A DNA stretch of 64,000 bases, taken from NCBI RefSeq assembly GCF_015712165.1, contig NZ_JADPZX010000001.1:1550001-1614000 (forward strand), read 5' to 3'. The stretch comes from Streptomyces spinoverrucosus. Its GTDB lineage: Bacteria > Actinomycetota > Actinomycetes > Streptomycetales > Streptomycetaceae. How positions within the stretch are numbered: position 1 is the first letter of the stretch; each line of letters opens with the position of its first letter. Below, in pieces: positions 1-64,000 of this stretch. Both the position numbers and the translations under genes were made by a program. A model generated the notes under the pieces. That model did not search any database, was not told the DNA's origin, and was given only the letters and a program-made list of their open reading frames with translations.

Positions 1-1488
1 GTCCCGCCCGTTCAGCGTGAAGTCGTACGCCGGTGAGTTCTTGCCGCGCCAGGAGGCGAGGAAGCCGAAGGCGAGGCTGCCGTCCGCGGGGACGGTCCTG
101 TTGTAGTCGGCGGCGGTGGCGGTGACGCGGGAGCCGTCCTGGGTGACGCTCGCGTCCCACATCTGGCCGACCCGCTGGCCGTCCCGGAAGGTCCAGGCGA
201 CGTTCCAGTTGTCCAGGGCGTGCTCGGTGGTGACGGTGACGGCGGCCTGGAAGCCGTCGGGCCACTGGCCGACGAGGTCGTACGTGACGTGACAGTCCGG
301 CTGCTCGCTCTCCTCGGGCGTCGGGCTGGTCTCCGCCGACGTGGTGGACGAGCCCTGGGGTTCCGGGTCGGTGCCCTGGTGCTCGGGCGGCGGGGCGGAG
401 GTCTCCTTGCCCGACGGCTTCGGGGAGTTCGGGGCTGGGGACGCCGGCTCGGAGGGGGTGCGGGTGGTGGCGACCGGCGGGGACGGGCGGGGATCGGCCA
501 CCGGCTGGCGGTCGGTGGTGTCGGCGGGTGCCGCGGAGTTGTCGCCGGTGGTGCCCTGCGGCATCAGGGTGACGGCGAGGGCCAGCAGGGAGACCAGGAC
601 GGCGGCGACGAGAAGGCCGTTGCGCAGCACCCGCGCCTTGTCGGCACCGGCACCGGCCGCGTCGTCGTCCGAGTCGGGCGCGCCGGGGCGGCCGGCGCCG
701 AGGCGTACCTCCGCGGCCCGGCGGCGGCGCTCCAGGTAGGCGAGGCCGCCCCAGCCGATGACACCGCCGGCGAGGGCTCCGGGCAGGCCGCCGCCGTGCA
801 GCCGCAGGCAGGCCGCGGCCTCCGCGCACTGCACACAGCGGGCGAGGTGCCGGGAGAGGTCGTCGGGGGTGTCGGCGACCGGTGAGCGGGTGACGGCGTC
901 GAGCAGCCGGGCGTAGCTGCGGCACTGCGGGTCCATCGGCGTGTCGAGATGGTTGCGCAGGCAGCGGTCCCGGAACAGGGCGCGCACTTCGGTGAGTTCG
1001 TCGGGGACGCCGGTCGGGTCGAGGCCGAGGCGGCGGGCGACCACCGACAGCGGCAGGGCCTCCACCTCGGCGAGCCAGAGCAGTTCGGCGTCGGGGCCCT
1101 GCATGTCGCGCAGGGCGCGCAGGGCGAGCGGGCGGCGCAGTGGGGGGCCGGTGTAGCGGGCGGCGTTGTCGGAGTTGAGCCACAGGCGCAGTTCGGGGTC
1201 GAGCCGGTGGCCGTGGCCCTGCATCTCCCAGTCGGCCGCCGTGGTGCGTACGGCGGTCAGGAGGAGGGGTATGCGGGGCAGTCGGGGCGGGCGGCGGCCG
1301 GCGTTCCGGTGCGGTTCGGACTCGGCGGTGCGGGCCTCGCGTATACCGTGTGCGAACGCATCCCGGGCGAGCCGGGTCGCGGCCGCGGATCCGGCCGTGC
1401 ACAGATCGGCGTACGACAGCACGGTGTCCCAGCACTCGGAGAACAGCGCCGCCTCGGTGGCGTCCTGGGGGGTCGGCAGGTCGGGCAT
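1..1488 (-). CDS. Membrane protein: sigma-like N-terminus, zinc finger, TM helix, CBM2 (3' end outside window)
   Basis: The frame is open from an ATG at 1488 to the window edge (496 codons, no stop). Seen in order: a helical N-terminal part of about 220 residues that resembles a degenerate ECF sigma factor; an anti-sigma-type zinc-finger motif (RHLARCVQC, then a further Cys); a stretch with basic residues; one hydrophobic helix (LLVAAVLVSLLALAVTL); a long Pro/Thr/Ser linker; and a CBM2-like domain starting at DCHVTYDL, with the conserved tryptophans WNVAWTF and MWDASVT. The second CBM2 cysteine would lie past the window. Expected topology is N-terminus inside and carbohydrate-binding domain outside. 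Proteins of this architecture are common in Streptomyces but have no firm function. A role in sensing or holding polysaccharide is inference. AGGAG lies just upstream of the start. Confidence 0.8.
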   Translation of the reverse strand, partial: MPDLPTPQDATEAALFSECWDTVLSYADLCTAGSAAATRLARDAFAHGIREARTAESEPHRNAGRRPPRLPRIPLLLTAVRTTAADWEMQGHGHRLDPELRLWLNSDNAARYTGPPLRRPLALRALRDMQGPDAELLWLAEVEALPLSVVARRLGLDPTGVPDELTEVRALFRDRCLRNHLDTPMDPQCRSYARLLDAVTRSPVADTPDDLSRHLARCVQCAEAAACLRLHGGGLPGALAGGVIGWGGLAYLERRRRAAEVRLGAGRPGAPDSDDDAAGAGADKARVLRNGLLVAAVLVSLLALAVTLMPQGTTGDNSAAPADTTDRQPVADPRPSPPVATTRTPSEPASPAPNSPKPSGKETSAPPPEHQGTDPEPQGSSTTSAETSPTPEESEQPDCHVTYDLVGQWPDGFQAAVTVTTEHALDNWNVAWTFRDGQRVGQMWDASVTQDGSRVTATAADYNRTVPADGSLAFGFLASWRGKNSPAYDFTLNGRD

Positions 1489-1627
1489 GAGTCTCCTGCA
1501 TCATGCGAGGTCAACTCACCGTAGGGAAAGGGGAGTTGTGGGGAACCTCGGGGCAGGGCAAGAGCCTTTCACGCTTTCGACACAACTGACAAGCCAGGTA
1601 TTCAAACTGCGGCGCCATCGGGGCGAT

Positions 1628-1659
1628 GCGGCGTCCCCGCTCCGACGCGGGGACGCCGC
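1628..1659 (-). terminator. Strong hairpin terminator of the radical SAM gene
   Basis: A 13-bp perfect inverted repeat (GCGGCGTCCCCGC and its complement) with a 6-nt loop starts about 11 bp after the stop of the radical SAM gene. Like many Streptomyces terminators it has no clear U-tract. Confidence 0.75.
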
Positions 1660-1670
1660 CGCACCCTGGA

Positions 1671-2993
1671 TCACGGGACTTCGACGGGCTCCTGTGCGGA
1701 AAGGCTGTCCATGAAGGAGCTGACGGAGAAGACCGCCTGGCCGGGGCCGGGCGGGCCGTAGCCGGGCGGGGAGGTGAGACCGAAGTCGTCCATGGTGGCG
1801 CGGTAGGCCTCCAGCAGGCGGATGTGGTACTCCAGCGGCGCGCCCTGCGGGTTGGCCTTGCCGAGCGGGGTCGTGGGCTCCGGGCACCACGTAGTAAACC
1901 GGGGCGTGATCCCGTGCGACATGAAGAAGCGCAGGCCCTCCGTCGTGGACGCGATGGCCTCGTCGACGGTGGTGAAGCCGAAGGGCTCCGCCATCTCCAC
2001 GCCCGCCACGAAGTTGGGGATGACGTTGCGCGCGCCGAAGACCTCGGCCGAGTCGAGGATCCGCTTGTGCCACTCGTCGCGGCCGACGTAGCGCTCCTTG
2101 CCGGGGCAGTACATCTTGAAGAGGTACTCGTCCCACACCTCGTAGTTCGGGTGGTAGATCTGCACGCCGTAGTCCTTGAACCGCTGGACGTCGTCGCGCG
2201 GCAGCGCCTGGGCCACCACCTTGCCGATCCACCGGCCCGGGAAGCGCTCCTCGATGGCCTTGGCGTAGTGGCCGTAGAAGTCGGCCTCGTCGCGCCCGGC
2301 GACGGTCTTGGTGATGGCACCGCCGGTGAGTGTGTAGGCGGTGGACGCCTTGGCGGTGTCGTACCGGTTGATGATCTCCAGGGCCTCCAGGACCTCCTCG
2401 ACGTCCTTGACCCCGGTGTACGGCCGCCCGGCCGCCTTGTGCTGGCGCCAGTTGTGGTTGATGTCGCAGTACTGGCACTCCTCCTTGGCGCCGAAGTACT
2501 GGCACACCCGGAAGACGGTCAGGTAGATGAGGTAGCCCCACTGAATGGTCGGGGCCACCTCCATCACGGACTTCCCGTTGGACAGCTTGTGCCGGTAGTA
2601 CTCAGGCATCGGCGGCACACCCACGTCGGCGATCCGCCGGCCGTCGAGGTACAGCCCGAGCAGACCCTCCTCGTCCGCGGCGACCCGGTACGGCGAGGCC
2701 GGGTTCACCCGCACCGACACGACGGTCCGGCGCAGGTCGTACGGGCCTCCGGTGAGGATGATCTCCTCCGGCGGCCGGCGCAGCGCCGCCTCGCCCAGCT
2801 CGGGCAGGGTGCCGTGGTCGAAGGAGAAGATGAAGTACGACTTCGGCTTGACCTCGCCGCTCTCGTTGTCGCTGAGCGCGGACGGGTCGAAGGCGACACC
2901 GCCCCGGAGCAGGTCCTCTTTGAAGACCGCCTCCCGCGGCACGTGCGGGAAGCGCTCCATCAGATCCTCGACGAGCGCGGTGCGGCTGCCCAT
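1671..2993 (-). CDS. Radical SAM protein with CX8CX2C cluster motif
   Basis: The protein has 440 residues. The cysteines that should bind the [4Fe-4S] cluster are C164, C173 and C176 (CQYFGAKEECQYCD), so the spacing is CX8CX2C instead of the canonical CX3CX2C. Downstream segments such as TLTGGAIT and GVEMAEPFGF look like the radical SAM barrel, where a GGE-like motif contacts S-adenosylmethionine. The first 150 residues form a separate N-terminal domain without a recognisable motif. There is no signal peptide, so it should be cytosolic. It is transcribed alone, divergently from aldO across 218 bp. The substrate cannot be told from sequence. AGGGAGGAG upstream of the ATG supports the start. 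Confidence 0.8.
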   Translation of the reverse strand: MGSRTALVEDLMERFPHVPREAVFKEDLLRGGVAFDPSALSDNESGEVKPKSYFIFSFDHGTLPELGEAALRRPPEEIILTGGPYDLRRTVVSVRVNPASPYRVAADEEGLLGLYLDGRRIADVGVPPMPEYYRHKLSNGKSVMEVAPTIQWGYLIYLTVFRVCQYFGAKEECQYCDINHNWRQHKAAGRPYTGVKDVEEVLEALEIINRYDTAKASTAYTLTGGAITKTVAGRDEADFYGHYAKAIEERFPGRWIGKVVAQALPRDDVQRFKDYGVQIYHPNYEVWDEYLFKMYCPGKERYVGRDEWHKRILDSAEVFGARNVIPNFVAGVEMAEPFGFTTVDEAIASTTEGLRFFMSHGITPRFTTWCPEPTTPLGKANPQGAPLEYHIRLLEAYRATMDDFGLTSPPGYGPPGPGQAVFSVSSFMDSLSAQEPVEVP

Positions 2994-3184
2994 CTTCGTG
3001 TCTCCTCCCTGCGACGGCGTGCTGCGATGTTCGACTCCTCACGGTATGCCCACCGCCTCCGGAGCCGTGCAGGCGGGTCCGACGGGAGCGCCAGAAAAGG
3101 GCGAATCGGGCACGGAGCGGGGGCGAAACCACAGGTCGCGGGCGGTGGGCCGGTCACAGGTGATTTGCTGGTCCGTGACGTTGA

Positions 3185-4456
<1,272 letters not shown>

Positions 4457-4586
4457 CCTTCCCAACCCTCACCGACTTCCTACACCCCCTTTCCTAACCC
4501 CTTGTCGAAAGCCTGCGCACCCCATAGCCTTGCGCCGCGCCGGTGCCGATGTCGTCCCGGCCGGCTGAAGGGACGGGGGCAACTCG

Positions 4587-5852
4587 ATGAAGCGCGGCAC
4601 CTCACGTGACATCCGCACCGCGAACCGCTACGAGGTGCTGCGCCAGATCATCGCCGAGTCTCCCACCTCCCGGCAGGAGCTGGCCGCCGCGACCGGCCTG
4701 AGCCTCGCCACCGTCGCCACCCTGGTCGGCGAGCTGCTCGACCTCGGCATGATCACCGAAGTCGGTTTCGAGGACTCGGCGGGCGGCCGCCCGCGCGGGC
4801 TGGTGGCCGTCAACGCGTCCGGCGGCGCGCTGATCGGCGTCGACATCGCGGAGACGTACGTCCATGTCGAGCTGTTCGACCTCGCGCTGAACGTGCTGGC
4901 CCGCGCCGACGAGGACATGCGCCCCGGCGAGAGCCGCCCCGAGCAGGTGGTCGGCCATGTCGCCGCCGCCGTGGGCTCGGTGGTCGCGCAGGCCGGGGTC
5001 GAGGGCGCGCGCGTGCTCGGCGTCGGGGTGAGCGTGCCGGGGCAGGTGGACCGCGACACGGGCATCTCCGAGTTCGCGCCCAACTGGGACTGGCACGACG
5101 TACCCCTGCTGGACCTGCTCGCCGAGCACATCGCCTACCCCCTCCACCTCGACAATCCGTTGCGCGCCTGCGCCGTGGCCGAGCTGTGGTTCGGGGCGGC
5201 GCGGGGGCGCGGCGACGCGGTGGTGGTCAACCTCGGGACCGGGGTCGGGGCCGGGTTGGTCCTGGGCGGTGGGCTGCATCGCGGGGTCAGCAACAGCGCC
5301 GGCGAGTGGGGACACACCACGCTCGTGCTGGACGGCCGGCTGTGCCACTGCGGCAACCACGGCTGTGTGGAAACGTACGTGGGCGCTCCCGGCATCATGC
5401 AGCACCTGCGGGAGTTGAGCCCGGGCAGTCCGCTGCTGCACCCCGAGGACCAGACGGCCACCGTCGACGCCCTGGCCCGCGCGGTCGCCGCGCACGACCC
5501 GGTGGCCCTCAAGGTCGTCCGGGACACCGCCCGTTACCTCGCCGCCGGGATCGCCGACCTGGTCAATCTCCTCAACCCCGAAGTGGTCGTCCTCAGCAGC
5601 TGGGTCGCGGCCACCCTCGGCGAACCCCTCCTCACCGAGGTGCGCGAAGCCGTTTCCCGGCACGCGCTGCGGCGGCCGCTGGCCGCCACCGAGATCGTCC
5701 TCTCCCCGATTCCCACGGACCCGGTCTCCCTGGGCGCGGCGACGTTCGCGCTCGAAGGCGCGCTGCAGTCCGTGGGCGCCCCGAGGAAAACCGTCCAGTC
5801 CGCACGACGCACCACCACCCCCGCAAGGAGCCGTACCGCACCACCTTCATGA
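4587..5852 (+). CDS. ROK-family transcriptional regulator
   Basis: The protein has 421 residues. An N-terminal winged helix (about residues 10-70, SRQELAAATGLSLATVATLVGEL) is followed by a ROK sugar-kinase-like fold with NLGTGVGAGLVLGG and the zinc-binding signature GHTTL...CHCGNHGCVE. These are hallmarks of NagC/XylR-type repressors that respond to sugars. It lies 18 bp upstream of the GH30 gene and probably shares its transcript, so it most likely controls the GH30-ABC-GH2 block. The effector is not visible; a galactose-containing oligosaccharide is inference from the neighbours. The C-terminal 25 residues are low-complexity Arg/Thr/Pro. Confidence 0.85.
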   Translation: MKRGTSRDIRTANRYEVLRQIIAESPTSRQELAAATGLSLATVATLVGELLDLGMITEVGFEDSAGGRPRGLVAVNASGGALIGVDIAETYVHVELFDLALNVLARADEDMRPGESRPEQVVGHVAAAVGSVVAQAGVEGARVLGVGVSVPGQVDRDTGISEFAPNWDWHDVPLLDLLAEHIAYPLHLDNPLRACAVAELWFGAARGRGDAVVVNLGTGVGAGLVLGGGLHRGVSNSAGEWGHTTLVLDGRLCHCGNHGCVETYVGAPGIMQHLRELSPGSPLLHPEDQTATVDALARAVAAHDPVALKVVRDTARYLAAGIADLVNLLNPEVVVLSSWVAATLGEPLLTEVREAVSRHALRRPLAATEIVLSPIPTDPVSLGAATFALEGALQSVGAPRKTVQSARRTTTPARSRTAPPS

Positions 5853-5870
5853 CGACGGAAGGGATGCACG

Positions 5871-7700
5871 TTGCGCACCAGCAGATCGATTCTCCCGACA
5901 GCCGCGGCCGCACTGGCTGTCGCCGCAACCCTGATATCCGCACCGCCCGCAACCGCCGCCGACCCCGCCCCCGCCGAGGTCTCCCCACACGCCGCCCAGC
6001 GCATCGACAACATCGGCGCGTCCGGCGCCTGGTGGGTCAACGACCTCAAGAACTTCGACCCCGCGATCCAGGCCCGGGTGGCCAAGCTGCTGTTCTCCTC
6101 CCAGGGCCTGGACCTGAGCAGCTACCGCTACAACATCGGCGGTGGCGGCACCGGGGTCACCACTCCTTCCCGCGCCCCCGAGGACTTCCGCACCGCGGAC
6201 GGCACCTACGACTGGAGCAAGGACAAGGGCGGCCGCACGTTCCTGTCGTACGCCGCGAAGTACGGCGTCGAGGACCTGATCGCCTTCGTCAACAGCGCCC
6301 CCGCCGAGTGGAAGACCAACGGCAAGAGCTGCGGCGGCTATCTGAAGACGGAGAACACCCAGGACCTCGCCGACTACATAGCCGACGTCACCGACCACTT
6401 CGCCGCGCGGGGCGCGAAGTTCGACTACATCAGCCCCTTCAACGAGCCCACCAACAGCTTCGACAGCTGCGGCCAGGAGGGCATGCTCGTCCCCGTCGAC
6501 CAGCGCGACGACATCGTGCGGGCGCTGGGCGCCGAGCAGCGGTCCCGGCACCAGCGGACCGGCATCATCGCGGACGAGTCCAGCAGCACGGTCCAGTTCA
6601 ACACCGAGCTCCCCGAGTGGATCGCGCAGCCGGACACCGCCCAGTACGTCTCCAAGCTCGCCCACCACACGTACAACAACCCCGGCGACGACCAGCGGGC
6701 GAAGATCTACGAGACCTCGCAGGCCGTCGGCAAGCGGTCCTGGTCGACGGAGATCTGCTGCTTCGGCAAGGGCGGCACCGGCTGGGCCCAGGAGTACGAC
6801 CCGAGCATCGACGGCGGCCTGAACCTCTCCCGGATCATCCACAAGGACTTCGCCGTCGCCCACGACTCGGCCTTCCAGTGGTGGGTCGCGCTGTCGGAGA
6901 TGATCGGCACCGATCCGTACACGAAGAACGACGCCGGCTGGAACGACGGCCTGATCTACTACGACCCGGACTACGCGACGAACGGCAACCAGACGCTGTA
7001 CTTCACCAAGCGCTACTACGCGCTCGGTCAGTACAGCAAGTTCGTGAAGCCGGGCGCGGTGGCGCACAACGTGACGGGCGCGCCGAGCGGGGTCGAGGTC
7101 ACCGCCTACGACCGCAAGGGCCAGTGGGTGGTCGTGGTCAACAACCACAACGCCACCGACACCTCGCTCGACCTGCGTTTCCACAGCGGGACGCCGCTGC
7201 GGGCGAGCAAGGCCGTGCGCACCTCGGCGACCGAGAACTGGGCGAACGTGGCGAAGCCGGCGGTGCGGGGCGCGACCGTTTCGGCAACGCTTCCGGCCCG
7301 TTCCATCACGACGTACGTCCTCGACCAGAAGGGCCACGGCGGTTCGCCCGTGACCGGTGCCTGGCAGGGCGAACACTCCCGCAAGTGCCTGACGGCGAAC
7401 GCGTCCGGCGCCGCCATCGGCACCTGCACGGGCGGGCCCGAGCAGTCGTGGTCGTACGACGCCAGGGGCGCGCTGAAGTCCGCCAACGGGTATCTCACGG
7501 CAGGGAGTTCGGGCCTGTCGACCACCGCCTCGTTCAGCGGTGACGCCGCCCAGCGCTGGCTGCTCAACGGCAACGGGCAGATCGTGAGCGAGGCGTCCGG
7601 GAAGTGCCTGGACGTCAGCGGTCAGGCGACCGCCGACGGCGGCAAGGTCATCCTCTACAGCTGCACCGGCGGGTCCAACCAGGCCTGGTTCCGGCAGTAG
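5871..7700 (+). CDS. Secreted GH30 family endo-beta-1,6-galactanase-like enzyme with C-terminal ricin-type lectin domain
   Basis: The protein has 609 residues and starts at a TTG preceded by GGAAGGGA. A Sec signal peptide ends near ATAA-DP (residue 30). The catalytic domain (about 40-475) carries the two clan GH-A glutamates: acid/base E192 in SPFNEP and nucleophile E294 in STEICCFG. The YNIGGGGTG segment and overall pattern fit GH30 subfamily 5, which cuts beta-1,6-galactan side chains of arabinogalactan. Residues 485-609 form a CBM13/ricin beta-trefoil (KCLTAN, GKCLDVSG, QAWF). It is secreted and probably releases beta-1,6-galacto-oligosaccharides for the importer downstream. The linkage specificity is inferred from family resemblance plus the GH2 neighbour. 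Confidence 0.85.
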   Translation: MRTSRSILPTAAAALAVAATLISAPPATAADPAPAEVSPHAAQRIDNIGASGAWWVNDLKNFDPAIQARVAKLLFSSQGLDLSSYRYNIGGGGTGVTTPSRAPEDFRTADGTYDWSKDKGGRTFLSYAAKYGVEDLIAFVNSAPAEWKTNGKSCGGYLKTENTQDLADYIADVTDHFAARGAKFDYISPFNEPTNSFDSCGQEGMLVPVDQRDDIVRALGAEQRSRHQRTGIIADESSSTVQFNTELPEWIAQPDTAQYVSKLAHHTYNNPGDDQRAKIYETSQAVGKRSWSTEICCFGKGGTGWAQEYDPSIDGGLNLSRIIHKDFAVAHDSAFQWWVALSEMIGTDPYTKNDAGWNDGLIYYDPDYATNGNQTLYFTKRYYALGQYSKFVKPGAVAHNVTGAPSGVEVTAYDRKGQWVVVVNNHNATDTSLDLRFHSGTPLRASKAVRTSATENWANVAKPAVRGATVSATLPARSITTYVLDQKGHGGSPVTGAWQGEHSRKCLTANASGAAIGTCTGGPEQSWSYDARGALKSANGYLTAGSSGLSTTASFSGDAAQRWLLNGNGQIVSEASGKCLDVSGQATADGGKVILYSCTGGSNQAWFRQ

Positions 7701-7719
7701 TTCACCCTTCGGGCGGTTC

Positions 7720-7746
7720 GGCGGGCCGCCGGTGCGGTGGCCCGCC
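7720..7746 (+). terminator. Hairpin terminator after the GH30 gene
   Basis: An 8-bp perfect stem (GGCGGGCC/GGCCCGCC) with an 11-nt loop lies 20 bp after the GH30 stop. It separates ROK-GH30 from the ABC operon, which then needs its own promoter. Confidence 0.65.
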
Positions 7747-7785
7747 ACTCCGTCACGTCCGGCATCCCGAACGTCACGCAACGTT

Positions 7786-7804
7786 TCGAACAGACTTCGT
7801 TCGA
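7786..7804. promoter_or_regulatory. Candidate operator upstream of the sugar ABC operon
   Basis: TCGAAC and GTTCGA form an inverted repeat with a 7-nt spacer about 100 bp before the binding-protein start, in an otherwise unstructured 150-bp promoter region. The spacing suits a dimeric repressor; the ROK regulator is the obvious candidate. No second copy was found near the ROK gene. Confidence 0.35.
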
Positions 7805-7900
7805 CCCCTTGCCGAAGCCTTAGCCGAAGGTTAACGTCCGGCACCGCAAGGCCGATTGAGCCATTCGAGCCGCAGCCGCACAAGAGACAAGGACGTCACC

Positions 7901-9166
7901 ATGTCGGCACTGAGCAACAGCAACTGGGACCGCCGATCCGTACTGCGGGCCGCCATGGGCCTGGCCGCCGCCGGCGGGCTGGCGGCGTGCGGGAGCAACA
8001 ACGGGCGGGGCGGCGCGTCCGCTTCGGGCGAGAACCTGGTCCAGTACTTCCACGCGTACGGCGAGGCAGGGACCGAGCAGGCGATCAGGCGGTACGCGAA
8101 GGCCTACAAGGAGGCCGGCGTCACCACGCAGTGGATCACGGGCGACAACTTCGAGAGCAAGCTGTTCGCCTCGCTGCTCACCGACAAGGCACCGGACCTC
8201 TTCGAGTTCCACCCGCAGATCCAGCTCATCAAGAGCGGTCAGGTGGCCGACCTGAGCGACCTCGTCAACCCGGTCAAGGACGACTTCAACCCGGCCGACA
8301 TCCAGTCGCACACGGTGGACGGGAAGATATACGGCGTCCGGATGATCGACGACCCGCAGTTCTTCTTCTACCGCAAGTCGATGTTCGACAAGGCGGGCGT
8401 CGGCGTACCCACCACGCTCGACGAGCTGCTCGACGCCGCGGCCGAGCTCACCACCGACAAGGTCAAGGGCATCTACCTCGGCAACAAACTGCACGCGATC
8501 GTCGACCCGCTGATCTGGTCGGCCGGCGCCCAGCACCTCGACGACGACAACCGGATCGCCTACCACACCGACGGGGTCGTCGAGGGCTTCACCAAGCTGC
8601 GCAAGCTGTTCACGGGTGGCGACCTGCTCCTGGACGCCCCGACCGACTTCTGGGACCCGTCCGCGCTGAACCAGGGCCTGACGGCCATCCAGTGGTGCGG
8701 CATGTGGGCGATGCCGCAGATGCAGGAGGCGCTCGGGGACGACCTCGGGATCTTCCCCTTCCCGAAGGTCACCGGCGCGGGCAAGCAGTCGGTCTACAAC
8801 GGCGGCTGGTCGATGTTCGTCAACGCCAAGGGCCCGAACGTCGAGGCGGCCAAGGAGTACGTGAAGTGGCTGTGGATCGACCAGAAGGAGTACCAGGAGG
8901 ACTGGGCGCTGTCCTACGGCTTCCACATCCCGCCGCGCACCTCGATCGCCGAGTCCGCCGACAAGCTCAAGTCGGGTCTGCCCGCGGAAGGCGTCAAGCT
9001 CTTCAACGAGTTCGGGCACTTCGACAACATCGGCTGGACCCAGGCCATGCGTACCGCGCTGGAGGACGTCATGGCCAACTGCGTCCGCAAGGGCGGCGAC
9101 CCGGACTCCGAGCTCGACAAGGCGGACGCCAAGGTCGACCGCGAGCTGAAGAAGCTGTTCGGATAG
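7901..9166 (+). CDS. Sugar ABC transporter substrate-binding lipoprotein
   Basis: The protein has 421 residues from the ATG at 7901, which follows ACAAGGAC. An in-frame ATG 15 codons earlier is possible but lacks a ribosome site. The N-terminus DRRSVLRAAMG is a twin-arginine motif, and LAAC puts the lipidated Cys at residue 30, so this is a Tat-exported lipoprotein. The rest fits the family 1 (MalE-like) binding proteins, with a typical C-terminal CVRKGGDP and amphipathic helix. It should capture oligosaccharide released by secreted hydrolases and hand it to the two permeases that follow. The ligand is inferred to be galacto-oligosaccharide from GH30 and GH2 on either side. Confidence 0.88.
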   Translation: MSALSNSNWDRRSVLRAAMGLAAAGGLAACGSNNGRGGASASGENLVQYFHAYGEAGTEQAIRRYAKAYKEAGVTTQWITGDNFESKLFASLLTDKAPDLFEFHPQIQLIKSGQVADLSDLVNPVKDDFNPADIQSHTVDGKIYGVRMIDDPQFFFYRKSMFDKAGVGVPTTLDELLDAAAELTTDKVKGIYLGNKLHAIVDPLIWSAGAQHLDDDNRIAYHTDGVVEGFTKLRKLFTGGDLLLDAPTDFWDPSALNQGLTAIQWCGMWAMPQMQEALGDDLGIFPFPKVTGAGKQSVYNGGWSMFVNAKGPNVEAAKEYVKWLWIDQKEYQEDWALSYGFHIPPRTSIAESADKLKSGLPAEGVKLFNEFGHFDNIGWTQAMRTALEDVMANCVRKGGDPDSELDKADAKVDRELKKLFG

Positions 9167-9189
9167 GCCGGCGGACGGACAGCAGCGCG

Positions 9190-10158
9190 ATGTCGACCAC
9201 CACGACTCAGGGTGTCGCGAAGCCCCCCGCCCCGGCCCGGGCCGACGGGGCCCGGCCGCGGCGGAGGCTGCTCGGCAGCCGCACCTTCAACTTCTGGCTC
9301 TTCACCGGCCCCTTCCTCATCGGCCTGGTGATCTTCGTCTACGTCCCGATCCTGTGGAGTCTGTGGCTCTCCTTCTTCGAGGCCCGCTTCACGGTCACAC
9401 CGAGCGAGTTCGTCGGCTTCGACAACTACGTGACGATGCTGACGGACGACGATTTCATGGGCTCGCTCGTCACCTTCACGGTCTTCGCCGTGATCATCGT
9501 GCCGACCACCTGGGCGCTCTCGCTGACGCTGGCGCTGATGGTGAACCGGCTGCGGTTCATGCGGGCTTTCTTCCGGTCGGTGTTCTTTCTGCCGACGGCG
9601 GTGAGCTATGTCGCCGCCGCGCTCATCTGGAAGATGTCCATCTTCAACGGCGTCCGCTTCGGCCTGGCGAACACCGTCCTCGGCTGGTTCGGCGTCGAGA
9701 ACATCGCCTGGCTGGCCAACCCCGATCCGCCCTGGTACTGGCTGGTCATCGTGACCGTACGCCTGTGGCTCCAGGCGGGCTTCTACATGATCCTGTTCCT
9801 GGCGGCCCTGCAGAACATCCCGCAGGAGCTGTACGAGGCCGCCGCCATCGACGGGGCCAGGCCGGGCTGGCAGACCTTCCGTCACATCACCCTGCCCCAG
9901 CTGCGCGCGACCTCCACCGCCGTGATCCTGCTGCTGCTCGTAGCCGCCTACCAGGCCTTCGACGAGTTCTTCAACCTGATGGCGAAGACCACCTGGGGCC
10001 GCCCGCCGCTGGTCGAGCTGTACTACATGGCGCTGGGCGAGAACCAGGACTACGGCGCCGGCAGCGCGGGCGCGCTGATCCTCACGGTGCTGATCTGCAT
10101 CGTGACCCTGCTCCAGGGCCGGATCATGGGCTTCGGACGCGGGGAGGAGTCCAAGTGA
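9190..10158 (+). CDS. Sugar ABC transporter permease (MalF type)
   Basis: The protein has 322 residues from an ATG at 9190; the reading frame stays open far upstream, but the upstream part is a shadow of the binding-protein gene. It has a basic cytoplasmic N-terminus and about six membrane helices. The EAA loop EAAAIDGARPGWQTFRHITLP contacts the ATPase. It starts 23 bp after the binding-protein gene and overlaps the next permease by 4 bp, so the three are one unit. Confidence 0.9.
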   Translation: MSTTTTQGVAKPPAPARADGARPRRRLLGSRTFNFWLFTGPFLIGLVIFVYVPILWSLWLSFFEARFTVTPSEFVGFDNYVTMLTDDDFMGSLVTFTVFAVIIVPTTWALSLTLALMVNRLRFMRAFFRSVFFLPTAVSYVAAALIWKMSIFNGVRFGLANTVLGWFGVENIAWLANPDPPWYWLVIVTVRLWLQAGFYMILFLAALQNIPQELYEAAAIDGARPGWQTFRHITLPQLRATSTAVILLLLVAAYQAFDEFFNLMAKTTWGRPPLVELYYMALGENQDYGAGSAGALILTVLICIVTLLQGRIMGFGRGEESK

Positions 10159-11030
10159 CCGCCACCACGACCACACGCCCGCCGAACAAGCCGGGTCGCG
10201 GCCGGCGAGGCGTCGCCGGCTCCGCCGGGCTCTACCTCGCCACCGCCGTCGCCGCCTTCCTCTTCCTCGTCCCCTTCTACTTGATCCTCCGCAACGCCCT
10301 GATGACGGACCCGGAGATCACGGGCGAGGAGTGGAAGTGGTTCCCCACGGACATCCAGTGGGGCAACATCACCGAACCGTTCGACGACCCCTCGGTCGAC
10401 TTCGCCCGCTCCCTGTGGAACTCGGCGATCGTCGGCGTGGCGCACACCCTCGGCACCCTGCTGGTCTGCTCACTGGCCGGCTACGGCCTCGCCCGCATCC
10501 CGTACCGACACGCCAACAAGATCTTCTACGCCGTTCTGGTGACGCTGATGGTGCCGACCGCCGTCACCTTCGTGCCGAGCTTCGTGCTGGTCTCGTCACT
10601 CGGCTGGGTGGACACATACCGCGGACTGATCATCCCCGGCCTCTTCAGTGGTTTCACCTGCTTCCTCTTCCGGCAGTACTTCCTGGGGTTCCCGAAGGAG
10701 CTGGAGGAGGCGGCGCGCGTGGACGGGCTCGGCTACTGGGGCGCGTACTGGCGGGTCGTCGTACCCAACTCGCTGAACTTCTTCGCCGCGATCGCGACGA
10801 TCACGTTCATCAGCGGGTGGAACGCCTTCCTGTGGCCCCTGGTCATCGGCCAGGACCCGAGCGCGTGGACCGTCCAGGTGGCGCTCTCCTCGTACATGAC
10901 CAACCAGACCGTCAACTTCCACCTGATCTTCATGGCCACCGCCATTTCCATCCTGCCCCTGGTGTTCGTGTTCCTCTTCCTCCAGCGCTGGCTGGTGCAG
11001 GGGATCGCGCAGACCGGCATCAAGGGCTGA
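10155..11030 (+). CDS. Sugar ABC transporter permease (MalG type)
   Basis: The protein has 291 residues from a GTG that overlaps the upstream stop (GTGA), implying translational coupling. It has about six membrane helices and the EAA loop EEAARVDGLGYWGAYWRVVVP. It pairs with the MalF-type permease. No ATPase gene is present; Streptomyces importers of this class usually share the MsiK ATPase encoded elsewhere. Confidence 0.9.
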   Translation: MTATTTTRPPNKPGRGRRGVAGSAGLYLATAVAAFLFLVPFYLILRNALMTDPEITGEEWKWFPTDIQWGNITEPFDDPSVDFARSLWNSAIVGVAHTLGTLLVCSLAGYGLARIPYRHANKIFYAVLVTLMVPTAVTFVPSFVLVSSLGWVDTYRGLIIPGLFSGFTCFLFRQYFLGFPKELEEAARVDGLGYWGAYWRVVVPNSLNFFAAIATITFISGWNAFLWPLVIGQDPSAWTVQVALSSYMTNQTVNFHLIFMATAISILPLVFVFLFLQRWLVQGIAQTGIKG

Positions 11031-13910
<2,880 letters not shown>

Positions 13911-13922
13911 GCGGCAGTATCG

Positions 13923-13947
13923 AGGTCCGGGCCCCTGACCCGGACCT
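13923..13947. terminator. Bidirectional hairpin terminator between GH2 and the unknown gene
   Basis: A 9-bp perfect stem (AGGTCCGGG/CCCGGACCT) with a 7-nt loop sits in the 57-bp gap between two convergent genes and can serve both. Confidence 0.75.
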
Positions 13948-13967
13948 TCCACACCACCGTGCGGCTC

Positions 13968-14480
13968 TCAGTGGTCGGCGCAGCAGGGTGTCGGGTCCGG
14001 GACCTCGAAGGGGGTCAGGGTGCCGCCGACGGCCGGCATGGCGGCGAGTATCAGCTCGCCGTTCTGCCACTGCGGTCGTACGTGGTCCCGGGTGACGACG
14101 GTGGTGTCCGGAGCCGGGGGCTGCGTCGCGCCGAGGACGGTCACACGGTCGATCGCGGAGCGGGACAGCAGCTCCGCGATCGACAGCGTGCCGGTGAGGT
14201 CGGCCGCGCCCGGGTAGAGCACGGCGCGGCCGACCTCGTCGGGGGCGCCGTCCAGCACCTCGTATCCCTTCGCCGTCAGCCACTCGCGGGCCGACCGCAG
14301 GACCGGCTCCGACGCCATCGCGAAGGACAGCGCGACCCGCGGCCGCTCGTCCCGGACGAGGTGCGTGCAGCCGAACGTGCCCTCGGGGAGGGCGAGTTCG
14401 GCCGCCAGCGTCAGGAGCAGGTGGTCGGCCGCGCGCAGGTCCTTCAGGCCCGCGTCGACGGTGAGGACGTACGGGGTCAC
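13968..14480 (-). CDS. Hypothetical protein coupled to the PHP hydrolase
   Basis: The protein has 170 residues from a GTG that overlaps the stop of the upstream PHP gene (GTGA). I do not recognise the family. It has no signal peptide or membrane segment and alternates helical stretches (LKDLRAADHLLLTLAAELAL) with beta-rich ones. It ends in TPCCADH, a possible thiol or metal site. Tight coupling suggests it serves the PHP hydrolase, but one is predicted outside the cell and the other inside, so a direct complex is doubtful. Confidence 0.75.
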   Translation of the reverse strand: MTPYVLTVDAGLKDLRAADHLLLTLAAELALPEGTFGCTHLVRDERPRVALSFAMASEPVLRSAREWLTAKGYEVLDGAPDEVGRAVLYPGAADLTGTLSIAELLSRSAIDRVTVLGATQPPAPDTTVVTRDHVRPQWQNGELILAAMPAVGGTLTPFEVPDPTPCCADH

Positions 14481-16180
14481 GAGGGCAGGACCCACACCGG
14501 GTTGGAGTAGAACCACAGGTCCAGCCACGGGTCGGCGTCGCCGACGACGTCGAGCGCCGGGCCGGCCGGGTCGACGGCCGCGCCCATCGCGCCGACGGCC
14601 GAGCGGTTGCCGTCGGTGCCGCGCAGACGGACGTAGACCGGGCGGTCGACCTTGCCGAGGTCGTAGGTGAGGCGGACCGTGCCGGTCGACTTGTTCACCT
14701 CGTACGACTTCACGACCTTGGCCGTCGGCGCGGTGAACGTGTCCTTGTCCTTGACCTCGCCCGTCACATCGCCCTGGATGACGTCCACGCGGGCCAGCTT
14801 CGGCAGGAAGCCCGCCCAGTTGGGGCCTCCGGCCAGCGCCACGTCCACGGTCAGCGTGACGTTCGTGCCCTTGCGCACGTGCAGGGCGCCGCCCAGCGTG
14901 GCCCAGCGGCTGCCGCCGGACACCCGGACGTCGAGGCCGCCGATCAGCTGGCCGTGGTCGACCCAGATGCGGCCCGCGCGGATACCGTCCATGACGGCGG
15001 CGTACGAGAAGCCGTCGGCGCCGACGTGGGTACGGCTGTAGTAGCCGGGCCAGTAGTCGCCCTGGGAGACGTCGATCTTGCCGCCGTAGACCGGGTCGTC
15101 GTAACGGCCGTTGGCGTTGAAGTCGCCGCCGCCGCGCGCGGCGGTGTCGGCGTACACCTGGTGGGAGTCGGAGTTGGCGGTGATCCACCACGGCTTGCCC
15201 TCGGCGAGGAGGCTGTCCCACAGGCCGCCGACGGTGGAGGTCATCCAGTCGAAGCCGCCCCAGGTGCGGTAGCTCTCCGGCGGGTAGCCGGCGAAGGAGT
15301 TGGCGCTGGGGTTGTTGTCGTAGATGCCGCGCGCCCGGCCCATGCCGAGCGGCGCGGGGATACCGGCGGCCTGGTGGCCGGGCGCGCCCTCGAAGCCGAT
15401 GGCGATCTGGTGGCTCGCGGGCGTGGCGTCACGCCAGGCGCGGATCTCGTGCGGGGAGTCGACGCCGCGCCGCGCCGGGTGGTTGGCGAGCATCAGCGCG
15501 TCCTTGACCTTGCGGCGGCGGACCTGCTCGCCGAGGAAGGCGAGACCGGCGACGGCCAGCGCCTCGTTGGCGGGCGTCGAGTCGGAGGCGCCCTTGACGC
15601 TGCCGTCGTAGTCGGTCTCGAACTGCTTGAGGACGGAGACCTCGTTCCTGCCGGGGTGCACGAACACCGTGCCGTGCTCGGCGGCCGGGATGTTCCACTC
15701 CAGGCCCTGGAAGACGAGGGTGTCCTCGTAGGCGGCGCGGGCCTGCTGGATGTCCGGGTTGACCTTCTCCACGCCTATCTTGGCGTGCGTGGTGCTGCCG
15801 TGGTCGGTGATGACCAGCCAGTCCATGCCGTGCTTGGCGCCCTGGCGGACCTGGTCGACGACGCGGTACTTGCCGTCGCTGCTGTACTGCGTGTGGATGT
15901 GGTGGTCACCGGCCAGCCACAGGAAACCCTTGCCGCGACGGCCGTTGGTGGCGGCGGCGGCCGGGGCGGTCCCGGCGGTGCCCGACAGTACGCTGCCGGC
16001 GGCCAGGCCCGCGCCCAGCAGACCGGCGCGGCGCAGCAGCGAGCGGCGCGACTGCTGCTCGGGCGTCAGGGCCTCGTCGGGCACGGAGGTGTCGAAGGCG
16101 GCGGGCAGAGCCGCGTGCTCGTGACCGTGGTCGTGCTCGTGTCCGTGATGGTGGTGCCCGTGTCCGTGGCTGTGCCCCAT
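14477..16180 (-). CDS. Tat-exported PHP-domain metallohydrolase (CehA/McbA family) with His-rich N-terminus
   Basis: The protein has 567 residues. AGGAGGCGCATC before the ATG at 16180 fixes the start; the frame stays open further upstream. Residues 1-22 contain 12 histidines. A Tat signal follows (SRRSLLRRAG at 44-53, then a hydrophobic run to about 76). The PHP metal site begins at GDHHIHTQYSSDG (residue 91 on), with VITDHG and ANSDSH further along. The C-terminal 150 residues are beta-rich. Related proteins include carbaryl/carbofuran hydrolases and PHP phosphoesterases; the natural substrate is unknown. A His-rich tract ahead of a Tat signal would stay in the cytoplasm and could bind Zn, Ni or Co before folding and export. 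Confidence 0.85.
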   Translation of the reverse strand: MGHSHGHGHHHHGHEHDHGHEHAALPAAFDTSVPDEALTPEQQSRRSLLRRAGLLGAGLAAGSVLSGTAGTAPAAAATNGRRGKGFLWLAGDHHIHTQYSSDGKYRVVDQVRQGAKHGMDWLVITDHGSTTHAKIGVEKVNPDIQQARAAYEDTLVFQGLEWNIPAAEHGTVFVHPGRNEVSVLKQFETDYDGSVKGASDSTPANEALAVAGLAFLGEQVRRRKVKDALMLANHPARRGVDSPHEIRAWRDATPASHQIAIGFEGAPGHQAAGIPAPLGMGRARGIYDNNPSANSFAGYPPESYRTWGGFDWMTSTVGGLWDSLLAEGKPWWITANSDSHQVYADTAARGGGDFNANGRYDDPVYGGKIDVSQGDYWPGYYSRTHVGADGFSYAAVMDGIRAGRIWVDHGQLIGGLDVRVSGGSRWATLGGALHVRKGTNVTLTVDVALAGGPNWAGFLPKLARVDVIQGDVTGEVKDKDTFTAPTAKVVKSYEVNKSTGTVRLTYDLGKVDRPVYVRLRGTDGNRSAVGAMGAAVDPAGPALDVVGDADPWLDLWFYSNPVWVLPS

Positions 16181-16437
16181 GATGCGCCTCCTGGAGACCG
16201 CTGCTGCCTTCCGCGGCGGTTGCCTTCTTACGACGCTGATGCGCCGCGTGAGGAGAATCGAGGCAGCAGATGAATTTGAACGACCCATGAGTGATCCCCG
16301 GACGTCATGGACACGGCCGCTCGTCCACACACCCGTTCCGTTTCCCCAACTGCCCTTGCCCGATGCAGAATTCACCCTCGAACCTGAACAGCGTTCATCT
16401 CCCGCTCGACTCCCACCCCCCGGAGCGACCCCCCATC

Positions 16438-17757
16438 ATGAGAAGACTCATCGGCACCCTCGCGGCCGGCGCCCTGGCCCTGGCCGGACTCGTCTCCACC
16501 GGCGCCGCGCCCGCCTCGGCCGCCCCCACCGGCACCTTCGACGTCCTCACGTACAACATCGCGGGCCTGCCGCTCGGCCTCGGCGACAGCGACCCGGAGA
16601 CCAACACCCCGCTGATCGGGCAGCGGCTGGGCGCGTACGACCTCGTGAACGTCCAGGAGGACTTCAACTACCACGCGTCGCTGTACGCCAACGACAACCA
16701 CCCGTACCGCACCGCGACCAGCGGCGGCGCCGGGTTCGGGGACGGTCTCAACACCCTTTCCGACCACGCCTTCGAGGACTTCCAGCGGGTCGACTGGACG
16801 GACTGCACCGGTACGGACTGCCTGACCCCCAAGGGCTTCACGCTCGCCCGGGTACGCCTTGCCGAAGGCGTCTTCGTGGACCTCTACAACGTCCACACCA
16901 ACGCCGACGTGACGGACGCGGCGCTGGCGGCCCGGCGCGCCAACTTCGCGCAGCTGTCGGACTTCATCCAGGCGAACTCCGCTGGCAACGCGGTGATCGT
17001 CATGGGTGACACCAACACCCGTTACACGCGGGCCGGCGACAACATCCGCACGCTCGTCTCCGACAACGGCCTCACCGACGCCTGGGTGGAGCTGGTCAAG
17101 GGCGGTACGCCGCCCGCGCAGGGCAGCGACGCGCTGGTCTGCGACGCGGCCGCCCCGACCAACGACTGCGAGGTCGTCGACAAGGTCCTCTACCGCGGCA
17201 GCGACCTGGTCAGCCTGGACGCAACCCGTTACAACAACGAGTGGCGCTCCTTCCTGCGCTCCGACGGCGAGCACCTGTCCGACCACTTCCCGCACACGGT
17301 CGACTTCGCCTACACCGTCAACCCGTCCCTGAAGGCAAGCGACTTCTTCGGCGGCCCGCACGGCACGGCGTTCAACGACGCGGACGACCTCCCGGCGACC
17401 CCGTCGCCCCGCGCCCTGACCCTGCGCGGCGGCGCCCGCCTCGACGCGGTCTCGCTCACGCACGACGGCGGTACGGTCCTCACGCACGGCGGTGCGGGCG
17501 GCACCGCCACCTCCCTCACCCTCGCCGCCGGCGAGCACCTCACCTCGGTGAAGCTGACGCAGGGCCAGAAGGACGGCCGCACCCGGATCTTCTCGGCCGC
17601 GTTCACCACGGACAGGGGCCGTACGCTCACGGCCGGCACCGCGACGACCGCGGCCAAAACGTTCACGGCCCCGTCCGGCCGGCAGATCGTCGGCTTCACG
17701 GGCCGCTCGGGCGACGAGATCGACAAGCTGGGTGTGCTGTACGCACCGATCGGCTGA
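16438..17757 (+). CDS. Secreted EEP-family phosphodiesterase (sphingomyelinase C-like) with jacalin-like lectin domain
   Basis: The protein has 439 residues. The start at 16438 follows GGAG; a Sec signal peptide ends at about ASA-AP (29). The endonuclease/exonuclease/phosphatase fold spans about 33-300, with the metal and catalytic residues N40 (LTYNIAG), E74 (NVQEDF), the GDTN motif and the final SDHFP. Residues about 315-439 repeat the jacalin-lectin pattern (DADDL, GGARLDAVSLTH, HGGAGGTATSLTL, DEIDKLGVLYAP). It probably cleaves a phosphodiester, perhaps a sphingo- or phospholipid, while bound to glycan; nuclease activity is less likely for this secreted form. It is divergent from the PHP gene across 257 bp. 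Confidence 0.83.
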   Translation: MRRLIGTLAAGALALAGLVSTGAAPASAAPTGTFDVLTYNIAGLPLGLGDSDPETNTPLIGQRLGAYDLVNVQEDFNYHASLYANDNHPYRTATSGGAGFGDGLNTLSDHAFEDFQRVDWTDCTGTDCLTPKGFTLARVRLAEGVFVDLYNVHTNADVTDAALAARRANFAQLSDFIQANSAGNAVIVMGDTNTRYTRAGDNIRTLVSDNGLTDAWVELVKGGTPPAQGSDALVCDAAAPTNDCEVVDKVLYRGSDLVSLDATRYNNEWRSFLRSDGEHLSDHFPHTVDFAYTVNPSLKASDFFGGPHGTAFNDADDLPATPSPRALTLRGGARLDAVSLTHDGGTVLTHGGAGGTATSLTLAAGEHLTSVKLTQGQKDGRTRIFSAAFTTDRGRTLTAGTATTAAKTFTAPSGRQIVGFTGRSGDEIDKLGVLYAPIG

Positions 17758-17786
17758 TCCGGCGTTCCCTCCGAAGCACTTGGCGT

Positions 17787-17816
17787 GCCCGCCGGAACCG
17801 TCCGGGTCCGGCGGGC
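17787..17816 (+). terminator. Hairpin terminator after the EEP-lectin gene
   Basis: A 10-bp perfect stem (GCCCGCCGGA/TCCGGCGGGC) with a 10-nt loop lies 29 bp after the stop. The DUF2264 gene converges on it, so it may act both ways. Nothing else is seen in the following 100 bp. Confidence 0.75.
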
Positions 17817-17919
17817 CGTCCCCGCCGACGGCCACGGTGGAGTGCCCGTGAAGGGGGTCATGCCGTCACGGCAGGCACCGATCGTTTCGGTGTCGGCCGA
17901 CGTCTCGCGGGGATACGGC

Positions 17920-19626
17920 TCACACGGGCGTCACCGTCCACAAGTCCGCGGATCGCTCGGCCGACTTGACGAAGCGGAAGCGGGCGGCAGGTCCGGAGGA
18001 CCACCGCACGTGCAGTTCGTAGGCATCGCGGACGTCCACCGAGACCAGCCGCGGGAGCGGTTCCGGGTCCGTGTCCGCCGTGAGGCGCGCCAGGGCGACG
18101 AACAGGGCAGGAGTGTCGGTGACGGTGCCGGTCAGGGTGTCGTCGAGGCCGATGACGGGGACGAGTTCGGCGCGTACGCCGTCCTTCGCCGCCCACCCCG
18201 TGACCCGTACCGAGGTCCCGGCCGCCGCGCCGGCCACCAGATGCGCGCGTACCTCCACCGCACCCTCGGCGACCACCAGGCTCGTGACCCGGATCCCGTC
18301 ACTCACGGTGTGCAGGGAGGCCGCCCAGCCCTCCCCCACCCCCAGCGGCACGATCCCCGTCCGGCTCGCGTCGCCCCCGACGATCACGCTGTTGTCGTAC
18401 GACGCCGAAGGCTCCGTCACGGTCGAGTAGGCGAGGCGCGTGTAGTACGGGTCGTAGCGCACGTCCTCGCTGCCGTGGTTGTGGAGCCGGACCACGCCGT
18501 CCGAACGCGTGGACTGCAACAGCCAGTTGGGCGGGCCGACCGGCGTGACCGCGTCGGCCCGCTCCGCCGGACCCGGTTCCTCCGTCGCCGTCCACACCTC
18601 GTGGTCGGCGGGCAGCAGCAGCCCGAGGAAGCCCTTGCCGACCCAGTACGGGGACGCCGGTCCCGAATAGCCTTGCAGCAACGCCGCATTGGGGCCGTGC
18701 CAGCCCAGGGTCAGCAGGCCACGGTCGTCCACCGCGCCCCGGTCCAGGAAGTAACGCAGCGCGCCCGACGCCAGCCGCCGTGTCTGACCCGGCGACAGCG
18801 GGGTGTGGCCGGTGAGCGCGCCGAGCCACAGCGGGGCCGTGGTGGCGAAGCGGTAGGTGAGGGAGCGGCCCTGGTGCATCGGGGCGCCGTCGGCCCCGAA
18901 CAGGCGGGCGTAGTCGGCGAGGTGCCGGGAGAGCCGGCCGCCGTACAGGTCCAGCAACCGTTTGTCGTCGGCGAGCCAGGCGTGCAGGACCGGGTAGAGG
19001 TGCATCGCCCAGCCGTTGTAGTAGTCGAACTTGCGCCCGTCCCCGTCGGTGTACCACCCCTCCCCGACGTACCACTCCTCGATGCGTTCCAGCCCGCGGT
19101 CGATCGCCTTGCGGGACGCCGCCGTCTCGTGGCCGATCTCCTGGAGGAAGCCACCGACCGTCACCGGAAACAGTTCCCAGTTGCACGGCCATGGCTCCGC
19201 GGTGAGCGCGTCGGCGAGCCAGGCGGCCGCCCGCTGACGTACGCCGTCGTCCAGCCGGTCCCACAGCAGGTCGCGTGTCAGGCGCAGCGCGAGGGCGATG
19301 GACGCCGCCTCGACCAGGGGCTGGCCGCGGTCGGCGATGCGGGGCCAGACGCCGGACACGCCGGCGGCGAGTCCCTCGGCGTACCGTTCGAGCGCGGTCC
19401 CGTCCCGGCGGAAGGCCGCGAGCAGCAGCGTACGGGCGTAGCCCTCCAGGCCGTCCGAGAGCCTGCCGGACCAGCTGGTGTGGTCGCCGGGCAGGTCGTA
19501 GAGGGCGTGGTCCTCGGTGGCGTAGGGCTCGACGGCGGCGAGCAGGGCGTCGGCGGCGGCCTCCCAGTGGGCGCGCGTGTAGCCGGTGTACGGGCTCGGG
19601 GCGCGGTCGTCCGGGGGCAGATCCAT
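17920..19626 (-). CDS. DUF2264 domain protein (possible glycan hydrolase)
   Basis: The protein has 568 residues from the ATG at 19626, preceded by GGAAGGAC. An in-frame start 18 codons earlier would fall on an intergenic hairpin and is less likely. The N-terminal 350 residues look like an alpha/alpha toroid rich in Trp and acidic residues (CNWELFPVTVGGFL, GWYTDGDGRKFDYYNGWAMHLY); the rest is beta-rich. No signal peptide is seen, so it should be cytosolic. From memory, DUF2264 proteins have been linked to family GH154 and uronic-acid release in arabinogalactan or pectin loci; I am not certain of that link. Its place behind a rhamnogalacturonan acetylesterase supports a role on imported pectic or arabinogalactan fragments. 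Confidence 0.8.
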   Translation of the reverse strand: MDLPPDDRAPSPYTGYTRAHWEAAADALLAAVEPYATEDHALYDLPGDHTSWSGRLSDGLEGYARTLLLAAFRRDGTALERYAEGLAAGVSGVWPRIADRGQPLVEAASIALALRLTRDLLWDRLDDGVRQRAAAWLADALTAEPWPCNWELFPVTVGGFLQEIGHETAASRKAIDRGLERIEEWYVGEGWYTDGDGRKFDYYNGWAMHLYPVLHAWLADDKRLLDLYGGRLSRHLADYARLFGADGAPMHQGRSLTYRFATTAPLWLGALTGHTPLSPGQTRRLASGALRYFLDRGAVDDRGLLTLGWHGPNAALLQGYSGPASPYWVGKGFLGLLLPADHEVWTATEEPGPAERADAVTPVGPPNWLLQSTRSDGVVRLHNHGSEDVRYDPYYTRLAYSTVTEPSASYDNSVIVGGDASRTGIVPLGVGEGWAASLHTVSDGIRVTSLVVAEGAVEVRAHLVAGAAAGTSVRVTGWAAKDGVRAELVPVIGLDDTLTGTVTDTPALFVALARLTADTDPEPLPRLVSVDVRDAYELHVRWSSGPAARFRFVKSAERSADLWTVTPV

Positions 19627-19653
19627 CGGCAGGTCGTCCTTCCAGCTGGGCCT

Positions 19654-19683
19654 GGGGTGCCCCGGTTCCGGTCGGGGCACCCC
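19654..19683 (-). terminator. Intergenic hairpin between acetylesterase and DUF2264 genes
   Basis: A 10-bp perfect stem (GGGGTGCCCC/GGGGCACCCC) with a 10-nt loop fills the 63-bp gap. It would end or attenuate transcription from the acetylesterase, so DUF2264 expression may be set by readthrough or mRNA processing. Confidence 0.6.
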
Positions 19684-19689
19684 AGGAGT

Positions 19690-20709
19690 TCATCCCACCC
19701 GCGCCCGGCCCTGCGGCACCAGATGCTGAGCGGTGAGTTCGTCCCGGACCAGGCCCGCGTAGACCGTGGCGCCGTACACGGAGGTGTGCGTGTTGTCCCG
19801 TTTCTCGTTGTAGAGGTACAGCGCCTTGGACGCCTCGACGCCCAGCGTCTCCACCAGCGTTTTCGTCTTCGCCGTGAGGTCGATGAGGGGGACGTCCTTG
19901 GCGGCCGCGACCGAGCGGGTGACGGCCGGGTGGTCGACGCCGAGGCCGTTGACCAGCAGGGCGGTGCCGTTGTTCAGGGTGCCGTCGGCGTTGAACCAGC
20001 GTCGCACGATGGGCGTGACCAGCACCGGGCGACCGCCCTCGGCGCGGACGCCGTCCACGAGTGTTTCGAGGTTCGCCCGGTAGGTGGGCTCGTCGGTGGT
20101 CTTGTCGTTGTGGGCGAGCTGGACGAGGACGAGGTCGCCGCGGCGGATCCGCGGCTGGACGGTGGCCCACAGCCGCGGGTTCTGCAGGTAGGTGACCGTG
20201 CTCTCGCCGGAGTCGGCGTGGTTGGCGACGGAGACGCCCTTGCGCAGGAACTGCGGGAGTTGCTGACCCCAGCCGGAGTACGGGGCGCCGGGCTGGTCGC
20301 AGACGGTGGAGTCGCCGATGAGGAAGATCTGGCGGGTGTGCCGGGCCGGGGTGACGTCGATGTCGGCCAGGGCTGGGGCGGAGCCTTGGAGTCGCAGGTC
20401 CAGGCCGGGGGTGCCGTCGGCGCCCGTCGGCTCGCCCTCCGGGGTGCGGACGTTCACCGTGAAGCTGCGGGTGACGCGCTCGCCGGCGGCGACGACCGTC
20501 TCGGGGAGCAGGGCGCGCCGGGTCTCGCCGCTGATGCTCGTGCTCGACGCGGCCTCGCCGCCCAGGACGACCTTGACGTCGTAGGTGCCGGGCGGGACGT
20601 CGAAGTGGCAGGCGGTGGCGGTGCAGTCGGCGTGGGCCTGGGCCGGTACCGCCGCCAGCAAGGTACCCACGGTGGCGGCCACCAGTACGGCGGCGCTGAA
20701 ACGTCTCAT
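19690..20709 (-). CDS. Secreted rhamnogalacturonan acetylesterase (SGNH/GDSL, CE12-like)
   Basis: The protein has 339 residues and a Sec signal peptide (cut near AHA-DC, 27). An N-terminal beta-domain of about 90 residues with a Cys pair precedes the SGNH fold (125-335). The nucleophile is S134 in IGDST, the oxyanion residues lie in the GWGQQL and N201-D202 blocks (AHND), and D305/H308 (RDNTHTS) complete the triad. These blocks are typical of rhamnogalacturonan acetylesterases, which deacetylate rhamnogalacturonan I so that other enzymes can act. GAGGAG precedes the ATG. A LacI-type palindrome lies upstream. Confidence 0.88.
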   Translation of the reverse strand: MRRFSAAVLVAATVGTLLAAVPAQAHADCTATACHFDVPPGTYDVKVVLGGEAASSTSISGETRRALLPETVVAAGERVTRSFTVNVRTPEGEPTGADGTPGLDLRLQGSAPALADIDVTPARHTRQIFLIGDSTVCDQPGAPYSGWGQQLPQFLRKGVSVANHADSGESTVTYLQNPRLWATVQPRIRRGDLVLVQLAHNDKTTDEPTYRANLETLVDGVRAEGGRPVLVTPIVRRWFNADGTLNNGTALLVNGLGVDHPAVTRSVAAAKDVPLIDLTAKTKTLVETLGVEASKALYLYNEKRDNTHTSVYGATVYAGLVRDELTAQHLVPQGRARVG

Positions 20710-20719
20710 ACGCGACTCC

Positions 20720-21137
20720 TCAGTCGGACGGACCCGGTGTGCGCCTGGACCGTACCCGTTTCGGCAAGCGCTTTCTAGATGGGGGCGTCAGTTCAGAGAA
20801 CTCATCAAGGCCGGAGTAGATCAACGCGATGCGACCCTTGGGGAAGCCCAGTGATGTGGCCTCCCCCGTATAGAGCGCCACCAGCGAGTCGGGCCCCCTC
20901 CACCAGGTGTCCGCCAGGCCCATCACCTCGCGCACCGGCTCGTAGTCGTCCAACTCGATGCCATCGACGTCATCGCCGACGCCGGTCGATCACCGCTGCG
21001 GGGACGTCTCGCTCAAGCCACCACTGCCTGTGATCCTCGACGGGCCGAACGTCGACCTTGACGCCGTGCACGCCCACAAACGATCGAGCTCGTCGGGTCA
21101 GGCCATCGGATACGTCGTTGATGAGGCGGACATTCAC
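20720..21137 (-). pseudogene. Broken hypothetical gene (two frames)
   Basis: The first part reads from a GTG at 21137 (MNVRLINDVSDGLTRR...HRQWWLERDVPAAVIDR) and stops at 20970. The second part continues one frame over (DDVDGIELDDYEPVREV, then GLADTWWRGPDSLVALYTGE) and runs to 20720. Both halves look protein-like, with coding-style base use. As I recall, related Streptomyces proteins have a longer middle between such ends, so an internal deletion plus frameshift near 20970-20989 is likely. The family has no known function. The last 20 residues run into the acetylesterase promoter and are probably not original. Confidence 0.6.
20765..20780. promoter_or_regulatory. LacI-type operator upstream of the acetylesterase
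   Basis: Read on the minus strand, AGAAAGCGCTTGCC contains the palindrome AAGCGCTT typical of LacI-family sites. It lies 56-71 bp before the acetylesterase ATG and just upstream of a TACGGT -10-like hexamer. The same core recurs at 43008-43020 in front of a LacI gene. Confidence 0.6.
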
Positions 21138-21189
21138 CGGAGGGACGCTACCCAGTAGCCGTCGGGAGAGCGCGCCCCGGGCCGTCCCG

Positions 21190-22602
21190 TCAGGTTCCGC
21201 GTGTCCACTGCTGGTTCGGACCTCCGTTGCAGGTGTACGTGATCAGCGCGGCGGAGTTGGCGGTGGACGCGCCGTTCACGTCCAGGCACTCGCCGGTGGC
21301 CCTGGACCTGATCAGCCAGTAGCTGCCTGAAGCGGTCACGCTCCACTGCTGGTTGGTGGCCGCGCCGGCGCAGTTCTGCTGGGTGACGCCGGTGGCGTTC
21401 TCGGTCAGGCACAGGCTGCTGTTGCGGACCATCAGCTGGTGGTAGCCGCTGCCGACGGACCTGAACCAGAACTTCTGGTTGTTGCCGCCGTTGCAGGTGT
21501 ACTGGCTGAGCGCGGCGCCCTGCCACAGTGACTGGTTCGGCACGTCGGCGCACTTGGCGCTGTGCCGGGCGATCAGCGTCTGGTACGTGGCGGCGGTGCC
21601 GCTCGCCGTGCCGGTCGCCGCGTCGACGGTGACCTCCGGAGACCAGGACATCGACATCGAGGTCGAGGTGGGGAAGGTCAGCGGCAGCCAGACGTAGCGG
21701 GAGTCGTTGACGGTGCCGCCGAAGGAGTTTCCCCAGCGGTCGCCCAGGTAGAGGTACGAGGTGGTCGAAGTGCCCTGCACGGGAAGGACGTACGTCGTCT
21801 GCGATCCGTAGGCCGTGGAGTCGCCGGCGTTGGTCATCGCGGTCCAGGGGCCGGTGATGCTGGTGGCGGTGGCGTACCGCTGCTGGTTGGGGCTCCAGCC
21901 GGTGGCGCCCGAGGTGAGCATGAAGTAGACGTTGCCCCGCTTGAACAGCGCGGGGGCCTCGCGGTGGCCGCCGTGCCAGGGGTCGGCGACCAGGGCGGCG
22001 ATGCCCGTGTAGTCGCTGGTCAGGCGGTAGATGTGCAGGTCGTGATTCTCGCGGGCGGCGGAGACCATGTACCCGGTTCCGTCGGTGTCTACGAAGACCG
22101 TGATGTCCCGGGACATGTGCTGACCGAGTGGGCGGAAGCTGCCCTGCCAGGTGTAGTCGCCGTCGACGGTGTCCGAGACGGCGACGGCCGCGCGGGCCTC
22201 GCTGTAGTCGGAGCCGTTCTCCTTGTGCATCCACATCACGAACTTGCCGGTGGCCGCGTTGTACATGACCTTCGGCCGCTCGATGTTGGCGACGGCCAGC
22301 TCCGGGTCGGTGGACTGGGTCAGGACGTGGTTTCTGAACTCCCAGTTCTTCAGGTCGGTGGAGCGGTAGGCGTCCACGTACCGGAAGGTGTTGTCGGCGT
22401 TGCGGTGCTCGCCGAACCAGTAGTAGTGAGCGCCGACCTTGATGACGCCGCCGCCGTGGGCGTGCACGGGGTTGCCCGACGTGTCGGTGAACTGCGTACC
22501 GTTGGTGATCGTCTGCGGGGCGGCGCTCGCCGGGGCGGCGGTGACCAGAGTGCCGGCGAGGGCGCAGCACAGCGCGAGGAGGATCGCGTACCCGCGTCTC
22601 AT
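21190..22602 (-). CDS. Secreted GH43 enzyme, exo-beta-1,3-galactanase-like, with ricin-type domain
   Basis: The protein has 470 residues from the ATG at 22602, one base after the previous gene's stop. A Sec signal peptide ends near ASA-AP. The five-bladed propeller (about 30-325) opens with HAHGGGVIKV and YYWFGEHR, the pattern of beta-1,3-galactanase GH43 (subfamily 24, or the similar 34), not the usual ADP motif. The acid is probably the Glu in REAPALF; the Gln in YGSQTTYV matches the Gln used as base in studied exo-beta-1,3-galactanases. Residues about 345-470 form a CBM13 trefoil with QKFWF and QQWT motifs. It probably trims the beta-1,3-galactan backbone of arabinogalactan. Confidence 0.82.
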   Translation of the reverse strand: MRRGYAILLALCCALAGTLVTAAPASAAPQTITNGTQFTDTSGNPVHAHGGGVIKVGAHYYWFGEHRNADNTFRYVDAYRSTDLKNWEFRNHVLTQSTDPELAVANIERPKVMYNAATGKFVMWMHKENGSDYSEARAAVAVSDTVDGDYTWQGSFRPLGQHMSRDITVFVDTDGTGYMVSAARENHDLHIYRLTSDYTGIAALVADPWHGGHREAPALFKRGNVYFMLTSGATGWSPNQQRYATATSITGPWTAMTNAGDSTAYGSQTTYVLPVQGTSTTSYLYLGDRWGNSFGGTVNDSRYVWLPLTFPTSTSMSMSWSPEVTVDAATGTASGTAATYQTLIARHSAKCADVPNQSLWQGAALSQYTCNGGNNQKFWFRSVGSGYHQLMVRNSSLCLTENATGVTQQNCAGAATNQQWSVTASGSYWLIRSRATGECLDVNGASTANSAALITYTCNGGPNQQWTRGT

Positions 22603-22603
22603 C

Positions 22604-23674
22604 TCACGCCCCCGGCGATGCGGTGTCGGCGACGGGGACGCCGAAGTCGGGGGTGCCGTCGGGCTTCCAGCCGAGCTTCTGGACACGGGTGTGGCGGTTG
22701 GGATCGTTGAGCGGGTCGCCGTCGATCTCCTTGTACTGGCGGGCGTGGTAGACGAGGACGTCGGTACGGCCGTCCTCGGCGACCGTGAAGCAGTTGTGGC
22801 CGGGGCCGTACTGCTGGGTGGTGTCGTTGCTGGTGAAGACCGGCGTCGGGGACTTGGACCAGTTGGCGGGGTTCATGAGGTCGGCGGACGCGGGCGCGGT
22901 GAGCAGGCCGACGCAGTAGTTGTGGTCGGTGGCGCTGGCCGAGTACGTCATGAAGACGCGGCCGTTGCGCTGGAGGACGTACGGCCCCTCGTTCACCTTG
23001 AAGCCGATGCGCTCCCAGTCGTACTCGGGGGTGGAGAGCCTGACCTGAGGGCCCGTCAGGGTCCACGGGTTCGCCATCTTCGACAGCCACACGGCGGTGT
23101 TGTTGTCCATGCCGGGCTCATGCTGGGCCCAGGCCAGGTAGCGGGTGCCACGGTGGGTGAACGTCGTGGCGTCGAGGGAGAAGGTCTCCCAGGCCGTCCT
23201 GATCTGGCCCTTCTCCACCCACGTTCCGCGCAAGGGGTTGGAGTGGGAGTTCTCCAGGACCCAGATGCGGATCTTCCACACGTCCTCGGCGGGGGCGGCG
23301 GCGAAGTAGATGTACCACCTGCCGTTGATCCGGTGCATTTCCGGAGCCCAGATGTGGGCGCCCATGTCACCGGTCGGGTGCGCGCGCCAGATGACGGACT
23401 CGGCGGCGGTGGCGAGTCCGTTCAGGGTGCGGGAGCGGCGCAGGATGATGCGGTCGTACTCGGGGGCGGTGGCGGTGAAGTAGTAGTAGCCGTCCGTGTG
23501 ACGGGTGATGTGCGGGTCGGCGCGGTTGAGGACCAGCGGGTTCGTGTACGGCCCGGCCGCCTTCGCAGCAGCCGCGGCCGCGGTGGGGGCGGCGGCCAGG
23601 GCGCCCGCCGCGAGGGCGGCGCCCTTCAGTACGAGTCGGCGGTTGGGGGTGGGCAGGTCGTCGGCGCGGCTCAT
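22604..23674 (-). CDS. Secreted GH43 alpha-L-arabinofuranosidase-like enzyme
   Basis: The protein has 356 residues from the ATG at 23674 behind GAGAGGCAG. A Tat-type signal (NRRLVLKGAAL) leads into an alanine-rich tail. The GH43 triad is visible: base Asp in RADPHI, pKa-setting Asp in SLDATTFT and acid Glu in VNEGPYV. The sequence resembles exo-1,5-alpha-L-arabinofuranosidases of subfamily 26. It would remove terminal arabinose from arabinan or arabinogalactan and expose the galactan backbone for the coupled GH43 downstream. It is divergent from the beta-helix protein. Confidence 0.85.
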   Translation of the reverse strand: MSRADDLPTPNRRLVLKGAALAAGALAAAPTAAAAAAKAAGPYTNPLVLNRADPHITRHTDGYYYFTATAPEYDRIILRRSRTLNGLATAAESVIWRAHPTGDMGAHIWAPEMHRINGRWYIYFAAAPAEDVWKIRIWVLENSHSNPLRGTWVEKGQIRTAWETFSLDATTFTHRGTRYLAWAQHEPGMDNNTAVWLSKMANPWTLTGPQVRLSTPEYDWERIGFKVNEGPYVLQRNGRVFMTYSASATDHNYCVGLLTAPASADLMNPANWSKSPTPVFTSNDTTQQYGPGHNCFTVAEDGRTDVLVYHARQYKEIDGDPLNDPNRHTRVQKLGWKPDGTPDFGVPVADTASPGA

Positions 23675-23817
23675 GCGGACTGCCTCTCGTATGCTCGACG
23701 GAGTCGGTTCGATATTTCGTACGGCATCTGTCATTCCGAACGCCGAAAAGGTAGAGGTGAGTTACGAGGAGGTCAACGGTTCCGACGGGACAAACTCAGG
23801 CGGCGATTTTCTGTTAT

Positions 23818-23836
23818 CGGCCCGGCGTCCGGGCCG
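23818..23836 (+). other. Hairpin directly upstream of the beta-helix gene start
   Basis: CGGCCCGG and CCGGGCCG form a perfect 8-bp stem with a 3-nt loop, ending 11 bp before the GTG. No Shine-Dalgarno sequence fits between, so the hairpin may affect initiation or mRNA stability. Confidence 0.5.
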
Positions 23837-23847
23837 TCTCCCCACAC

Positions 23848-25947
23848 GTGCGCAGCCAAACCCACAGAACAGCAGCGGCCGTCGGCGCCCTCGCGGCCGT
23901 CGCCGCCCTGGTCACCGCTCCCCCGGCCACGGCCGCCGGCCCCCGGGACGTCACCGCCGACGTGCTCGCGGGCCACGACGTGACCCTCACCGGCGACACG
24001 GTCGTCACCGTGCCGTCCGGGACCACCACGTACGACGGCGTCTTCCGTGGCGAGGGCACGCTCACCGTGCGCGGCAGCGGGACGCTGATCCTCACCAAGG
24101 ACAGCGACTTCACGCTTCCGCAGTCCCGGCAGCGGCAGAAGGTGAGCATCCCGGGCGGCAACCACCCGTACGTCACGGTGGCCGACCCCGACCCGCCGGC
24201 GATCACCGTCGAGCGCGGCGCGACACTCCAGTACGGCAACGGCGGTACGACGGGCCTGATCGGCCACTTCCCGTACGGCACGCCCGCGTTCCGGCTGAAC
24301 CAGGACAACATCCGGGTCGACGGCACCCTCCGGCTGTCCCTGAGGAGCGCCTACAACCTGGGCACGATCAGCGGCTCCGGTCTGATCACGCAGCCGAGGT
24401 TCCTGTGGGGCACCTGGGACCTGTCGGGCACCCACCCTTTCTCCGGCGTCATCGACAACGGCACGCAACTGAACGCCGGCCGGCCCGAGTACGCGACGTC
24501 CCTCCCGAACGTCCGCAAGGTGCTCAACCAGGGCACCTGGACGGTGGACACCCCGCTGGGCCGGACGGTCACCATGGGCATGGACTTCTACCAGCGCGAG
24601 TACGGCAGCGACATCAACGTCCAGTCCCGGCCGGGAAGCAAGGTCGTCCTCACCGGGCAGTACAGCTGGTCGGACCAGGGTGGCGACACCGACCCCTCAC
24701 TCAGCGACCCCGCGCTGAACTGGACACCCGCGCGCAAGAACGTCAACAAGCGCGGCACCAACATCAAGGGCGCGAACGTCCAGTGGGGCGACGGGACGAC
24801 GAGCCGGATCTTCATGCCGGGGACCGCCCAGACCGTCTACATCAACCTGCTCGCCGCCCGCTCCCGCTCCCAGCTCACCTTCGACTACAACGGCCCCGTG
24901 ACGCTGGGCGCCCCCATCGGCGGCGGCCGCTTCCACGACACGCTGTCCGCGCCCGGCGCCGGGGACATCGTGATCGCGGGGACGCGCGGGAACGACGTGA
25001 CCTTCGCGGCACGGCAGTACTACGACGGCTCGACCACCGTCGAGAAGGGCGCGGTGCTGCGGCTGGGCTCGGCGCAGGGCGACGGCTCGCTGTGGATGGA
25101 CGGCGACCTGTGCCGGGTCGTGAACGACGGCACGCTCGTGGTGCGGAACGCGTCGACGCCCATCTCGCTGTCCCGGCTCAGCGGCTCCGGGGCTTTCGTG
25201 CAGTCGGGCGCGGCGACGACGACCCTGACCGGGAGCGGAGTGACGTACACCGGCACCACGACGGTCGAGAAGGGCACGCTGGCGCTGAGGTCCGGGGCCA
25301 CCCTGGTGCGCAGCAAGGCGATTCGGCTCACCTCGGCGGGCGCCCGACTGGACGCGGGTACGGCCGGCCTGCGCGTGGCGACCACTCTCACCGGCAAGGG
25401 CACGGTGCGGGGCGCGGTGACGAACGACGGTGTGGTGACGGGCGGTCTGACGGTGACCGGGGGCTATGAGCAGCGTGCGCGGGGCCGACTGGTGGTTGAG
25501 GGGAAGCCGTTGAGGGTGACCGGCGGCCCGGTTCGCCTGGCCGGAGAGGTGGATCTCTCAGCGGCAGGCACGTCCTCGGCTCGCCGGATCACGATCGTCG
25601 ACAACGCGGGGCGCGGCGGGACGAAGGGCGCCTTCTCCGGTCTGCGTGAGGGTACGACGCTGAAACTGGCCGACACCGTGTACCGCATCAGCTACCGCGC
25701 CGGCGACGGCAACGACGTCGCCCTCACCGCCACCGCACAGAGCCCGACGGCTTCCCCGTCCCGGGCAGGGGCGACCGGCGCGGCGGCGGTCGGCACGCGC
25801 AGCGCGAGCACCGCCGGGGACTCCGGGTGGGGCTGGTGGCCGTATGTCCTGAGCCTCGGCCTGCTGGGCGGCCTGGTGGTACCCGCGGCCCGACGCACCG
25901 GGGGCGGCCGGCGGAGGGGCGGGGGGCGGCATGCGGCGCACCGCTAG
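23848..25947 (+). CDS. Secreted, C-terminally anchored beta-helix protein with autotransporter-type repeats
   Basis: The protein has 699 residues from a GTG. A Sec signal peptide (cut near TAA-GP, 30) is followed by a long Gly/Thr/Val-rich beta-solenoid. Repeats such as GTTTYDGVFRGEGTLTV, STTVEKGAVLRLGS and GTTTVEKGTLALRSG match the pattern of autotransporter-associated beta-strand repeats, ending in YRAGDGNDVALTA. A Ser/Ala linker, one hydrophobic helix (WPYVLSLGLLGGLVV) and an Arg-rich tail follow. There is no LPXTG, so it is held by the helix and not by sortase. It has no evident catalytic residues; a surface adhesin or glycan-binding role near the two GH43 genes is inference. Confidence 0.8.
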   Translation: MRSQTHRTAAAVGALAAVAALVTAPPATAAGPRDVTADVLAGHDVTLTGDTVVTVPSGTTTYDGVFRGEGTLTVRGSGTLILTKDSDFTLPQSRQRQKVSIPGGNHPYVTVADPDPPAITVERGATLQYGNGGTTGLIGHFPYGTPAFRLNQDNIRVDGTLRLSLRSAYNLGTISGSGLITQPRFLWGTWDLSGTHPFSGVIDNGTQLNAGRPEYATSLPNVRKVLNQGTWTVDTPLGRTVTMGMDFYQREYGSDINVQSRPGSKVVLTGQYSWSDQGGDTDPSLSDPALNWTPARKNVNKRGTNIKGANVQWGDGTTSRIFMPGTAQTVYINLLAARSRSQLTFDYNGPVTLGAPIGGGRFHDTLSAPGAGDIVIAGTRGNDVTFAARQYYDGSTTVEKGAVLRLGSAQGDGSLWMDGDLCRVVNDGTLVVRNASTPISLSRLSGSGAFVQSGAATTTLTGSGVTYTGTTTVEKGTLALRSGATLVRSKAIRLTSAGARLDAGTAGLRVATTLTGKGTVRGAVTNDGVVTGGLTVTGGYEQRARGRLVVEGKPLRVTGGPVRLAGEVDLSAAGTSSARRITIVDNAGRGGTKGAFSGLREGTTLKLADTVYRISYRAGDGNDVALTATAQSPTASPSRAGATGAAAVGTRSASTAGDSGWGWWPYVLSLGLLGGLVVPAARRTGGGRRRGGGRHAAHR

Positions 25948-25975
25948 GGCACCCTTCGTCGACTACCGTCGTGAC

Positions 25976-26908
25976 ATGACCAGCAACACCCCCGAAACCC
26001 CGACCGGCCTCGCCGAAGCCCTCGCCGCCGGGACGGTCGTGCTCGACGGCGGCATGTCCAACCAGCTCGAGTCGGCCGGGCACGACCTCAGTGACGAGCT
26101 CTGGTCGGCGCGACTGCTCGCCGAGCGGCCCGAGGCGATCGCCGAGGCGCACCTCGCGTACTTCACGGCGGGTGCGAGCGTGGCGATCACCTCCAGCTAC
26201 CAGGCCACGTTCGAGGGCTTCGCGAAGCGCGGGATCAGCCGGGAACGGGCGGCCGAACTCCTGTGCCTCAGCGTGGAGTTGGCGCGTGAGGCGGCGGCGC
26301 GGGCGGCGGCGAAGGGGATCGCCCGTCCGTTGTGGGTGGCGGCCTCGGTCGGCCCCTACGGGGCGATGCTCGCGGACGGCTCGGAGTACCGGGGCCGATA
26401 CGGGCTGACGGTGAACGAGCTGGAACGCTTCCACCGCCCCCGGATGGAGGCCCTCGCCGCGGCCCGGCCCGATGTGCTGGCGCTGGAGACGGTTCCGGAC
26501 GCCGACGAGGCGGCGGCCCTGCTGCGGGCGGTGCGCGGACTCGGCGTGCCGGCCTGGCTGTCGTACACCGTGGCCGGCGATCGCACCCGGGCCGGGCAGC
26601 CACTGGAGGAGGCCTTCGCCCTGGCCGCCGACGTGGACGAGGTGATCGCGGTGGGCGTGAACTGCTGTGCGCCCAAGGATGTCGACAGGGCCGTCGCGGT
26701 CGCGGCCCGGGTGACGGGCAAGCCGGTGGTGATCTACCCCAACAGCGGCGAGACCTGGGACGCCGAGGCCCGCGCCTGGACGGGCCACTCCACCTTCACG
26801 CCGGAGCAGGTCGAGGGCTGGCGTGACTCCGGCGCCCGGCTGATCGGCGGCTGCTGCCGGGTCGGGCCGGAGGCGATCACGTCCATCGCGCGGACGCTGG
26901 CGGGATGA
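25976..26908 (+). CDS. mmuM: Homocysteine S-methyltransferase
   Basis: The protein has 310 residues; the ATG at 25976 fits family alignments better than the in-frame ATG 15 codons upstream. It has the Pfam S-methyl_trans barrel: LDGGMSNQLE at the start and the three zinc-binding cysteines C230 (GVNCC) plus C293 and C294 (GGCCR). It moves a methyl group from S-methylmethionine (or S-adenosylmethionine) to homocysteine, giving methionine. It is cytosolic. It begins 28 bp after the beta-helix gene, but the functions look unrelated. Confidence 0.92.
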   Translation: MTSNTPETPTGLAEALAAGTVVLDGGMSNQLESAGHDLSDELWSARLLAERPEAIAEAHLAYFTAGASVAITSSYQATFEGFAKRGISRERAAELLCLSVELAREAAARAAAKGIARPLWVAASVGPYGAMLADGSEYRGRYGLTVNELERFHRPRMEALAAARPDVLALETVPDADEAAALLRAVRGLGVPAWLSYTVAGDRTRAGQPLEEAFALAADVDEVIAVGVNCCAPKDVDRAVAVAARVTGKPVVIYPNSGETWDAEARAWTGHSTFTPEQVEGWRDSGARLIGGCCRVGPEAITSIARTLAG

Positions 26909-26959
26909 TCCGGCGGTTGTCAGAGGCCGGGGAGAGGCGGGCCGGTACGGCTACCGACG

Positions 26960-28579
26960 TCAGGGGCGACGGACGCTGCCTCCGGGGCGGCGCAGGAGGC
27001 GTATGACCGACCGCGTGTCCGCGCCGCGGGTGCGCGAACCGCCGTCGGCCGAGGCGGACGCCGCGTCCCGGTCGACGAGATCGGCCGTCCACAGTGCGAG
27101 CTCTCGGTCGCGCGGCCCGTACGCGGTGTACGGCTCCCTCGTCGCCCCCCGCTCCCCCGGCTCCGCCGGCTCGCTCTCGCCGAAGATCCGCACGGGGTGC
27201 GAGGTGTCCCAGGCCTGCCAGCCCGGGTCGCCGTCGACCGCGAACCTCACCCACGCCGCGTGCATCGCGTCGGCCAGCTCCACCGGCGCACCCCAGCCCG
27301 CCAGTCTGGCCGACTCGGGTACCTCGCCGGTGTCGAAGACGAAGCCGAGCTCCAGGGCGTGGCAGGCGCCGAGCCCGGGCCGCAGCGACGGCCAGGCGAA
27401 CTCGTAGACGTACGACGATCCGGGGCGGGCGTCGGCCAGCCGGTGCAGTGGGATGCGCAGCAGGTGGTCGGTGACCATCTGGCCGACGATCTCGGCGGTG
27501 CCGGCCTCGGGGTGCAGGGCGCGGTAGCCGCGTGGCACCTCGTGGCCGCAGTGGCAGCGGGCCATGGCGCCGGCCAGGGCCATGGGGCCGAGCCGGTCGA
27601 CGCGCTCCAGCAGGCCGCCGGGCACGAGCCACAGCCGGTATTCGTCGCGGGTCCAGCCCATGAGCAGGTCGACGCCGGACGCGACCTCCCCCTCGGCCAG
27701 CGCCTCCATGGGATCGCGGGGGACGACGTCACCGTCGACGACGATCCCGAAGGCGGGCCCGCCCAGCGCCGGGCTGCTGCGCCGGCCCATCTCGGCCTGG
27801 GTACGCAGCAGCAGGTCGCGGTCGACGGCGGCGAAGGCCTCGGCGGTCGCGGGCACCTTCAGCCGGTTCGCCATCCGGCGCACCATCCGCCGTACGTTGG
27901 TGCGCTCGGCCGCCTCGGGCGGCCCGCTCTGCAGGACCGCACGCCGGAACAGTCCCTGGGCCTGCGGGGCGGCGATCAGGGCGCCGATGCTGATCGCCCC
28001 GGCCGACTGTCCCGCGAGGGTCACCCGGTCGGGGTCGCCGCCGAAGGCCTCGATCGACTCGTGCACCCAGCGCAGGGCGGCGAGCTGGTCGCGCAGGCCG
28101 GGGTTGGCGGGAGCGTCCGGAAACAGTCCGTAGCCCTCCACTCCGAGCCGGTAGTTGAGGGAGACGAGGACGATCCCGTCACGGGCGAAGGAGTGTCCGT
28201 CGTACACGGGCACACACGACGAGCCCCTGGTCAGGGCCCCGCCGTGCAGCCACACCAGGACCGGCAGCCGGGCACCGGGGCCGGGCTGCGGGGTCCACAC
28301 GTTCAGGTTGAGGCAGTCGTCCCCGGGCACGACCGGGTCGGAAAGGTACTGGGCGAACGCCTCCGAGTACGGCGGTTTGGGCGGCGTCGGCCCGAAGGCG
28401 ACCGCGTCCCTGACGCCGTCCCAGGGCTCGGGCGGCACAGGCGGCCGAAACCGGTTCGGACCGAACGGGGGCGCCGCGTACGGGATGCCGCGAAAGACCG
28501 CCACGCCGTTCTCGTAACGGCCTCGCACGCGCCCGTACGGCGTCCTGGCCACGGGGCCCGTCAGGTCTGCTTCGGTCAT
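26960..28579 (-). CDS. Type-B carboxylesterase
   Basis: The protein has 539 residues from the ATG at 28579. It has the alpha/beta-hydrolase hallmarks of the cholinesterase/para-nitrobenzyl esterase family: FRGIPYAAPP, EDCL-like GDDCLNLNVW, the oxyanion LHGGAL and the nucleophile S192 in AGQSAGA. No signal peptide is seen. The substrate is unknown; esters of plant cell-wall polymers or xenobiotics are possible. The end of the gene faces mmuM. Confidence 0.87.
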   Translation of the reverse strand: MTEADLTGPVARTPYGRVRGRYENGVAVFRGIPYAAPPFGPNRFRPPVPPEPWDGVRDAVAFGPTPPKPPYSEAFAQYLSDPVVPGDDCLNLNVWTPQPGPGARLPVLVWLHGGALTRGSSCVPVYDGHSFARDGIVLVSLNYRLGVEGYGLFPDAPANPGLRDQLAALRWVHESIEAFGGDPDRVTLAGQSAGAISIGALIAAPQAQGLFRRAVLQSGPPEAAERTNVRRMVRRMANRLKVPATAEAFAAVDRDLLLRTQAEMGRRSSPALGGPAFGIVVDGDVVPRDPMEALAEGEVASGVDLLMGWTRDEYRLWLVPGGLLERVDRLGPMALAGAMARCHCGHEVPRGYRALHPEAGTAEIVGQMVTDHLLRIPLHRLADARPGSSYVYEFAWPSLRPGLGACHALELGFVFDTGEVPESARLAGWGAPVELADAMHAAWVRFAVDGDPGWQAWDTSHPVRIFGESEPAEPGERGATREPYTAYGPRDRELALWTADLVDRDAASASADGGSRTRGADTRSVIRLLRRPGGSVRRP

Positions 28580-28601
28580 CCGCCCACCAGCCCTTCGCCG
28601 T

Positions 28602-28660
28602 GCTCGTGCACCGTTCACCTCAGAGCATCACATCGCTCGGAGGTATTCCGGTGCACGAGC
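28602..28660 (-). terminator. Long nested hairpin between lyase-family and esterase genes
   Basis: The outer stem is 12 bp perfect (GCTCGTGCACCG/CGGTGCACGAGC). Inside it, CCTCaGAGC pairs with GCTCgGAGG with one mismatch. It begins 12 bp after the lyase-family stop and ends 22 bp before the esterase ATG, so it may end the first transcript or gate the second. Confidence 0.6.
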
Positions 28661-28671
28661 CGGTTCAGCGC

Positions 28672-29913
28672 CTATTTGGCGTACATCAGCGTGCCGAAGC
28701 CGAGCTGGTCATAGCCTCCGCTGGTCGATCCGTAGTCCCCGCCGCCGCCCTCGGGGGCGACCGAGAAGCACATCTGGGAGATGTACCGGTCGTCGAGGTA
28801 CAGGCGCCGGTTGTAGTGGTAGTGGAGCATGGCCCACACCGGGCGGACCTGGCCGCGTGAGGCGGCGGAGACGGCCGTGTGCTCCCGGTACGCACAGTTC
28901 TGGCCGGTGCCCCAGCTGTAGGTGGTGAACGGCACGTCATGGCCGAGGTTGTACTTGGCGACGTACTGGGCGGCCTTCATGAAGCGCCGTCCGTCGTAGG
29001 AGTAGAGGTCCTCGCCCTGGTTCCAGGCCATCTCGCAGATCGCGCCCATCTGGCCCATGCCCATGACGGTGTGCCCCTGGTCGCGTCCGGACTCCTGCCA
29101 CTGGCCCAGGGCGTAGCCGTCGGCGTCGGTGTGCAGGAACGGGACGGCGTGCGCGAGGGAGCCGTTGCCGGCGCCGGACTTGAAGTAGGTCACCGCCTGG
29201 TCGTACTTGGCGGCGTCCTCGTTGAGGATCCCGATGGCCAGGACGGAGGCCATGTTGCACAGGTCCCAGTTGGCCCAGTAGTTGGTGATGCAGGCGTCGT
29301 TGTGGCCCACCAGGAACTGGTTGTTGAGCGGGTAGAAGACCCTCGCCATCATCTCCTGGAAGGCGGCCAGGTCGAAGGCGTCGTAGTCCCGCATGAGCTC
29401 GGCCGCGTTCGCGAACTGCCAGCCGTAGAGGCCGGCCGCGAGGAACCGGTCGGCGTTGCCGGTCACGGTCGTCAGGGTCGTGGCCCACGCGTTGAGGATG
29501 CGCGCGGCGCAGGCCGCGTTGGCCTCGGTGCCGCCGACGTGCCAGCGCAGCGCGTTCTGGTAGGCGGCGGCGATGTCGTTGTAGAGGATGCCGTAGTTCT
29601 GGCCGGTCCCGCCGCGGATGACGGTCGCCTGCGGGTTGGGTGTCCAGGTCGACTGGGAGTGGGAGTTGGCGACCAGCCGGTTCCAGCCGGACAGCCAGGG
29701 GTCGTTGCCGGCGGCCACGCGGACCCGGGCGCGGTTGATGTCACCCCAGTTGTGCAGCATGCCGGGGTGGGTCCAGGTGGCGGGGGCGGCGTCCGCGGTG
29801 GTGGCGGTGGCGCCGAGCGCGAGGGCGGCGGTGAGGCCACCGGCGGTCTTCAGCAGACCGCGGCGGCTCAGCGCTCTGTCACGGAGGTGCTGGTGGGGGG
29901 AAGTGCGGCTCAT
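28672..29913 (-). CDS. Tat-exported alginate-lyase-family protein
   Basis: The protein has 413 residues from the ATG at 29913. The Tat signal (LSRRGLLKTAGG) ends near ADA-AP. The mature part matches the alginate_lyase alpha-toroid (PF05426) seen in several polysaccharide lyase families: THPGMLHNWGDINR, YNDIAAAYQNALRWHV, NYWANWDLCNMA and QESGRDQGHTVMGMGQ. The NANWD-like, GRDQGH and YNLGHDVPF blocks are shared with the larger neighbour. It should cleave a uronic-acid polymer by beta-elimination, but the polymer (alginate, glucuronan or a pectic chain) cannot be told from sequence. Confidence 0.82.
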   Translation of the reverse strand: MSRTSPHQHLRDRALSRRGLLKTAGGLTAALALGATATTADAAPATWTHPGMLHNWGDINRARVRVAAGNDPWLSGWNRLVANSHSQSTWTPNPQATVIRGGTGQNYGILYNDIAAAYQNALRWHVGGTEANAACAARILNAWATTLTTVTGNADRFLAAGLYGWQFANAAELMRDYDAFDLAAFQEMMARVFYPLNNQFLVGHNDACITNYWANWDLCNMASVLAIGILNEDAAKYDQAVTYFKSGAGNGSLAHAVPFLHTDADGYALGQWQESGRDQGHTVMGMGQMGAICEMAWNQGEDLYSYDGRRFMKAAQYVAKYNLGHDVPFTTYSWGTGQNCAYREHTAVSAASRGQVRPVWAMLHYHYNRRLYLDDRYISQMCFSVAPEGGGGDYGSTSGGYDQLGFGTLMYAK

Positions 29914-29941
29914 TGCGTGCGGCTCCAATCCAAGGGTCGCT

Positions 29942-32900
29942 CTACATGGCGGTGATGCTCACCTCGTCGAACTCGGTGGTGCTGCGGACCAGCGGGCTGC
30001 GGGAGCAGACCACGAGGCCCACGTAGTAGGGGGCGTCGCCGAAGCCGGGGATCTCTCCCTCGGCGAGGGGGGTCCAGCTGACGCCGTCATCGGTGGAGGT
30101 GTACGCGGCGAAGGCGGTCCCGGTGCGCCTCAGTCGCAGGAGGCAGGGCAGGGAGACGGGCGCGTTGCCCGTGAAGACCGACCGGCCGGCCACGGTGGGG
30201 CGCAGCATGAGCTGCGCGCCGCTCCCGGCGGTGACGACGGCCCCGGCCGCCTGGTCGAACGGCGACAGGGACTTGGCCATGAGCACACCCACCCGGTCGG
30301 CGCTCGCGCCGGTACGGGAGAGCAGCCGGGCGGTGACCTCGCAGTCGCCGGTGACGGGCCGCCGTACGAACTGGCCGGTCATGGCCTGGTTGTTGACGGT
30401 CAGATCGGTCCCGGCGCCCCGCACGACGAAGGTCCCGTCCTCGTAGGCGGTGCTGCCGGGTGTGCGGACGTGGACCACGCCGTAGGTGCCGAGTTCGCGC
30501 TCGTCCGGCACCACGTCGCCGAGGTCGCCGTACGACCACGGGGCGGGTGGCGGGGTGCCGACGGTGAGTGTGAGGGTGGCGGTCGCGGTGCCCGCCGCGT
30601 TGGTGGCGGTGGTCGTGACCGTGAACTCTCCTTCCTCGGTGGGCGTTCCGGAGACGAGGCCGGTACGCGGGTCGAGGCGCAGGCCGTGGGGCAGGCCGCG
30701 TGCGGCGAACCGGAACGCCGTCGGTGAGGCCCGCAGCAGGTGGCGGAACGTGACGCCTCGGTTGGCGAACGCGGTGTCCGGGGAGACGAACTCCGGCTTC
30801 GCAGGGGTCGGCATCCTGGCGTGCGCGGGAGCCGAACGGGGGCCGCGTCCGGCGGTGTTGGTCCTGGTGACGGTGTAGTGATAGGTCGTGCCGGGTCTGC
30901 CGGTGGGGTCCGTGTATCGGATGCGGGTGCCGAAGCCGACCGGGGCGACACCGTTCGCGATCGTCCGGTACGGGCCCGCCGCGTCCGTGGCCCGCAGTAC
31001 GGCGTAGGTGGCCGAGAGGTCGGGGTCGGTCCAGCTCAGTTCGACGGCGTCGGCGCCGGTGGCCGCCCGCAGGTCGGTGGCGGTGTGCGGGGGACGCGCG
31101 CTGACCCAGTCGGCGCCCCGGGACGTGACCACGCTGACGTTGTCGAAGGCACCGGTGCCGGTCCCGGCGTACTCGGCGTCGACGCCCAGGCAGGAGGTGA
31201 GCAGCAGGCCCGCGTGCGCCGTACGCCCCAACTCGACGTCGGTGTAGCCGACTTCGGTCCACCGGACGCCGTCCGGGGAGAGGGAGCCGGTGCAGCGTCG
31301 GCCCTTGCGCTCCACGCGCACCCAGTACGGCGCCCGCAGCCGGTAGCCGTCGCCCGCGCCCTCGACGTACGGCGCCTGGAGGGGGGTCGCCGACTCGGGG
31401 AGCGAGCCGAGGTCGGAGATCGGGAACGCGGCCGCACTGGTGATCGCCTGCTGCTGGGAGGGCGGCACGGGCGTGCTGCCGGTGGCCGAGACGTCCGCCC
31501 CGGCCGAGGGACGGACGGTCCAGACGCCGCTCCAGGTGTGCAGCGGCAACCCCTGGATCACCATCGAGGCGTGCGCGGCGTCCGGGTCGAGGGAGTCGCG
31601 GACGGTGACGCCGATCTTGGAGTACTGCGAGCTGAGCGGGAACACGATCCGCGCGGTGACGACGCCGTCGCCGTGCAGCGGCAGGTGCGCCAGCCGGTAG
31701 GTGTCGGCGGTGCCGCTCGCCGTCAGCACGAAGCGCTCGCCGTCGAAGGAGGCGGACCCCGGGATCCTCACGTGTCCCACGTCCCGGGTCGACCAGGGCT
31801 CGGGGAGACCGGCGGTGGCGGCGACCCAGGCGGAAGCCGCGCCGGCGCCGAGGGAGTTGTCCGCGGTGACGGTGTAGTAGTACGTCCGGCCGGGGCGGAC
31901 GTCGTGGTCGCTGAACCGTACCGCCTCGATCCCGGACGCGAGCCGCCGGTACGGGCCGTCCGGACCGGTCGCCCGCCGGACCGTGTAGGCGGCCGCCCAC
32001 GCGGACGGCAGCCAGGACACGGTGACGGCGTGGTGGTCGCCGGTCGCGGTGATCCCGGCGGGTGCCGTCGGCGCGGCGGGCGAGGCGGTCTCCGTCCCGG
32101 CGTAGGTGAGCGTGCCCCAGCCCGGATGGTCCTCCTGGTAGCCCTCCACCACGCGTGCTCCGTCCGAGCCCCGGAAGATGACCTTCTCGGTGTAGGGGGC
32201 GGGTTTGCCGAGGCGTCCCGCGTAGTGCGCGTACGCCATCTCCCACAGCGGACGGAACACTCCGCGCTGCCGGTCGGAGACGGTCGTCTTGAGGTACTTG
32301 CCGGTGCGGTCGAGATCGGGCGTGAACGGTACGGAGTCGTCGCCCAGGTTGTAGCGGGCGAAGTACTCGAAGTTGGCGAGGATCCGGCTGTCCGCGAAGC
32401 CGTACAGGTCCACGCCCTGCTGCCAGGCGACTTCGGCCGCGTCCGCCAGCAGACCGACGGCGAGCTGTTCGTGGGCCTGGTCGCGGCCGGACTCCTGGCC
32501 CTGGCCCTCGGCGGTGACGACGCGGTGCAGCACCGAGCCGTTGCCGGACCCGGCGGCGGCGAACCGCAGGGCGTCCTCGAACATCACCCGGTTGTCGCAG
32601 AACACGGCGATGGCGAGGATCGTGCGCAGCGCGGCGACGTCCCAGTTGCCGTTGGCGTACAGACAGTAGCCCGACAGGGCCGGGTACCAGACGTCGGTGA
32701 AGGAGCGTTCGCAGCGCCGCACCGACTGCTCCGGCCAGCCGTCGTAGCCGCTGTGCCGGAGGATCTCGGCGGCGTTGACGAGCTTGAAGCCCTGGATTCC
32801 GGCGCCGAGCTGCCCGTCGGCGCCGGTGATGCCGGTGAGGGAGGCAGCCCAGGCGTCGAGGATGTCGCGGGCCTTGTCGGCGTGCCGTACGTCGCCGGTG

Positions 32901-33268
32901 ACCGCCCACATGAGGGCGTTGTGGTAGGCGGCGGCCGCGTCGGTGACGGCCTGGCTGGTGGAGTCGGTGGGGCCGCGGCCCCAGGTGGTGATCTGTCCGG
33001 TGTTGCGGACGGCGTAGGTGTGCTGGGAACGGAAGTCGGCGGCCAGCGCGGCGAATCCGGAGGCGATCGGGTCGCGTCCTTGCGCCACCGCCGACTTCAT
33101 CCGGGCCAGGTCCGCCCGGGAGTGCAGCAGGCCGGGATGCGTGAAGGCGAACGCGGCTTCGGCGGCGTGGGCCCACGCGGGCGCGGCGGAGGTGGACAGC
33201 AGTCCACCCCCGGCCACGGCCGCGAGTCCCGCCGTGCCGAGGAGCGTCCGTCGGCTGAGGGAATCCAC
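29942..33268 (-). CDS. Large modular alginate-lyase-family protein with Fn3, sandwich and Ig domains
   Basis: The protein has 1108 residues. The Tat signal (LSRRTLLGTAGL) leads into an alginate_lyase domain (about 40-370) with NGNWDVAALR, QESGRDQAHEQ and YNLGDDSVPF, paralogous to the next gene. Then come an Fn3 domain (about 395-490), a DUF1349-like concanavalin sandwich (about 490-700), a second Fn3 domain (about 705-800), a putative Ig domain (about 800-900, LRLDPRTGLVSGTP) and a second sandwich (about 900-1108). The accessory domains suggest a cell-surface or matrix-bound enzyme with several glycan contacts. The gene lies 14 bp downstream of the GH28-like gene and 28 bp before the smaller paralog, so the three form one operon. 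Confidence 0.82.
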   Translation of the reverse strand: MDSLSRRTLLGTAGLAAVAGGGLLSTSAAPAWAHAAEAAFAFTHPGLLHSRADLARMKSAVAQGRDPIASGFAALAADFRSQHTYAVRNTGQITTWGRGPTDSTSQAVTDAAAAYHNALMWAVTGDVRHADKARDILDAWAASLTGITGADGQLGAGIQGFKLVNAAEILRHSGYDGWPEQSVRRCERSFTDVWYPALSGYCLYANGNWDVAALRTILAIAVFCDNRVMFEDALRFAAAGSGNGSVLHRVVTAEGQGQESGRDQAHEQLAVGLLADAAEVAWQQGVDLYGFADSRILANFEYFARYNLGDDSVPFTPDLDRTGKYLKTTVSDRQRGVFRPLWEMAYAHYAGRLGKPAPYTEKVIFRGSDGARVVEGYQEDHPGWGTLTYAGTETASPAAPTAPAGITATGDHHAVTVSWLPSAWAAAYTVRRATGPDGPYRRLASGIEAVRFSDHDVRPGRTYYYTVTADNSLGAGAASAWVAATAGLPEPWSTRDVGHVRIPGSASFDGERFVLTASGTADTYRLAHLPLHGDGVVTARIVFPLSSQYSKIGVTVRDSLDPDAAHASMVIQGLPLHTWSGVWTVRPSAGADVSATGSTPVPPSQQQAITSAAAFPISDLGSLPESATPLQAPYVEGAGDGYRLRAPYWVRVERKGRRCTGSLSPDGVRWTEVGYTDVELGRTAHAGLLLTSCLGVDAEYAGTGTGAFDNVSVVTSRGADWVSARPPHTATDLRAATGADAVELSWTDPDLSATYAVLRATDAAGPYRTIANGVAPVGFGTRIRYTDPTGRPGTTYHYTVTRTNTAGRGPRSAPAHARMPTPAKPEFVSPDTAFANRGVTFRHLLRASPTAFRFAARGLPHGLRLDPRTGLVSGTPTEEGEFTVTTTATNAAGTATATLTLTVGTPPPAPWSYGDLGDVVPDERELGTYGVVHVRTPGSTAYEDGTFVVRGAGTDLTVNNQAMTGQFVRRPVTGDCEVTARLLSRTGASADRVGVLMAKSLSPFDQAAGAVVTAGSGAQLMLRPTVAGRSVFTGNAPVSLPCLLRLRRTGTAFAAYTSTDDGVSWTPLAEGEIPGFGDAPYYVGLVVCSRSPLVRSTTEFDEVSITAM

Positions 33269-33282
33269 GGGTCACTCCTGGC

Positions 33283-35061
33283 TTACGGGTTTTGCACGGT
33301 GAGCTTGAGGGTCTTGGTCGCCGTGCCCACGCTGTTGGTGGCCGAGACGGTGACCGTGTGGGTGCCGCGTTTCTTCGGGGTTCCGGAGATCAGGCCGGTC
33401 TTCTCGTCGATCGCCAGTCCCTCCGGCAGCCCTTCGGCGCCGAACGACGTCGGCAGCGCGGTCGCGGTGACGAGGTGGTGGAAGAGCCGCTTCTTGGTGG
33501 CCGTCACCTCGTCCACGCTGGTGATCTCGGGGGCCACCGTGGCGGCCGGCGCGGTGGCGTCCAGGAAGCGGAGGTCCTTCACGTGCTCGTTGACGAACAT
33601 CGGGACCATGTCCGGGGTCAGGTACCAGCCGGGCTTGCGCATCTTGTCGTGGATGACCGTGCCGTTGATCTGCAGGTTCTGGAAGGTGAGGTTCTTGATG
33701 GGGCGGTCGGCGTCGTAGCCGACGACGATCGGCATGATGGCGTTGCGGCCGTCGTAGGTCAGGTTCCGGACGTAGACGTCCTGGATGCCCCGGCCGGGCG
33801 TGGCGTTGTACCGGTTGGCCATGACCCGCATGTTGAACAGCTGGCCCCAGGTGAAGTCCTCCACCCGGACGTCCTGGATGCGCACGTTCCGGATGAGGTT
33901 GCTGTCTCCGGGGTTCAGGGCGAAGCAGCCCTGGTAGAGGACCTGCGGCTCACGGTGCTGGAGGACGTCGATGTTGCTGAAGACGATGTTCTCGATGGTC
34001 TCGGGCTGCTCTGGGTTGCCGTGCGTGCCCATGTTCACCGGGTGCGCGACGTCGGCCCACAGGGTGGAGTCGCGGACGACGACGTTGCGGCAGTCGCCGT
34101 AGTAGTCCCAGCGGTGCGCGTAGATGGCGATGCAGTCGTCGCTGTTGCGCATGAAGACGCCCTCGATCAGCACGTCCTCGCTGCTGAACACGTCGATGCC
34201 GTCGCCCCATTGGCCGTTGCTGTAGGAGTGCAGGCTGCGGACGGTGACCTGCTGGGACTGGCCGATGGTGCAGGAGTAGCCGGTCTTCGGGTTGAGGACG
34301 AGGATGCCGTCGATCTCGATGTTCCTGGAGAACGCGACCAGGGTGGCGGCGTCCGAGTCCCAGATGATGCCCCGACCGAGCAGGCGGGCGTTCTCGACGC
34401 CCACGAACTCCACCCGGGCCTTGAGCACCGCGCCTCCGGCCAGGTACACGGTCATTCCGCTGGGCACCTTCACCACGCCGCCCGAGGGGGTGTGCAGACC
34501 CGGGCCGAAGTGGATGACGTCGGGGTCGCCCTCCTCCGGCCGCCGCCTCTCGATCGGGTTGGCGTGCAGGTGCAGGTTGCCGTAGAGGTCGCCGTCGATC
34601 TCGATGGAGAGGTTGCGCGGCTCGGTGAGGCTGAAGGTGATGGTGTCGCCGCTCACCTCGTGCGCGATGTCGTACGACAGCGGGCGGATCCGCGCGGCGG
34701 GGATGGTGCCCTTGGACCAGGTGACCTGCACCTCGACGGTGCCGGTGAAGTCGAGGCTCGCGACCGAGGTGTACCGGATGATGCCGGAGCCGGTCTTCTC
34801 GTTGATGGTCTTCGTCCCGGCGCGCAGGACCGGCACCGGCTTCCACTGGCCGCCGGGGGTACGGGCCTTGACGAGGTAGGTGGTGTTGACCGGCAGTGCG
34901 CCGGGGACGGGGTGGATCACCAACCGGTCGGCGGCCTCCACTCCGTCCTCGGCTCTCACCGTGCCGGCGGTCGCGCCGATCAGTGAGTACGCGGCGGCGG
35001 TGGCGCCCGCGGCCTGGATGAGGGTGCGCCGGGACAGGCCGGTGCCTTGCGTGTCAGTCAT
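33283..35061 (-). CDS. Tat-exported GH28-like beta-helix glycosidase with Ig domain
   Basis: The protein has 592 residues from the ATG at 35061 (GAGGAA upstream); the frame is open further up. The Tat signal is LSRRTLIQAAGA. After a beta-rich N-domain, a right-handed parallel beta-helix (about 190-480) carries GDGIDVFSSEDV and NSDDCIAIYAHR, close to the GH28 aspartate motifs, with THGN where GH28 has GHG. A putative Ig domain (about 500-592, IDEKTGLISGTP) ends the protein. It probably cleaves galacturonic-acid-containing or related polymers; GH49-like dextranase is a weaker alternative. It is the first gene of the operon with the two lyase-family genes, behind a 16-bp palindrome. Confidence 0.78.
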   Translation of the reverse strand: MTDTQGTGLSRRTLIQAAGATAAAYSLIGATAGTVRAEDGVEAADRLVIHPVPGALPVNTTYLVKARTPGGQWKPVPVLRAGTKTINEKTGSGIIRYTSVASLDFTGTVEVQVTWSKGTIPAARIRPLSYDIAHEVSGDTITFSLTEPRNLSIEIDGDLYGNLHLHANPIERRRPEEGDPDVIHFGPGLHTPSGGVVKVPSGMTVYLAGGAVLKARVEFVGVENARLLGRGIIWDSDAATLVAFSRNIEIDGILVLNPKTGYSCTIGQSQQVTVRSLHSYSNGQWGDGIDVFSSEDVLIEGVFMRNSDDCIAIYAHRWDYYGDCRNVVVRDSTLWADVAHPVNMGTHGNPEQPETIENIVFSNIDVLQHREPQVLYQGCFALNPGDSNLIRNVRIQDVRVEDFTWGQLFNMRVMANRYNATPGRGIQDVYVRNLTYDGRNAIMPIVVGYDADRPIKNLTFQNLQINGTVIHDKMRKPGWYLTPDMVPMFVNEHVKDLRFLDATAPAATVAPEITSVDEVTATKKRLFHHLVTATALPTSFGAEGLPEGLAIDEKTGLISGTPKKRGTHTVTVSATNSVGTATKTLKLTVQNP

Positions 35062-35103
35062 GGAGAGGTTCCTCGCTGGACAGGAGCGGCACGGGAAAAC
35101 ATG

Positions 35104-35119
35104 TAGCAACCGGTTGCTA
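35104..35119. promoter_or_regulatory. 16-bp perfect palindrome, candidate LacI operator for the GH28-lyase operon
   Basis: TAGCAACCGGTTGCTA lies 42-57 bp before the GH28-like start. A 14/16 copy is found at 37775-37790 in front of the second sugar importer, with a LacI gene between. The CpG-centred palindrome is typical of LacI-family sites. The remaining 384 bp of this divergent intergenic region also hold CTTTCGAAAG near 35177 and the promoter listed next. Confidence 0.65.
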
Positions 35120-35365
35120 TGACCGAGTGGCCAGAGCTTCGGCCCGTCCGGAAGGCGCGTCAAGACTCCTCGCACACTTTCGAAAGCTCCGCGAGATGCC
35201 GACGACAGGTCCCATGAGACTCGGCAGTGGGCCTCAAACCGCCACTGACCAGCGTTGTTCAGGGGCCGCAGCGGCGACGCGGAACCGGGCGGCCACCCCG
35301 CGACAGGTCGGCCACCTCCCGCACAGCGGGCGAAATCTTGCGGACCTTCCACCCCGTTTCGCCGA

Positions 35366-35421
35366 TTGACCCTCCGTCACCGGCGGATCTACGGTAGAAG
35401 GCGGTTTCAGAAAATGTTTCC
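35366..35421 (+). promoter_or_regulatory. Promoter with repressor-like site for the 2-hydroxyacid dehydrogenase
   Basis: TTGACC (35366), an 18-nt spacer and TACGGT (35390) make a good vegetative promoter. Immediately downstream, TCAGAAAATGTTTCC (35407-35421) resembles the GTAAACGTTTTCTAC motif at 37699 when read on the other strand, suggesting a shared repressor. Confidence 0.5.
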
Positions 35422-35445
35422 GACCCTCTCGCCTTCAGGAGAGTC

Positions 35446-36458
35446 ATGCCCAGCGCCCCGCTGCCCCGGGCCGTGTTCGCCATGGACCCGGTGCATCTCC
35501 CGCTGCTCTTCCCCGAGCCCCTGGTGGCCCGGCTGCGACAGACGGCCGAGATCGACCCCACCTTCGTCGTACGGGACTTCGCCGCCCCCGGCGCCGCGGC
35601 GCGGCTGGCCCGCGCCGACGTGCTGATCACCGGCTGGGGCTGTCCCCACCTCGACGAGGGCACCCTCGCCGCGGCACCCGGCCTGCGCGCGGTCCTGCAC
35701 GCCGCCGGCTCCGTCCGCTCGCTGGTCGGCGAGGCCCTGTGGAAGGGCGGCGTCGCCGTCTCCAGCGCGGTCACCGGCAACGCGCTGCCGGTCGCGGAGT
35801 ACACGCTCGCGATGATCCTGCTGGCCGGCAAGGACGCCTTCGGGCAGCGCGAGCGATTCCGGGCCACGCACGCCCACCCGGCCCCCGCCGAGACCGCCGC
35901 CATCGGCAACTGCGGCCGCCGCGTCGGCGTCATCGGCGCCTCGCGGGTGGGCCGCAGACTCCTCGAACTGCTGCGCCCCTACGACTTCGAGGTCCTGCTC
36001 CACGACCCCTACGTGAACGCCGTGGAGGCCGCCGCGCTCGGCGCCCGGTCCGTGTCGCTGGAGGAGTTGCTGAGCGGCAGCGACATCGTCAGCCTGCACG
36101 CCCCCGACATCCCGAGACCCACCGCATGCTGGACCGCGAACGCCTCGCCCTGATCCGCGACGGCGGCGTCCTCATCAACACCTCGCGGGGCGCACTCGTC
36201 GACCACGACGCCCTCACCGACGAGTTGCTCTCCGGCCGCCTCAGCGCGATTCTCGACGTCACCGAACCCGAGCCGCTGCCCGCCGGGTCCCCGCTGTACA
36301 GACTCCCCAACGTCTTCCTCACCCCGCACATCGCGGGCTCGCTCGGCAACGAACTGCAGCGCCTCGGCGGCATCGTCGTGGAGGAGCTGGAACGCCTGGC
36401 CGCGGGTCGTCCCCTCGCCCACGAGGTGCGCCACGCGGACCTGCCCCGGGTCGCCTGA
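35446..36458 (+). pseudogene. D-isomer 2-hydroxyacid dehydrogenase, frameshifted
   Basis: From the ATG at 35446 the frame encodes the N-terminal catalytic half and the NAD-binding motif (GRRVGVIGASRVGRRL) up to SLHAPDIP, then goes out of frame and stops at 36153. The other frame carries the rest without a gap: ETHRMLDRERLALIRDGG, INTSRGALVD with the substrate Arg, and TPHIAGSLG with the catalytic His, ending at 36458. One missing C in the run at 36111-36113 explains it (ATCCCGAG instead of ATCCCCGAG). All key residues survive, so this is either a very recent mutation or a sequence error. The family reduces 2-keto acids or sugar-derived keto acids. It sits between the GH28 operon and a LacI gene. 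Confidence 0.85.
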
Positions 36459-36582
36459 CGGCCACCGATACAGCGCTGTCCACAGGCGTCCTACCTGGAG
36501 GAACGATGGGATACGGTTTCCGCACCGGCAGCGAGCGCGCCCGCCCCGGTGACCGGGCCACAACGGTGAAGGAGCCGCAACG

Positions 36583-37671
36583 GTGAGTCAGCGCAAGGCA
36601 CCGGGCGACGCCGGCCGGGCGACGATCCGGGACGTGGCGGAACGCGCGGGCGTCTCCGTGGCGAGCGTGTCACGCGTACTGTCCGGCAACTACCCGGTCT
36701 CCGACGACCTGCGCCGCCGGGTGATGAAGGTCGTCCGGGACCTGGACTACGTCACCAACGCCCACGCCCGCTCCCTGGCCGGTGGCGGCACCCCGACGGT
36801 CGCGATCCTCATCAACAACATCACCGGCGCCGCCTTCGCCCACGTGGCCAAGGGCGTCGAGGGCGCGGCCACGCTGCGCGGCTGGCTCTCGCTGGTCGGC
36901 ACGACGGGCGACGACCCGGAGCGGGAGCTGGCCCTGGTGAACCTCATGCGCCAACAGGGCGTGGCCGCCGTCGTCCTGCTCGGCGGCGCCTACGACTACG
37001 ACGAGTACCAGTTGCGCATGGCCCGCTTCGCCCGCTCGCTGGACGCGGCCGGCTCCCACCTCGTCCTGGTCGGCCGGCCGCCGCTGGAGGGCGACGTCCC
37101 GGCGACGACCGTCGACTACGACAACGAGTCCGGCGCCTACGCGATGGCCGGCCACCTGCTGTCGGCCGGTCACCGGGACATCCTGGTGCTGCCGGGTCAC
37201 GCCGAACTGACCACGGCACAGGGCCGGTTGCGGGGTGCCCGGCGTGCCTTCGAGGCGTACGGCGTGCCCTTCGAGCCGGGCATGGTGCGGCACGGTCCGT
37301 ACGACTACGAGCACGGCTACGAAGCCGTGGAGACGGCCCTGCGCGAGAAGCTGGACTTCACCGCCGTGCTCGCCGGCACCGACGTGATCGCCGCGGGCGC
37401 CATGCAGGCCCTGCGCGCGGCCGGGCTGCGCGTGCCGGAGGACGTGTCGATCGTCGGCTACGACGACATCCCGCTGGCGTCCCAGCTCACCCCTCAACTG
37501 ACCACCGTGCACGTGCCGTACGAGGAGATGGGCCGGGTCGCTCTGCGCGCCGTGGCCGACCGGCGCGAGGGCGGCGCGGGGCGGCGCAAGGGGGCCGACG
37601 GGGAGCATCTGGTGTTGGGCACCCATGTCGTCGTACGGCAGTCGGTGCGGCCGCCTCGGCGGCGCGGGTAG
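36583..37671 (+). CDS. LacI-family transcriptional regulator 1
   Basis: The protein has 362 residues from a GTG behind AAGGAG. The HTH (about 10-65) reads TIRDVAERAGVSVASVSRVLSGN with hinge residues ARSLAGG. The periplasmic-binding-protein-like domain follows, with SIVGYDDIPLASQLTPQLTTV near the end. It lies 125 bp after the dehydrogenase and 242 bp before the second importer. The palindrome CAACCGGTT found on both sides is the natural operator candidate. It probably represses the GH28-lyase operon and the importer until a uronide- or galactan-type oligosaccharide binds; the effector is unknown. Confidence 0.9.
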   Translation: MSQRKAPGDAGRATIRDVAERAGVSVASVSRVLSGNYPVSDDLRRRVMKVVRDLDYVTNAHARSLAGGGTPTVAILINNITGAAFAHVAKGVEGAATLRGWLSLVGTTGDDPERELALVNLMRQQGVAAVVLLGGAYDYDEYQLRMARFARSLDAAGSHLVLVGRPPLEGDVPATTVDYDNESGAYAMAGHLLSAGHRDILVLPGHAELTTAQGRLRGARRAFEAYGVPFEPGMVRHGPYDYEHGYEAVETALREKLDFTAVLAGTDVIAAGAMQALRAAGLRVPEDVSIVGYDDIPLASQLTPQLTTVHVPYEEMGRVALRAVADRREGGAGRRKGADGEHLVLGTHVVVRQSVRPPRRRG

Positions 37672-37698
37672 TCGGCCGACGATGGCGGAGCCTGTTCC

Positions 37699-37790
37699 GT
37701 AAACGTTTTCTACAACTCTTCCAACAAACTGCCGCACACCTCTTGCTAGAGACGCGAGTCGCGGCCTACCTTCCCAGCAACCGGTTTCTA
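37699..37790 (+). promoter_or_regulatory. Promoter and two candidate LacI sites before the second sugar importer
   Basis: GTAAACGTTTTCTAC lies at 37699-37713. A promoter TTGCTA (37743), 18-nt spacer, TACCTT (37767) follows. CAGCAACCGGTTTCTA (37775-37790) begins 3 bp after the -10 box and matches 14 of 16 bases of the palindrome at 35104. The position just downstream of the -10 box suits repression. Confidence 0.6.
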
Positions 37791-37912
37791 TCACTTCCGC
37801 CTGGCCGCCCCGCCCATCGAGCCGACGGTTTTTCAGACCGCCGCTGCCGGCCAGTACCGAGCCGCCGCGTCCCCCGCTGCGAGACGCCTACTTTCCGAAG
37901 GAACACGGTCCG

Positions 37913-39256
37913 ATGAACTTCACCAGCCCCCGGAGAAGGTTCGCCCGCGCCGCAGTCGCGGGTGTCGCGCTCACCGGTCTGCTCGCCGCCTGCGGCGGCT
38001 CCGACTCCGGCTCCGACTCCGGAGACTCCTCGGGTTCCGGCCCGGTGACCCTGCCCTTCTGGGGCTGGGCGAACGGCCAGGAGGCGGTCGTCAAGGCGTT
38101 CAACGCCTCGCACGAGGACGTCCAGCTCAAGTACACGAAGGTCACCGACCAGTTGACCATGCAGAAGCAGCTGACCAACGCGGTCAAGGCGGGCAACGCC
38201 CCCTGCCTGGTGCAGAACACCGCCGAGTACGTGACGAGCTGGGTCGCTCAGGGCGCGCTCGCCGACATCACCCAGTACGTCGAGGGCGAGAAGGACAGGT
38301 TCAACGCCGGTTCGTGGGCCGGCGCCCAGGTGCAGGGCAAGCTCTACGGCGTCCCGACCAGCTCCTCGCCCAACTTCACGATCTACCGTGCCGACATCTT
38401 CCAGAAGTACGGCATCGAACCCCCGGCCACCTGGGACGACTTCATCGCCGCGGGCAAGGAGCTGAAGAAGCACAACATCAAGATCACCAACTACGCCGGT
38501 GAGGACCCCAGCACACTGGAGGTGCTCGCCATGCAGGCCGGCGCCCACTGGTACGCCGTCGACGGCGACTCCTGGAAGGTGAACTTCCAGGACGAGGGCA
38601 CCCTCAAGGCCGCCGAGGTGATCCAGGAGATCATCGACAACGACCTCAACTCCAAGCTGTCCTTCGCCGACTACGCCGCCGTGCAGCGCAACTACGACAA
38701 GGGCGGCACCGCGACGCGGCAGATCTCCACCTGGCAGATGGCCGGCATGGTGCAGAACTTCACCGAGTCCTTCGGCGACTGGGCGCTCGCCCCCTGGCCG
38801 ACCTTCACCGGCGAGGCACCCAAGACGCCGGCCGGCACCAACCTCACCGGCAGCGTGACCCTGGTGACCGAGCAGTGCGAGCACCAGGAGCAGGCCGCCG
38901 AGGCGGCGCTGTGGATGTCGACCGATGCGGACGCGGTGAAGACGATGGCGAGCCCGGAGACCGGCAACGGCGTGATGCCGGCCCTCGCCGACAGCCACGC
39001 GTACGTCGCCGAGTCGATCTCCGAGAAGCTGCTCGGCGAGCACTACGAGCCCGCGCAGAAGGTTGTGACCGACAGCCTCGGCACCGTCACCACGGACTGG
39101 ACCTTCGGCCCCAACTGGACGGCCATGTTCACGGAGTTGCAGGCCGGCTGGGCCAGGGTCATCAACAAGGAACAGAAGGTCACGGACCTCCTGGCGCACA
39201 TGCAGGAGTGGACCGTCAACGACCTGAAGTCCCGCGGTATCAGCGTCAAGAGCTAG
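37913..39256 (+). CDS. Sugar ABC transporter substrate-binding lipoprotein (second system)
   Basis: The protein has 447 residues, starts behind CCGAAGGAAC and has a basic N-terminus (SPRRRFARAAV) with lipobox LAAC (C27). It belongs to the family 1 sugar-binding proteins; VTLPFWGWANGQEAVVKAFN is the usual first strand-helix unit. It heads a three-gene importer and is followed 10 bp later by the permease. Ligand unknown; the GH43 remnant and GH28-lyase operon nearby suggest arabino-, xylo- or uronic oligosaccharides. Confidence 0.88.
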   Translation: MNFTSPRRRFARAAVAGVALTGLLAACGGSDSGSDSGDSSGSGPVTLPFWGWANGQEAVVKAFNASHEDVQLKYTKVTDQLTMQKQLTNAVKAGNAPCLVQNTAEYVTSWVAQGALADITQYVEGEKDRFNAGSWAGAQVQGKLYGVPTSSSPNFTIYRADIFQKYGIEPPATWDDFIAAGKELKKHNIKITNYAGEDPSTLEVLAMQAGAHWYAVDGDSWKVNFQDEGTLKAAEVIQEIIDNDLNSKLSFADYAAVQRNYDKGGTATRQISTWQMAGMVQNFTESFGDWALAPWPTFTGEAPKTPAGTNLTGSVTLVTEQCEHQEQAAEAALWMSTDADAVKTMASPETGNGVMPALADSHAYVAESISEKLLGEHYEPAQKVVTDSLGTVTTDWTFGPNWTAMFTELQAGWARVINKEQKVTDLLAHMQEWTVNDLKSRGISVKS

Positions 39257-39266
39257 GCACTCACCA

Positions 39267-40151
39267 ATGATTCGCTCACTGCGCTGGAAGGGCGCCGCCT
39301 TCACGGTGCCCTTCCAGCTCGGCTTCGTCTTCCTCTACCTGCTCCCGATCGGGTACGCCGTCCACCAGTCCCTGTTCACCGAGCAGAGCTCGGGCCTGGG
39401 CCTCGGCGGCTCCACGGAGACGTTCTCCGGCCTCGACAACTACCAGCAGGGCCTGACCGACTCCGCGTTCATGGGTTCGGTGCTGCGCGTGGTGCTGTTC
39501 GCCTGTGTGCAGATCCCGGTGATGCTGCTGATCAGCCTGGTCCTGGCGCTGCTCCTGGACGCGCTCACCGCGCGCGCGGCCGGCGGCTTCCGGATCCTGC
39601 TGCTGGTCCCGTACATGATCCCGGGTGTGGTCGCCGCGATCGTCTGGATCAACCTCTACAGCCCCGAGGTCGGCCCGCTGACCCCGCTGGGCGAGGCGTT
39701 CGGTCTCGACTGGAACTTCTTCGCGCCGTCCATGGTCTGGCCGTCCATCGGCAACCTGCTCACCTGGCACGGCATCGGCTACAACATGGTGATCATCTAC
39801 GCCGCCCTGCAGGCGGTGCCCCGCGAACTCTTCGAGGCCGCGCGCCTCGACGGCGCCTCCGAACGCCGGATCGCCCTCAGCATCAAGATCCCGCACGTGC
39901 GCGGCGCGCTCGTGCTGACGGGCATGCTCTCGATCATCCAGATGCTGCAGATCTTCAACGAGCCGGCCCTCTTCCGCAACATCACACCGCAGACGGTGAA
40001 CGACAGCTTCACCCCGATCATGATCATCTACAACCAGGCGTTCAACGCGGGCGACTACCACTACGCCGCGGCCCTGTCGGTGCTCCTCGCGCTCATCCTC
40101 GGCGTCGCGTCCTTCCTCTTCTACCGGCTGACTTCGAGGGAGGCCGACTGA
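39267..40151 (+). CDS. Sugar ABC transporter permease (second system, MalF type)
   Basis: The protein has 294 residues with about six membrane helices and the EAA loop FEAARLDGASERRIALSIKIP. The stop overlaps the next ATG by one base (TGATG). The ribosome site is poor, which fits translational coupling to the binding-protein gene. Confidence 0.9.
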   Translation: MIRSLRWKGAAFTVPFQLGFVFLYLLPIGYAVHQSLFTEQSSGLGLGGSTETFSGLDNYQQGLTDSAFMGSVLRVVLFACVQIPVMLLISLVLALLLDALTARAAGGFRILLLVPYMIPGVVAAIVWINLYSPEVGPLTPLGEAFGLDWNFFAPSMVWPSIGNLLTWHGIGYNMVIIYAALQAVPRELFEAARLDGASERRIALSIKIPHVRGALVLTGMLSIIQMLQIFNEPALFRNITPQTVNDSFTPIMIIYNQAFNAGDYHYAAALSVLLALILGVASFLFYRLTSREAD

Positions 40152-41074
40152 TGGTGCTCACCGAGGACCGTACGGAAAAGCCCCCCACGCGCCCGGTGCG
40201 CCGCCTGGGCCGCCTGGGCCGCCCTGACCGCGCTGCCCGTTCACGGGGCGGGCAGCGCTTCCTCCTCATCGGCCTGGTCCTGGCGAGCGTCTACAGCCTG
40301 TTCCCGGTTTGGTGGCTGATCGTCGCAGCGACCAAGGACCGCACGGGGCTGTACCAGAGCAACGGCCTGTGGTTCTCCGGCATGCACCTGTGGGACAACC
40401 TGCGTCAGCTCTTCACATACGACGACGGCATCTTCCTGCGCTGGACGGCCAACTCGCTGTTGTACGCGGGCGTCGGCTCCCTGGGCGGCACCCTCATCGC
40501 CCTCGCCACCGGCTACGGCCTGGCCCGCTTCGACTTCCCCGGCCGCCGGCTGGTCTTCGCCTGCGTGGTGGGCTCGTTCCTGATCCCGATCGCCCTGCTG
40601 ACGCTCCCGCTCTACCTGATGTTCTCGGAGATAGGTCTGGTCGACACCCCCTGGGCGATGCTGATCCCCTGCCTGATCAACCCCTTCAGCGTCTACTTGG
40701 CCAAGGTCTACACGGAATCGACGATCCCCTTCGAACTGCTGGAGGCGGCCCGCATCGACGGCGCGGGCGAGCTGCGGATCTTCTTCAGCATCGTGCTGCG
40801 CATGATGACGACCGGCGGCGCCACGGTGTTCCTGCTCGCGTTCGTCAACACCTGGAACGCCTTCTTCCTCCCCCTCACCGTCCTGCGCGGCGAGGAGAAC
40901 TGGACCCTCAACCTGGGCCTGTACAACTGGTCCGGCAAACGCCTGGAATCCGGCGTCGACCTCACCAGCCTGGTCCTGACCGGCGCGCTGCTCTCCATCG
41001 TCCCGATGGCGATCATGATGATCGCGATGCGCCGCTACTGGCGGACCGGCGTCACGCTGGGGGCGCTGAAGTGA
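40151..41074 (+). CDS. Sugar ABC transporter permease (second system, MalG type)
   Basis: The protein has 307 residues. It has a basic N-terminal extension (about 35 residues), six helices and the EAA loop LEAARIDGAGELRIFFSIVL. Its stop overlaps the GTG of the GH43 remnant, showing that a glycosidase gene used to be coupled to this importer. No ATPase gene follows, so a shared ATPase such as MsiK is expected. Confidence 0.9.
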   Translation: MVLTEDRTEKPPTRPVRRLGRLGRPDRAARSRGGQRFLLIGLVLASVYSLFPVWWLIVAATKDRTGLYQSNGLWFSGMHLWDNLRQLFTYDDGIFLRWTANSLLYAGVGSLGGTLIALATGYGLARFDFPGRRLVFACVVGSFLIPIALLTLPLYLMFSEIGLVDTPWAMLIPCLINPFSVYLAKVYTESTIPFELLEAARIDGAGELRIFFSIVLRMMTTGGATVFLLAFVNTWNAFFLPLTVLRGEENWTLNLGLYNWSGKRLESGVDLTSLVLTGALLSIVPMAIMMIAMRRYWRTGVTLGALK

Positions 41075-41321
41075 CGCTGCTGCACAATCCCGTCATCCGC
41101 GGCTTCGCACCAGACCCGTCCATCGTCCGGGTGGACGACTGGTACTACGTGGCGACCAGTTCCTTCGAGTCGGACCATCGCTCGACTTCAGCCGACTGTC
41201 CGACGACTACGGCTCCCGCCTGCGTTTCACCGGCGCCATGGCCGGGATCCACGCCCGGGATCTCGTCGACGCGTCGTTCACGGCGGATTTTCAGGGCTTC
41301 AGGCTGGCGAGTCGTCCGTGA
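41071..41321 (+). pseudogene. GH43 glycosidase remnant with the centre deleted
   Basis: The GTG overlaps the permease stop. About 34 codons read as a GH43 N-terminus: HNPVIRGFAPDPSIVRV with the catalytic-base Asp, then YYVATSSFE. Near 41175 the text jumps, in another frame, to a typical GH43 C-terminal end: LDFSRLSDDYGSRLRF, then FTGAMAGIHARDLVDASF, ending with TGA at 41321. Intact members of this beta-xylosidase/arabinofuranosidase type are around 500 residues, so well over 1 kb is missing. The gene is non-functional. Confidence 0.85.
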
Positions 41322-41369
41322 AATTGGGCACGCGGCGCACGGGCCGTGTCCGCACAGGTGCGTTCCTCG

Positions 41370-41407
41370 TTCTTAGGGATGTACTTCTTAGAACTACGCC
41401 CCTAAAG
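41370..41407 (+). promoter_or_regulatory. AT-richer repeat region before the ATPase gene
   Basis: TTCTTAGGG (41370) and TTCTTAG (41385) are direct repeats 15 bp apart, and CCCTAAAG (41400) is nearly the inverse of the first. Such clustered half-sites are unusual in this DNA and end 12 bp before the ATG. They may be an operator or the promoter itself. Confidence 0.4.
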
Positions 41408-41418
41408 ACGAGGTTGCC

Positions 41419-42909
41419 ATGCCACGACCCGCTCCCCGAAACATCCCGAAGCCACCCCATATCTTCGACCGTGACTGGGAGTGGAGCGAGTTGACCGCAT
41501 TCGTCTCCGACGAGGAGCCGGGGCCACGCCTCGCGGTCGTGTCCGGGCGTCGCAGACAGGGGAAGAGCTTCCTGCTCGAGGCCCTCACCGAAGCGACCGG
41601 CGGCTTCTACTTCGCCGCCGTCGAGGGTACGCAGGCGGAGGCGCTGAGTCTGCTCGGCCAGGAGATCGCACGCTTCACCGGCGCTTCCGTACCACTGCGC
41701 CCCCAGGACTGGACCGAAGCCGTGGAGCTGCTCTTCGACCTGGCCGCACAGCGCCCCGTCACGATCGTCATCGACGAGTTCCCCTTTCTTGTCCGGGGCG
41801 ACGCTTCCCTTCCCTCCCGCCTCCAGAGGGCCATCGGCCACCGCGCGGGCCGCTATCTGCTCCGCCACCCCCGCATCCTCCTCTGCGGCAGCGCCATGTC
41901 GTTCATGGGCGGTCTGCTCTCCGGCACGTCACCGCTGTACGGGCGCGCGGGACTGAACCTGGTCGTGCACTCCCTGGGCTACCGGGAGGCTGCCGAGTTC
42001 TGGAACATCACCGACCCCAGGCTCGCAGTCCTCACCCACGCCGTGGTCGGCGGAACCCCCGCCTACCGACGGGAGTTCGTGGCCGACGACGTACCGGCGG
42101 GACTGGACGACTTCGACGACTGGGTGTGCCGTACAGTCCTCAACCCCATGCGCCCGATCCACGACGAGGCGGATTTCCTGCTGGCCGCCGAACCGGACGT
42201 ACGGGATCGAGCGCTCTACCACTCCGTCCTCGCGGCGGTCGCGTCCGGCAACCACACCAGCGGTGGCATCGCGAGCGCGGTGGGCCGCAAGGCCACCGAC
42301 ATCTCCCAGCCGTTGACCGTACTCAAGCGGTGCGGACTGCTGACTGTGGAGGCGGACGCCTTCCGCGGCAACCGCAGCGCCTACCGCATCGCCGAGCCCC
42401 TGATCACGTTCCACCACGCGGTGGTACGCCCCAACCAGGTCCGCCTGACCCGCCGAAGCAACCCGGCGTCGGCCTGGGCGCAAGAGCGGGACACGTTCCT
42501 GAGCAAGGTCGTCGGCCCGCACTTCGAACGGCTGTGCCGCGAGTGGGTCTCCTGGCACGCCGAGCCCGACACCTTCGGCGGTCTCCCCATCGAGGTCACC
42601 TCGGGGACAGTCGCCGATCCCGCCGCGCGCACCTCCCACGAGGTCGACGTCGTCGTACGCGGCGCGGTCGGCCAGGACCACGGCATCCTCCTGTCGATCG
42701 GCGAGGCGAAGTGGAACAAGCTCATGGACGTACGACACCTGGACCGCCTCCGCCACATCCTCGGACTCCTCGCGGCCCGCGGCATCGACACCACCCACGC
42801 CCGCCCGGCCTGCTACAGCGGCGTCGGTTTCACCCCGGACCTGCAAGCAGCTGCAAAGCGTGGCGAAGTGGTCCTGGTCGATCTGGGACGCCTGTACGGC
42901 GGAGCGTGA
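41419..42909 (+). CDS. AAA-type ATPase with DUF234-like C-terminus
   Basis: The protein has 496 residues. An N-terminal STAND/archaeal-type ATPase domain has Walker A GRRRQGKSF (43-51) and Walker B TIVIDEFPFL (about 115-124). A winged-helix part (about 270-330, SGGIASAVGRKATDISQPLTVL) follows. The C-terminus holds HEVDVVVRG and LSIGEAKW, a D-x(n)-ExK arrangement like restriction-endonuclease-fold nucleases. Such DUF234 ATPases are widespread, with no settled function; some lie near defence or mobile genes. No signal peptide. It is inserted between a deleted GH43 gene and a LacI gene, and may have come with the event that damaged GH43. Confidence 0.75.
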   Translation: MPRPAPRNIPKPPHIFDRDWEWSELTAFVSDEEPGPRLAVVSGRRRQGKSFLLEALTEATGGFYFAAVEGTQAEALSLLGQEIARFTGASVPLRPQDWTEAVELLFDLAAQRPVTIVIDEFPFLVRGDASLPSRLQRAIGHRAGRYLLRHPRILLCGSAMSFMGGLLSGTSPLYGRAGLNLVVHSLGYREAAEFWNITDPRLAVLTHAVVGGTPAYRREFVADDVPAGLDDFDDWVCRTVLNPMRPIHDEADFLLAAEPDVRDRALYHSVLAAVASGNHTSGGIASAVGRKATDISQPLTVLKRCGLLTVEADAFRGNRSAYRIAEPLITFHHAVVRPNQVRLTRRSNPASAWAQERDTFLSKVVGPHFERLCREWVSWHAEPDTFGGLPIEVTSGTVADPAARTSHEVDVVVRGAVGQDHGILLSIGEAKWNKLMDVRHLDRLRHILGLLAARGIDTTHARPACYSGVGFTPDLQAAAKRGEVVLVDLGRLYGGA

Positions 42910-43007
42910 GCCGGACCGCTTCGCCGTTCGAGGTTCCGAACGTTCAGGTCACCACAGCTCCAGTGATTCCCGGTGTCTTCCCGTCCGCATGCGGCCCACT
43001 TAGGGTA

Positions 43008-43020
43008 GGAAGCGCTTTCT
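43008..43020. promoter_or_regulatory. LacI-type operator before LacI regulator 2
   Basis: GGAAGCGCTTTCT starts right after TAGGGT, a plausible -10 box, and lies 87 bp before the regulator's start. Its core AAGCGCTT matches the site before the acetylesterase, so autoregulation is likely. The rest of the 197-bp gap shows nothing clear. Confidence 0.6.
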
Positions 43021-43106
43021 ATCATGGCCGGGGCTACCGGTGGGCGGGAAGCAGTGCTGGTCGCGGCTTTCGATGGCCCTCGGGCGGGCCGGAGAGGTGG
43101 TTCCCG

Positions 43107-44150
43107 ATGGTCCGTACGGGGAGTGCGAGTGCGCCGGCGGGGCCGACGCTGGCGGTGGTGGCCCGGGAGGCGGGGGTATCGGTGCCGACCGCCTCGAAGG
43201 TGGTCAACGGGCGCGAGGACGTGGCGCCCGAGACGCGCCGCCGGGTCACGGAGGCCCTGGTCCGGCTCGGTTACGTGCGCAGACCGCGCCTCGACGCGGC
43301 GAAGGCGCCCCGCCTCGTCGACCTCGTCGTGCACTCGCTGGACAGTTCCTGGTCCGGAGCGGTGCTGCACGGCGTGGAGCAGGCGGCGCACGACGCGGGC
43401 CTGGACGTGGTCGTCTCGGCGGACCTCGCCCGCGGCCGGACCGGCCGCCCGGAGCGCGGCTGGCTGGACAAGCTCACCGCGCGCGGCTCGGCCGGGGTGC
43501 TGTTCAACCTCGCCGAGCTGACCGAGTCCCAATACGCGTGGCTCGAACAGCACCGCATCCCCTTCGTAATGATCGACCCGGTGCTCGAACCGCCGCCCGG
43601 CGTGGTGTCGGTGGGCGCGGCGAACTGGCAGGGCGGGGTGACGGCGACCGAGCACCTGCTGTCCCTCGGCCACGAACGCATCGCCGTCATCGCCGACCAC
43701 CGCCGGACCATGAGCGGCAGCGCCAGGATCGCGGGCCACCGCTCGGCGCTCGCCTCGGCCGGGGTGCGCCACCACCCGGAGTACGTGCGGCACGCCGGGT
43801 TCGACGAGGCCATGGCCCGCAGACGCATGCGTGAACTCCTCGACCTGCCCGAGCCGCCGACGGCCGTCGTCGTCTGCTCCGACCGTATGGCCCTGGGTGT
43901 GTACGGCGCCGTGGCCGAGCGTGGCTTGAGGATCCCGCACGACATCAGCGTGGTCGGTTTCGACGACCTGCCCGAGGCCCGGTGGGCCACCCCTCCCCTG
44001 ACCACCGTCCGTCAGCCCATCTCGGAAATGGCGGCCACCGCCCTGCGCCTGCTCGTCCGCATGATGGCCGACGACCGCCCGGAGAGCACCCGCACGGAAC
44101 TGTCGACCCGCCTCGTGGAACGGGCCAGCACGGCTCGGCCGGCCGGGTAG
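43107..44150 (+). CDS. LacI-family transcriptional regulator 2
   Basis: The protein has 347 residues from the ATG at 43107, behind GGAGAGGTGG; the long upstream open frame is a shadow of the ATPase gene. The HTH reads TLAVVAREAGVSVPTASKVVNGRED, with the effector domain from about residue 70 and SVVGFDDLPEARWATPPLTTV near the end. Similar HTH regions are common in regulators of xylan, cellobiose or galactan genes in Streptomyces. The operator at 43008 and the identical core before the acetylesterase 22 kb away suggest a scattered regulon. Confidence 0.9.
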   Translation: MVRTGSASAPAGPTLAVVAREAGVSVPTASKVVNGREDVAPETRRRVTEALVRLGYVRRPRLDAAKAPRLVDLVVHSLDSSWSGAVLHGVEQAAHDAGLDVVVSADLARGRTGRPERGWLDKLTARGSAGVLFNLAELTESQYAWLEQHRIPFVMIDPVLEPPPGVVSVGAANWQGGVTATEHLLSLGHERIAVIADHRRTMSGSARIAGHRSALASAGVRHHPEYVRHAGFDEAMARRRMRELLDLPEPPTAVVVCSDRMALGVYGAVAERGLRIPHDISVVGFDDLPEARWATPPLTTVRQPISEMAATALRLLVRMMADDRPESTRTELSTRLVERASTARPAG

Positions 44151-44163
44151 TGCACGTAGAGGG

Positions 44164-44178
44164 CGGGCCGACGGCCCG
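44164..44178. terminator. Short hairpin between converging genes
   Basis: CGGGCC-gac-GGCCCG lies in the 28-bp gap between the LacI and ThuA genes and touches the ThuA stop. It can serve both directions. Confidence 0.5.
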
Positions 44179-44826
44179 TCAGTCGAGCCGCGCCGCCCAA
44201 CGGATGCCGCCCCGCAGATGGGCCCGGAAGTCGGGGTCCGCATAGGCCTCGGAGGCGTGGCCGAGCGCGGTGTAGAAGACCCGCCCTGCACCCTTCTCCC
44301 GGCACCACGCCAGCGGATGGTCGTCCCCCATGCCACCGCCCTCGTACGAGGACTCGTCGGCGGACAGGAGCACGCGCACCGAACCCCGCGGGTTGGAGCG
44401 GAAGTCGTACCACTCGTCGCTGAAGTCCCACACGGCGGGCAGGTGCCGGGTGGCCGGGTGGTCGCGGTCCTCGACGACGGCCTTGCCGGGCTGGTACGCG
44501 GGGTGCCGGTCGAATCGGGCGCCGAGCAGTTCGCCGTAGTACGGCCACTCGTACTCGGTGCACGCCGCCGCGTGTACGCCGACGAAGCCGCCGCCCGCCT
44601 CCACGTACGCGGCGAGCCGCTCGCGTCCGGTCGCCGTCAGGACCTCACCGCTGGTGGAGAGGAAGACGACGGCGGCGTACCCGTCGAGGAAGGCTTCGAG
44701 AGCCGCCGGGGCCTCGGTGTGCTCGACCTCGAACCCGCCGAGTGCACGTACGGCGGCGACGGCGTCCGGGATGGAGTCGTGGCGGTAGGCGGTGGTACGG
44801 GTGTAGACGAGGAGTCGTGCGGCCAT
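44179..44826 (-). CDS. ThuA-domain protein
   Basis: The protein has 215 residues from the ATG at 44826; the open frame further upstream lacks support. It has the ThuA (trehalose utilisation) class I glutamine-amidotransferase-like fold: LVYTRTTAYRHDSIP at the start, VVFLSTSGEVL, GGGFVGVHAAA at the nucleophile-elbow position and GRVFYTALGH near the end. There is no Cys at the classical elbow; the only Cys nearby is in HAAACTEY. ThuA proteins act in sugar metabolism, partly as oxidoreductase partners. The exact role is unclear. Confidence 0.8.
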   Translation of the reverse strand: MAARLLVYTRTTAYRHDSIPDAVAAVRALGGFEVEHTEAPAALEAFLDGYAAVVFLSTSGEVLTATGRERLAAYVEAGGGFVGVHAAACTEYEWPYYGELLGARFDRHPAYQPGKAVVEDRDHPATRHLPAVWDFSDEWYDFRSNPRGSVRVLLSADESSYEGGGMGDDHPLAWCREKGAGRVFYTALGHASEAYADPDFRAHLRGGIRWAARLD

Positions 44827-44920
44827 GTCGTCGAGCGTAGTTCTTTGTTCACGAGACGCGAGTCCCGCCGGACCGCCTTCCTGAAGCTTGCCGACGACCC
44901 CGGTCGCTGAGTCGGTTCGG

Positions 44921-45496
44921 TCAGCCGCCCGTGCCCACCTCATTGTTGGGTGCTCCGTCGCCCTCCGGAGGCAGGTCGCCGCGTTCCACGGGCGCGGTGG
45001 GTCCGGGGGCGGCGGACGGCAGGAGGGTGTCGAGTTCGTCGGCGGACGGGCGGTGGGCGGTGAGGGCCGCCTCGCGGAGGACGTCGCGGGAGACGCCCAT
45101 GGTGCCGGTGACGCGGACGACATGGCCGTCCTTGGGTACGGCGTACTCGCGCTGCTCCCCGATGCCGCGGTACCAGGCGTCGCCGTCGCGCACGCAGTCG
45201 GGGCAGTCGGCGGCGGTCACGGTGCCCCGGTCGACGGTGAGTTGTATCTGGGCGCCGCCCTCCGGGGCGACGTACACGGCGTGGAAGCCGTCGCCGCCGT
45301 ACACCCCGACGGACTGCTGGGCGAGGGTGAAGCCGTCCGCTTCGGTGGCGTAGACGTGTTCCGGCGCGATGCCCAACGTGCGCGCCCTGGAGGCGAGTTC
45401 GGCCGCGTCCGCGGGCTCCGTCTCGGTGCCGCAGCCGGTGAGCAGCACGGGGATCAACAGGGCTGTCCAGGGCAGCGCGCGCACGGGTCGTCTCAT
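44921..45496 (-). CDS. Putative lipoprotein, unknown function
   Basis: The protein has 191 residues. The signal sequence MRRPVRALPWTALLIPVL ends in lipobox LTGC (C22). The mature part is beta-rich with a Cys pair (DCPDC) and an acidic, Pro-rich tail. I do not recognise a domain. It is divergent from the VOC gene by 61 bp. Confidence 0.78.
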   Translation of the reverse strand: MRRPVRALPWTALLIPVLLTGCGTETEPADAAELASRARTLGIAPEHVYATEADGFTLAQQSVGVYGGDGFHAVYVAPEGGAQIQLTVDRGTVTAADCPDCVRDGDAWYRGIGEQREYAVPKDGHVVRVTGTMGVSRDVLREAALTAHRPSADELDTLLPSAAPGPTAPVERGDLPPEGDGAPNNEVGTGG

Positions 45497-45557
45497 GCGC
45501 CCATCCTGCCGCACAGGTGTTCCACACAACGGAGCGGGTTGCGTAGCCTCGGCGGAG

Positions 45558-46190
45558 ATGAACACGATTCCCGCACACCTCGACCATCTCGTCCTCGCGA
45601 CCCCGGATCTGGTGGCAACGGTCGCCGAGTTCACGCGGCGCACCGGTGTGGAACCGGTTGCCGGCGGTGCTCATGTCGGTCTCGGCACCCGCAACTATCT
45701 GGTCGGTCTGGGCGGAAGCGGTTACCTGGAGATCATCGGCCCGGATCCCGAGCAGTCCACGCCCGACGGCCCCTGGGCCTTCGGCATCGACGAGCTGCCC
45801 GCGCCGCGCACGCTCACCTGGGCGATCAGCCCTCCCGACCTGGACGCCGCGGTGGCCTCGGCGCGGGCGCGGGGCTACGACCCCGGTCCGCCGCAGGCGA
45901 TGAGCCGTCGCAGTCCCGACGGCACGCTCCTGCGCTGGCGTCTGACCGACGGCGCGGCCGCCCACCCCTCTGGCCTCGTCCCCTTCCTCATCGACTGGGG
46001 CTCCACACGTCACCCCGCCGCGAGCGGCCTGCCCGTCACTCCGCTGCTGTCCCTGTCGGCCACGGCACCCGATCCCGCCGAGATCCGCCCTCTTCTGGCG
46101 GCTCTGGACACCGAACTACCCCTCAGCGAGGGCCCGGTGGGACTGTCGTTCACGGTGGACACGCCAAGAGGGCCGGTGCGGTTCGACTGA
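45558..46190 (+). CDS. VOC-superfamily protein (glyoxalase-like domain)
   Basis: The protein has 210 residues; GGCGGAG lies just before the ATG at 45558. DHLVLATPDLVATVAEFTRRTG and YLEIIGPDPEQ match the PF13468 glyoxalase-like domain, which occupies the first 180 residues. H9 and E48-type residues could bind a metal. The reaction is unknown. It is followed 61 bp later by another VOC protein. Confidence 0.82.
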   Translation: MNTIPAHLDHLVLATPDLVATVAEFTRRTGVEPVAGGAHVGLGTRNYLVGLGGSGYLEIIGPDPEQSTPDGPWAFGIDELPAPRTLTWAISPPDLDAAVASARARGYDPGPPQAMSRRSPDGTLLRWRLTDGAAAHPSGLVPFLIDWGSTRHPAASGLPVTPLLSLSATAPDPAEIRPLLAALDTELPLSEGPVGLSFTVDTPRGPVRFD

Positions 46191-46251
46191 GCGCACGACG
46201 CCGTCCGTTTTCTTCAAGACCCCTCCCCCCACCCCTGCCTACCGTGACCCC

Positions 46252-46659
46252 ATGACTCCACGATTCGACGCCATCGGCCTCGTCGTCTCCGACATGGCCG
46301 CCTCTGTCGCCTTCTACCGTCGGCTGGGTTTCGCCTTCCCGCAGGGGGCGGAGGGGCAGCCGCATGCGGAGGCCGCGTTGCCGGGTGGGTTGCGGTTGTT
46401 GCTGGACACGGAGGAGACCGTGCGCTCGTTCCACGCCGGGTGGCAGCCGCCCGCCGGGGGCGGCCGGGCCTCGCTAGCGCTGTTGTGCGACGGGCCGGGT
46501 GAGGTGGACGCGGTGTACGAGGAGATGGTCGGCGCCGGCCACCAGGGCGAGCTCAAGCCGTGGGACGCCTTCTGGGGCCAGCGGTACGCCGTCCTGAACG
46601 ACCCGGACGGCAACGGCGTCGACCTGTTCGCCCCGCTCCCGTCAGCCACCGCCCAGTAG
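46252..46659 (+). CDS. VOC-family protein (glyoxalase/bleomycin-resistance fold)
   Basis: The protein has 135 residues, one beta-alpha-beta-beta-beta pair. [23 protein letters not shown] and [18 protein letters not shown] are typical. Usual metal-site residues are partly missing, so it may bind and not catalyse. Its end overlaps the convergent AraC gene by 18 bp. Confidence 0.85.
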
Positions 46660-47373
46660 CTCACCCAGGGTGGCCCCCGCCAGGTCCCTGACCTCCCGCG
46701 CCAGGTGCGGCTGGTCCGCGTAACCGGCCGCCACGGCTGTTTCCGCGAGCGGCGTGCCGTCCCGCGCGAGGGTCAGGGCCCGTTGCAGCCGCAACACGCG
46801 CGCAAGCGTTTTCGGGCCGTATCCGAAGGCGGTCAGCGCGCGGCGGTGCAACTGCCGGGCGCCGAGGCCGAGTTCGTCGGCGGTCGCGGCGACCGGGCGG
46901 CCCGCGTCCAGCGCCGTGACGATCCGCATCAACAGCGGGTCCGGTGGGTCGGCGTCGGCCGCCAGGGCCAGCGCCACCTCCTCCAGGCCGCTCGCGGGGT
47001 CGGCGGCCGCGTTCACGCGCGCGGTGAGCCGGCGTACCCGCGCGGCCTGCCACAGGTCGGCCAGTTCGACCCGCCGGTCGCGGACCTCGTGCGCGGGCAG
47101 CCCCAGGAAGGTGGGCGCGGTGCCCGGGAGGAAGCGGACGCCCGCCCAGGCGCCGCCCCTGCCGTCCGTGCGGTGCGCGCGCGTGTCCGGGCCCGCGACG
47201 AGGAGCCGCCCGTCGTGCCAGAGCAGGTCCATGCAGCCGTCGGGCAGCACCCGCCCCGCGCCGGCGGCAGCGGACGGGGTGTTCGTCCACACCACCGCGC
47301 CGGTCAACCGCGACGCCCGCTCCACGTACACGCTCGCCAGGCTACGCCGGGCCGTCCTCCGCGCACGGGGCAC
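46642..47373 (-). CDS. AraC-family transcriptional regulator
   Basis: The protein has up to 243 residues; starts near 47331 are also possible. The N-terminal part ([24 protein letters not shown]) is the DUF6597-type domain found in many AraC regulators. The C-terminal double HTH lies at about 150-240 ([28 protein letters not shown], in two helices). Target genes are unknown; the overlapping VOC gene is a candidate. Confidence 0.83.
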
Positions 47374-47383
47374 CCGCGCGGAG

Positions 47384-48334
47384 CTACACCCCCACCCCCT
47401 GCGCCCGCCGCGCCCGATGCTCCTGAGGACTCACCCCGTACACCCGTTTGAACGCACTGGACAGGGCGAACGCGCTCCCGTACCCGACCTGGCGGGCGAT
47501 CGCTTCCAAGGTGTCGTCGGTGTCGCGCAGGCGGTCGGCGGCGAGGGCGAGGCGCCAGCCGGTGAGGTACGTCATCGGGGGTTCGCCCACGAGTTCGGTG
47601 AACCGGCGGGCGAGCGCGGCCCGGGAGACCCCGGCCTTGGCGGCGAGCGACGCCACCGTCCACGGATGCGCGGGATCGTCCTGTACGAGGCGCAGGACGC
47701 GGCCGACGACCGGGTCGGCCTGTGCCCGGTACCAGGCCGGGGCCTCGGCCTCGGGGCGGGAGAACCAGGCCCGTAGCGCGGCGATGACCAGCAGGTCCAG
47801 AAGACGGTCCAGGACGACCTCCTGGCCCGGTTCGTCGCGCACGATCTCCTCCATGAGGAGCGGGGTGAGCGGGCAGCGCCAGACATCCGAGGGGAGCGAC
47901 AGCAGCGGCGGCAGGGCGTCGAGGAGCCGGCCGCTGATCTCGCCCTGCCAGAGGTAGGTGCCGATCAGCATCACCGCCGAACCGTCGAGCCGGTCGCCCC
48001 AGGTGCGCACGCCCAGGTCCATCCGGCCGCGCAGGGAGCCGCCGTCGGGGTAGCGGCACTCGCCGCCCGGCAGGATCAGCGCCTGCGGCGCCGTCGCCGG
48101 GTCGTCGCCGCAGGTGTAGGGGTCGGGGCCGCGCGCGATGGCGAGGTCACCGGCCCGCAGTCGTACGCGCTCGCCGGTGTCCGGGACGACCCAGGCGTCT
48201 CCGCGCACCATCAGCATCACGGTCAGCGGTGCCCGGTCCTCGACCCGCACGGCCCAGGGCGGGTCGAAGCATGCCCGGATCATGAAGGCACCACGCGCAC
48301 GTGGGCCCTCCAAGAGGCCTGTCAGGGCGTCCAT
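47384..48334 (-). CDS. AraC-family regulator (cupin-type N-terminus), paired with NmrA-like gene
   Basis: The protein has 316 residues from the ATG at 48334; the long frame upstream is a shadow. The AraC_binding_2/cupin_6 domain covers about 1-190 and the HTH_18 domain 200-305 ([22 protein letters not shown], then [22 protein letters not shown]). It is divergent by 81 bp from an NmrA-like reductase gene. This pairing is frequent in actinobacteria and suggests that the regulator controls the reductase. Confidence 0.88.
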
Positions 48335-48415
48335 GGCGTCAGCGTAGACGCGCCCGCATGGGAATGAGCCGTTCAGCGATGGGCCCGGAAAGCGGTACGG
48401 CAGTTCACTGGAGGC

Positions 48416-49249
48416 ATGGCGAAGAAAACGGACACGACAGTGGTGGTGACCGGGGCGACCGGTCGTACGGGCAGCAGGGTGGCGCGGGCCGTGCAGGCGG
48501 CCGGGCTGACGGTGCGGGCGGCCTCGCGCGCCCAGGGCTTCGACTGGGCGGACCGCTCGACGTGGGCGCGGACGCTGCGGGGCGCCGACGCGGCGTACCT
48601 CGTCCACCCCGGGGACGTCGGCTCCCCGCAGGCCACCCGGGCGGTCGGGCTGCTCGCGCACGAGGCGGTCTCCCTCGGCGTACGGCGGCTGGTGCTGCTG
48701 TCGGCGCGCGGCGAGGTGCAGGCGCGGCCGACCGAGGAGGCGCTGCGGGAGTCGGGCGCGGACTGGACGGTCGTACGGTCCGCGTGGTTCATGCAGAACT
48801 TCAGCGAGGGGCCCCTGGTGGAGGGGCTGCGGCTGAGCGGGGAGCTGGTGTTCCCGGGCGGTGAGGTGCGGGAGCCGTTCGTCGACCTGCGGGACGTCGC
48901 GGACGTGGTGGTGGCCGCGCTGGCGGCGGGCGACCGGTACGTCGGGCAGGGCATCGACGTGTCGGGGCCGCGGCTGCTGACGTTCGGGGAGGCGGTGGCG
49001 GAGATCGCGAAGGCGACGGGGCGGGAGCTGAGGTACCGGCCGGTGCCGGCGGCGGAGTACGGCGCGCACCTGGCCGCGTTCGGGGAGCCGCCCGAGGCGG
49101 TCGACCTGCTGGTGGACGTCTTCGAGACCCTCCTTGACGGCCGCAACGCCCACCTCTCGGACGGTGTCCAGCAGGTGCTGGGCCGCGAGCCGCGCGACTT
49201 CACGCAGTTCGTGACGGAGGCCGCGGCGGCGGGGACGTGGACGCCCTGA
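48416..49249 (+). CDS. NmrA-like NAD(P)-binding protein
   Basis: The protein has 277 residues. The N-terminal Rossmann motif is VVVTGATGRTGSRVARAV. WFMQNFSEG and VFPGGEVREPFVDLRDVADV fit the NmrA/HSCARG branch of atypical short-chain dehydrogenases, which sense redox state or reduce quinones. It lacks the YxxxK catalytic pair at the usual place. It converges with the YihY gene, 11 bp apart. Confidence 0.85.
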   Translation: MAKKTDTTVVVTGATGRTGSRVARAVQAAGLTVRAASRAQGFDWADRSTWARTLRGADAAYLVHPGDVGSPQATRAVGLLAHEAVSLGVRRLVLLSARGEVQARPTEEALRESGADWTVVRSAWFMQNFSEGPLVEGLRLSGELVFPGGEVREPFVDLRDVADVVVAALAAGDRYVGQGIDVSGPRLLTFGEAVAEIAKATGRELRYRPVPAAEYGAHLAAFGEPPEAVDLLVDVFETLLDGRNAHLSDGVQQVLGREPRDFTQFVTEAAAAGTWTP

Positions 49250-49260
49250 GCGAGGGCCCC

Positions 49261-50406
49261 TTACTTCTCCCCGGTCTCCTCCCCGCCTGGCTTGTGCGAG
49301 TTCTGCGCGCTCTTCACCTGCGTACGCAGTCGTGCCGTCACGTCCTCCGGCGGCAGGAAGCGGGACCAGCGCTCGGGGAACTCGGACGGCATGTCGGGGT
49401 CGTCCGGGTCGCGGGACGCGGCGGCGCGGGCGACGTACTCGGCGACCTGCGCCTCGCGCAGCCGTTCGTTGGCGGCGCGGGCGGCGGCCGTCGCGGCGGC
49501 CGGCCAGACGCGGTCGATCGCCGCGTTGACGGCGGCGCCGACCAGCACGGCGAAGGCGGACACACCGATCCACAGCAGAACGGCGACGGCGGCGGCCAGG
49601 GAGCCGTAGATCGTCGCACCCTCGATGGTGTTCTGCAGGTAGATGCGGAGCAGGAAGCTGCCGAGCACCCACATGCCGAGGGCGACCAGGGCGCCCGGGA
49701 CGTCCTCGACCCACGGGGAGCGGACCGGGACCGAGACGTGGTACAGCGTGGTCAGGAAGACGATCGACAGCACGATGACCACGGGCCAGTACAGGACCTG
49801 AACCACCGTCGTCGACCACGGCAGGATCCGCACCACCGCGTCCGGACCGGCGACCATCAGCGGCAGCGCGACCGAGCCGATCAGCAGGGCCGCGATGAAC
49901 AGCAGGAAGGCCACCAGCCGGGTCTTGACGATGCCGCGGACGCCGTCGAGGCCGTACATGACGGTGATGGTGTCGATGAAGACGTTCACCGCGCGGGAGC
50001 CGGACCAGAGCGCGAAGAGAAAACCTATGGAGATGACGTCCGGTCGCCCGCCCTGCATCACGTCGTCCAGGATCGGCCGCGCGATCTGGTTGACGCCCTT
50101 GTCGGACAGGACCGTGCGGGAGGCCTCCAGCAGGTTGGTCTCCAGGCTGGAGATCGTGTCGGTACCGGTCCAGTCGTCGACGTAGCCGAGCAGGCCGATG
50201 AGGCTGAGCAGCAGGGGCGGCACGGACAGCAGCGTGAAGAAGGCGGCCTCGGCGGCCAGACCGAGGATGCGGTACTCGATGCAGGAGTTGACGGTGTCCT
50301 TGAGCAGCAGCCAGGCCGTCCTGCGCTTGGAGACGTCCCGGTAGAGGGCACGCGCGCGGTGGAGGCGACCGGAGGGTCGTTCGGGGATATCACTTGCTGG
50401 CTGCAC
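49261..50406 (-). CDS. YihY/BrkB family membrane protein
   Basis: The protein has 381 residues from a GTG at 50406. About six membrane helices (first near LAAEAAFFTLLSVPPLLLSL) match the YihY/virulence-factor BrkB family. The charged C-terminal 70 residues are cytoplasmic. Despite an old name (RNase BN) the family's function is unsettled; roles in transport or envelope integrity have been proposed. Confidence 0.87.
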   Translation of the reverse strand: MQPASDIPERPSGRLHRARALYRDVSKRRTAWLLLKDTVNSCIEYRILGLAAEAAFFTLLSVPPLLLSLIGLLGYVDDWTGTDTISSLETNLLEASRTVLSDKGVNQIARPILDDVMQGGRPDVISIGFLFALWSGSRAVNVFIDTITVMYGLDGVRGIVKTRLVAFLLFIAALLIGSVALPLMVAGPDAVVRILPWSTTVVQVLYWPVVIVLSIVFLTTLYHVSVPVRSPWVEDVPGALVALGMWVLGSFLLRIYLQNTIEGATIYGSLAAAVAVLLWIGVSAFAVLVGAAVNAAIDRVWPAAATAAARAANERLREAQVAEYVARAAASRDPDDPDMPSEFPERWSRFLPPEDVTARLRTQVKSAQNSHKPGGEETGEK

Positions 50407-50536
50407 GACCCAAAGGTATCCGCCGCACGGGGCGCGGTTCACCCTGGTGGGACGGTGGGCCACGGGTGCCCGTGTCCGCGTCCGTGTCTGTGCCCGTGGG
50501 GTGACCGCCTCCGTACCTCGGGGTAGGTTCCGAGAC

Positions 50537-52171
50537 ATGGCACGCAGCACCCACACCGTGACCAACCAGGCGCCGCCGCTCGTGGGGCACGACGTCTTCC
50601 GCGCCGACCGGGCCCTCGTGGCGGCCGTCGAGCGGCACGTCGCCCCGCATCTGCTCGACGAGGTCCTGGACGAGCTGTCGGGGCTCGGCCGCACCTGCGG
50701 GTCGGCGCAGGCGCAGGAGTGGGGGGTGCTGGCCAACGAGAACCCGCCCCGGCTGCACACCCACGACCGCTACGGCCACCGCGTCGACGAGGTCGAGTTC
50801 CATCCGGCCTGGCACCGGCTGCTCGGCAAGGGCGTCGCCGCGGGCCTGACCGCGGCCTGGACGCGGCCCGCCGGGCATGTGCGCCGGGCGGCCGGGTTCC
50901 TGATGTGGACGCAGGTCGAGGCGGGCAACGGCTGCCCGCTGTCCATGACCCATGCCGCCGTGCCCGCCCTGCGCGTGGACCCGGACCTCGCCGCCGAGTG
51001 GGAGCCGCGGCTGACGTCCATGATCTACGACCGTGATCTGCGGCCCGCCGAGCAGAAGGCGGGGGTGCTGTTCGGGATGGGCATGACGGAGAAACAGGGC
51101 GGCAGCGACGTCCGCGCCAACACCACCGTGGCCCGGCCGCTGGCCGAGGACGGGACGTACGAGCTGACCGGGCACAAGTGGTTCTGCTCGGCACCGATGT
51201 CGGACGGCTTCCTGGTGCTGGCCCAGGCCCCGGGCGGGCTGACCTGTTTCCTGGTGCCGCGGGTGCTCGCGGACGGCACCAGAAACGTGTTCCTGCTCCA
51301 GCGGCTGAAGGAGAAGCTGGGAAACCGTTCCAACGCCTCCGGCGAGGTCGAGTTCGACGGGACCTGGGCGCGCCGGGTCGGCGAGGAGGGACGCGGGGTG
51401 CGGACCATCATCGAGATGGTCGCCGCGACCCGGCTCGACTGTGTGCTCGGCTCGGCGGGGCTGATGCGGCAGGCCGTCGTGCAGGCCGTTCACCACTGCA
51501 CGTATCGGGAGGTGTTTGGCGGAAAACTGATCGACAAGCCGTTGATGCGCAACGTTCTGGCCGATCTCGCCCTCGAGTCGGAGGCGGCGACCACGCTCGG
51601 GCTGCGCCTCGCCGCCGCCTACGACGACGGCAGCGAACAGGAGCGGGCGTTTCTGCGCCTGGCGGTGCCGGCCGCCAAGTACTGGGTGACCAAGCGCTGT
51701 ACGCCGGTGACGGTGGAGGCGGCCGAGTGCCTGGGCGGAAACGGTTACGTGGAGGAGTCGGGGCTGCCCCGGCTGGTGCGCGAGTCGCCGCTGAACTCGA
51801 TCTGGGAGGGCGCGGGCAACGTCCAGGCGCTGGATGTGCTGCGCGCGCTGCAACGCGAGCCGGAGGCCCTCAACGCCTACCTCCAGGAGGTCGGCCTGGC
51901 ACGCGGCGCCGACCACCGGCTGGACGCCGCGATCAAGAACCTGCTGACAGAACTGGCCGATCTGGAGGGCGTCGAGGCCCGCGCGCGGCGCCTGGTCGAG
52001 CGGCTCGCGCTGGTGCTGCAGGGGGCGCTGCTCGTCCGGTACGCGCCCCCGGAGGTCGCCGACGCGTTCTGCGGCTCGCGACTGGGCGGCGACTGGGGAA
52101 GCGCTTTCGGGACGCTTCCGCACACGCTGAACCTCGCGTCAGTAGTGGAGCGGGCGCGGCCGGTCTCCTGA
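50537..52171 (+). CDS. Acyl-CoA dehydrogenase family protein (AidB-like)
   Basis: The protein has 544 residues, longer than standard acyl-CoA dehydrogenases and like AidB. GMGMTEKQGGSDVRAN and NRSNASGEVEFDG are FAD/substrate-loop motifs; the C-terminal helical part contains LGGNGYVEESGLPRLVRE and SIWEGAGNVQALDVLRA. E. coli AidB protects DNA during alkylation stress, and many Streptomyces copies are annotated so. True substrate unknown. A hairpin 69 bp after the stop ends the transcript. Confidence 0.88.
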   Translation: MARSTHTVTNQAPPLVGHDVFRADRALVAAVERHVAPHLLDEVLDELSGLGRTCGSAQAQEWGVLANENPPRLHTHDRYGHRVDEVEFHPAWHRLLGKGVAAGLTAAWTRPAGHVRRAAGFLMWTQVEAGNGCPLSMTHAAVPALRVDPDLAAEWEPRLTSMIYDRDLRPAEQKAGVLFGMGMTEKQGGSDVRANTTVARPLAEDGTYELTGHKWFCSAPMSDGFLVLAQAPGGLTCFLVPRVLADGTRNVFLLQRLKEKLGNRSNASGEVEFDGTWARRVGEEGRGVRTIIEMVAATRLDCVLGSAGLMRQAVVQAVHHCTYREVFGGKLIDKPLMRNVLADLALESEAATTLGLRLAAAYDDGSEQERAFLRLAVPAAKYWVTKRCTPVTVEAAECLGGNGYVEESGLPRLVRESPLNSIWEGAGNVQALDVLRALQREPEALNAYLQEVGLARGADHRLDAAIKNLLTELADLEGVEARARRLVERLALVLQGALLVRYAPPEVADAFCGSRLGGDWGSAFGTLPHTLNLASVVERARPVS

Positions 52172-52239
52172 CCCGGGGTACGGCGGCTGTGGCGCCCTGC
52201 GGCGAAAGGCCCGCGCGCACCGGGAAAACCGCACGCCGA

Positions 52240-52275
52240 CAGGGGTGGTGCTGCGCCGACACGGCACCACCCCTG
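52240..52275 (+). terminator. Hairpin terminator after the acyl-CoA dehydrogenase gene
   Basis: An 11-bp perfect stem (CAGGGGTGGTG/CACCACCCCTG) with a 14-nt loop. The 346-bp gap up to the GAF regulator otherwise holds the palindrome listed next and a TTGACA hexamer at about 52475. Confidence 0.72.
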
Positions 52276-52354
52276 CCCCTGCAGGCCCGTTGAGGCCATG
52301 CGCGCCGCACGGGCGACGTCGCTCAAGTTTCAAACACCGGGGGAGGTTCACCAG

Positions 52355-52374
52355 AGTTGCAAGGGGTTGCAACT
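52355..52374. promoter_or_regulatory. 20-bp inverted repeat upstream of the GAF regulator
   Basis: AGTTGCAA-gggg-TTGCAACT is a perfect 8+4+8 repeat, AT-richer than its surroundings and 144 bp before the GTG start. The geometry suits a dimeric regulator, possibly the downstream protein itself. Confidence 0.5.
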
Positions 52375-52517
52375 TTCCGGTGTCTGTGACCGGACTGGGC
52401 CCCTCCGTCCTCGGCGGGCGGCAGTATGGGACGCACCATCAGGACGCGACCGGAAAACGACGCCGCCAGAGCTTGACAGCCGGTCGCACGTCAGTGTGAA
52501 CCCGGGGGAGGACCACA

Positions 52518-53807
52518 GTGCCGCGGTCGCCGATGAATGTGACGGACCTGGCCGCCGTCGACGCGCCACGGGCCGCGCGAATGCTCAGCGCGGTGCGCGA
52601 CGCCGCCCTCTCCGGCAAGCGCCCCGACCTCGCCCCCCGGCCGGTCATCGAGGAGTCCTGGGGTCGCATGCTGCGCGGTGGCGTGGACCCGGACCACGAC
52701 TTCAGATCCGGCCTGTTGGAGCCGGAGGAGATCATGCGGCGGCGGCAGGACTCGCCGCTGCGGCATGTGCTGCCGGTGCTCAGAGAAGGCCTGGTCTCGG
52801 TCGCGGACACCGCCCAGCACATCATGGTGATCGCCGACGCGGACGCCCGGGTGCTGTGGCGCGAGGGCAGTTCCGCGGTGCTGCGCAAGGCGGACGGGCT
52901 GGGCTTCCTGCTCGGCGCCGACTGGCGGGAGAACATCGTCGGCACCAACGGCGTCGGGACGCCCGCGGTGGTACGGCGGCCCGTGCAGGTCTTCGCCGCG
53001 GAGCACTTCGTCCGCTCGCACGCCTCGTGGACCTGCGCCGGCGCCCCCATCACTGATCCGCGCGACGGGCGACTGATCGGCGTGGTGGACGTGAGCGGGC
53101 CGCTGGAGACGATGCATCCGGCCACCCTCGCCTGGGTCGACTCGGTGGCCAAGCTCGCGGAGGCCCGGCTGCGGGTGTTGCATCTGACCGCGCTGGAGCG
53201 GCTGCGCGCGGTGGCCGCTCCGGTGCTGGCCCGGCTGACCGGCCGCGCGCTGGTGGTGGACCGAGAGGGCTGGACCGCGGCCGTGACGGGGATGCCGTAC
53301 ACCAACCGGATCGCGCTGCCCAAGGCGCTCTCGCCGGGCCGCCGTTGGCTGCCCGTGCTGGGCCTGTGCGTGGTGGAACCGCTCGCCGAGGGCTGGCTGG
53401 TGCGGCCCGCCGACGAGCCGGTGCCGACCGGGGCCACCCGGATCGTGCTCGACCTGGGGCAGCCGCGCCGCTGGACGGTGACGGTGTCGGGCGGCGCGGG
53501 TTCCTGGACCCATGAACTGAGTCCGCGGCACGCCGAGTTGCTGTACCTGCTGGCCGAGCACCGGGCCGGCCGCACCGCCGCGCAGCTCGCCGCGGACGTG
53601 TTCGGCGACCCCTACCGCACCGTGACGGTGCGTGCCGAGATGTCGCGGGTACGGCGGTATCTCGGGGGCTTTCTGGAGCATCGGCCGTATCGTTTCCGCG
53701 ACGATGCCGAGATCGAGGTGATCCTGCCGCCCCAGCCGTCCGACCTGCTGCCGCACTCCACCGCGCCGACGGTGCTCAGGGCGCGGGCGGCCTCGGGGGT
53801 GCCGTAG
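52518..53807 (+). CDS. GAF-domain transcriptional regulator
   Basis: The protein has 429 residues from a GTG behind GGGGGAGGA. The N-terminal half resembles the AcoR/XylR-type sensor part: EESWGRMLRGGVDP, then a GAF domain (about 85-225, ENIVGTNGVGTPAVVRRPVQVF and TCAGAPITDP). It lacks the AAA+ domain of sigma-54 activators. Residues about 335-400 (LSPRHAELLYLLAEHRAGRTAAQL) form a winged-helix DNA-binding end. In actinobacteria this type often controls alcohol or aldehyde dehydrogenases; no such gene is adjacent here. Confidence 0.82.
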   Translation: MPRSPMNVTDLAAVDAPRAARMLSAVRDAALSGKRPDLAPRPVIEESWGRMLRGGVDPDHDFRSGLLEPEEIMRRRQDSPLRHVLPVLREGLVSVADTAQHIMVIADADARVLWREGSSAVLRKADGLGFLLGADWRENIVGTNGVGTPAVVRRPVQVFAAEHFVRSHASWTCAGAPITDPRDGRLIGVVDVSGPLETMHPATLAWVDSVAKLAEARLRVLHLTALERLRAVAAPVLARLTGRALVVDREGWTAAVTGMPYTNRIALPKALSPGRRWLPVLGLCVVEPLAEGWLVRPADEPVPTGATRIVLDLGQPRRWTVTVSGGAGSWTHELSPRHAELLYLLAEHRAGRTAAQLAADVFGDPYRTVTVRAEMSRVRRYLGGFLEHRPYRFRDDAEIEVILPPQPSDLLPHSTAPTVLRARAASGVP

Positions 53808-54002
53808 GCGCTTCGAAGGGTACGGCGTCGCCGTGCGTCCGCACGTGGCTTCCGCACGTCCGAGGGCTTCTTCCGCATATTTGCGGGGTCTGCGTCCACA
53901 GTCCGCCGTACCTGACGTAGCATCCACTATCGGGCCACCCCACCTGCTCCCAGGTCAACGCACAGATCATCAGGCGCAGTTGGCCCGCCTCGGGAGGACC
54001 AG

Positions 54003-55202
54003 ATGAAGCATCGCGGCAGACACCGCCGACGCAAGCGGGGCCAGGCGCTGCGGGCGTTCCTGGCCGGGACCGCCCTCGCGCTCACCGGCGCCGCCACCCT
54101 GATCAGCGCCTCCCAGGCCACGGTCGGCACCGATCCGGGCGCCCTGAAGCCGGTCACCTCCGCCGCCTCCCTGGCGGATCTGCGGCTGCGCGAGGCGCGG
54201 ATCCCGCAGCCCGTGCCCGACGGGCCGGCCCAGCCCGTCGGCGTCGCCACCGTCCTCACGGACGCCGACCGCAGCCTGCGTGCCGCGCCCGACTGCACCG
54301 GCGCCGAGCGCTCCGCGCTGCCCATAGCGCCCGCGGCCACCCGAGCGCACTGCTGGGACGAGGCCGGCACCGAGGGATGGCACACCGGCGCGGTGACCAC
54401 CTCGGGGGACGCCGACGACGACGGCCGGTGGGGCGCGAACCGCGTGATCCTCTCCGGCTGGAGCGACCAGCGGGGCCACTCCCGGGTCGCGTTCGTCGAC
54501 GCGGACGACCCGGACCGGCTCACCTACACCTGGGTGGCGCTCACCGTTCCGGCGGGCGGCGACCCCGTCGGCAGGCCACTCGTGTCCCCGTTGTCCGGAA
54601 TGGTCTGGTACCAGGACAAGCTGCTCGTCACCGGCGACGAGGGGCGCGCCCTGTACGTCTACGACCTGGACCGCATCCGGCGCGCCTCCGCCGACACCGC
54701 CGCGACCGCGCCACCGGCGCGCGGCGACCGCTACACGCTGCCCGCCGTCCGCTCGTACCGTCTGACCGGCGCCCGGATCGGCGCGCTCTCCCTCGACCGC
54801 AGCACCACGCCCGACAGCCTCGTCGCGAGCGAGTCGGTCCCGGACGGCGACCGGTCCACCCGCCTGTGGCGCTACGCCCTCGACGACGACCCGTCCGACG
54901 CCGGCCTGCTCTCCACGGGGGCGCTGGAGGCGTACGAGACGAAGGCGGCCGACGTCCGTGGGGTGCTCGCCCACCGGTCCCAGTGGTACCTGTCCCGAGC
55001 GGCGGGCGAGCACGGGACGCTGTGGCGGCAGGACGACGGTGGCGCGCGGGCGGCGCGGTGCGGGACGGACGAGACGTATCTGTGCTGGAGCGGTCCCGCG
55101 CAGTCCCTCTCCTACTGGGAGGAGAGCGGTGAGGTCTGGTCGCAGTCGGGGCGGATGCTGTTCTCGCTGCCGCTGGACACGATCGACAGGGCGATGAGCT
55201 AG
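54003..55202 (+). CDS. Secreted hypothetical protein
   Basis: The protein has 399 residues behind GGGAGGACC. A very basic N-terminus (KHRGRHRRRKRG) and hydrophobic core (FLAGTALALTGAATLI) form a signal sequence. The mature part has regularly spaced Trp- and Tyr-containing strands (MVWYQDKLLVTGDEGRALYVYDL, SLSYWEESGEVWSQSGRML), suggesting a beta-propeller. Four Cys near 98-118 and 340-352 could form disulfides. I do not recognise a family. The 195 bp before it show a small GC hairpin near 53832 only. Confidence 0.78.
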   Translation: MKHRGRHRRRKRGQALRAFLAGTALALTGAATLISASQATVGTDPGALKPVTSAASLADLRLREARIPQPVPDGPAQPVGVATVLTDADRSLRAAPDCTGAERSALPIAPAATRAHCWDEAGTEGWHTGAVTTSGDADDDGRWGANRVILSGWSDQRGHSRVAFVDADDPDRLTYTWVALTVPAGGDPVGRPLVSPLSGMVWYQDKLLVTGDEGRALYVYDLDRIRRASADTAATAPPARGDRYTLPAVRSYRLTGARIGALSLDRSTTPDSLVASESVPDGDRSTRLWRYALDDDPSDAGLLSTGALEAYETKAADVRGVLAHRSQWYLSRAAGEHGTLWRQDDGGARAARCGTDETYLCWSGPAQSLSYWEESGEVWSQSGRMLFSLPLDTIDRAMS

Positions 55203-55219
55203 ATGATTCCCTGACCTGC

Positions 55220-55792
55220 ATGACGAACATCCCCGTGACCACCTGGTCCCTGGAGCAGACCGCCCCGACCGACCTGCTCCCGGCCGCGGCGCCGGAGGGC
55301 GACGTGCGGATCGCCCGTGCCGAGGTGCCCTCGCCCGAGTTCAGCCGTTTCCTGTACGCGTCCGTGGGCGGGGACATCCGCTGGACGGACCGGCTGGGCT
55401 GGACGTACGCGCGGTGGCAGGAGTACCTGGAGCGGCCGGGAGTGGAGACCTGGGTGGCCTACGACCGGGGCACGCCCGCCGGCTATGTGGAGCTGGAGCC
55501 GCAGGACGACTCGGTGGTGGAGATCGCCTACTTCGGCCTGATCCCGGCCTTCCGCGGACGGCGCATCGGCGGGCACCTGCTGTCGTACGGCGCTGCCCGC
55601 GCGTGGGATCTCGCGGACCGCTGGCCGGGGCTTGCGCCGACGAAGCGGGTGTGGCTGCATACCTGCAGCAAGGACGGCGAGCACGCGATGGACAACTACC
55701 TGCGGCGCGGCTTCAAGCTGTTCGACACCAAGGTCGAGGAGGAGCCGCAGATCGCGACGCCGGGTCCCTGGCCGGGCGCATACCCTGCCTGA
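55220..55792 (+). CDS. GNAT-family N-acetyltransferase
   Basis: The protein has 190 residues, 17 bp after the secreted protein gene. The acetyl-CoA motif is IAYFGLIPAFRGRRIGGHLL, followed by a late Cys/Asp-containing segment (LHTCSKDGEHAMDNYLRRGF). It is cytosolic. Substrate unknown. A strong hairpin follows 39 bp later. Confidence 0.87.
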   Translation: MTNIPVTTWSLEQTAPTDLLPAAAPEGDVRIARAEVPSPEFSRFLYASVGGDIRWTDRLGWTYARWQEYLERPGVETWVAYDRGTPAGYVELEPQDDSVVEIAYFGLIPAFRGRRIGGHLLSYGAARAWDLADRWPGLAPTKRVWLHTCSKDGEHAMDNYLRRGFKLFDTKVEEEPQIATPGPWPGAYPA

Positions 55793-55831
55793 CCTGGCCC
55801 GACAAGACGGCATTCACGCCTTGTGACCGAC

Positions 55832-55866
55832 GACACCCTTGTTCCACATTCCGGGACAAGGGTGTC
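55832..55866 (+). terminator. Strong hairpin between GNAT and the sulfur operon
   Basis: An 11-bp perfect stem (GACACCCTTGT/ACAAGGGTGTC) is extended by three more pairs. It isolates the sulfur operon from upstream transcription. Confidence 0.7.
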
Positions 55867-55882
55867 CGCATGTTGGATAAAG

Positions 55883-55897
55883 CTGGACTGTGTCCAG
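55883..55897. promoter_or_regulatory. Inverted repeat in the sulfur operon promoter
   Basis: CTGGAC-tgt-GTCCAG lies 23 bp before the leader-peptide ATG, next to TTGGATAAAG, which could be part of the promoter. It could be an operator; the regulator is unknown. Confidence 0.4.
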
Positions 55898-55919
55898 ATC
55901 GCCGTGACACGCTTCCGTC

Positions 55920-56003
55920 ATGTCTGGAACTGGAATTGCCTTGGTGAGTCGGCGGCACGTCGACCTCGGCCGCATGTCCAGCGCCATCTGTCCGGCGAGC
56001 TGA
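55920..56003 (+). CDS. Cysteine-type leader peptide (RRHVDL family), 27 aa
   Basis: The frame encodes 27 residues and contains LVSRRHVDLGRMSSAIC, the signature of the small leader peptides found before sulfur-assimilation genes in many actinobacteria. Its single Cys (residue 24, codon TGT at 55989) lies four codons before the stop. It ends 126 bp before sirA. Known cysteine-linked actinobacterial leader frames suggest that translation of the Cys codon reports cysteine supply and sets expression of the operon. That mechanism is established for some mycobacterial examples and is inferred here. Confidence 0.85.
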   Translation: MSGTGIALVSRRHVDLGRMSSAICPAS

Positions 56004-56088
56004 GACCTCTCCAGCAACGCCGTTCTCCCCCGCTTTGTCTGTCCCTGCGCAATGATGCGCACGTATGCCCCGATGCGCCGTACGCGCA
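55979..56088 (+). promoter_or_regulatory. Leader RNA hairpins before sirA
   Basis: CAGC-GCC pairs with GGC-ga-GCTG (55979-56002), placing the TGT Cys codon of the leader frame in the loop. Further on, TGCGCA-atga-TGCGCA (56046-56061) and TGCGC-cgtac-GCGCA (56074-56088) form two short hairpins with interchangeable arms. This multi-state leader fits attenuation or ribosome-access control. Confidence 0.55.
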
Positions 56089-56129
56089 GGTCAGAGCCGC
56101 TTTCCGCCTGTCCCGAAGGACGTAGAACC

Positions 56130-57827
56130 ATGGCCGCCACCCCGCAGAACCCAGCTGCCGCGACTCCCCGCCGCAAGGTGAGCCGTCACCGCGGTGAGGG
56201 TCAGTGGGCCGCGGGGCACTTCACCCCGCTCAACGGCAACGAGCAGTTCAAGAAGGACGATGACGGTCTCAATGTGCGGACACGCATTGAGACGATCTAC
56301 TCCAAGCGCGGCTTCGACTCGATCGACCCCAACGACCTGCGCGGCCGGATGCGCTGGTGGGGCCTGTACACCCAGCGCAAGCCCGGGATCGACGGCGGCA
56401 AGACCGCGATCCTGGAGCCGGAGGAGCTGGACGACGAGTGCTTCATGCTGCGCGTCCGCATCGACGGCGGCCGCCTCACCACCCAGCAGCTGCGGGTCGT
56501 CGGTGAGATCTCGCAGGAGTTCGCGCGCGGCACCGCCGACATCACCGACCGGCAGAACGTCCAGTACCACTGGATCCGGATCGAGGACGTGCCCGAGATC
56601 TGGAACCGCCTGGAGGCCGTCGGGCTGTCCACCACCGAGGCCTGCGGTGACACCCCGCGCGTCGTCCTCGGCTCCCCGGTCGCCGGTATCGCCGAGGACG
56701 AGATCGTCGACGGCACCCCCGCCATCGAGGAGATCAACCGCAGGTACATCGGCAGCAAGGAATTCTCCAACCTGCCGCGCAAGTTCAAGACGGCGATCTC
56801 CGGCTCGCCGCTGCTCGACGTGGCGCACGAGATCAACGACGTCGCGTTCGTCGGCGTGCACCACCCCGAGCACGGCCCCGGCTTCGACCTGTGGGTGGGC
56901 GGCGGCCTGTCCACCAACCCGAAGATCGGCGTCCGGCTCGGCGCCTGGGTGCCGCTGGAGGACGTCCCGGACGTCTGGGCGGGCGTGATCGGCATCTTCC
57001 GCGACTACGGCTACCGGCGCCTTCGTACGCGCGCCCGCCTGAAGTTCCTGGTCGCCGACTGGGGCGCGGAGAAGTTCCGCCAGGTCCTTCAGGACGAGTA
57101 CCTCAAGCGCGAGCTGGCCGACGGTCCCGCCCCCGCTCAGCCGCTGCAGCGCTGGCGCGACCACGTCGGTGTGCACCGGCAGAAGGACGGCCGTTTCTAC
57201 GTCGGGTTCGCCCCGCGCGTCGGCCGCGTCGACGGCACGATCCTGACGAAGATCGCCGAGCTCGCCGAGGCACACGGTTCGGGCCGGGTCCGGACCACCG
57301 TCGAGCAGAAGATGATCATCCTCGATGTCGAGGAGGCACAGGTCGACTCGCTGGTCGAGTCCCTGGAGGCGCTGGACCTCACCGCCAAGCCCTCCCCGTT
57401 CCGGCGCGGCACCATGGCCTGCACCGGCATCGAGTACTGCAAGCTCGCCATCGTCGAGACCAAGGCGCGCGGCTCCTCCCTGATCGACGAACTGGAGCGC
57501 CGGATCCCGGACTTCGACGAGCCGATCACCATCAACATCAACGGCTGCCCGAACGCCTGCGCCCGTATCCAGGTCGCGGACATCGGTCTCAAGGGCCAGC
57601 TGGTGATGAACGACCAGGGCGAGCAGGTCGAGGGCTTCCAGGTGCACCTCGGTGGCGCGCTCGGCCTGGAGGCCGGCTTCGGCCGCAAGGTGCGCGGTCT
57701 GAAGGTCACCTCGCAGGAGCTTCCCGACTACGTGGAGCGCGTGCTGAAGCGCTTCCAGGCGGAGCGCGAGGAGGGCGAGCGGTTCGCGACCTGGGCGGCC
57801 CGTGCCTCCGAGGAGGCCCTGTCATGA
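56130..57827 (+). CDS. sirA: Ferredoxin-dependent sulfite reductase
   Basis: The protein has 565 residues from the ATG at 56130 (GAAGGACG upstream); an in-frame ATG 26 codons earlier would include leader RNA. Two ferredoxin-like halves each carry a sulfite/nitrite reductase domain. The siroheme/[4Fe-4S] ligands are C431, C437, C473 and C477 (CTGIEYC and NGCPNAC). Y80 and C172 match the Tyr-Cys pair that is cross-linked in mycobacterial NirA (residues 69 and 161 there). It reduces sulfite to sulfide with six electrons from ferredoxin. It is the first enzyme gene of the operon and overlaps the next gene by ATGA. Confidence 0.93.
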   Translation: MAATPQNPAAATPRRKVSRHRGEGQWAAGHFTPLNGNEQFKKDDDGLNVRTRIETIYSKRGFDSIDPNDLRGRMRWWGLYTQRKPGIDGGKTAILEPEELDDECFMLRVRIDGGRLTTQQLRVVGEISQEFARGTADITDRQNVQYHWIRIEDVPEIWNRLEAVGLSTTEACGDTPRVVLGSPVAGIAEDEIVDGTPAIEEINRRYIGSKEFSNLPRKFKTAISGSPLLDVAHEINDVAFVGVHHPEHGPGFDLWVGGGLSTNPKIGVRLGAWVPLEDVPDVWAGVIGIFRDYGYRRLRTRARLKFLVADWGAEKFRQVLQDEYLKRELADGPAPAQPLQRWRDHVGVHRQKDGRFYVGFAPRVGRVDGTILTKIAELAEAHGSGRVRTTVEQKMIILDVEEAQVDSLVESLEALDLTAKPSPFRRGTMACTGIEYCKLAIVETKARGSSLIDELERRIPDFDEPITININGCPNACARIQVADIGLKGQLVMNDQGEQVEGFQVHLGGALGLEAGFGRKVRGLKVTSQELPDYVERVLKRFQAEREEGERFATWAARASEEALS

Positions 57828-58003
57828 GTGAGCGTGCCGCACCGTTCTACTGCCCCTACTGCGGCGACGAGGACCTGCGTCCGAGCGAGCAGGGCCACGG
57901 CTCCTGGGAATGCGCGGCGTGCAACCGCGCATTCCAGCTGAAGTTCCTCGGGCTGCTGGCCCGCGGACTCCAGCACGACACAACGGGAGGGGACGAGATA
58001 TGA
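57824..58003 (+). CDS. Small zinc-ribbon-like protein of the sulfur operon
   Basis: The protein has 59 residues and overlaps both neighbours (ATGA on each side). Two Cys pairs, CPYC and CAAC, about 20 residues apart form a rubredoxin/zinc-ribbon knuckle; the C-terminal half is helical (LKFLGLLARGL). A protein of this size and place accompanies sirA and cysH in Streptomyces. It could bind zinc or iron, or pass electrons; its role is unproven. Confidence 0.85.
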   Translation: MSERAAPFYCPYCGDEDLRPSEQGHGSWECAACNRAFQLKFLGLLARGLQHDTTGGDEI

Positions 58004-58710
58004 CGACCGCTCAGGAAACGCGACGGACAGAGGAGCTGAAGGCCCTCGCCGAGCGGGCGGGCCGCGACCTGGAGGACGCTTCCGCGCTGGAGATTCTCCG
58101 GTGGGCGGCGGAGACCTTCGGCAAGCGGTTCTGTGTGACGTCCTCGATGGAGGACGCGGTGGTCGCCCACCTCGCCTCCCGCGCGATGCCCGGGGTCGAT
58201 GTCGTCTTCCTCGACACCGGCTACCACTTCGAGGAGACCATCGGCACCCGCGACGCCGTCGAGGCCGTGATGGACGTCAACGTCATCACCCTCACCCCCG
58301 TCCAGACCGTCGCCGAGCAGGACGCCGAGTACGGCCCGAAACTGCACGACCGCGACCCCGACCTGTGCTGCTTCCTGCGCAAGGTCAAACCGCTTGAGCA
58401 GGGGCTGACCAACTACGACGCGTGGGCGACCGGACTGCGCCGCGACGAGTCCCCCACCCGCGCGAACACCCCCGTCGTCGCCTGGGACGACAAGCGCCAG
58501 AAGGTCAAGATCTCCCCGATCGCCCGCTGGAGCCAGGACGACGTCGACGCCTACGTCACCGAACACGGCGTGCTGACCAACCCGCTGCTGATGGACGGCT
58601 ACACCTCCGTCGGCTGCGCCCCCTGCACCCGCCGCGTCCTCGCCGGCGAGGACGCCCGCGCCGGCCGCTGGGCCGGACGCGCCAAGACCGAGTGCGGACT
58701 GCACGGATGA
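58000..58710 (+). CDS. cysH: Adenylylsulfate (APS) reductase, [4Fe-4S] type
   Basis: The protein has 236 residues. C123-C124 (LCCFLRKVKPL) and C206/C209 (GCAPC) are the four cluster ligands that mark APS reductases; the catalytic Cys is C232 in ECGLHG. The PP-loop region reads VTSSMEDAVVAHL. It reduces APS to sulfite and AMP with thioredoxin. Cluster-containing enzymes prefer APS over PAPS, which is established for this subfamily. It is coupled to cysC through ATGA. Confidence 0.94.
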   Translation: MTTAQETRRTEELKALAERAGRDLEDASALEILRWAAETFGKRFCVTSSMEDAVVAHLASRAMPGVDVVFLDTGYHFEETIGTRDAVEAVMDVNVITLTPVQTVAEQDAEYGPKLHDRDPDLCCFLRKVKPLEQGLTNYDAWATGLRRDESPTRANTPVVAWDDKRQKVKISPIARWSQDDVDAYVTEHGVLTNPLLMDGYTSVGCAPCTRRVLAGEDARAGRWAGRAKTECGLHG

Positions 58711-59276
58711 CCACCACAGCGACCCCTCAGGAGAAGCACGTGACGAGCGGAGCCACCGTCTGGCTCACCGGCCTGCCCAGCGCTGGCAAGACCACGATCG
58801 CGTACGAGCTGGCCGGCCGCCTGCGCGAGGAGGGCCACCTCGTCGAGGTGCTCGACGGCGACGAGATCCGCGAGTTCATCTCCGCCGGCCTCGGCTTCTC
58901 CCGCGAGGACCGGCACACCAACGTCCAGCGCATCGGCTACGTCGCCGAACTCCTCGCCCGCAACGGTGTGAAGGCCCTCGTCCCGGTCATCGCGCCGTAC
59001 ACCGACAGCCGCGACGCGGTGCGCAAACGGCACGAGACGAACGGCACGCCCTATCTGGAGGTGCACGTGGCGACTCCGGTCGAGGTGTGCTCCGTGCGCG
59101 ATGTGAAGGGGCTGTACGCCAAGCAGGCCGCGGGCGAGCTGACCGGACTGACCGGCGTGGACGACCCCTACGAGGAGCCCGAAGCGCCCGACCTGCGCAT
59201 CGAGTCCCAGAACCAGACCGTGCAGGAGTCCGCGGCGTCGCTGTACGCGCTGCTCACCGAGAGGGGACTGGCATGA
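58707..59276 (+). CDS. cysC: Adenylylsulfate kinase
   Basis: The protein has 189 residues. Walker A is GLPSAGKTT (22-30); LDGDEIREFIS and DRHTNVQRIGYVAELLARNG are APS-binding blocks, and FSREDR is conserved. It phosphorylates APS to PAPS. With a cluster-type CysH in the same operon PAPS is not needed for sulfate reduction, so it may serve sulfation or buffering of APS. Confidence 0.93.
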   Translation: MTTTATPQEKHVTSGATVWLTGLPSAGKTTIAYELAGRLREEGHLVEVLDGDEIREFISAGLGFSREDRHTNVQRIGYVAELLARNGVKALVPVIAPYTDSRDAVRKRHETNGTPYLEVHVATPVEVCSVRDVKGLYAKQAAGELTGLTGVDDPYEEPEAPDLRIESQNQTVQESAASLYALLTERGLA

Positions 59277-60208
59277 CGACCGTCGCCACGATCGACGAGG
59301 GCACCGACACCCCGTACGCGCTGTCGCACCTGGACGCGCTGGAGTCGGAGGCGGTGCACATCTTCCGCGAGGTGGCGGGCGAGTTCGAGCGGCCGGTGAT
59401 CCTCTTCTCCGGCGGCAAGGACTCCATCGTCATGCTGCACCTGGCGCTGAAGGCGTTCGCGCCCGCGACGGTGCCCTTCTCGCTGCTGCACGTCGACACC
59501 GGCCACAACTTCCCCGAGGTCATCGACTACCGCGACCGTACGGTGGACAAGCACGGGCTGCGGCTGCATGTCGCGTCCGTACAGGACTACATCGACCGGG
59601 GTGTGCTGCGCGAACGTCCGGACGGGACGCGCAACCCGCTCCAGACGCTGCCGCTGACGGAGAAGATCCAGAGCGAGCGTTTCGACGCCGTGTTCGGCGG
59701 CGGGCGCCGCGACGAGGAGAAGGCGCGGGCGAAGGAGCGGGTGTTCTCGCTGCGCGACGAGTTCTCGCAGTGGGACCCGCGCAGGCAACGCCCCGAGCTG
59801 TGGAACCTGTACAACGGACGGCACGCCCCCGGCGAGCACGTCCGCGTCTTCCCGCTGTCCAACTGGACCGAGCTGGACGTCTGGCAGTACATCGCCCGCG
59901 AGGGCATCGAGCTGCCGGAGATCTACTTCGCCCACGAGCGTGAGGTCTTCCAGCGCAACGGCATGTGGCTGACCGCCGGCGAGTGGGGCGGCCCCAAGGA
60001 GGGCGAGACCGTCGAGAAGCGGCAGGTCCGCTACCGCACCGTCGGCGACATGTCCTGCACCGGCGCCGTCGACTCCGACGCCGAGACCCTGGAGCAGGTG
60101 ATCGCCGAGATCGCCGCGTCCCGCCTCACCGAGCGGGGCGCCACCCGGGCCGACGACAAGCTCTCCGAGGCCGCGATGGAAGACCGTAAGCGCGAGGGGT
60201 ACTTCTAG
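59273..60208 (+). CDS. cysD: Sulfate adenylyltransferase subunit 2
   Basis: The protein has 311 residues. The PP-loop is FSGGKDSIV (45-53), and FGGGRRDEEKARAKERVFSLR, in two pieces, is the typical CysD segment. It makes APS from sulfate and ATP in a complex with CysN. It overlaps cysC by ATGA and is separated from cysN by 2 bp. Confidence 0.95.
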   Translation: MTTVATIDEGTDTPYALSHLDALESEAVHIFREVAGEFERPVILFSGGKDSIVMLHLALKAFAPATVPFSLLHVDTGHNFPEVIDYRDRTVDKHGLRLHVASVQDYIDRGVLRERPDGTRNPLQTLPLTEKIQSERFDAVFGGGRRDEEKARAKERVFSLRDEFSQWDPRRQRPELWNLYNGRHAPGEHVRVFPLSNWTELDVWQYIAREGIELPEIYFAHEREVFQRNGMWLTAGEWGGPKEGETVEKRQVRYRTVGDMSCTGAVDSDAETLEQVIAEIAASRLTERGATRADDKLSEAAMEDRKREGYF

Positions 60209-60210
60209 CC

Positions 60211-61566
60211 ATGACCAGCACCACCGAACCCACCGAGACGCTGTCGGTCGAGCAGTTGTCGGCGACCACCCTGCTGCGGTTCGCCACCGCGGGGTCGGTC
60301 GACGACGGCAAGTCCACCCTGGTCGGCCGCCTGCTGCACGACTCCAAGTCGGTCCTCGTCGACCAGTTGGAGGCCGTGGAGCGCGCCTCGGCTTCGCGGG
60401 GGCAGGACGCTCCCGACCTGGCGCTGCTGACGGACGGCCTGCGCGCCGAGCGCGAGCAGGGCATCACCATCGACGTCGCCTACCGCTACTTCGCCACCCC
60501 GCGGCGCCGGTTCATCCTCGCCGACACGCCGGGACACGTGCAGTACACCCGCAACATGGTCACCGGCGCGTCGACGGCCGAGCTGACGGTCATCCTCGTC
60601 GACGCCCGCAACGGCGTGGTCGAGCAGACCCGCCGGCACGCCGCGATCGCCGCCCTGCTGCGCGTCCCGCACGTGGTGCTCGCGGTGAACAAGATGGACC
60701 TCGTCGGGTACGAGGAGAACGTCTTCGGCGCGATCGCCGAGGAGTTCACCGCGTACGCCACCGAACTCGGCGTCCCCGAGGTCACCGCGATCCCGATCTC
60801 CGCGCTCAACGGCGACAACGTCGTGGAACCGTCCGCGCACATGGACTGGTACGGCGGCCCCACCGTCCTGGAACACCTGGAAACCGTGCCGGTGAGCCAC
60901 GACCTGGCGCACTGCCACGCCCGCCTGCCCGTGCAGTACGTGATCCGGCCGCAGACCGCCGAGCACCCCGACTACCGGGGCTACGCGGGCCAGATCGCCG
61001 CCGGCACCTTCCGCGTCGGCGAGCAGATCACCGTCCTGCCGTCCGGCCGTTCCACGAAGATCTCCGGGATCGACCTGCTGGGCGAGCCGGTCGACGTCGC
61101 CTGGACCACGCAGTCGGTCACCCTCCTGCTGGAGGACGACATCGACATCTCGCGCGGCGACCTGATCGTGCCGAGCAAGGACGCGCCGCCGACCACCCAG
61201 GACATCGAGGCGACCGTCTGCCACGTGGCGGACCAGCCGCTGACCGTCGGTCACCGGGTGCTGCTCAAGCACGGCACCCGCACGGTCAAGGCGATCGTCA
61301 AGGACATCCCGTCCCGGCTCACCCTCGACGACCTGTCCCTGCACCCGCACCCGGGACAGCTCGTCGCCAACGACATCGGCCGGGTGAAGGTCCGCACCGC
61401 CGAGCCGCTGCCGGTCGACTCCTACTCCGACTCCCGGCGCACCGGTTCGTTCATCCTGATCGACCCCAGCGACGGCACCACGCTCACCGCGGGCATGGTC
61501 GGCGAGTCGTTCGCCTCCCCGGAGCCGGTCCGGGACGAGGCCGAGGACGACGGGTGGGACTTCTGA
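60211..61566 (+). CDS. cysN: Sulfate adenylyltransferase subunit 1 (GTPase)
   Basis: The protein has 451 residues. The GTPase motifs are GSVDDGKST (28-36), DTPGH (105-109) and NKMD (160-163), followed by two EF-Tu-like beta-barrels. It hydrolyses GTP to drive APS formation by CysD. No APS kinase domain is fused; cysC is separate. It ends the first sulfur block. Confidence 0.95.
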   Translation: MTSTTEPTETLSVEQLSATTLLRFATAGSVDDGKSTLVGRLLHDSKSVLVDQLEAVERASASRGQDAPDLALLTDGLRAEREQGITIDVAYRYFATPRRRFILADTPGHVQYTRNMVTGASTAELTVILVDARNGVVEQTRRHAAIAALLRVPHVVLAVNKMDLVGYEENVFGAIAEEFTAYATELGVPEVTAIPISALNGDNVVEPSAHMDWYGGPTVLEHLETVPVSHDLAHCHARLPVQYVIRPQTAEHPDYRGYAGQIAAGTFRVGEQITVLPSGRSTKISGIDLLGEPVDVAWTTQSVTLLLEDDIDISRGDLIVPSKDAPPTTQDIEATVCHVADQPLTVGHRVLLKHGTRTVKAIVKDIPSRLTLDDLSLHPHPGQLVANDIGRVKVRTAEPLPVDSYSDSRRTGSFILIDPSDGTTLTAGMVGESFASPEPVRDEAEDDGWDF

Positions 61567-61660
61567 ACATGACCTCGACCGACTTCTACTCGTCGTTCGC
61601 GAAGGAGGGCGGCCGCGTCGGCAGCGGCGCCCTCGGCAGCGGGCAGGGCGGAGTGGCGCG

Positions 61661-61813
61661 ATGTGTGGCGTGATGCCCGCGATGTGTGCGCTGACGTACG
61701 CGCCCCGCGCACGGACCTGTGCGCCTCGTGCGCGGACCTACGCGCCTCGTGCGCGGACCTACGCCCCTTGCGCGCGCCGCCGAAAACCCGCCGACCTCCC
61801 GGCCACGACCTGA
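61661..61813 (+). CDS. Cys/Met-rich leader frame upstream of ssuA (50 aa, candidate)
   Basis: GGAG sits 7 nt before the ATG, good spacing. The frame begins MCGVMPAMCALTYAPRAR and continues with repeats of a seven-residue unit (T[C/Y]APRAR). It holds Cys at 2, 9, 20 and 37 and Met at 1, 5 and 8, seven sulfur residues in 50. It ends 39 bp before ssuA, inside a hairpin. No homolog is known to me. A sensor of Cys/Met supply, by analogy with the RRHVDL leader in front of sirA, is inference. A 34-codon frame right after cysN (61569-61673) overlaps its start and could be a rival, but has no distinctive content. Confidence 0.45.
   Translation: MCGVMPAMCALTYAPRARTCAPRARTYAPRARTYAPCARRRKPADLPATT
61692..61775 (+). 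repeat. 21-bp tandem repeat, four units
   Basis: Units start at 61692 (diverged), 61713, 61734 and 61755; the second and third differ by only 2 bases (GGACCTACGCGCCTCGTGCG type). The period equals seven codons, so the overlapping leader frame stays open in each copy. Confidence 0.75.
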
Positions 61814-61850
61814 GGTGTCGTGACCGCCGGGCCACCGAGAGGAACACCTC
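61798..61850 (+). promoter_or_regulatory. Competing hairpins before ssuA
   Basis: Hairpin A: CCCGGCCACGAC pairs with GTCGTG-acc-GCCGGG (61798-61831), with the leader-frame stop TGA in its loop. Hairpin B: GAGGTGT (61812-61818) pairs with ACACCTC (61844-61850), enclosing the ssuA Shine-Dalgarno GAGAGGA. They share bases and cannot form together. Confidence 0.5.
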
Positions 61851-61852
61851 CC

Positions 61853-62959
61853 GTGCCTGCCACCACCGTCCTGCGCCGCGGTCTCGCGGCGATGGCCGCG
61901 CTCCCCCTCCTCGCGCTCGCCGCCTGCGGCTACGGCTCCCAGGCCAAGGACGACGACACCGTCAAGGTCGCCGCCGGGGCGAAGAAGATCGACGGTCTGG
62001 ACTCCGTCCGGATCGGCTACTTCGGCAACCTCACCCACGCCACCGCGCTGGTCGGCCGGCAGCAGGGCTTCTTCCAGAAGGAACTCGGCGCCACCAAGGC
62101 CCAGTACGCCACCTTCAACGCCGGACCCTCCGAGATCGAGGCCCTCAACTCGGGCTCCATCGACATCGGCTGGATCGGTCCGTCCCCGGCGATCAACGGT
62201 TACCTGAAGTCGGGCGGCAAGAATCTGCGGATCATCGGCGGTTCGGCGTCGGGCGGTGTGAAGCTCGTGGTCAACCCCGAGAAGATCAAGTCTCTGAAGG
62301 ACGTCAAGGGCAAGCGGATCGCCACCCCACAGCTCGGAAACACGCAGGACGTGGCGTTTCTGAACTGGATCGCCGAGCAGGGCTGGAAGGTCGACGCGCA
62401 GAGCGGCGAGGGCGACGTCTCCGTGATCCGCACCGACAACAAGGTGACCCCGGACGCCTACAAGTCGGGGTCCGTCGACGGCGCATGGGTGCCCGAGCCG
62501 ACCGCGTCGAAGCTGGTCGCCGAGGGCGCGAAGGTACTGCTCGACGAGTCGACGCTGTGGCCGGAGCAGCAGTTCGTGATCACGAACGTCATCGTCTCGC
62601 AGAGCTTCCTCAAGGAGCACCCCAAGGCCGTCGAGGCGGTGCTGCGGGCGTCCGTCGAGACCAACAAATGGATCAACGCCAACCCCGGTAAGGCGAAGAC
62701 GGCGGCGAACCAGCAGCTCCAGGTGGACACCGGAAAGCCGCTCCCGGCCGACGTGCTGGACCCGGCGTGGAAGTCGATCCGGATCACCGACGACCCCCTG
62801 GCGGCCACCTTCGACACCCAGGCGGAGCACGCGGTGAAGGCGGGGCTGCTGGAGCAGTCCGACCTGAAGGGCATCTACGACCTCACGCCGCTCAACAAGA
62901 TCCTCGCCGCCGAGGGCGAGGCCACCGTCGGCGACGCCGGCCTCGGCGCCGCTTCGTGA
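61853..62959 (+). CDS. ssuA: Sulfonate/aliphatic sulfur ABC transporter substrate-binding lipoprotein
   Basis: The protein has 368 residues from a GTG behind GAGAGGA. The lipobox is LAAC (C25). The mature part is of the SsuA/TauA/NMT1 type: VRIGYFGNLTHATALVG, LNSGSIDIGWIGPSPAING and GKRIATPQLGNTQDVAF. It should bind sulfonates or a related anion and deliver it to the ATPase and permease that follow. The sulfur context supports sulfonate or sulfate-ester uptake; the exact ligand is open. Confidence 0.88.
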   Translation: MPATTVLRRGLAAMAALPLLALAACGYGSQAKDDDTVKVAAGAKKIDGLDSVRIGYFGNLTHATALVGRQQGFFQKELGATKAQYATFNAGPSEIEALNSGSIDIGWIGPSPAINGYLKSGGKNLRIIGGSASGGVKLVVNPEKIKSLKDVKGKRIATPQLGNTQDVAFLNWIAEQGWKVDAQSGEGDVSVIRTDNKVTPDAYKSGSVDGAWVPEPTASKLVAEGAKVLLDESTLWPEQQFVITNVIVSQSFLKEHPKAVEAVLRASVETNKWINANPGKAKTAANQQLQVDTGKPLPADVLDPAWKSIRITDDPLAATFDTQAEHAVKAGLLEQSDLKGIYDLTPLNKILAAEGEATVGDAGLGAAS

Positions 62960-62983
62960 GGCCCTGATGAATTTCCGGACAAG

Positions 62984-63019
62984 TGCCCAGATGACTGCCC
63001 AGATGACTGCCCAGTTGAG
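62984..63019 (+). repeat. 12-bp tandem repeat, three units
   Basis: TGCCCAGATGAC is repeated twice, followed by a diverged third copy (TGCCCAGTTGAG), in the ssuA-ssuB gap. It ends just before the ssuB ribosome site and may alter its spacing or folding. Confidence 0.7.
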
Positions 63020-63037
63020 TTCCAGGAGGTGACGACC

Positions 63038-63826
63038 ATGGCCACGACCTTCGCCAAGGCCGCCGACGCCGGTACGTCGGTGGAGCACGCCGCGCGCATC
63101 GAGCATGTCTCGAAGTCCTTCGCCGGCCCAGCCGGGCAGCAGCTCGTCCTCGACGACATCACGCTCGATGTCGCGCCCGGCGAGTTCGTCACCCTCCTGG
63201 GGGCCTCGGGCTGCGGCAAGTCCACGCTGCTGAACCTGGTGGCGGGGCTCGACAAGCCGTCGTCCGGCGCGATCTCGACGGACGGCCGTCCGGCGCTGAT
63301 GTTCCAGGAGCACGCCCTCTTCCCGTGGCTGACCGCGGGCAAGAACATCGAGCTGGCCCTGAAGCTGCGCGGTGTGCCCAAGGGCGACCGGCGCGGCCGG
63401 GCGGAGGAACTGCTGGAGCTGGTCCGGCTCCAGGGGGCGTACGGAAAGCGCGTCCACGAACTCTCCGGCGGTATGCGGCAGCGGGTGGCGATGGCCCGTG
63501 CGCTCGCGCAGGACAGCAAGCTGCTGCTGATGGACGAGCCGTTCGCGGCGCTGGACGCGATCACCCGCGACGTGCTGCACGACGAGCTGACCCGGATCTG
63601 GAACGAGACGCAGCTGTCGGTGCTGTTCGTGACGCACAACGTGCGCGAGGCGGTGCGGCTCGCGCAGCGCGTCGTGCTGCTGTCGTCGCGTCCGGGACGG
63701 ATCGCGCGCCAGTGGACGGTCGACATCCCGCAGCCGCGCCGCATCGAGGACGCCGCGGTGGCGGAACTGTCCCGTGAGATCACCGAGGAACTGCGTGGGG
63801 AGATCCGCCGCCATGGCCAGCACTGA
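63038..63826 (+). CDS. ssuB: Sulfonate ABC transporter ATP-binding protein
   Basis: The protein has 262 residues from the ATG at 63038; AGGAGG ends 9 bp upstream, which argues against the GTG at 63029. Walker A is GASGCGKST (55-63), the signature LSGGMRQR (142-149) and Walker B LLLMDEP (162-168), with FVTHN as the switch region. It powers the importer. Its end overlaps the permease gene by 14 bp. Confidence 0.92.
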   Translation: MATTFAKAADAGTSVEHAARIEHVSKSFAGPAGQQLVLDDITLDVAPGEFVTLLGASGCGKSTLLNLVAGLDKPSSGAISTDGRPALMFQEHALFPWLTAGKNIELALKLRGVPKGDRRGRAEELLELVRLQGAYGKRVHELSGGMRQRVAMARALAQDSKLLLMDEPFAALDAITRDVLHDELTRIWNETQLSVLFVTHNVREAVRLAQRVVLLSSRPGRIARQWTVDIPQPRRIEDAAVAELSREITEELRGEIRRHGQH

Positions 63827-64000
63827 CACGCCCGCCGTCAAGAACGTCAAGGACGGCAAGGACGGCCACGACCTGGCCGGCCTCGAGGCGGGCCTGGACG
63901 CCCTGGAGACGGTGCACACCGGGCGTACGCCGCTGCGCACGACGTTCACGCAGAAGATCGTGCCGCCGGTCACCGCCATCCTGCTGGTGCTGGCGGTGTG
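63813..64000 (+). CDS. ssuC: Sulfonate ABC transporter permease (5' part only)
   Basis: The frame begins with an ATG at 63813 inside the end of ssuB and is open to the window edge (62 codons). It has a charged, Lys/Asp-rich N-terminal tail of about 45 residues and the start of the first membrane helix (IVPPVTAILLVLAV). The identity follows from position, with only a small part visible. Confidence 0.75.
   Translation, partial: MASTDTPAVKNVKDGKDGHDLAGLEAGLDALETVHTGRTPLRTTFTQKIVPPVTAILLVLAV

Follow-up and report, generated by a model that had tools for sequence, protein, structure and literature searches.

A candidate cysteine-responsive leader of two overlapping short frames between cysN and ssuA in Streptomyces and relatives

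The cysN-ssuA gap and the loci compared

The sulfur gene cluster studied here lies in a stretch of 64,000 nucleotides (the window) from Streptomyces spinoverrucosus, the genome of which comprises 8.85 Mb. Its open reading frames follow one another in the order cysI, cysH, cysC, cysD, cysN, gap, ssuA, ssuB and ssuC (cys and ssu names by homology, together with the S. coelicolor gene order in PMC4991794). As far as the accessible part of PMC4991794 goes, the counterpart position in the S. coelicolor cluster is SCO6097-SCO6096, assigned by gene order only. The gap measures 286 nt, from the stop of cysN (sulfate adenylyltransferase subunit 1; 60211-61566, forward strand) at 61566 to the start of ssuA (sulfonate-binding lipoprotein; 61853-62959, forward strand) at 61853. 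The probable GTG start of ssuA was chosen for its ribosome site (GAGAGG, 61837-61842, forward strand, conserved) and for the lipoprotein signal, a longer version from the GTG at 61820 being also possible. Two overlapping short frames, here called uORF1 and uORF2, lie in the gap. No terminator-like site was returned by a scan of 61500-61900 of the window, and no Rfam hit at gathering scores fell inside the gap; the sole Rfam hit in the window at these scores was Scr6106 (RF02827), a Streptomyces small RNA, at 52236-52319 on the minus strand. An open frame of more than 790 codons on the minus strand (61586-64000) spans the gap and ssuA-ssuB and is probably a by-product of high G+C content.

An ssuA query starting at GTG 61853 found matches in 284 of the 295 genomes of the genus. 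The gaps compared came from 89 genomes of the genus (window included), which are the best-scoring ssuA matches listed and not a random draw (90 places besides duplicates, with L062 lacking an upstream cysN), and from 20 divergent loci, 20 from a profile search and 20 chosen by place; further material consisted of 9 cysN ends (7 from genomes without a profile match) and 80 named records. Within the genus, the alignment revealed strong conservation of the gap, mostly 200-300 nt long, and the C-terminal part of cysN was 74-100% identical across the loci compared. Counts out of 127 refer to a table that requires the pattern GGV-x-R-C, so that Arg and Cys are present in these loci partly by selection; the table leaves out L021, L062, L064, L088, L116 and L136 (without the pattern), the duplicates L001, L093 and L094, and the unrelated L002. 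All 80 named loci are Streptomyces. They are the best 80 of at least 478 confirmed stretches, and some of their species may also be among the 127; the search patterns lay in the middle of uORF1, but the ranking used similarity over the whole peptide, so that the Cys count of this set is partly selected. A query including cysN matched in 394 of 394 cases and is uninformative on the leader.

Two overlapping frames with conserved cysteine codons

uORF1 (61569-61673, forward strand) has 34 codons in the window (MTSTDFYSSFAKEGGRVGSGALGSGQGGVARCVA followed by a stop). The distance between the cysN stop and its start ranges from -1 to +5 nt in 125 of the 127 loci (two lack a resolved distance), and GGGTGGGA, within the end of cysN (61552-61559, forward strand) and conserved in the alignment, is its probable ribosome site. 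At most loci the peptide follows the consensus M(variable)-F-A-K-E-G-G-R-V/I-G-S-G-x-L-G-S-G-Q-G-G-V-x-R-C-(V/A)-x-stop. Over 21 codons and 102 distinct sequences, pN/pS was 0.28 in this frame, whereas the two alternative frames gave 1.44 and 2.38; for comparison, a value of 0.78 was obtained over the final 40 codons of cysN. Judged by these ratios, uORF1 encodes a peptide under purifying selection, in one frame only. Neither its consensus nor that of uORF2, nor the uORF2 of the window, matched a Pfam or NCBIfam model.

A profile of uORF1 matched 37 of 47 chosen genomes of the family, covering 13 of the 17 Streptomycetaceae genera sampled, as a rule with one match per genome. In a class-wide draw of 246 genomes, matches were found in 21 of the genus and in one outside the family, a draw that is weak evidence for absence because at most 32 candidates were scored per genome and one genome of the genus (G133) was missed. 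The weak match outside the family (G634, E 7.9e-5) was taken as chance, since no such gap occurs there. The Cys codon of uORF1, TGT in the window (61662-61664, forward strand) and third before the stop, is kept in 80 of 80 named loci (the best 80 of at least 478 confirmed stretches) and also at all 16 profile-matched loci L151-L166. Downstream on the same strand, ssuA was found at 143 of 143 uORF1-bearing loci checked (the 127 and L151-L166), and also at L168-L170. On these comparisons, uORF1 is the more conserved part of the putative leader, and of the cysteine signals the Cys codon near its C-terminus is the more widespread; an earlier sequence-only reading of this DNA had missed it and had taken uORF2 for the whole device. 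At three loci (L010, L041 and L048), uORF1 is extended in frame by inserts of roughly 27-30 nt (e.g., GWGCPRTEFGGGQ) with the Cys end retained, and L116 has a similar insert inside a degenerate uORF1. In Streptomyces, a possible hairpin GTGCGC/GCGCAC around the stop of uORF1 was not counted, as by eye its left arm varies and its right arm is unchanged.

uORF2 (61661-61813, forward strand) overlaps uORF1 by 13 nt and begins within its Arg-Cys codons: CGA-TGT, read in uORF1, supplies the ATG-TG of the uORF2 start. The Arg codon before the Cys is CGA at 125 of the 127 loci and CGG at 2, and CGA makes up 4.7% of the 2603 Arg codons of cysN at the same loci. A codon choice also marks the uORF2 ribosome site (GGAG, 61650-61653, forward strand, 7 nt before the ATG), where the Gly codon of uORF1 is GGA (72) or GGG (50) at 122 of 127 loci, the two together accounting for 18.6% of the 2870 Gly codons in cysN of the same loci. 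Since GGG or GGA is also found at 96 of 127 loci in the other uORF1 Gly, three codons earlier, this bias is not unique to the uORF2 ribosome site; what is special to it is the excess of GGA (72 versus 9 at the earlier Gly). Codon 2 of uORF2 (61664-61666, forward strand) reads TGT or TGC in 125 of the 127 loci and TAC in the other 2. In the named set (best 80 of at least 478), CGA and GGA/GGG were each present in 80 of 80, and codon 2 was TGT or TGC in 79 and TGG in one; all these codon tests ignore relatedness among the loci. By comparison, the start of uORF2 and its Cys codon 2 are kept. Both frames are probably translated, as the selection on uORF1 and the codon choices suggest.

The sequence-only reading had described uORF2 as a 50-codon frame that opens with MCGVMPAMC behind a GGAG and holds seven Cys/Met residues, and this description is accurate (four Cys and three Met, start included). 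Beyond codon 2, the Cys/Met-rich character did not hold: pN/pS was 1.27 near the start (lower in the other frames, 0.49 and 0.63) and 0.81 near the end, values that show no constraint on the peptide, and the length of the frame and its extra Cys and Met codons stem largely from copies of a 21-nt repeat. A tandem repeat of 4.3 copies (61686-61776, forward strand) lengthens uORF2 and is, by eye, absent from L004, the nearest by ssuA identity (90%) among the matches listed, in which the frame has 28 codons; a second tandem stretch of 21-nt period lies at 61657-61702. As 21 is a multiple of three, the openness of uORF2 and its extra Cys/Met codons are weak evidence by themselves. Among the 119 loci with the stop in hairpin D (see below), uORF2 has 23 different lengths between 17 and 91 codons, and at L134, which was not scored for stop placement, it has 13. 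In the 127-locus table, uORF1 mostly has one Cys codon near its end and uORF2 one or two, rarely more, and neither frame has a run of Cys codons as in cysteine attenuators. One locus of genus g8 (L130) has extra Cys codons in both frames that look like local duplications (uORF1 ends with RCAQCVRCAR and a stop, uORF2 begins with MCAVCAVCAI).

Hairpins D and E, the stop of uORF2, and variation among relatives

In the window, the stop of uORF2 (TGA, 61811-61813) lies in the loop of a strong hairpin, D (61798-61831, forward strand), as the sequence-only reading had observed; its folding energy is -18.7 kcal/mol (z -3.03, 1 of 200 shuffles as good). In 46 diverse sequences, 91.5% of its cells are paired, compared with 18-46% when the hairpin is slid, and both sides have changed in 6 of the 10 pairs, a count for which the structure was named from the window's own fold and the controls leave relatedness in; none of 500 shuffles reached the pairing percentage or the covariation score. 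Over 124 loci, the mean z is -2.29, and 99 of them lie within the best 5% of their own shuffles. RNAalifold recovered only 3 pairs of D in one run and none in another. Folding and covariation taken together indicate that D is a real structure holding the uORF2 stop.

The main reading developed below rests on the placement of this stop, which is inside D at 119 of the 127 loci, the remaining 8 being not scorable (5 with no hairpin called, 3 with no ribosome site called). By automatic call, 87 of the 119 stops are within 2 nt of the apical loop and 26 are wholly unpaired in it; the distance from the stop to the ssuA start is 37-41 nt at 77 of the 127 loci and 28-29 nt at 11. Of 110 genus rows, 97 share one phase from the uORF2 ATG to D and 11 have another; in 2 it was not found. 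The right arm of D often contains a second TGA, which catches out-of-phase frames (e.g., L020, L036 and L091), so that part of the agreement in stop placement is due to the sequence of D itself. What the sequence-only reading had proposed, a leader frame upstream of ssuA, is borne out among relatives as to its start, its Cys codon 2 and its stop in a covarying hairpin; the outcome named as refuting it, loss of the frame and stems that do not covary, did not come about for D.

The same comparison failed for the second hairpin (61812-61850) that had been thought to compete with D. Its pairing (61812-61818 with 61844-61850) exists in the window, but with z -1.01 and 23 of 200 shuffles as good. 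When G-U pairs were accepted and the register near the stop was left free, a counterpart with 6 or more of the 7 pairs was found at only 6 of 124 loci, window included. A small hairpin, E (CGAGAGG-AACA-CCTCCCG; 61836-61853, forward strand), takes in the ribosome site of ssuA together with the first base of the start codon; it is paired in 98.2% of cells in the 46 sequences and is almost invariant, so that it yields no covariation evidence. An extended ssuA hairpin, formed by the right arm of D and the ssuA start (mean -15.0 versus -7.9 kcal/mol), was better by at least 3 kcal/mol at 106 of 122 loci but failed the shuffle control, in which z averaged 0.32 and 7 of 111 loci came within the best 5%. 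Mutually exclusive conserved structures of the trp type were not found, D being conserved and both tested alternatives having failed.

Genera g14 (Kitasatospora, we guess) and g11 have no D of the Streptomyces kind and show another hairpin (GACAGGG.../...CCCTGTC), inside which, by folds and by eye, the stop of uORF1 itself is located at 11 of 12 loci. Seven of these stops are in the apical loop, two at the loop edge (L152 and L153) and two elsewhere in the hairpin (L134 and L162); at the twelfth locus, L171, it is at the hairpin foot. Two g3 genomes are without uORF2, and their uORF1 ends with QCRATGC or DCRGTGC before the stop, i.e., with an extra Cys codon; in g4, uORF1 ends with GDCPR. uORF1 is deleted at L168, which retains uORF2 (MCALTRVPRMRAAALEPADSPATT followed by a stop), D and ssuA, and no proper uORF1 is present at L169 and L170, in which codon 2 of uORF2 encodes Phe and Ser, respectively, and the frame still ends inside a hairpin. 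Neither frame is recognisable at L021 and L088.

The cysN ends of all 10 genomes that the profile did not match were inspected. Six loci (L172-L174 and L176-L178) have ssuA after cysN yet no element; it is also absent at two cysN loci without an adjoining ssuA (L167 and L175), and at L179 neither ssuA nor the element was seen. At L167 (G049), an apparent remnant of the ssuA start was noticed by eye between cysN and the next gene (which we take to be CbiX-like), the leader having gone along with ssuA. Three loci of genus g5 (L176, L177 and L178) have no uORFs; near the start of their cysN-ssuA gap, TTTT was seen by eye after a hairpin (e.g., GCGGGT...ACCCGC), resembling an intrinsic terminator.

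Proposed action, rival explanations and known systems

We give about an even chance to the reading that, in Streptomyces and most of the relatives sampled, the gap between cysN and ssuA serves as a leader within the sulfur operon that is translated and probably responds to cysteine. Ribosomes that end cysN would initiate uORF1, the last codons of which (Arg-Cys-x-(x)-stop) overlap the Met-Cys start of uORF2; uORF2 ends within D, just upstream of the ssuA ribosome site in E. Whether D is folded, and with it how well ssuA is translated or read through, would depend on where the ribosome stands, held near the Cys codons of the overlap or having reached the uORF2 stop. With enough cysteine, a ribosome would stand at the stop and D would be unfolded; with cysteine short, it would wait near the overlap and D would fold. 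Low cysteine would thus be expected to leave D folded and to raise ssuA, a direction that is physiologically sensible. We infer from the sequences that cysteinyl-tRNA would be sensed, that D would act on ssuA and that control would run in this direction.

In favour of a leader we count the purifying selection on uORF1, the codon choices that serve a uORF2 start, the retention of Cys codons in each of two frames within a sulfur operon, the uORF2 stop inside D at so many different frame lengths, the compensatory changes in D, the uORF1 stop in a hairpin of its own in g14 and g11, the extra Cys codon of uORF1 in the two g3 genomes without uORF2, and the association with ssuA, present at all 143 loci checked, the element being absent at the two cysN loci without it. 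Against it we count the small number of Cys codons (as a rule one or two in a frame, where the polycysteine leaders of mycobacteria have more), the second TGA often present in D, the GGG/GGA bias at another uORF1 Gly, the Phe and Ser codons of L169 and L170, the six ssuA loci without the element, the lack of a conserved competing structure and of a terminator-like site in the gap of the window, and the constraint on the uORF1 peptide, which is unusual for a plain amino-acid attenuator. In the accessible part of PMC4991794, S. coelicolor RNA rises 16.56 fold for ssuA and 15.03 fold for cysN under oxidative stress, a similarity that argues against strong termination in the gap under this stress. 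The constraint on uORF1 suggests that more than codon counting may be involved, possibly arrest by the nascent chain or a small protein. One tentative extension, which we rate as a long way from probable, would make uORF1 the founder of a new family of arrest peptides: under cysteine or thiol stress, the chain would stall at the C-terminal Cys codon and hold or free the uORF2 start, and uORF2 would report to ssuA through the ribosome reaching the stop in D. If true, this would be a two-step relay in which a single stretch of RNA bears the Cys codons of two frames.

In a rival explanation, the sulfur operon would encode uORF1 as a true small protein (Gly-rich, 34 residues, with a C-terminal Arg-Cys) acting in trans, and uORF2 and the hairpins would only space translation and couple it to ssuA. 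Amino-acid selection at the observed pN/pS speaks for this, as leader peptides usually keep their sensing codons only, and so does the one match per genome as a rule. We think this unlikely, in view of the 13-nt overlap with codon choices that serve uORF2, of ssuA following next at every locus checked, of the deletion of uORF1 at L168 while uORF2, D and ssuA remain, and of the lack of a known domain in Pfam and NCBIfam. Similarly doubtful is constitutive coupling, in which the frames would carry ribosomes over the gap, exclude Rho and open structure before ssuA with no sensing of cysteine. The closeness of the uORF1 start to the cysN stop and the overlap with uORF2 fit such coupling, as do the parallel rise of ssuA and cysN RNA and, in the accessible part of PMC4833913, the proposal that reinitiation after leader frames raises translation in Actinobacteria; the uORF2 stop and the ssuA start are however 37-41 nt apart at 77 of the 127 loci and 28-29 nt at 11, compared with a peak at 10-11 bp in that source, the Cys codons are kept in both frames, and a stop within a covarying hairpin exceeds what simple coupling needs.

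That D is a terminator or processing hairpin without a U-tract, or a DNA operator, with the frames incidental, seems to us very unlikely. D is a strong inverted repeat, and the three g5 genomes without uORFs have a hairpin with TTTT in the same gap (by eye); the scan, however, returned no terminator-like site in the window, the arms of D vary between genera with pairing kept, which speaks against a fixed operator sequence, and uORF2 retains its start, its Cys codon and its stop. The sequence-only reading in its exact form, a 50-codon Cys/Met-rich peptide with a switch between 61798-61831 and 61812-61850, has both pairings in the window in its favour; with the second pairing at so few loci, not beyond shuffles, and the extra Cys/Met codons within tandem repeats, we consider it scarcely credible.

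As far as the accessible parts of the sources go, regulation of the cys cluster is treated in PMC4340878 and PMC4991794, and the reannotation of S. lividans (PMC8079986) lists eight leader peptides, none of them for ssu or cysN. No published description of a cysN-ssuA leader was found in the open-access literature; subscription papers could hold one. Mycobacterial polycysteine attenuators were reportedly described by Canestrari et al. in 2020 (as cited in PMC13236596), with "leaderless" in the title. The accessible portions of other sources give candidate cysteine leader peptides in Mycobacterium, Propionibacterium acnes and Bifidobacterium longum (PMC1262725), Cys-rich uORFs of mycobacteria (PMC4633059) and the mycobacterial ilvB1 attenuator (PMC13236596). 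Cysteine attenuation as described so far in these sources is mycobacterial. The leader proposed here, which would probably let the cell tune sulfur uptake to cysteine supply, is a family-wide candidate inside a well-studied cluster. It combines a conserved peptide that no Pfam or NCBIfam model matches, a pair of overlapping frames that each carry Cys codons, and a hairpin supported by covariation.

With the mycobacterial cysteine uORFs it shares short frames, Cys codons near the stop, a position upstream of sulfur genes and the actinobacterial host; those uORFs have runs of Cys codons and, in the accessible part of PMC1262725, no conserved terminator-type hairpin in Mycobacterium. In contrast, the proposed leader consists of two overlapping frames between genes, each mostly holding one or two Cys codons; one of its peptides is under constraint, and its hairpin, which covaries, holds a stop. 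Attenuators of the trp type have a leader frame with an upstream sensing codon and a stop codon placed in a structural switch; the frame, the sensing codon upstream and the stop placed in a structure are alike here, but no conserved alternative structure or terminator-like site was found. Arrest-peptide translational attenuators have a conserved peptide directly before the control point, and so does the present locus with uORF1 (pN/pS 0.28), although stalling here is only a proposal and the uORF1 consensus matches no Pfam or NCBIfam model. The same gene cluster encodes, before cysI near 55950 (forward strand), the peptide VSRRHVDLGRMSSAICPAS followed by a stop, which we take to be the RRHVDL-type putative leader peptide of Streptomyces sulfur genes; it is unrelated in sequence and stands at the operon start and not between genes. 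The kind of leader is known from the mycobacterial cysteine uORF attenuators, whereas the arrangement and the peptide family are new, and the conserved, unexplained peptide of uORF1 is the most interesting part.
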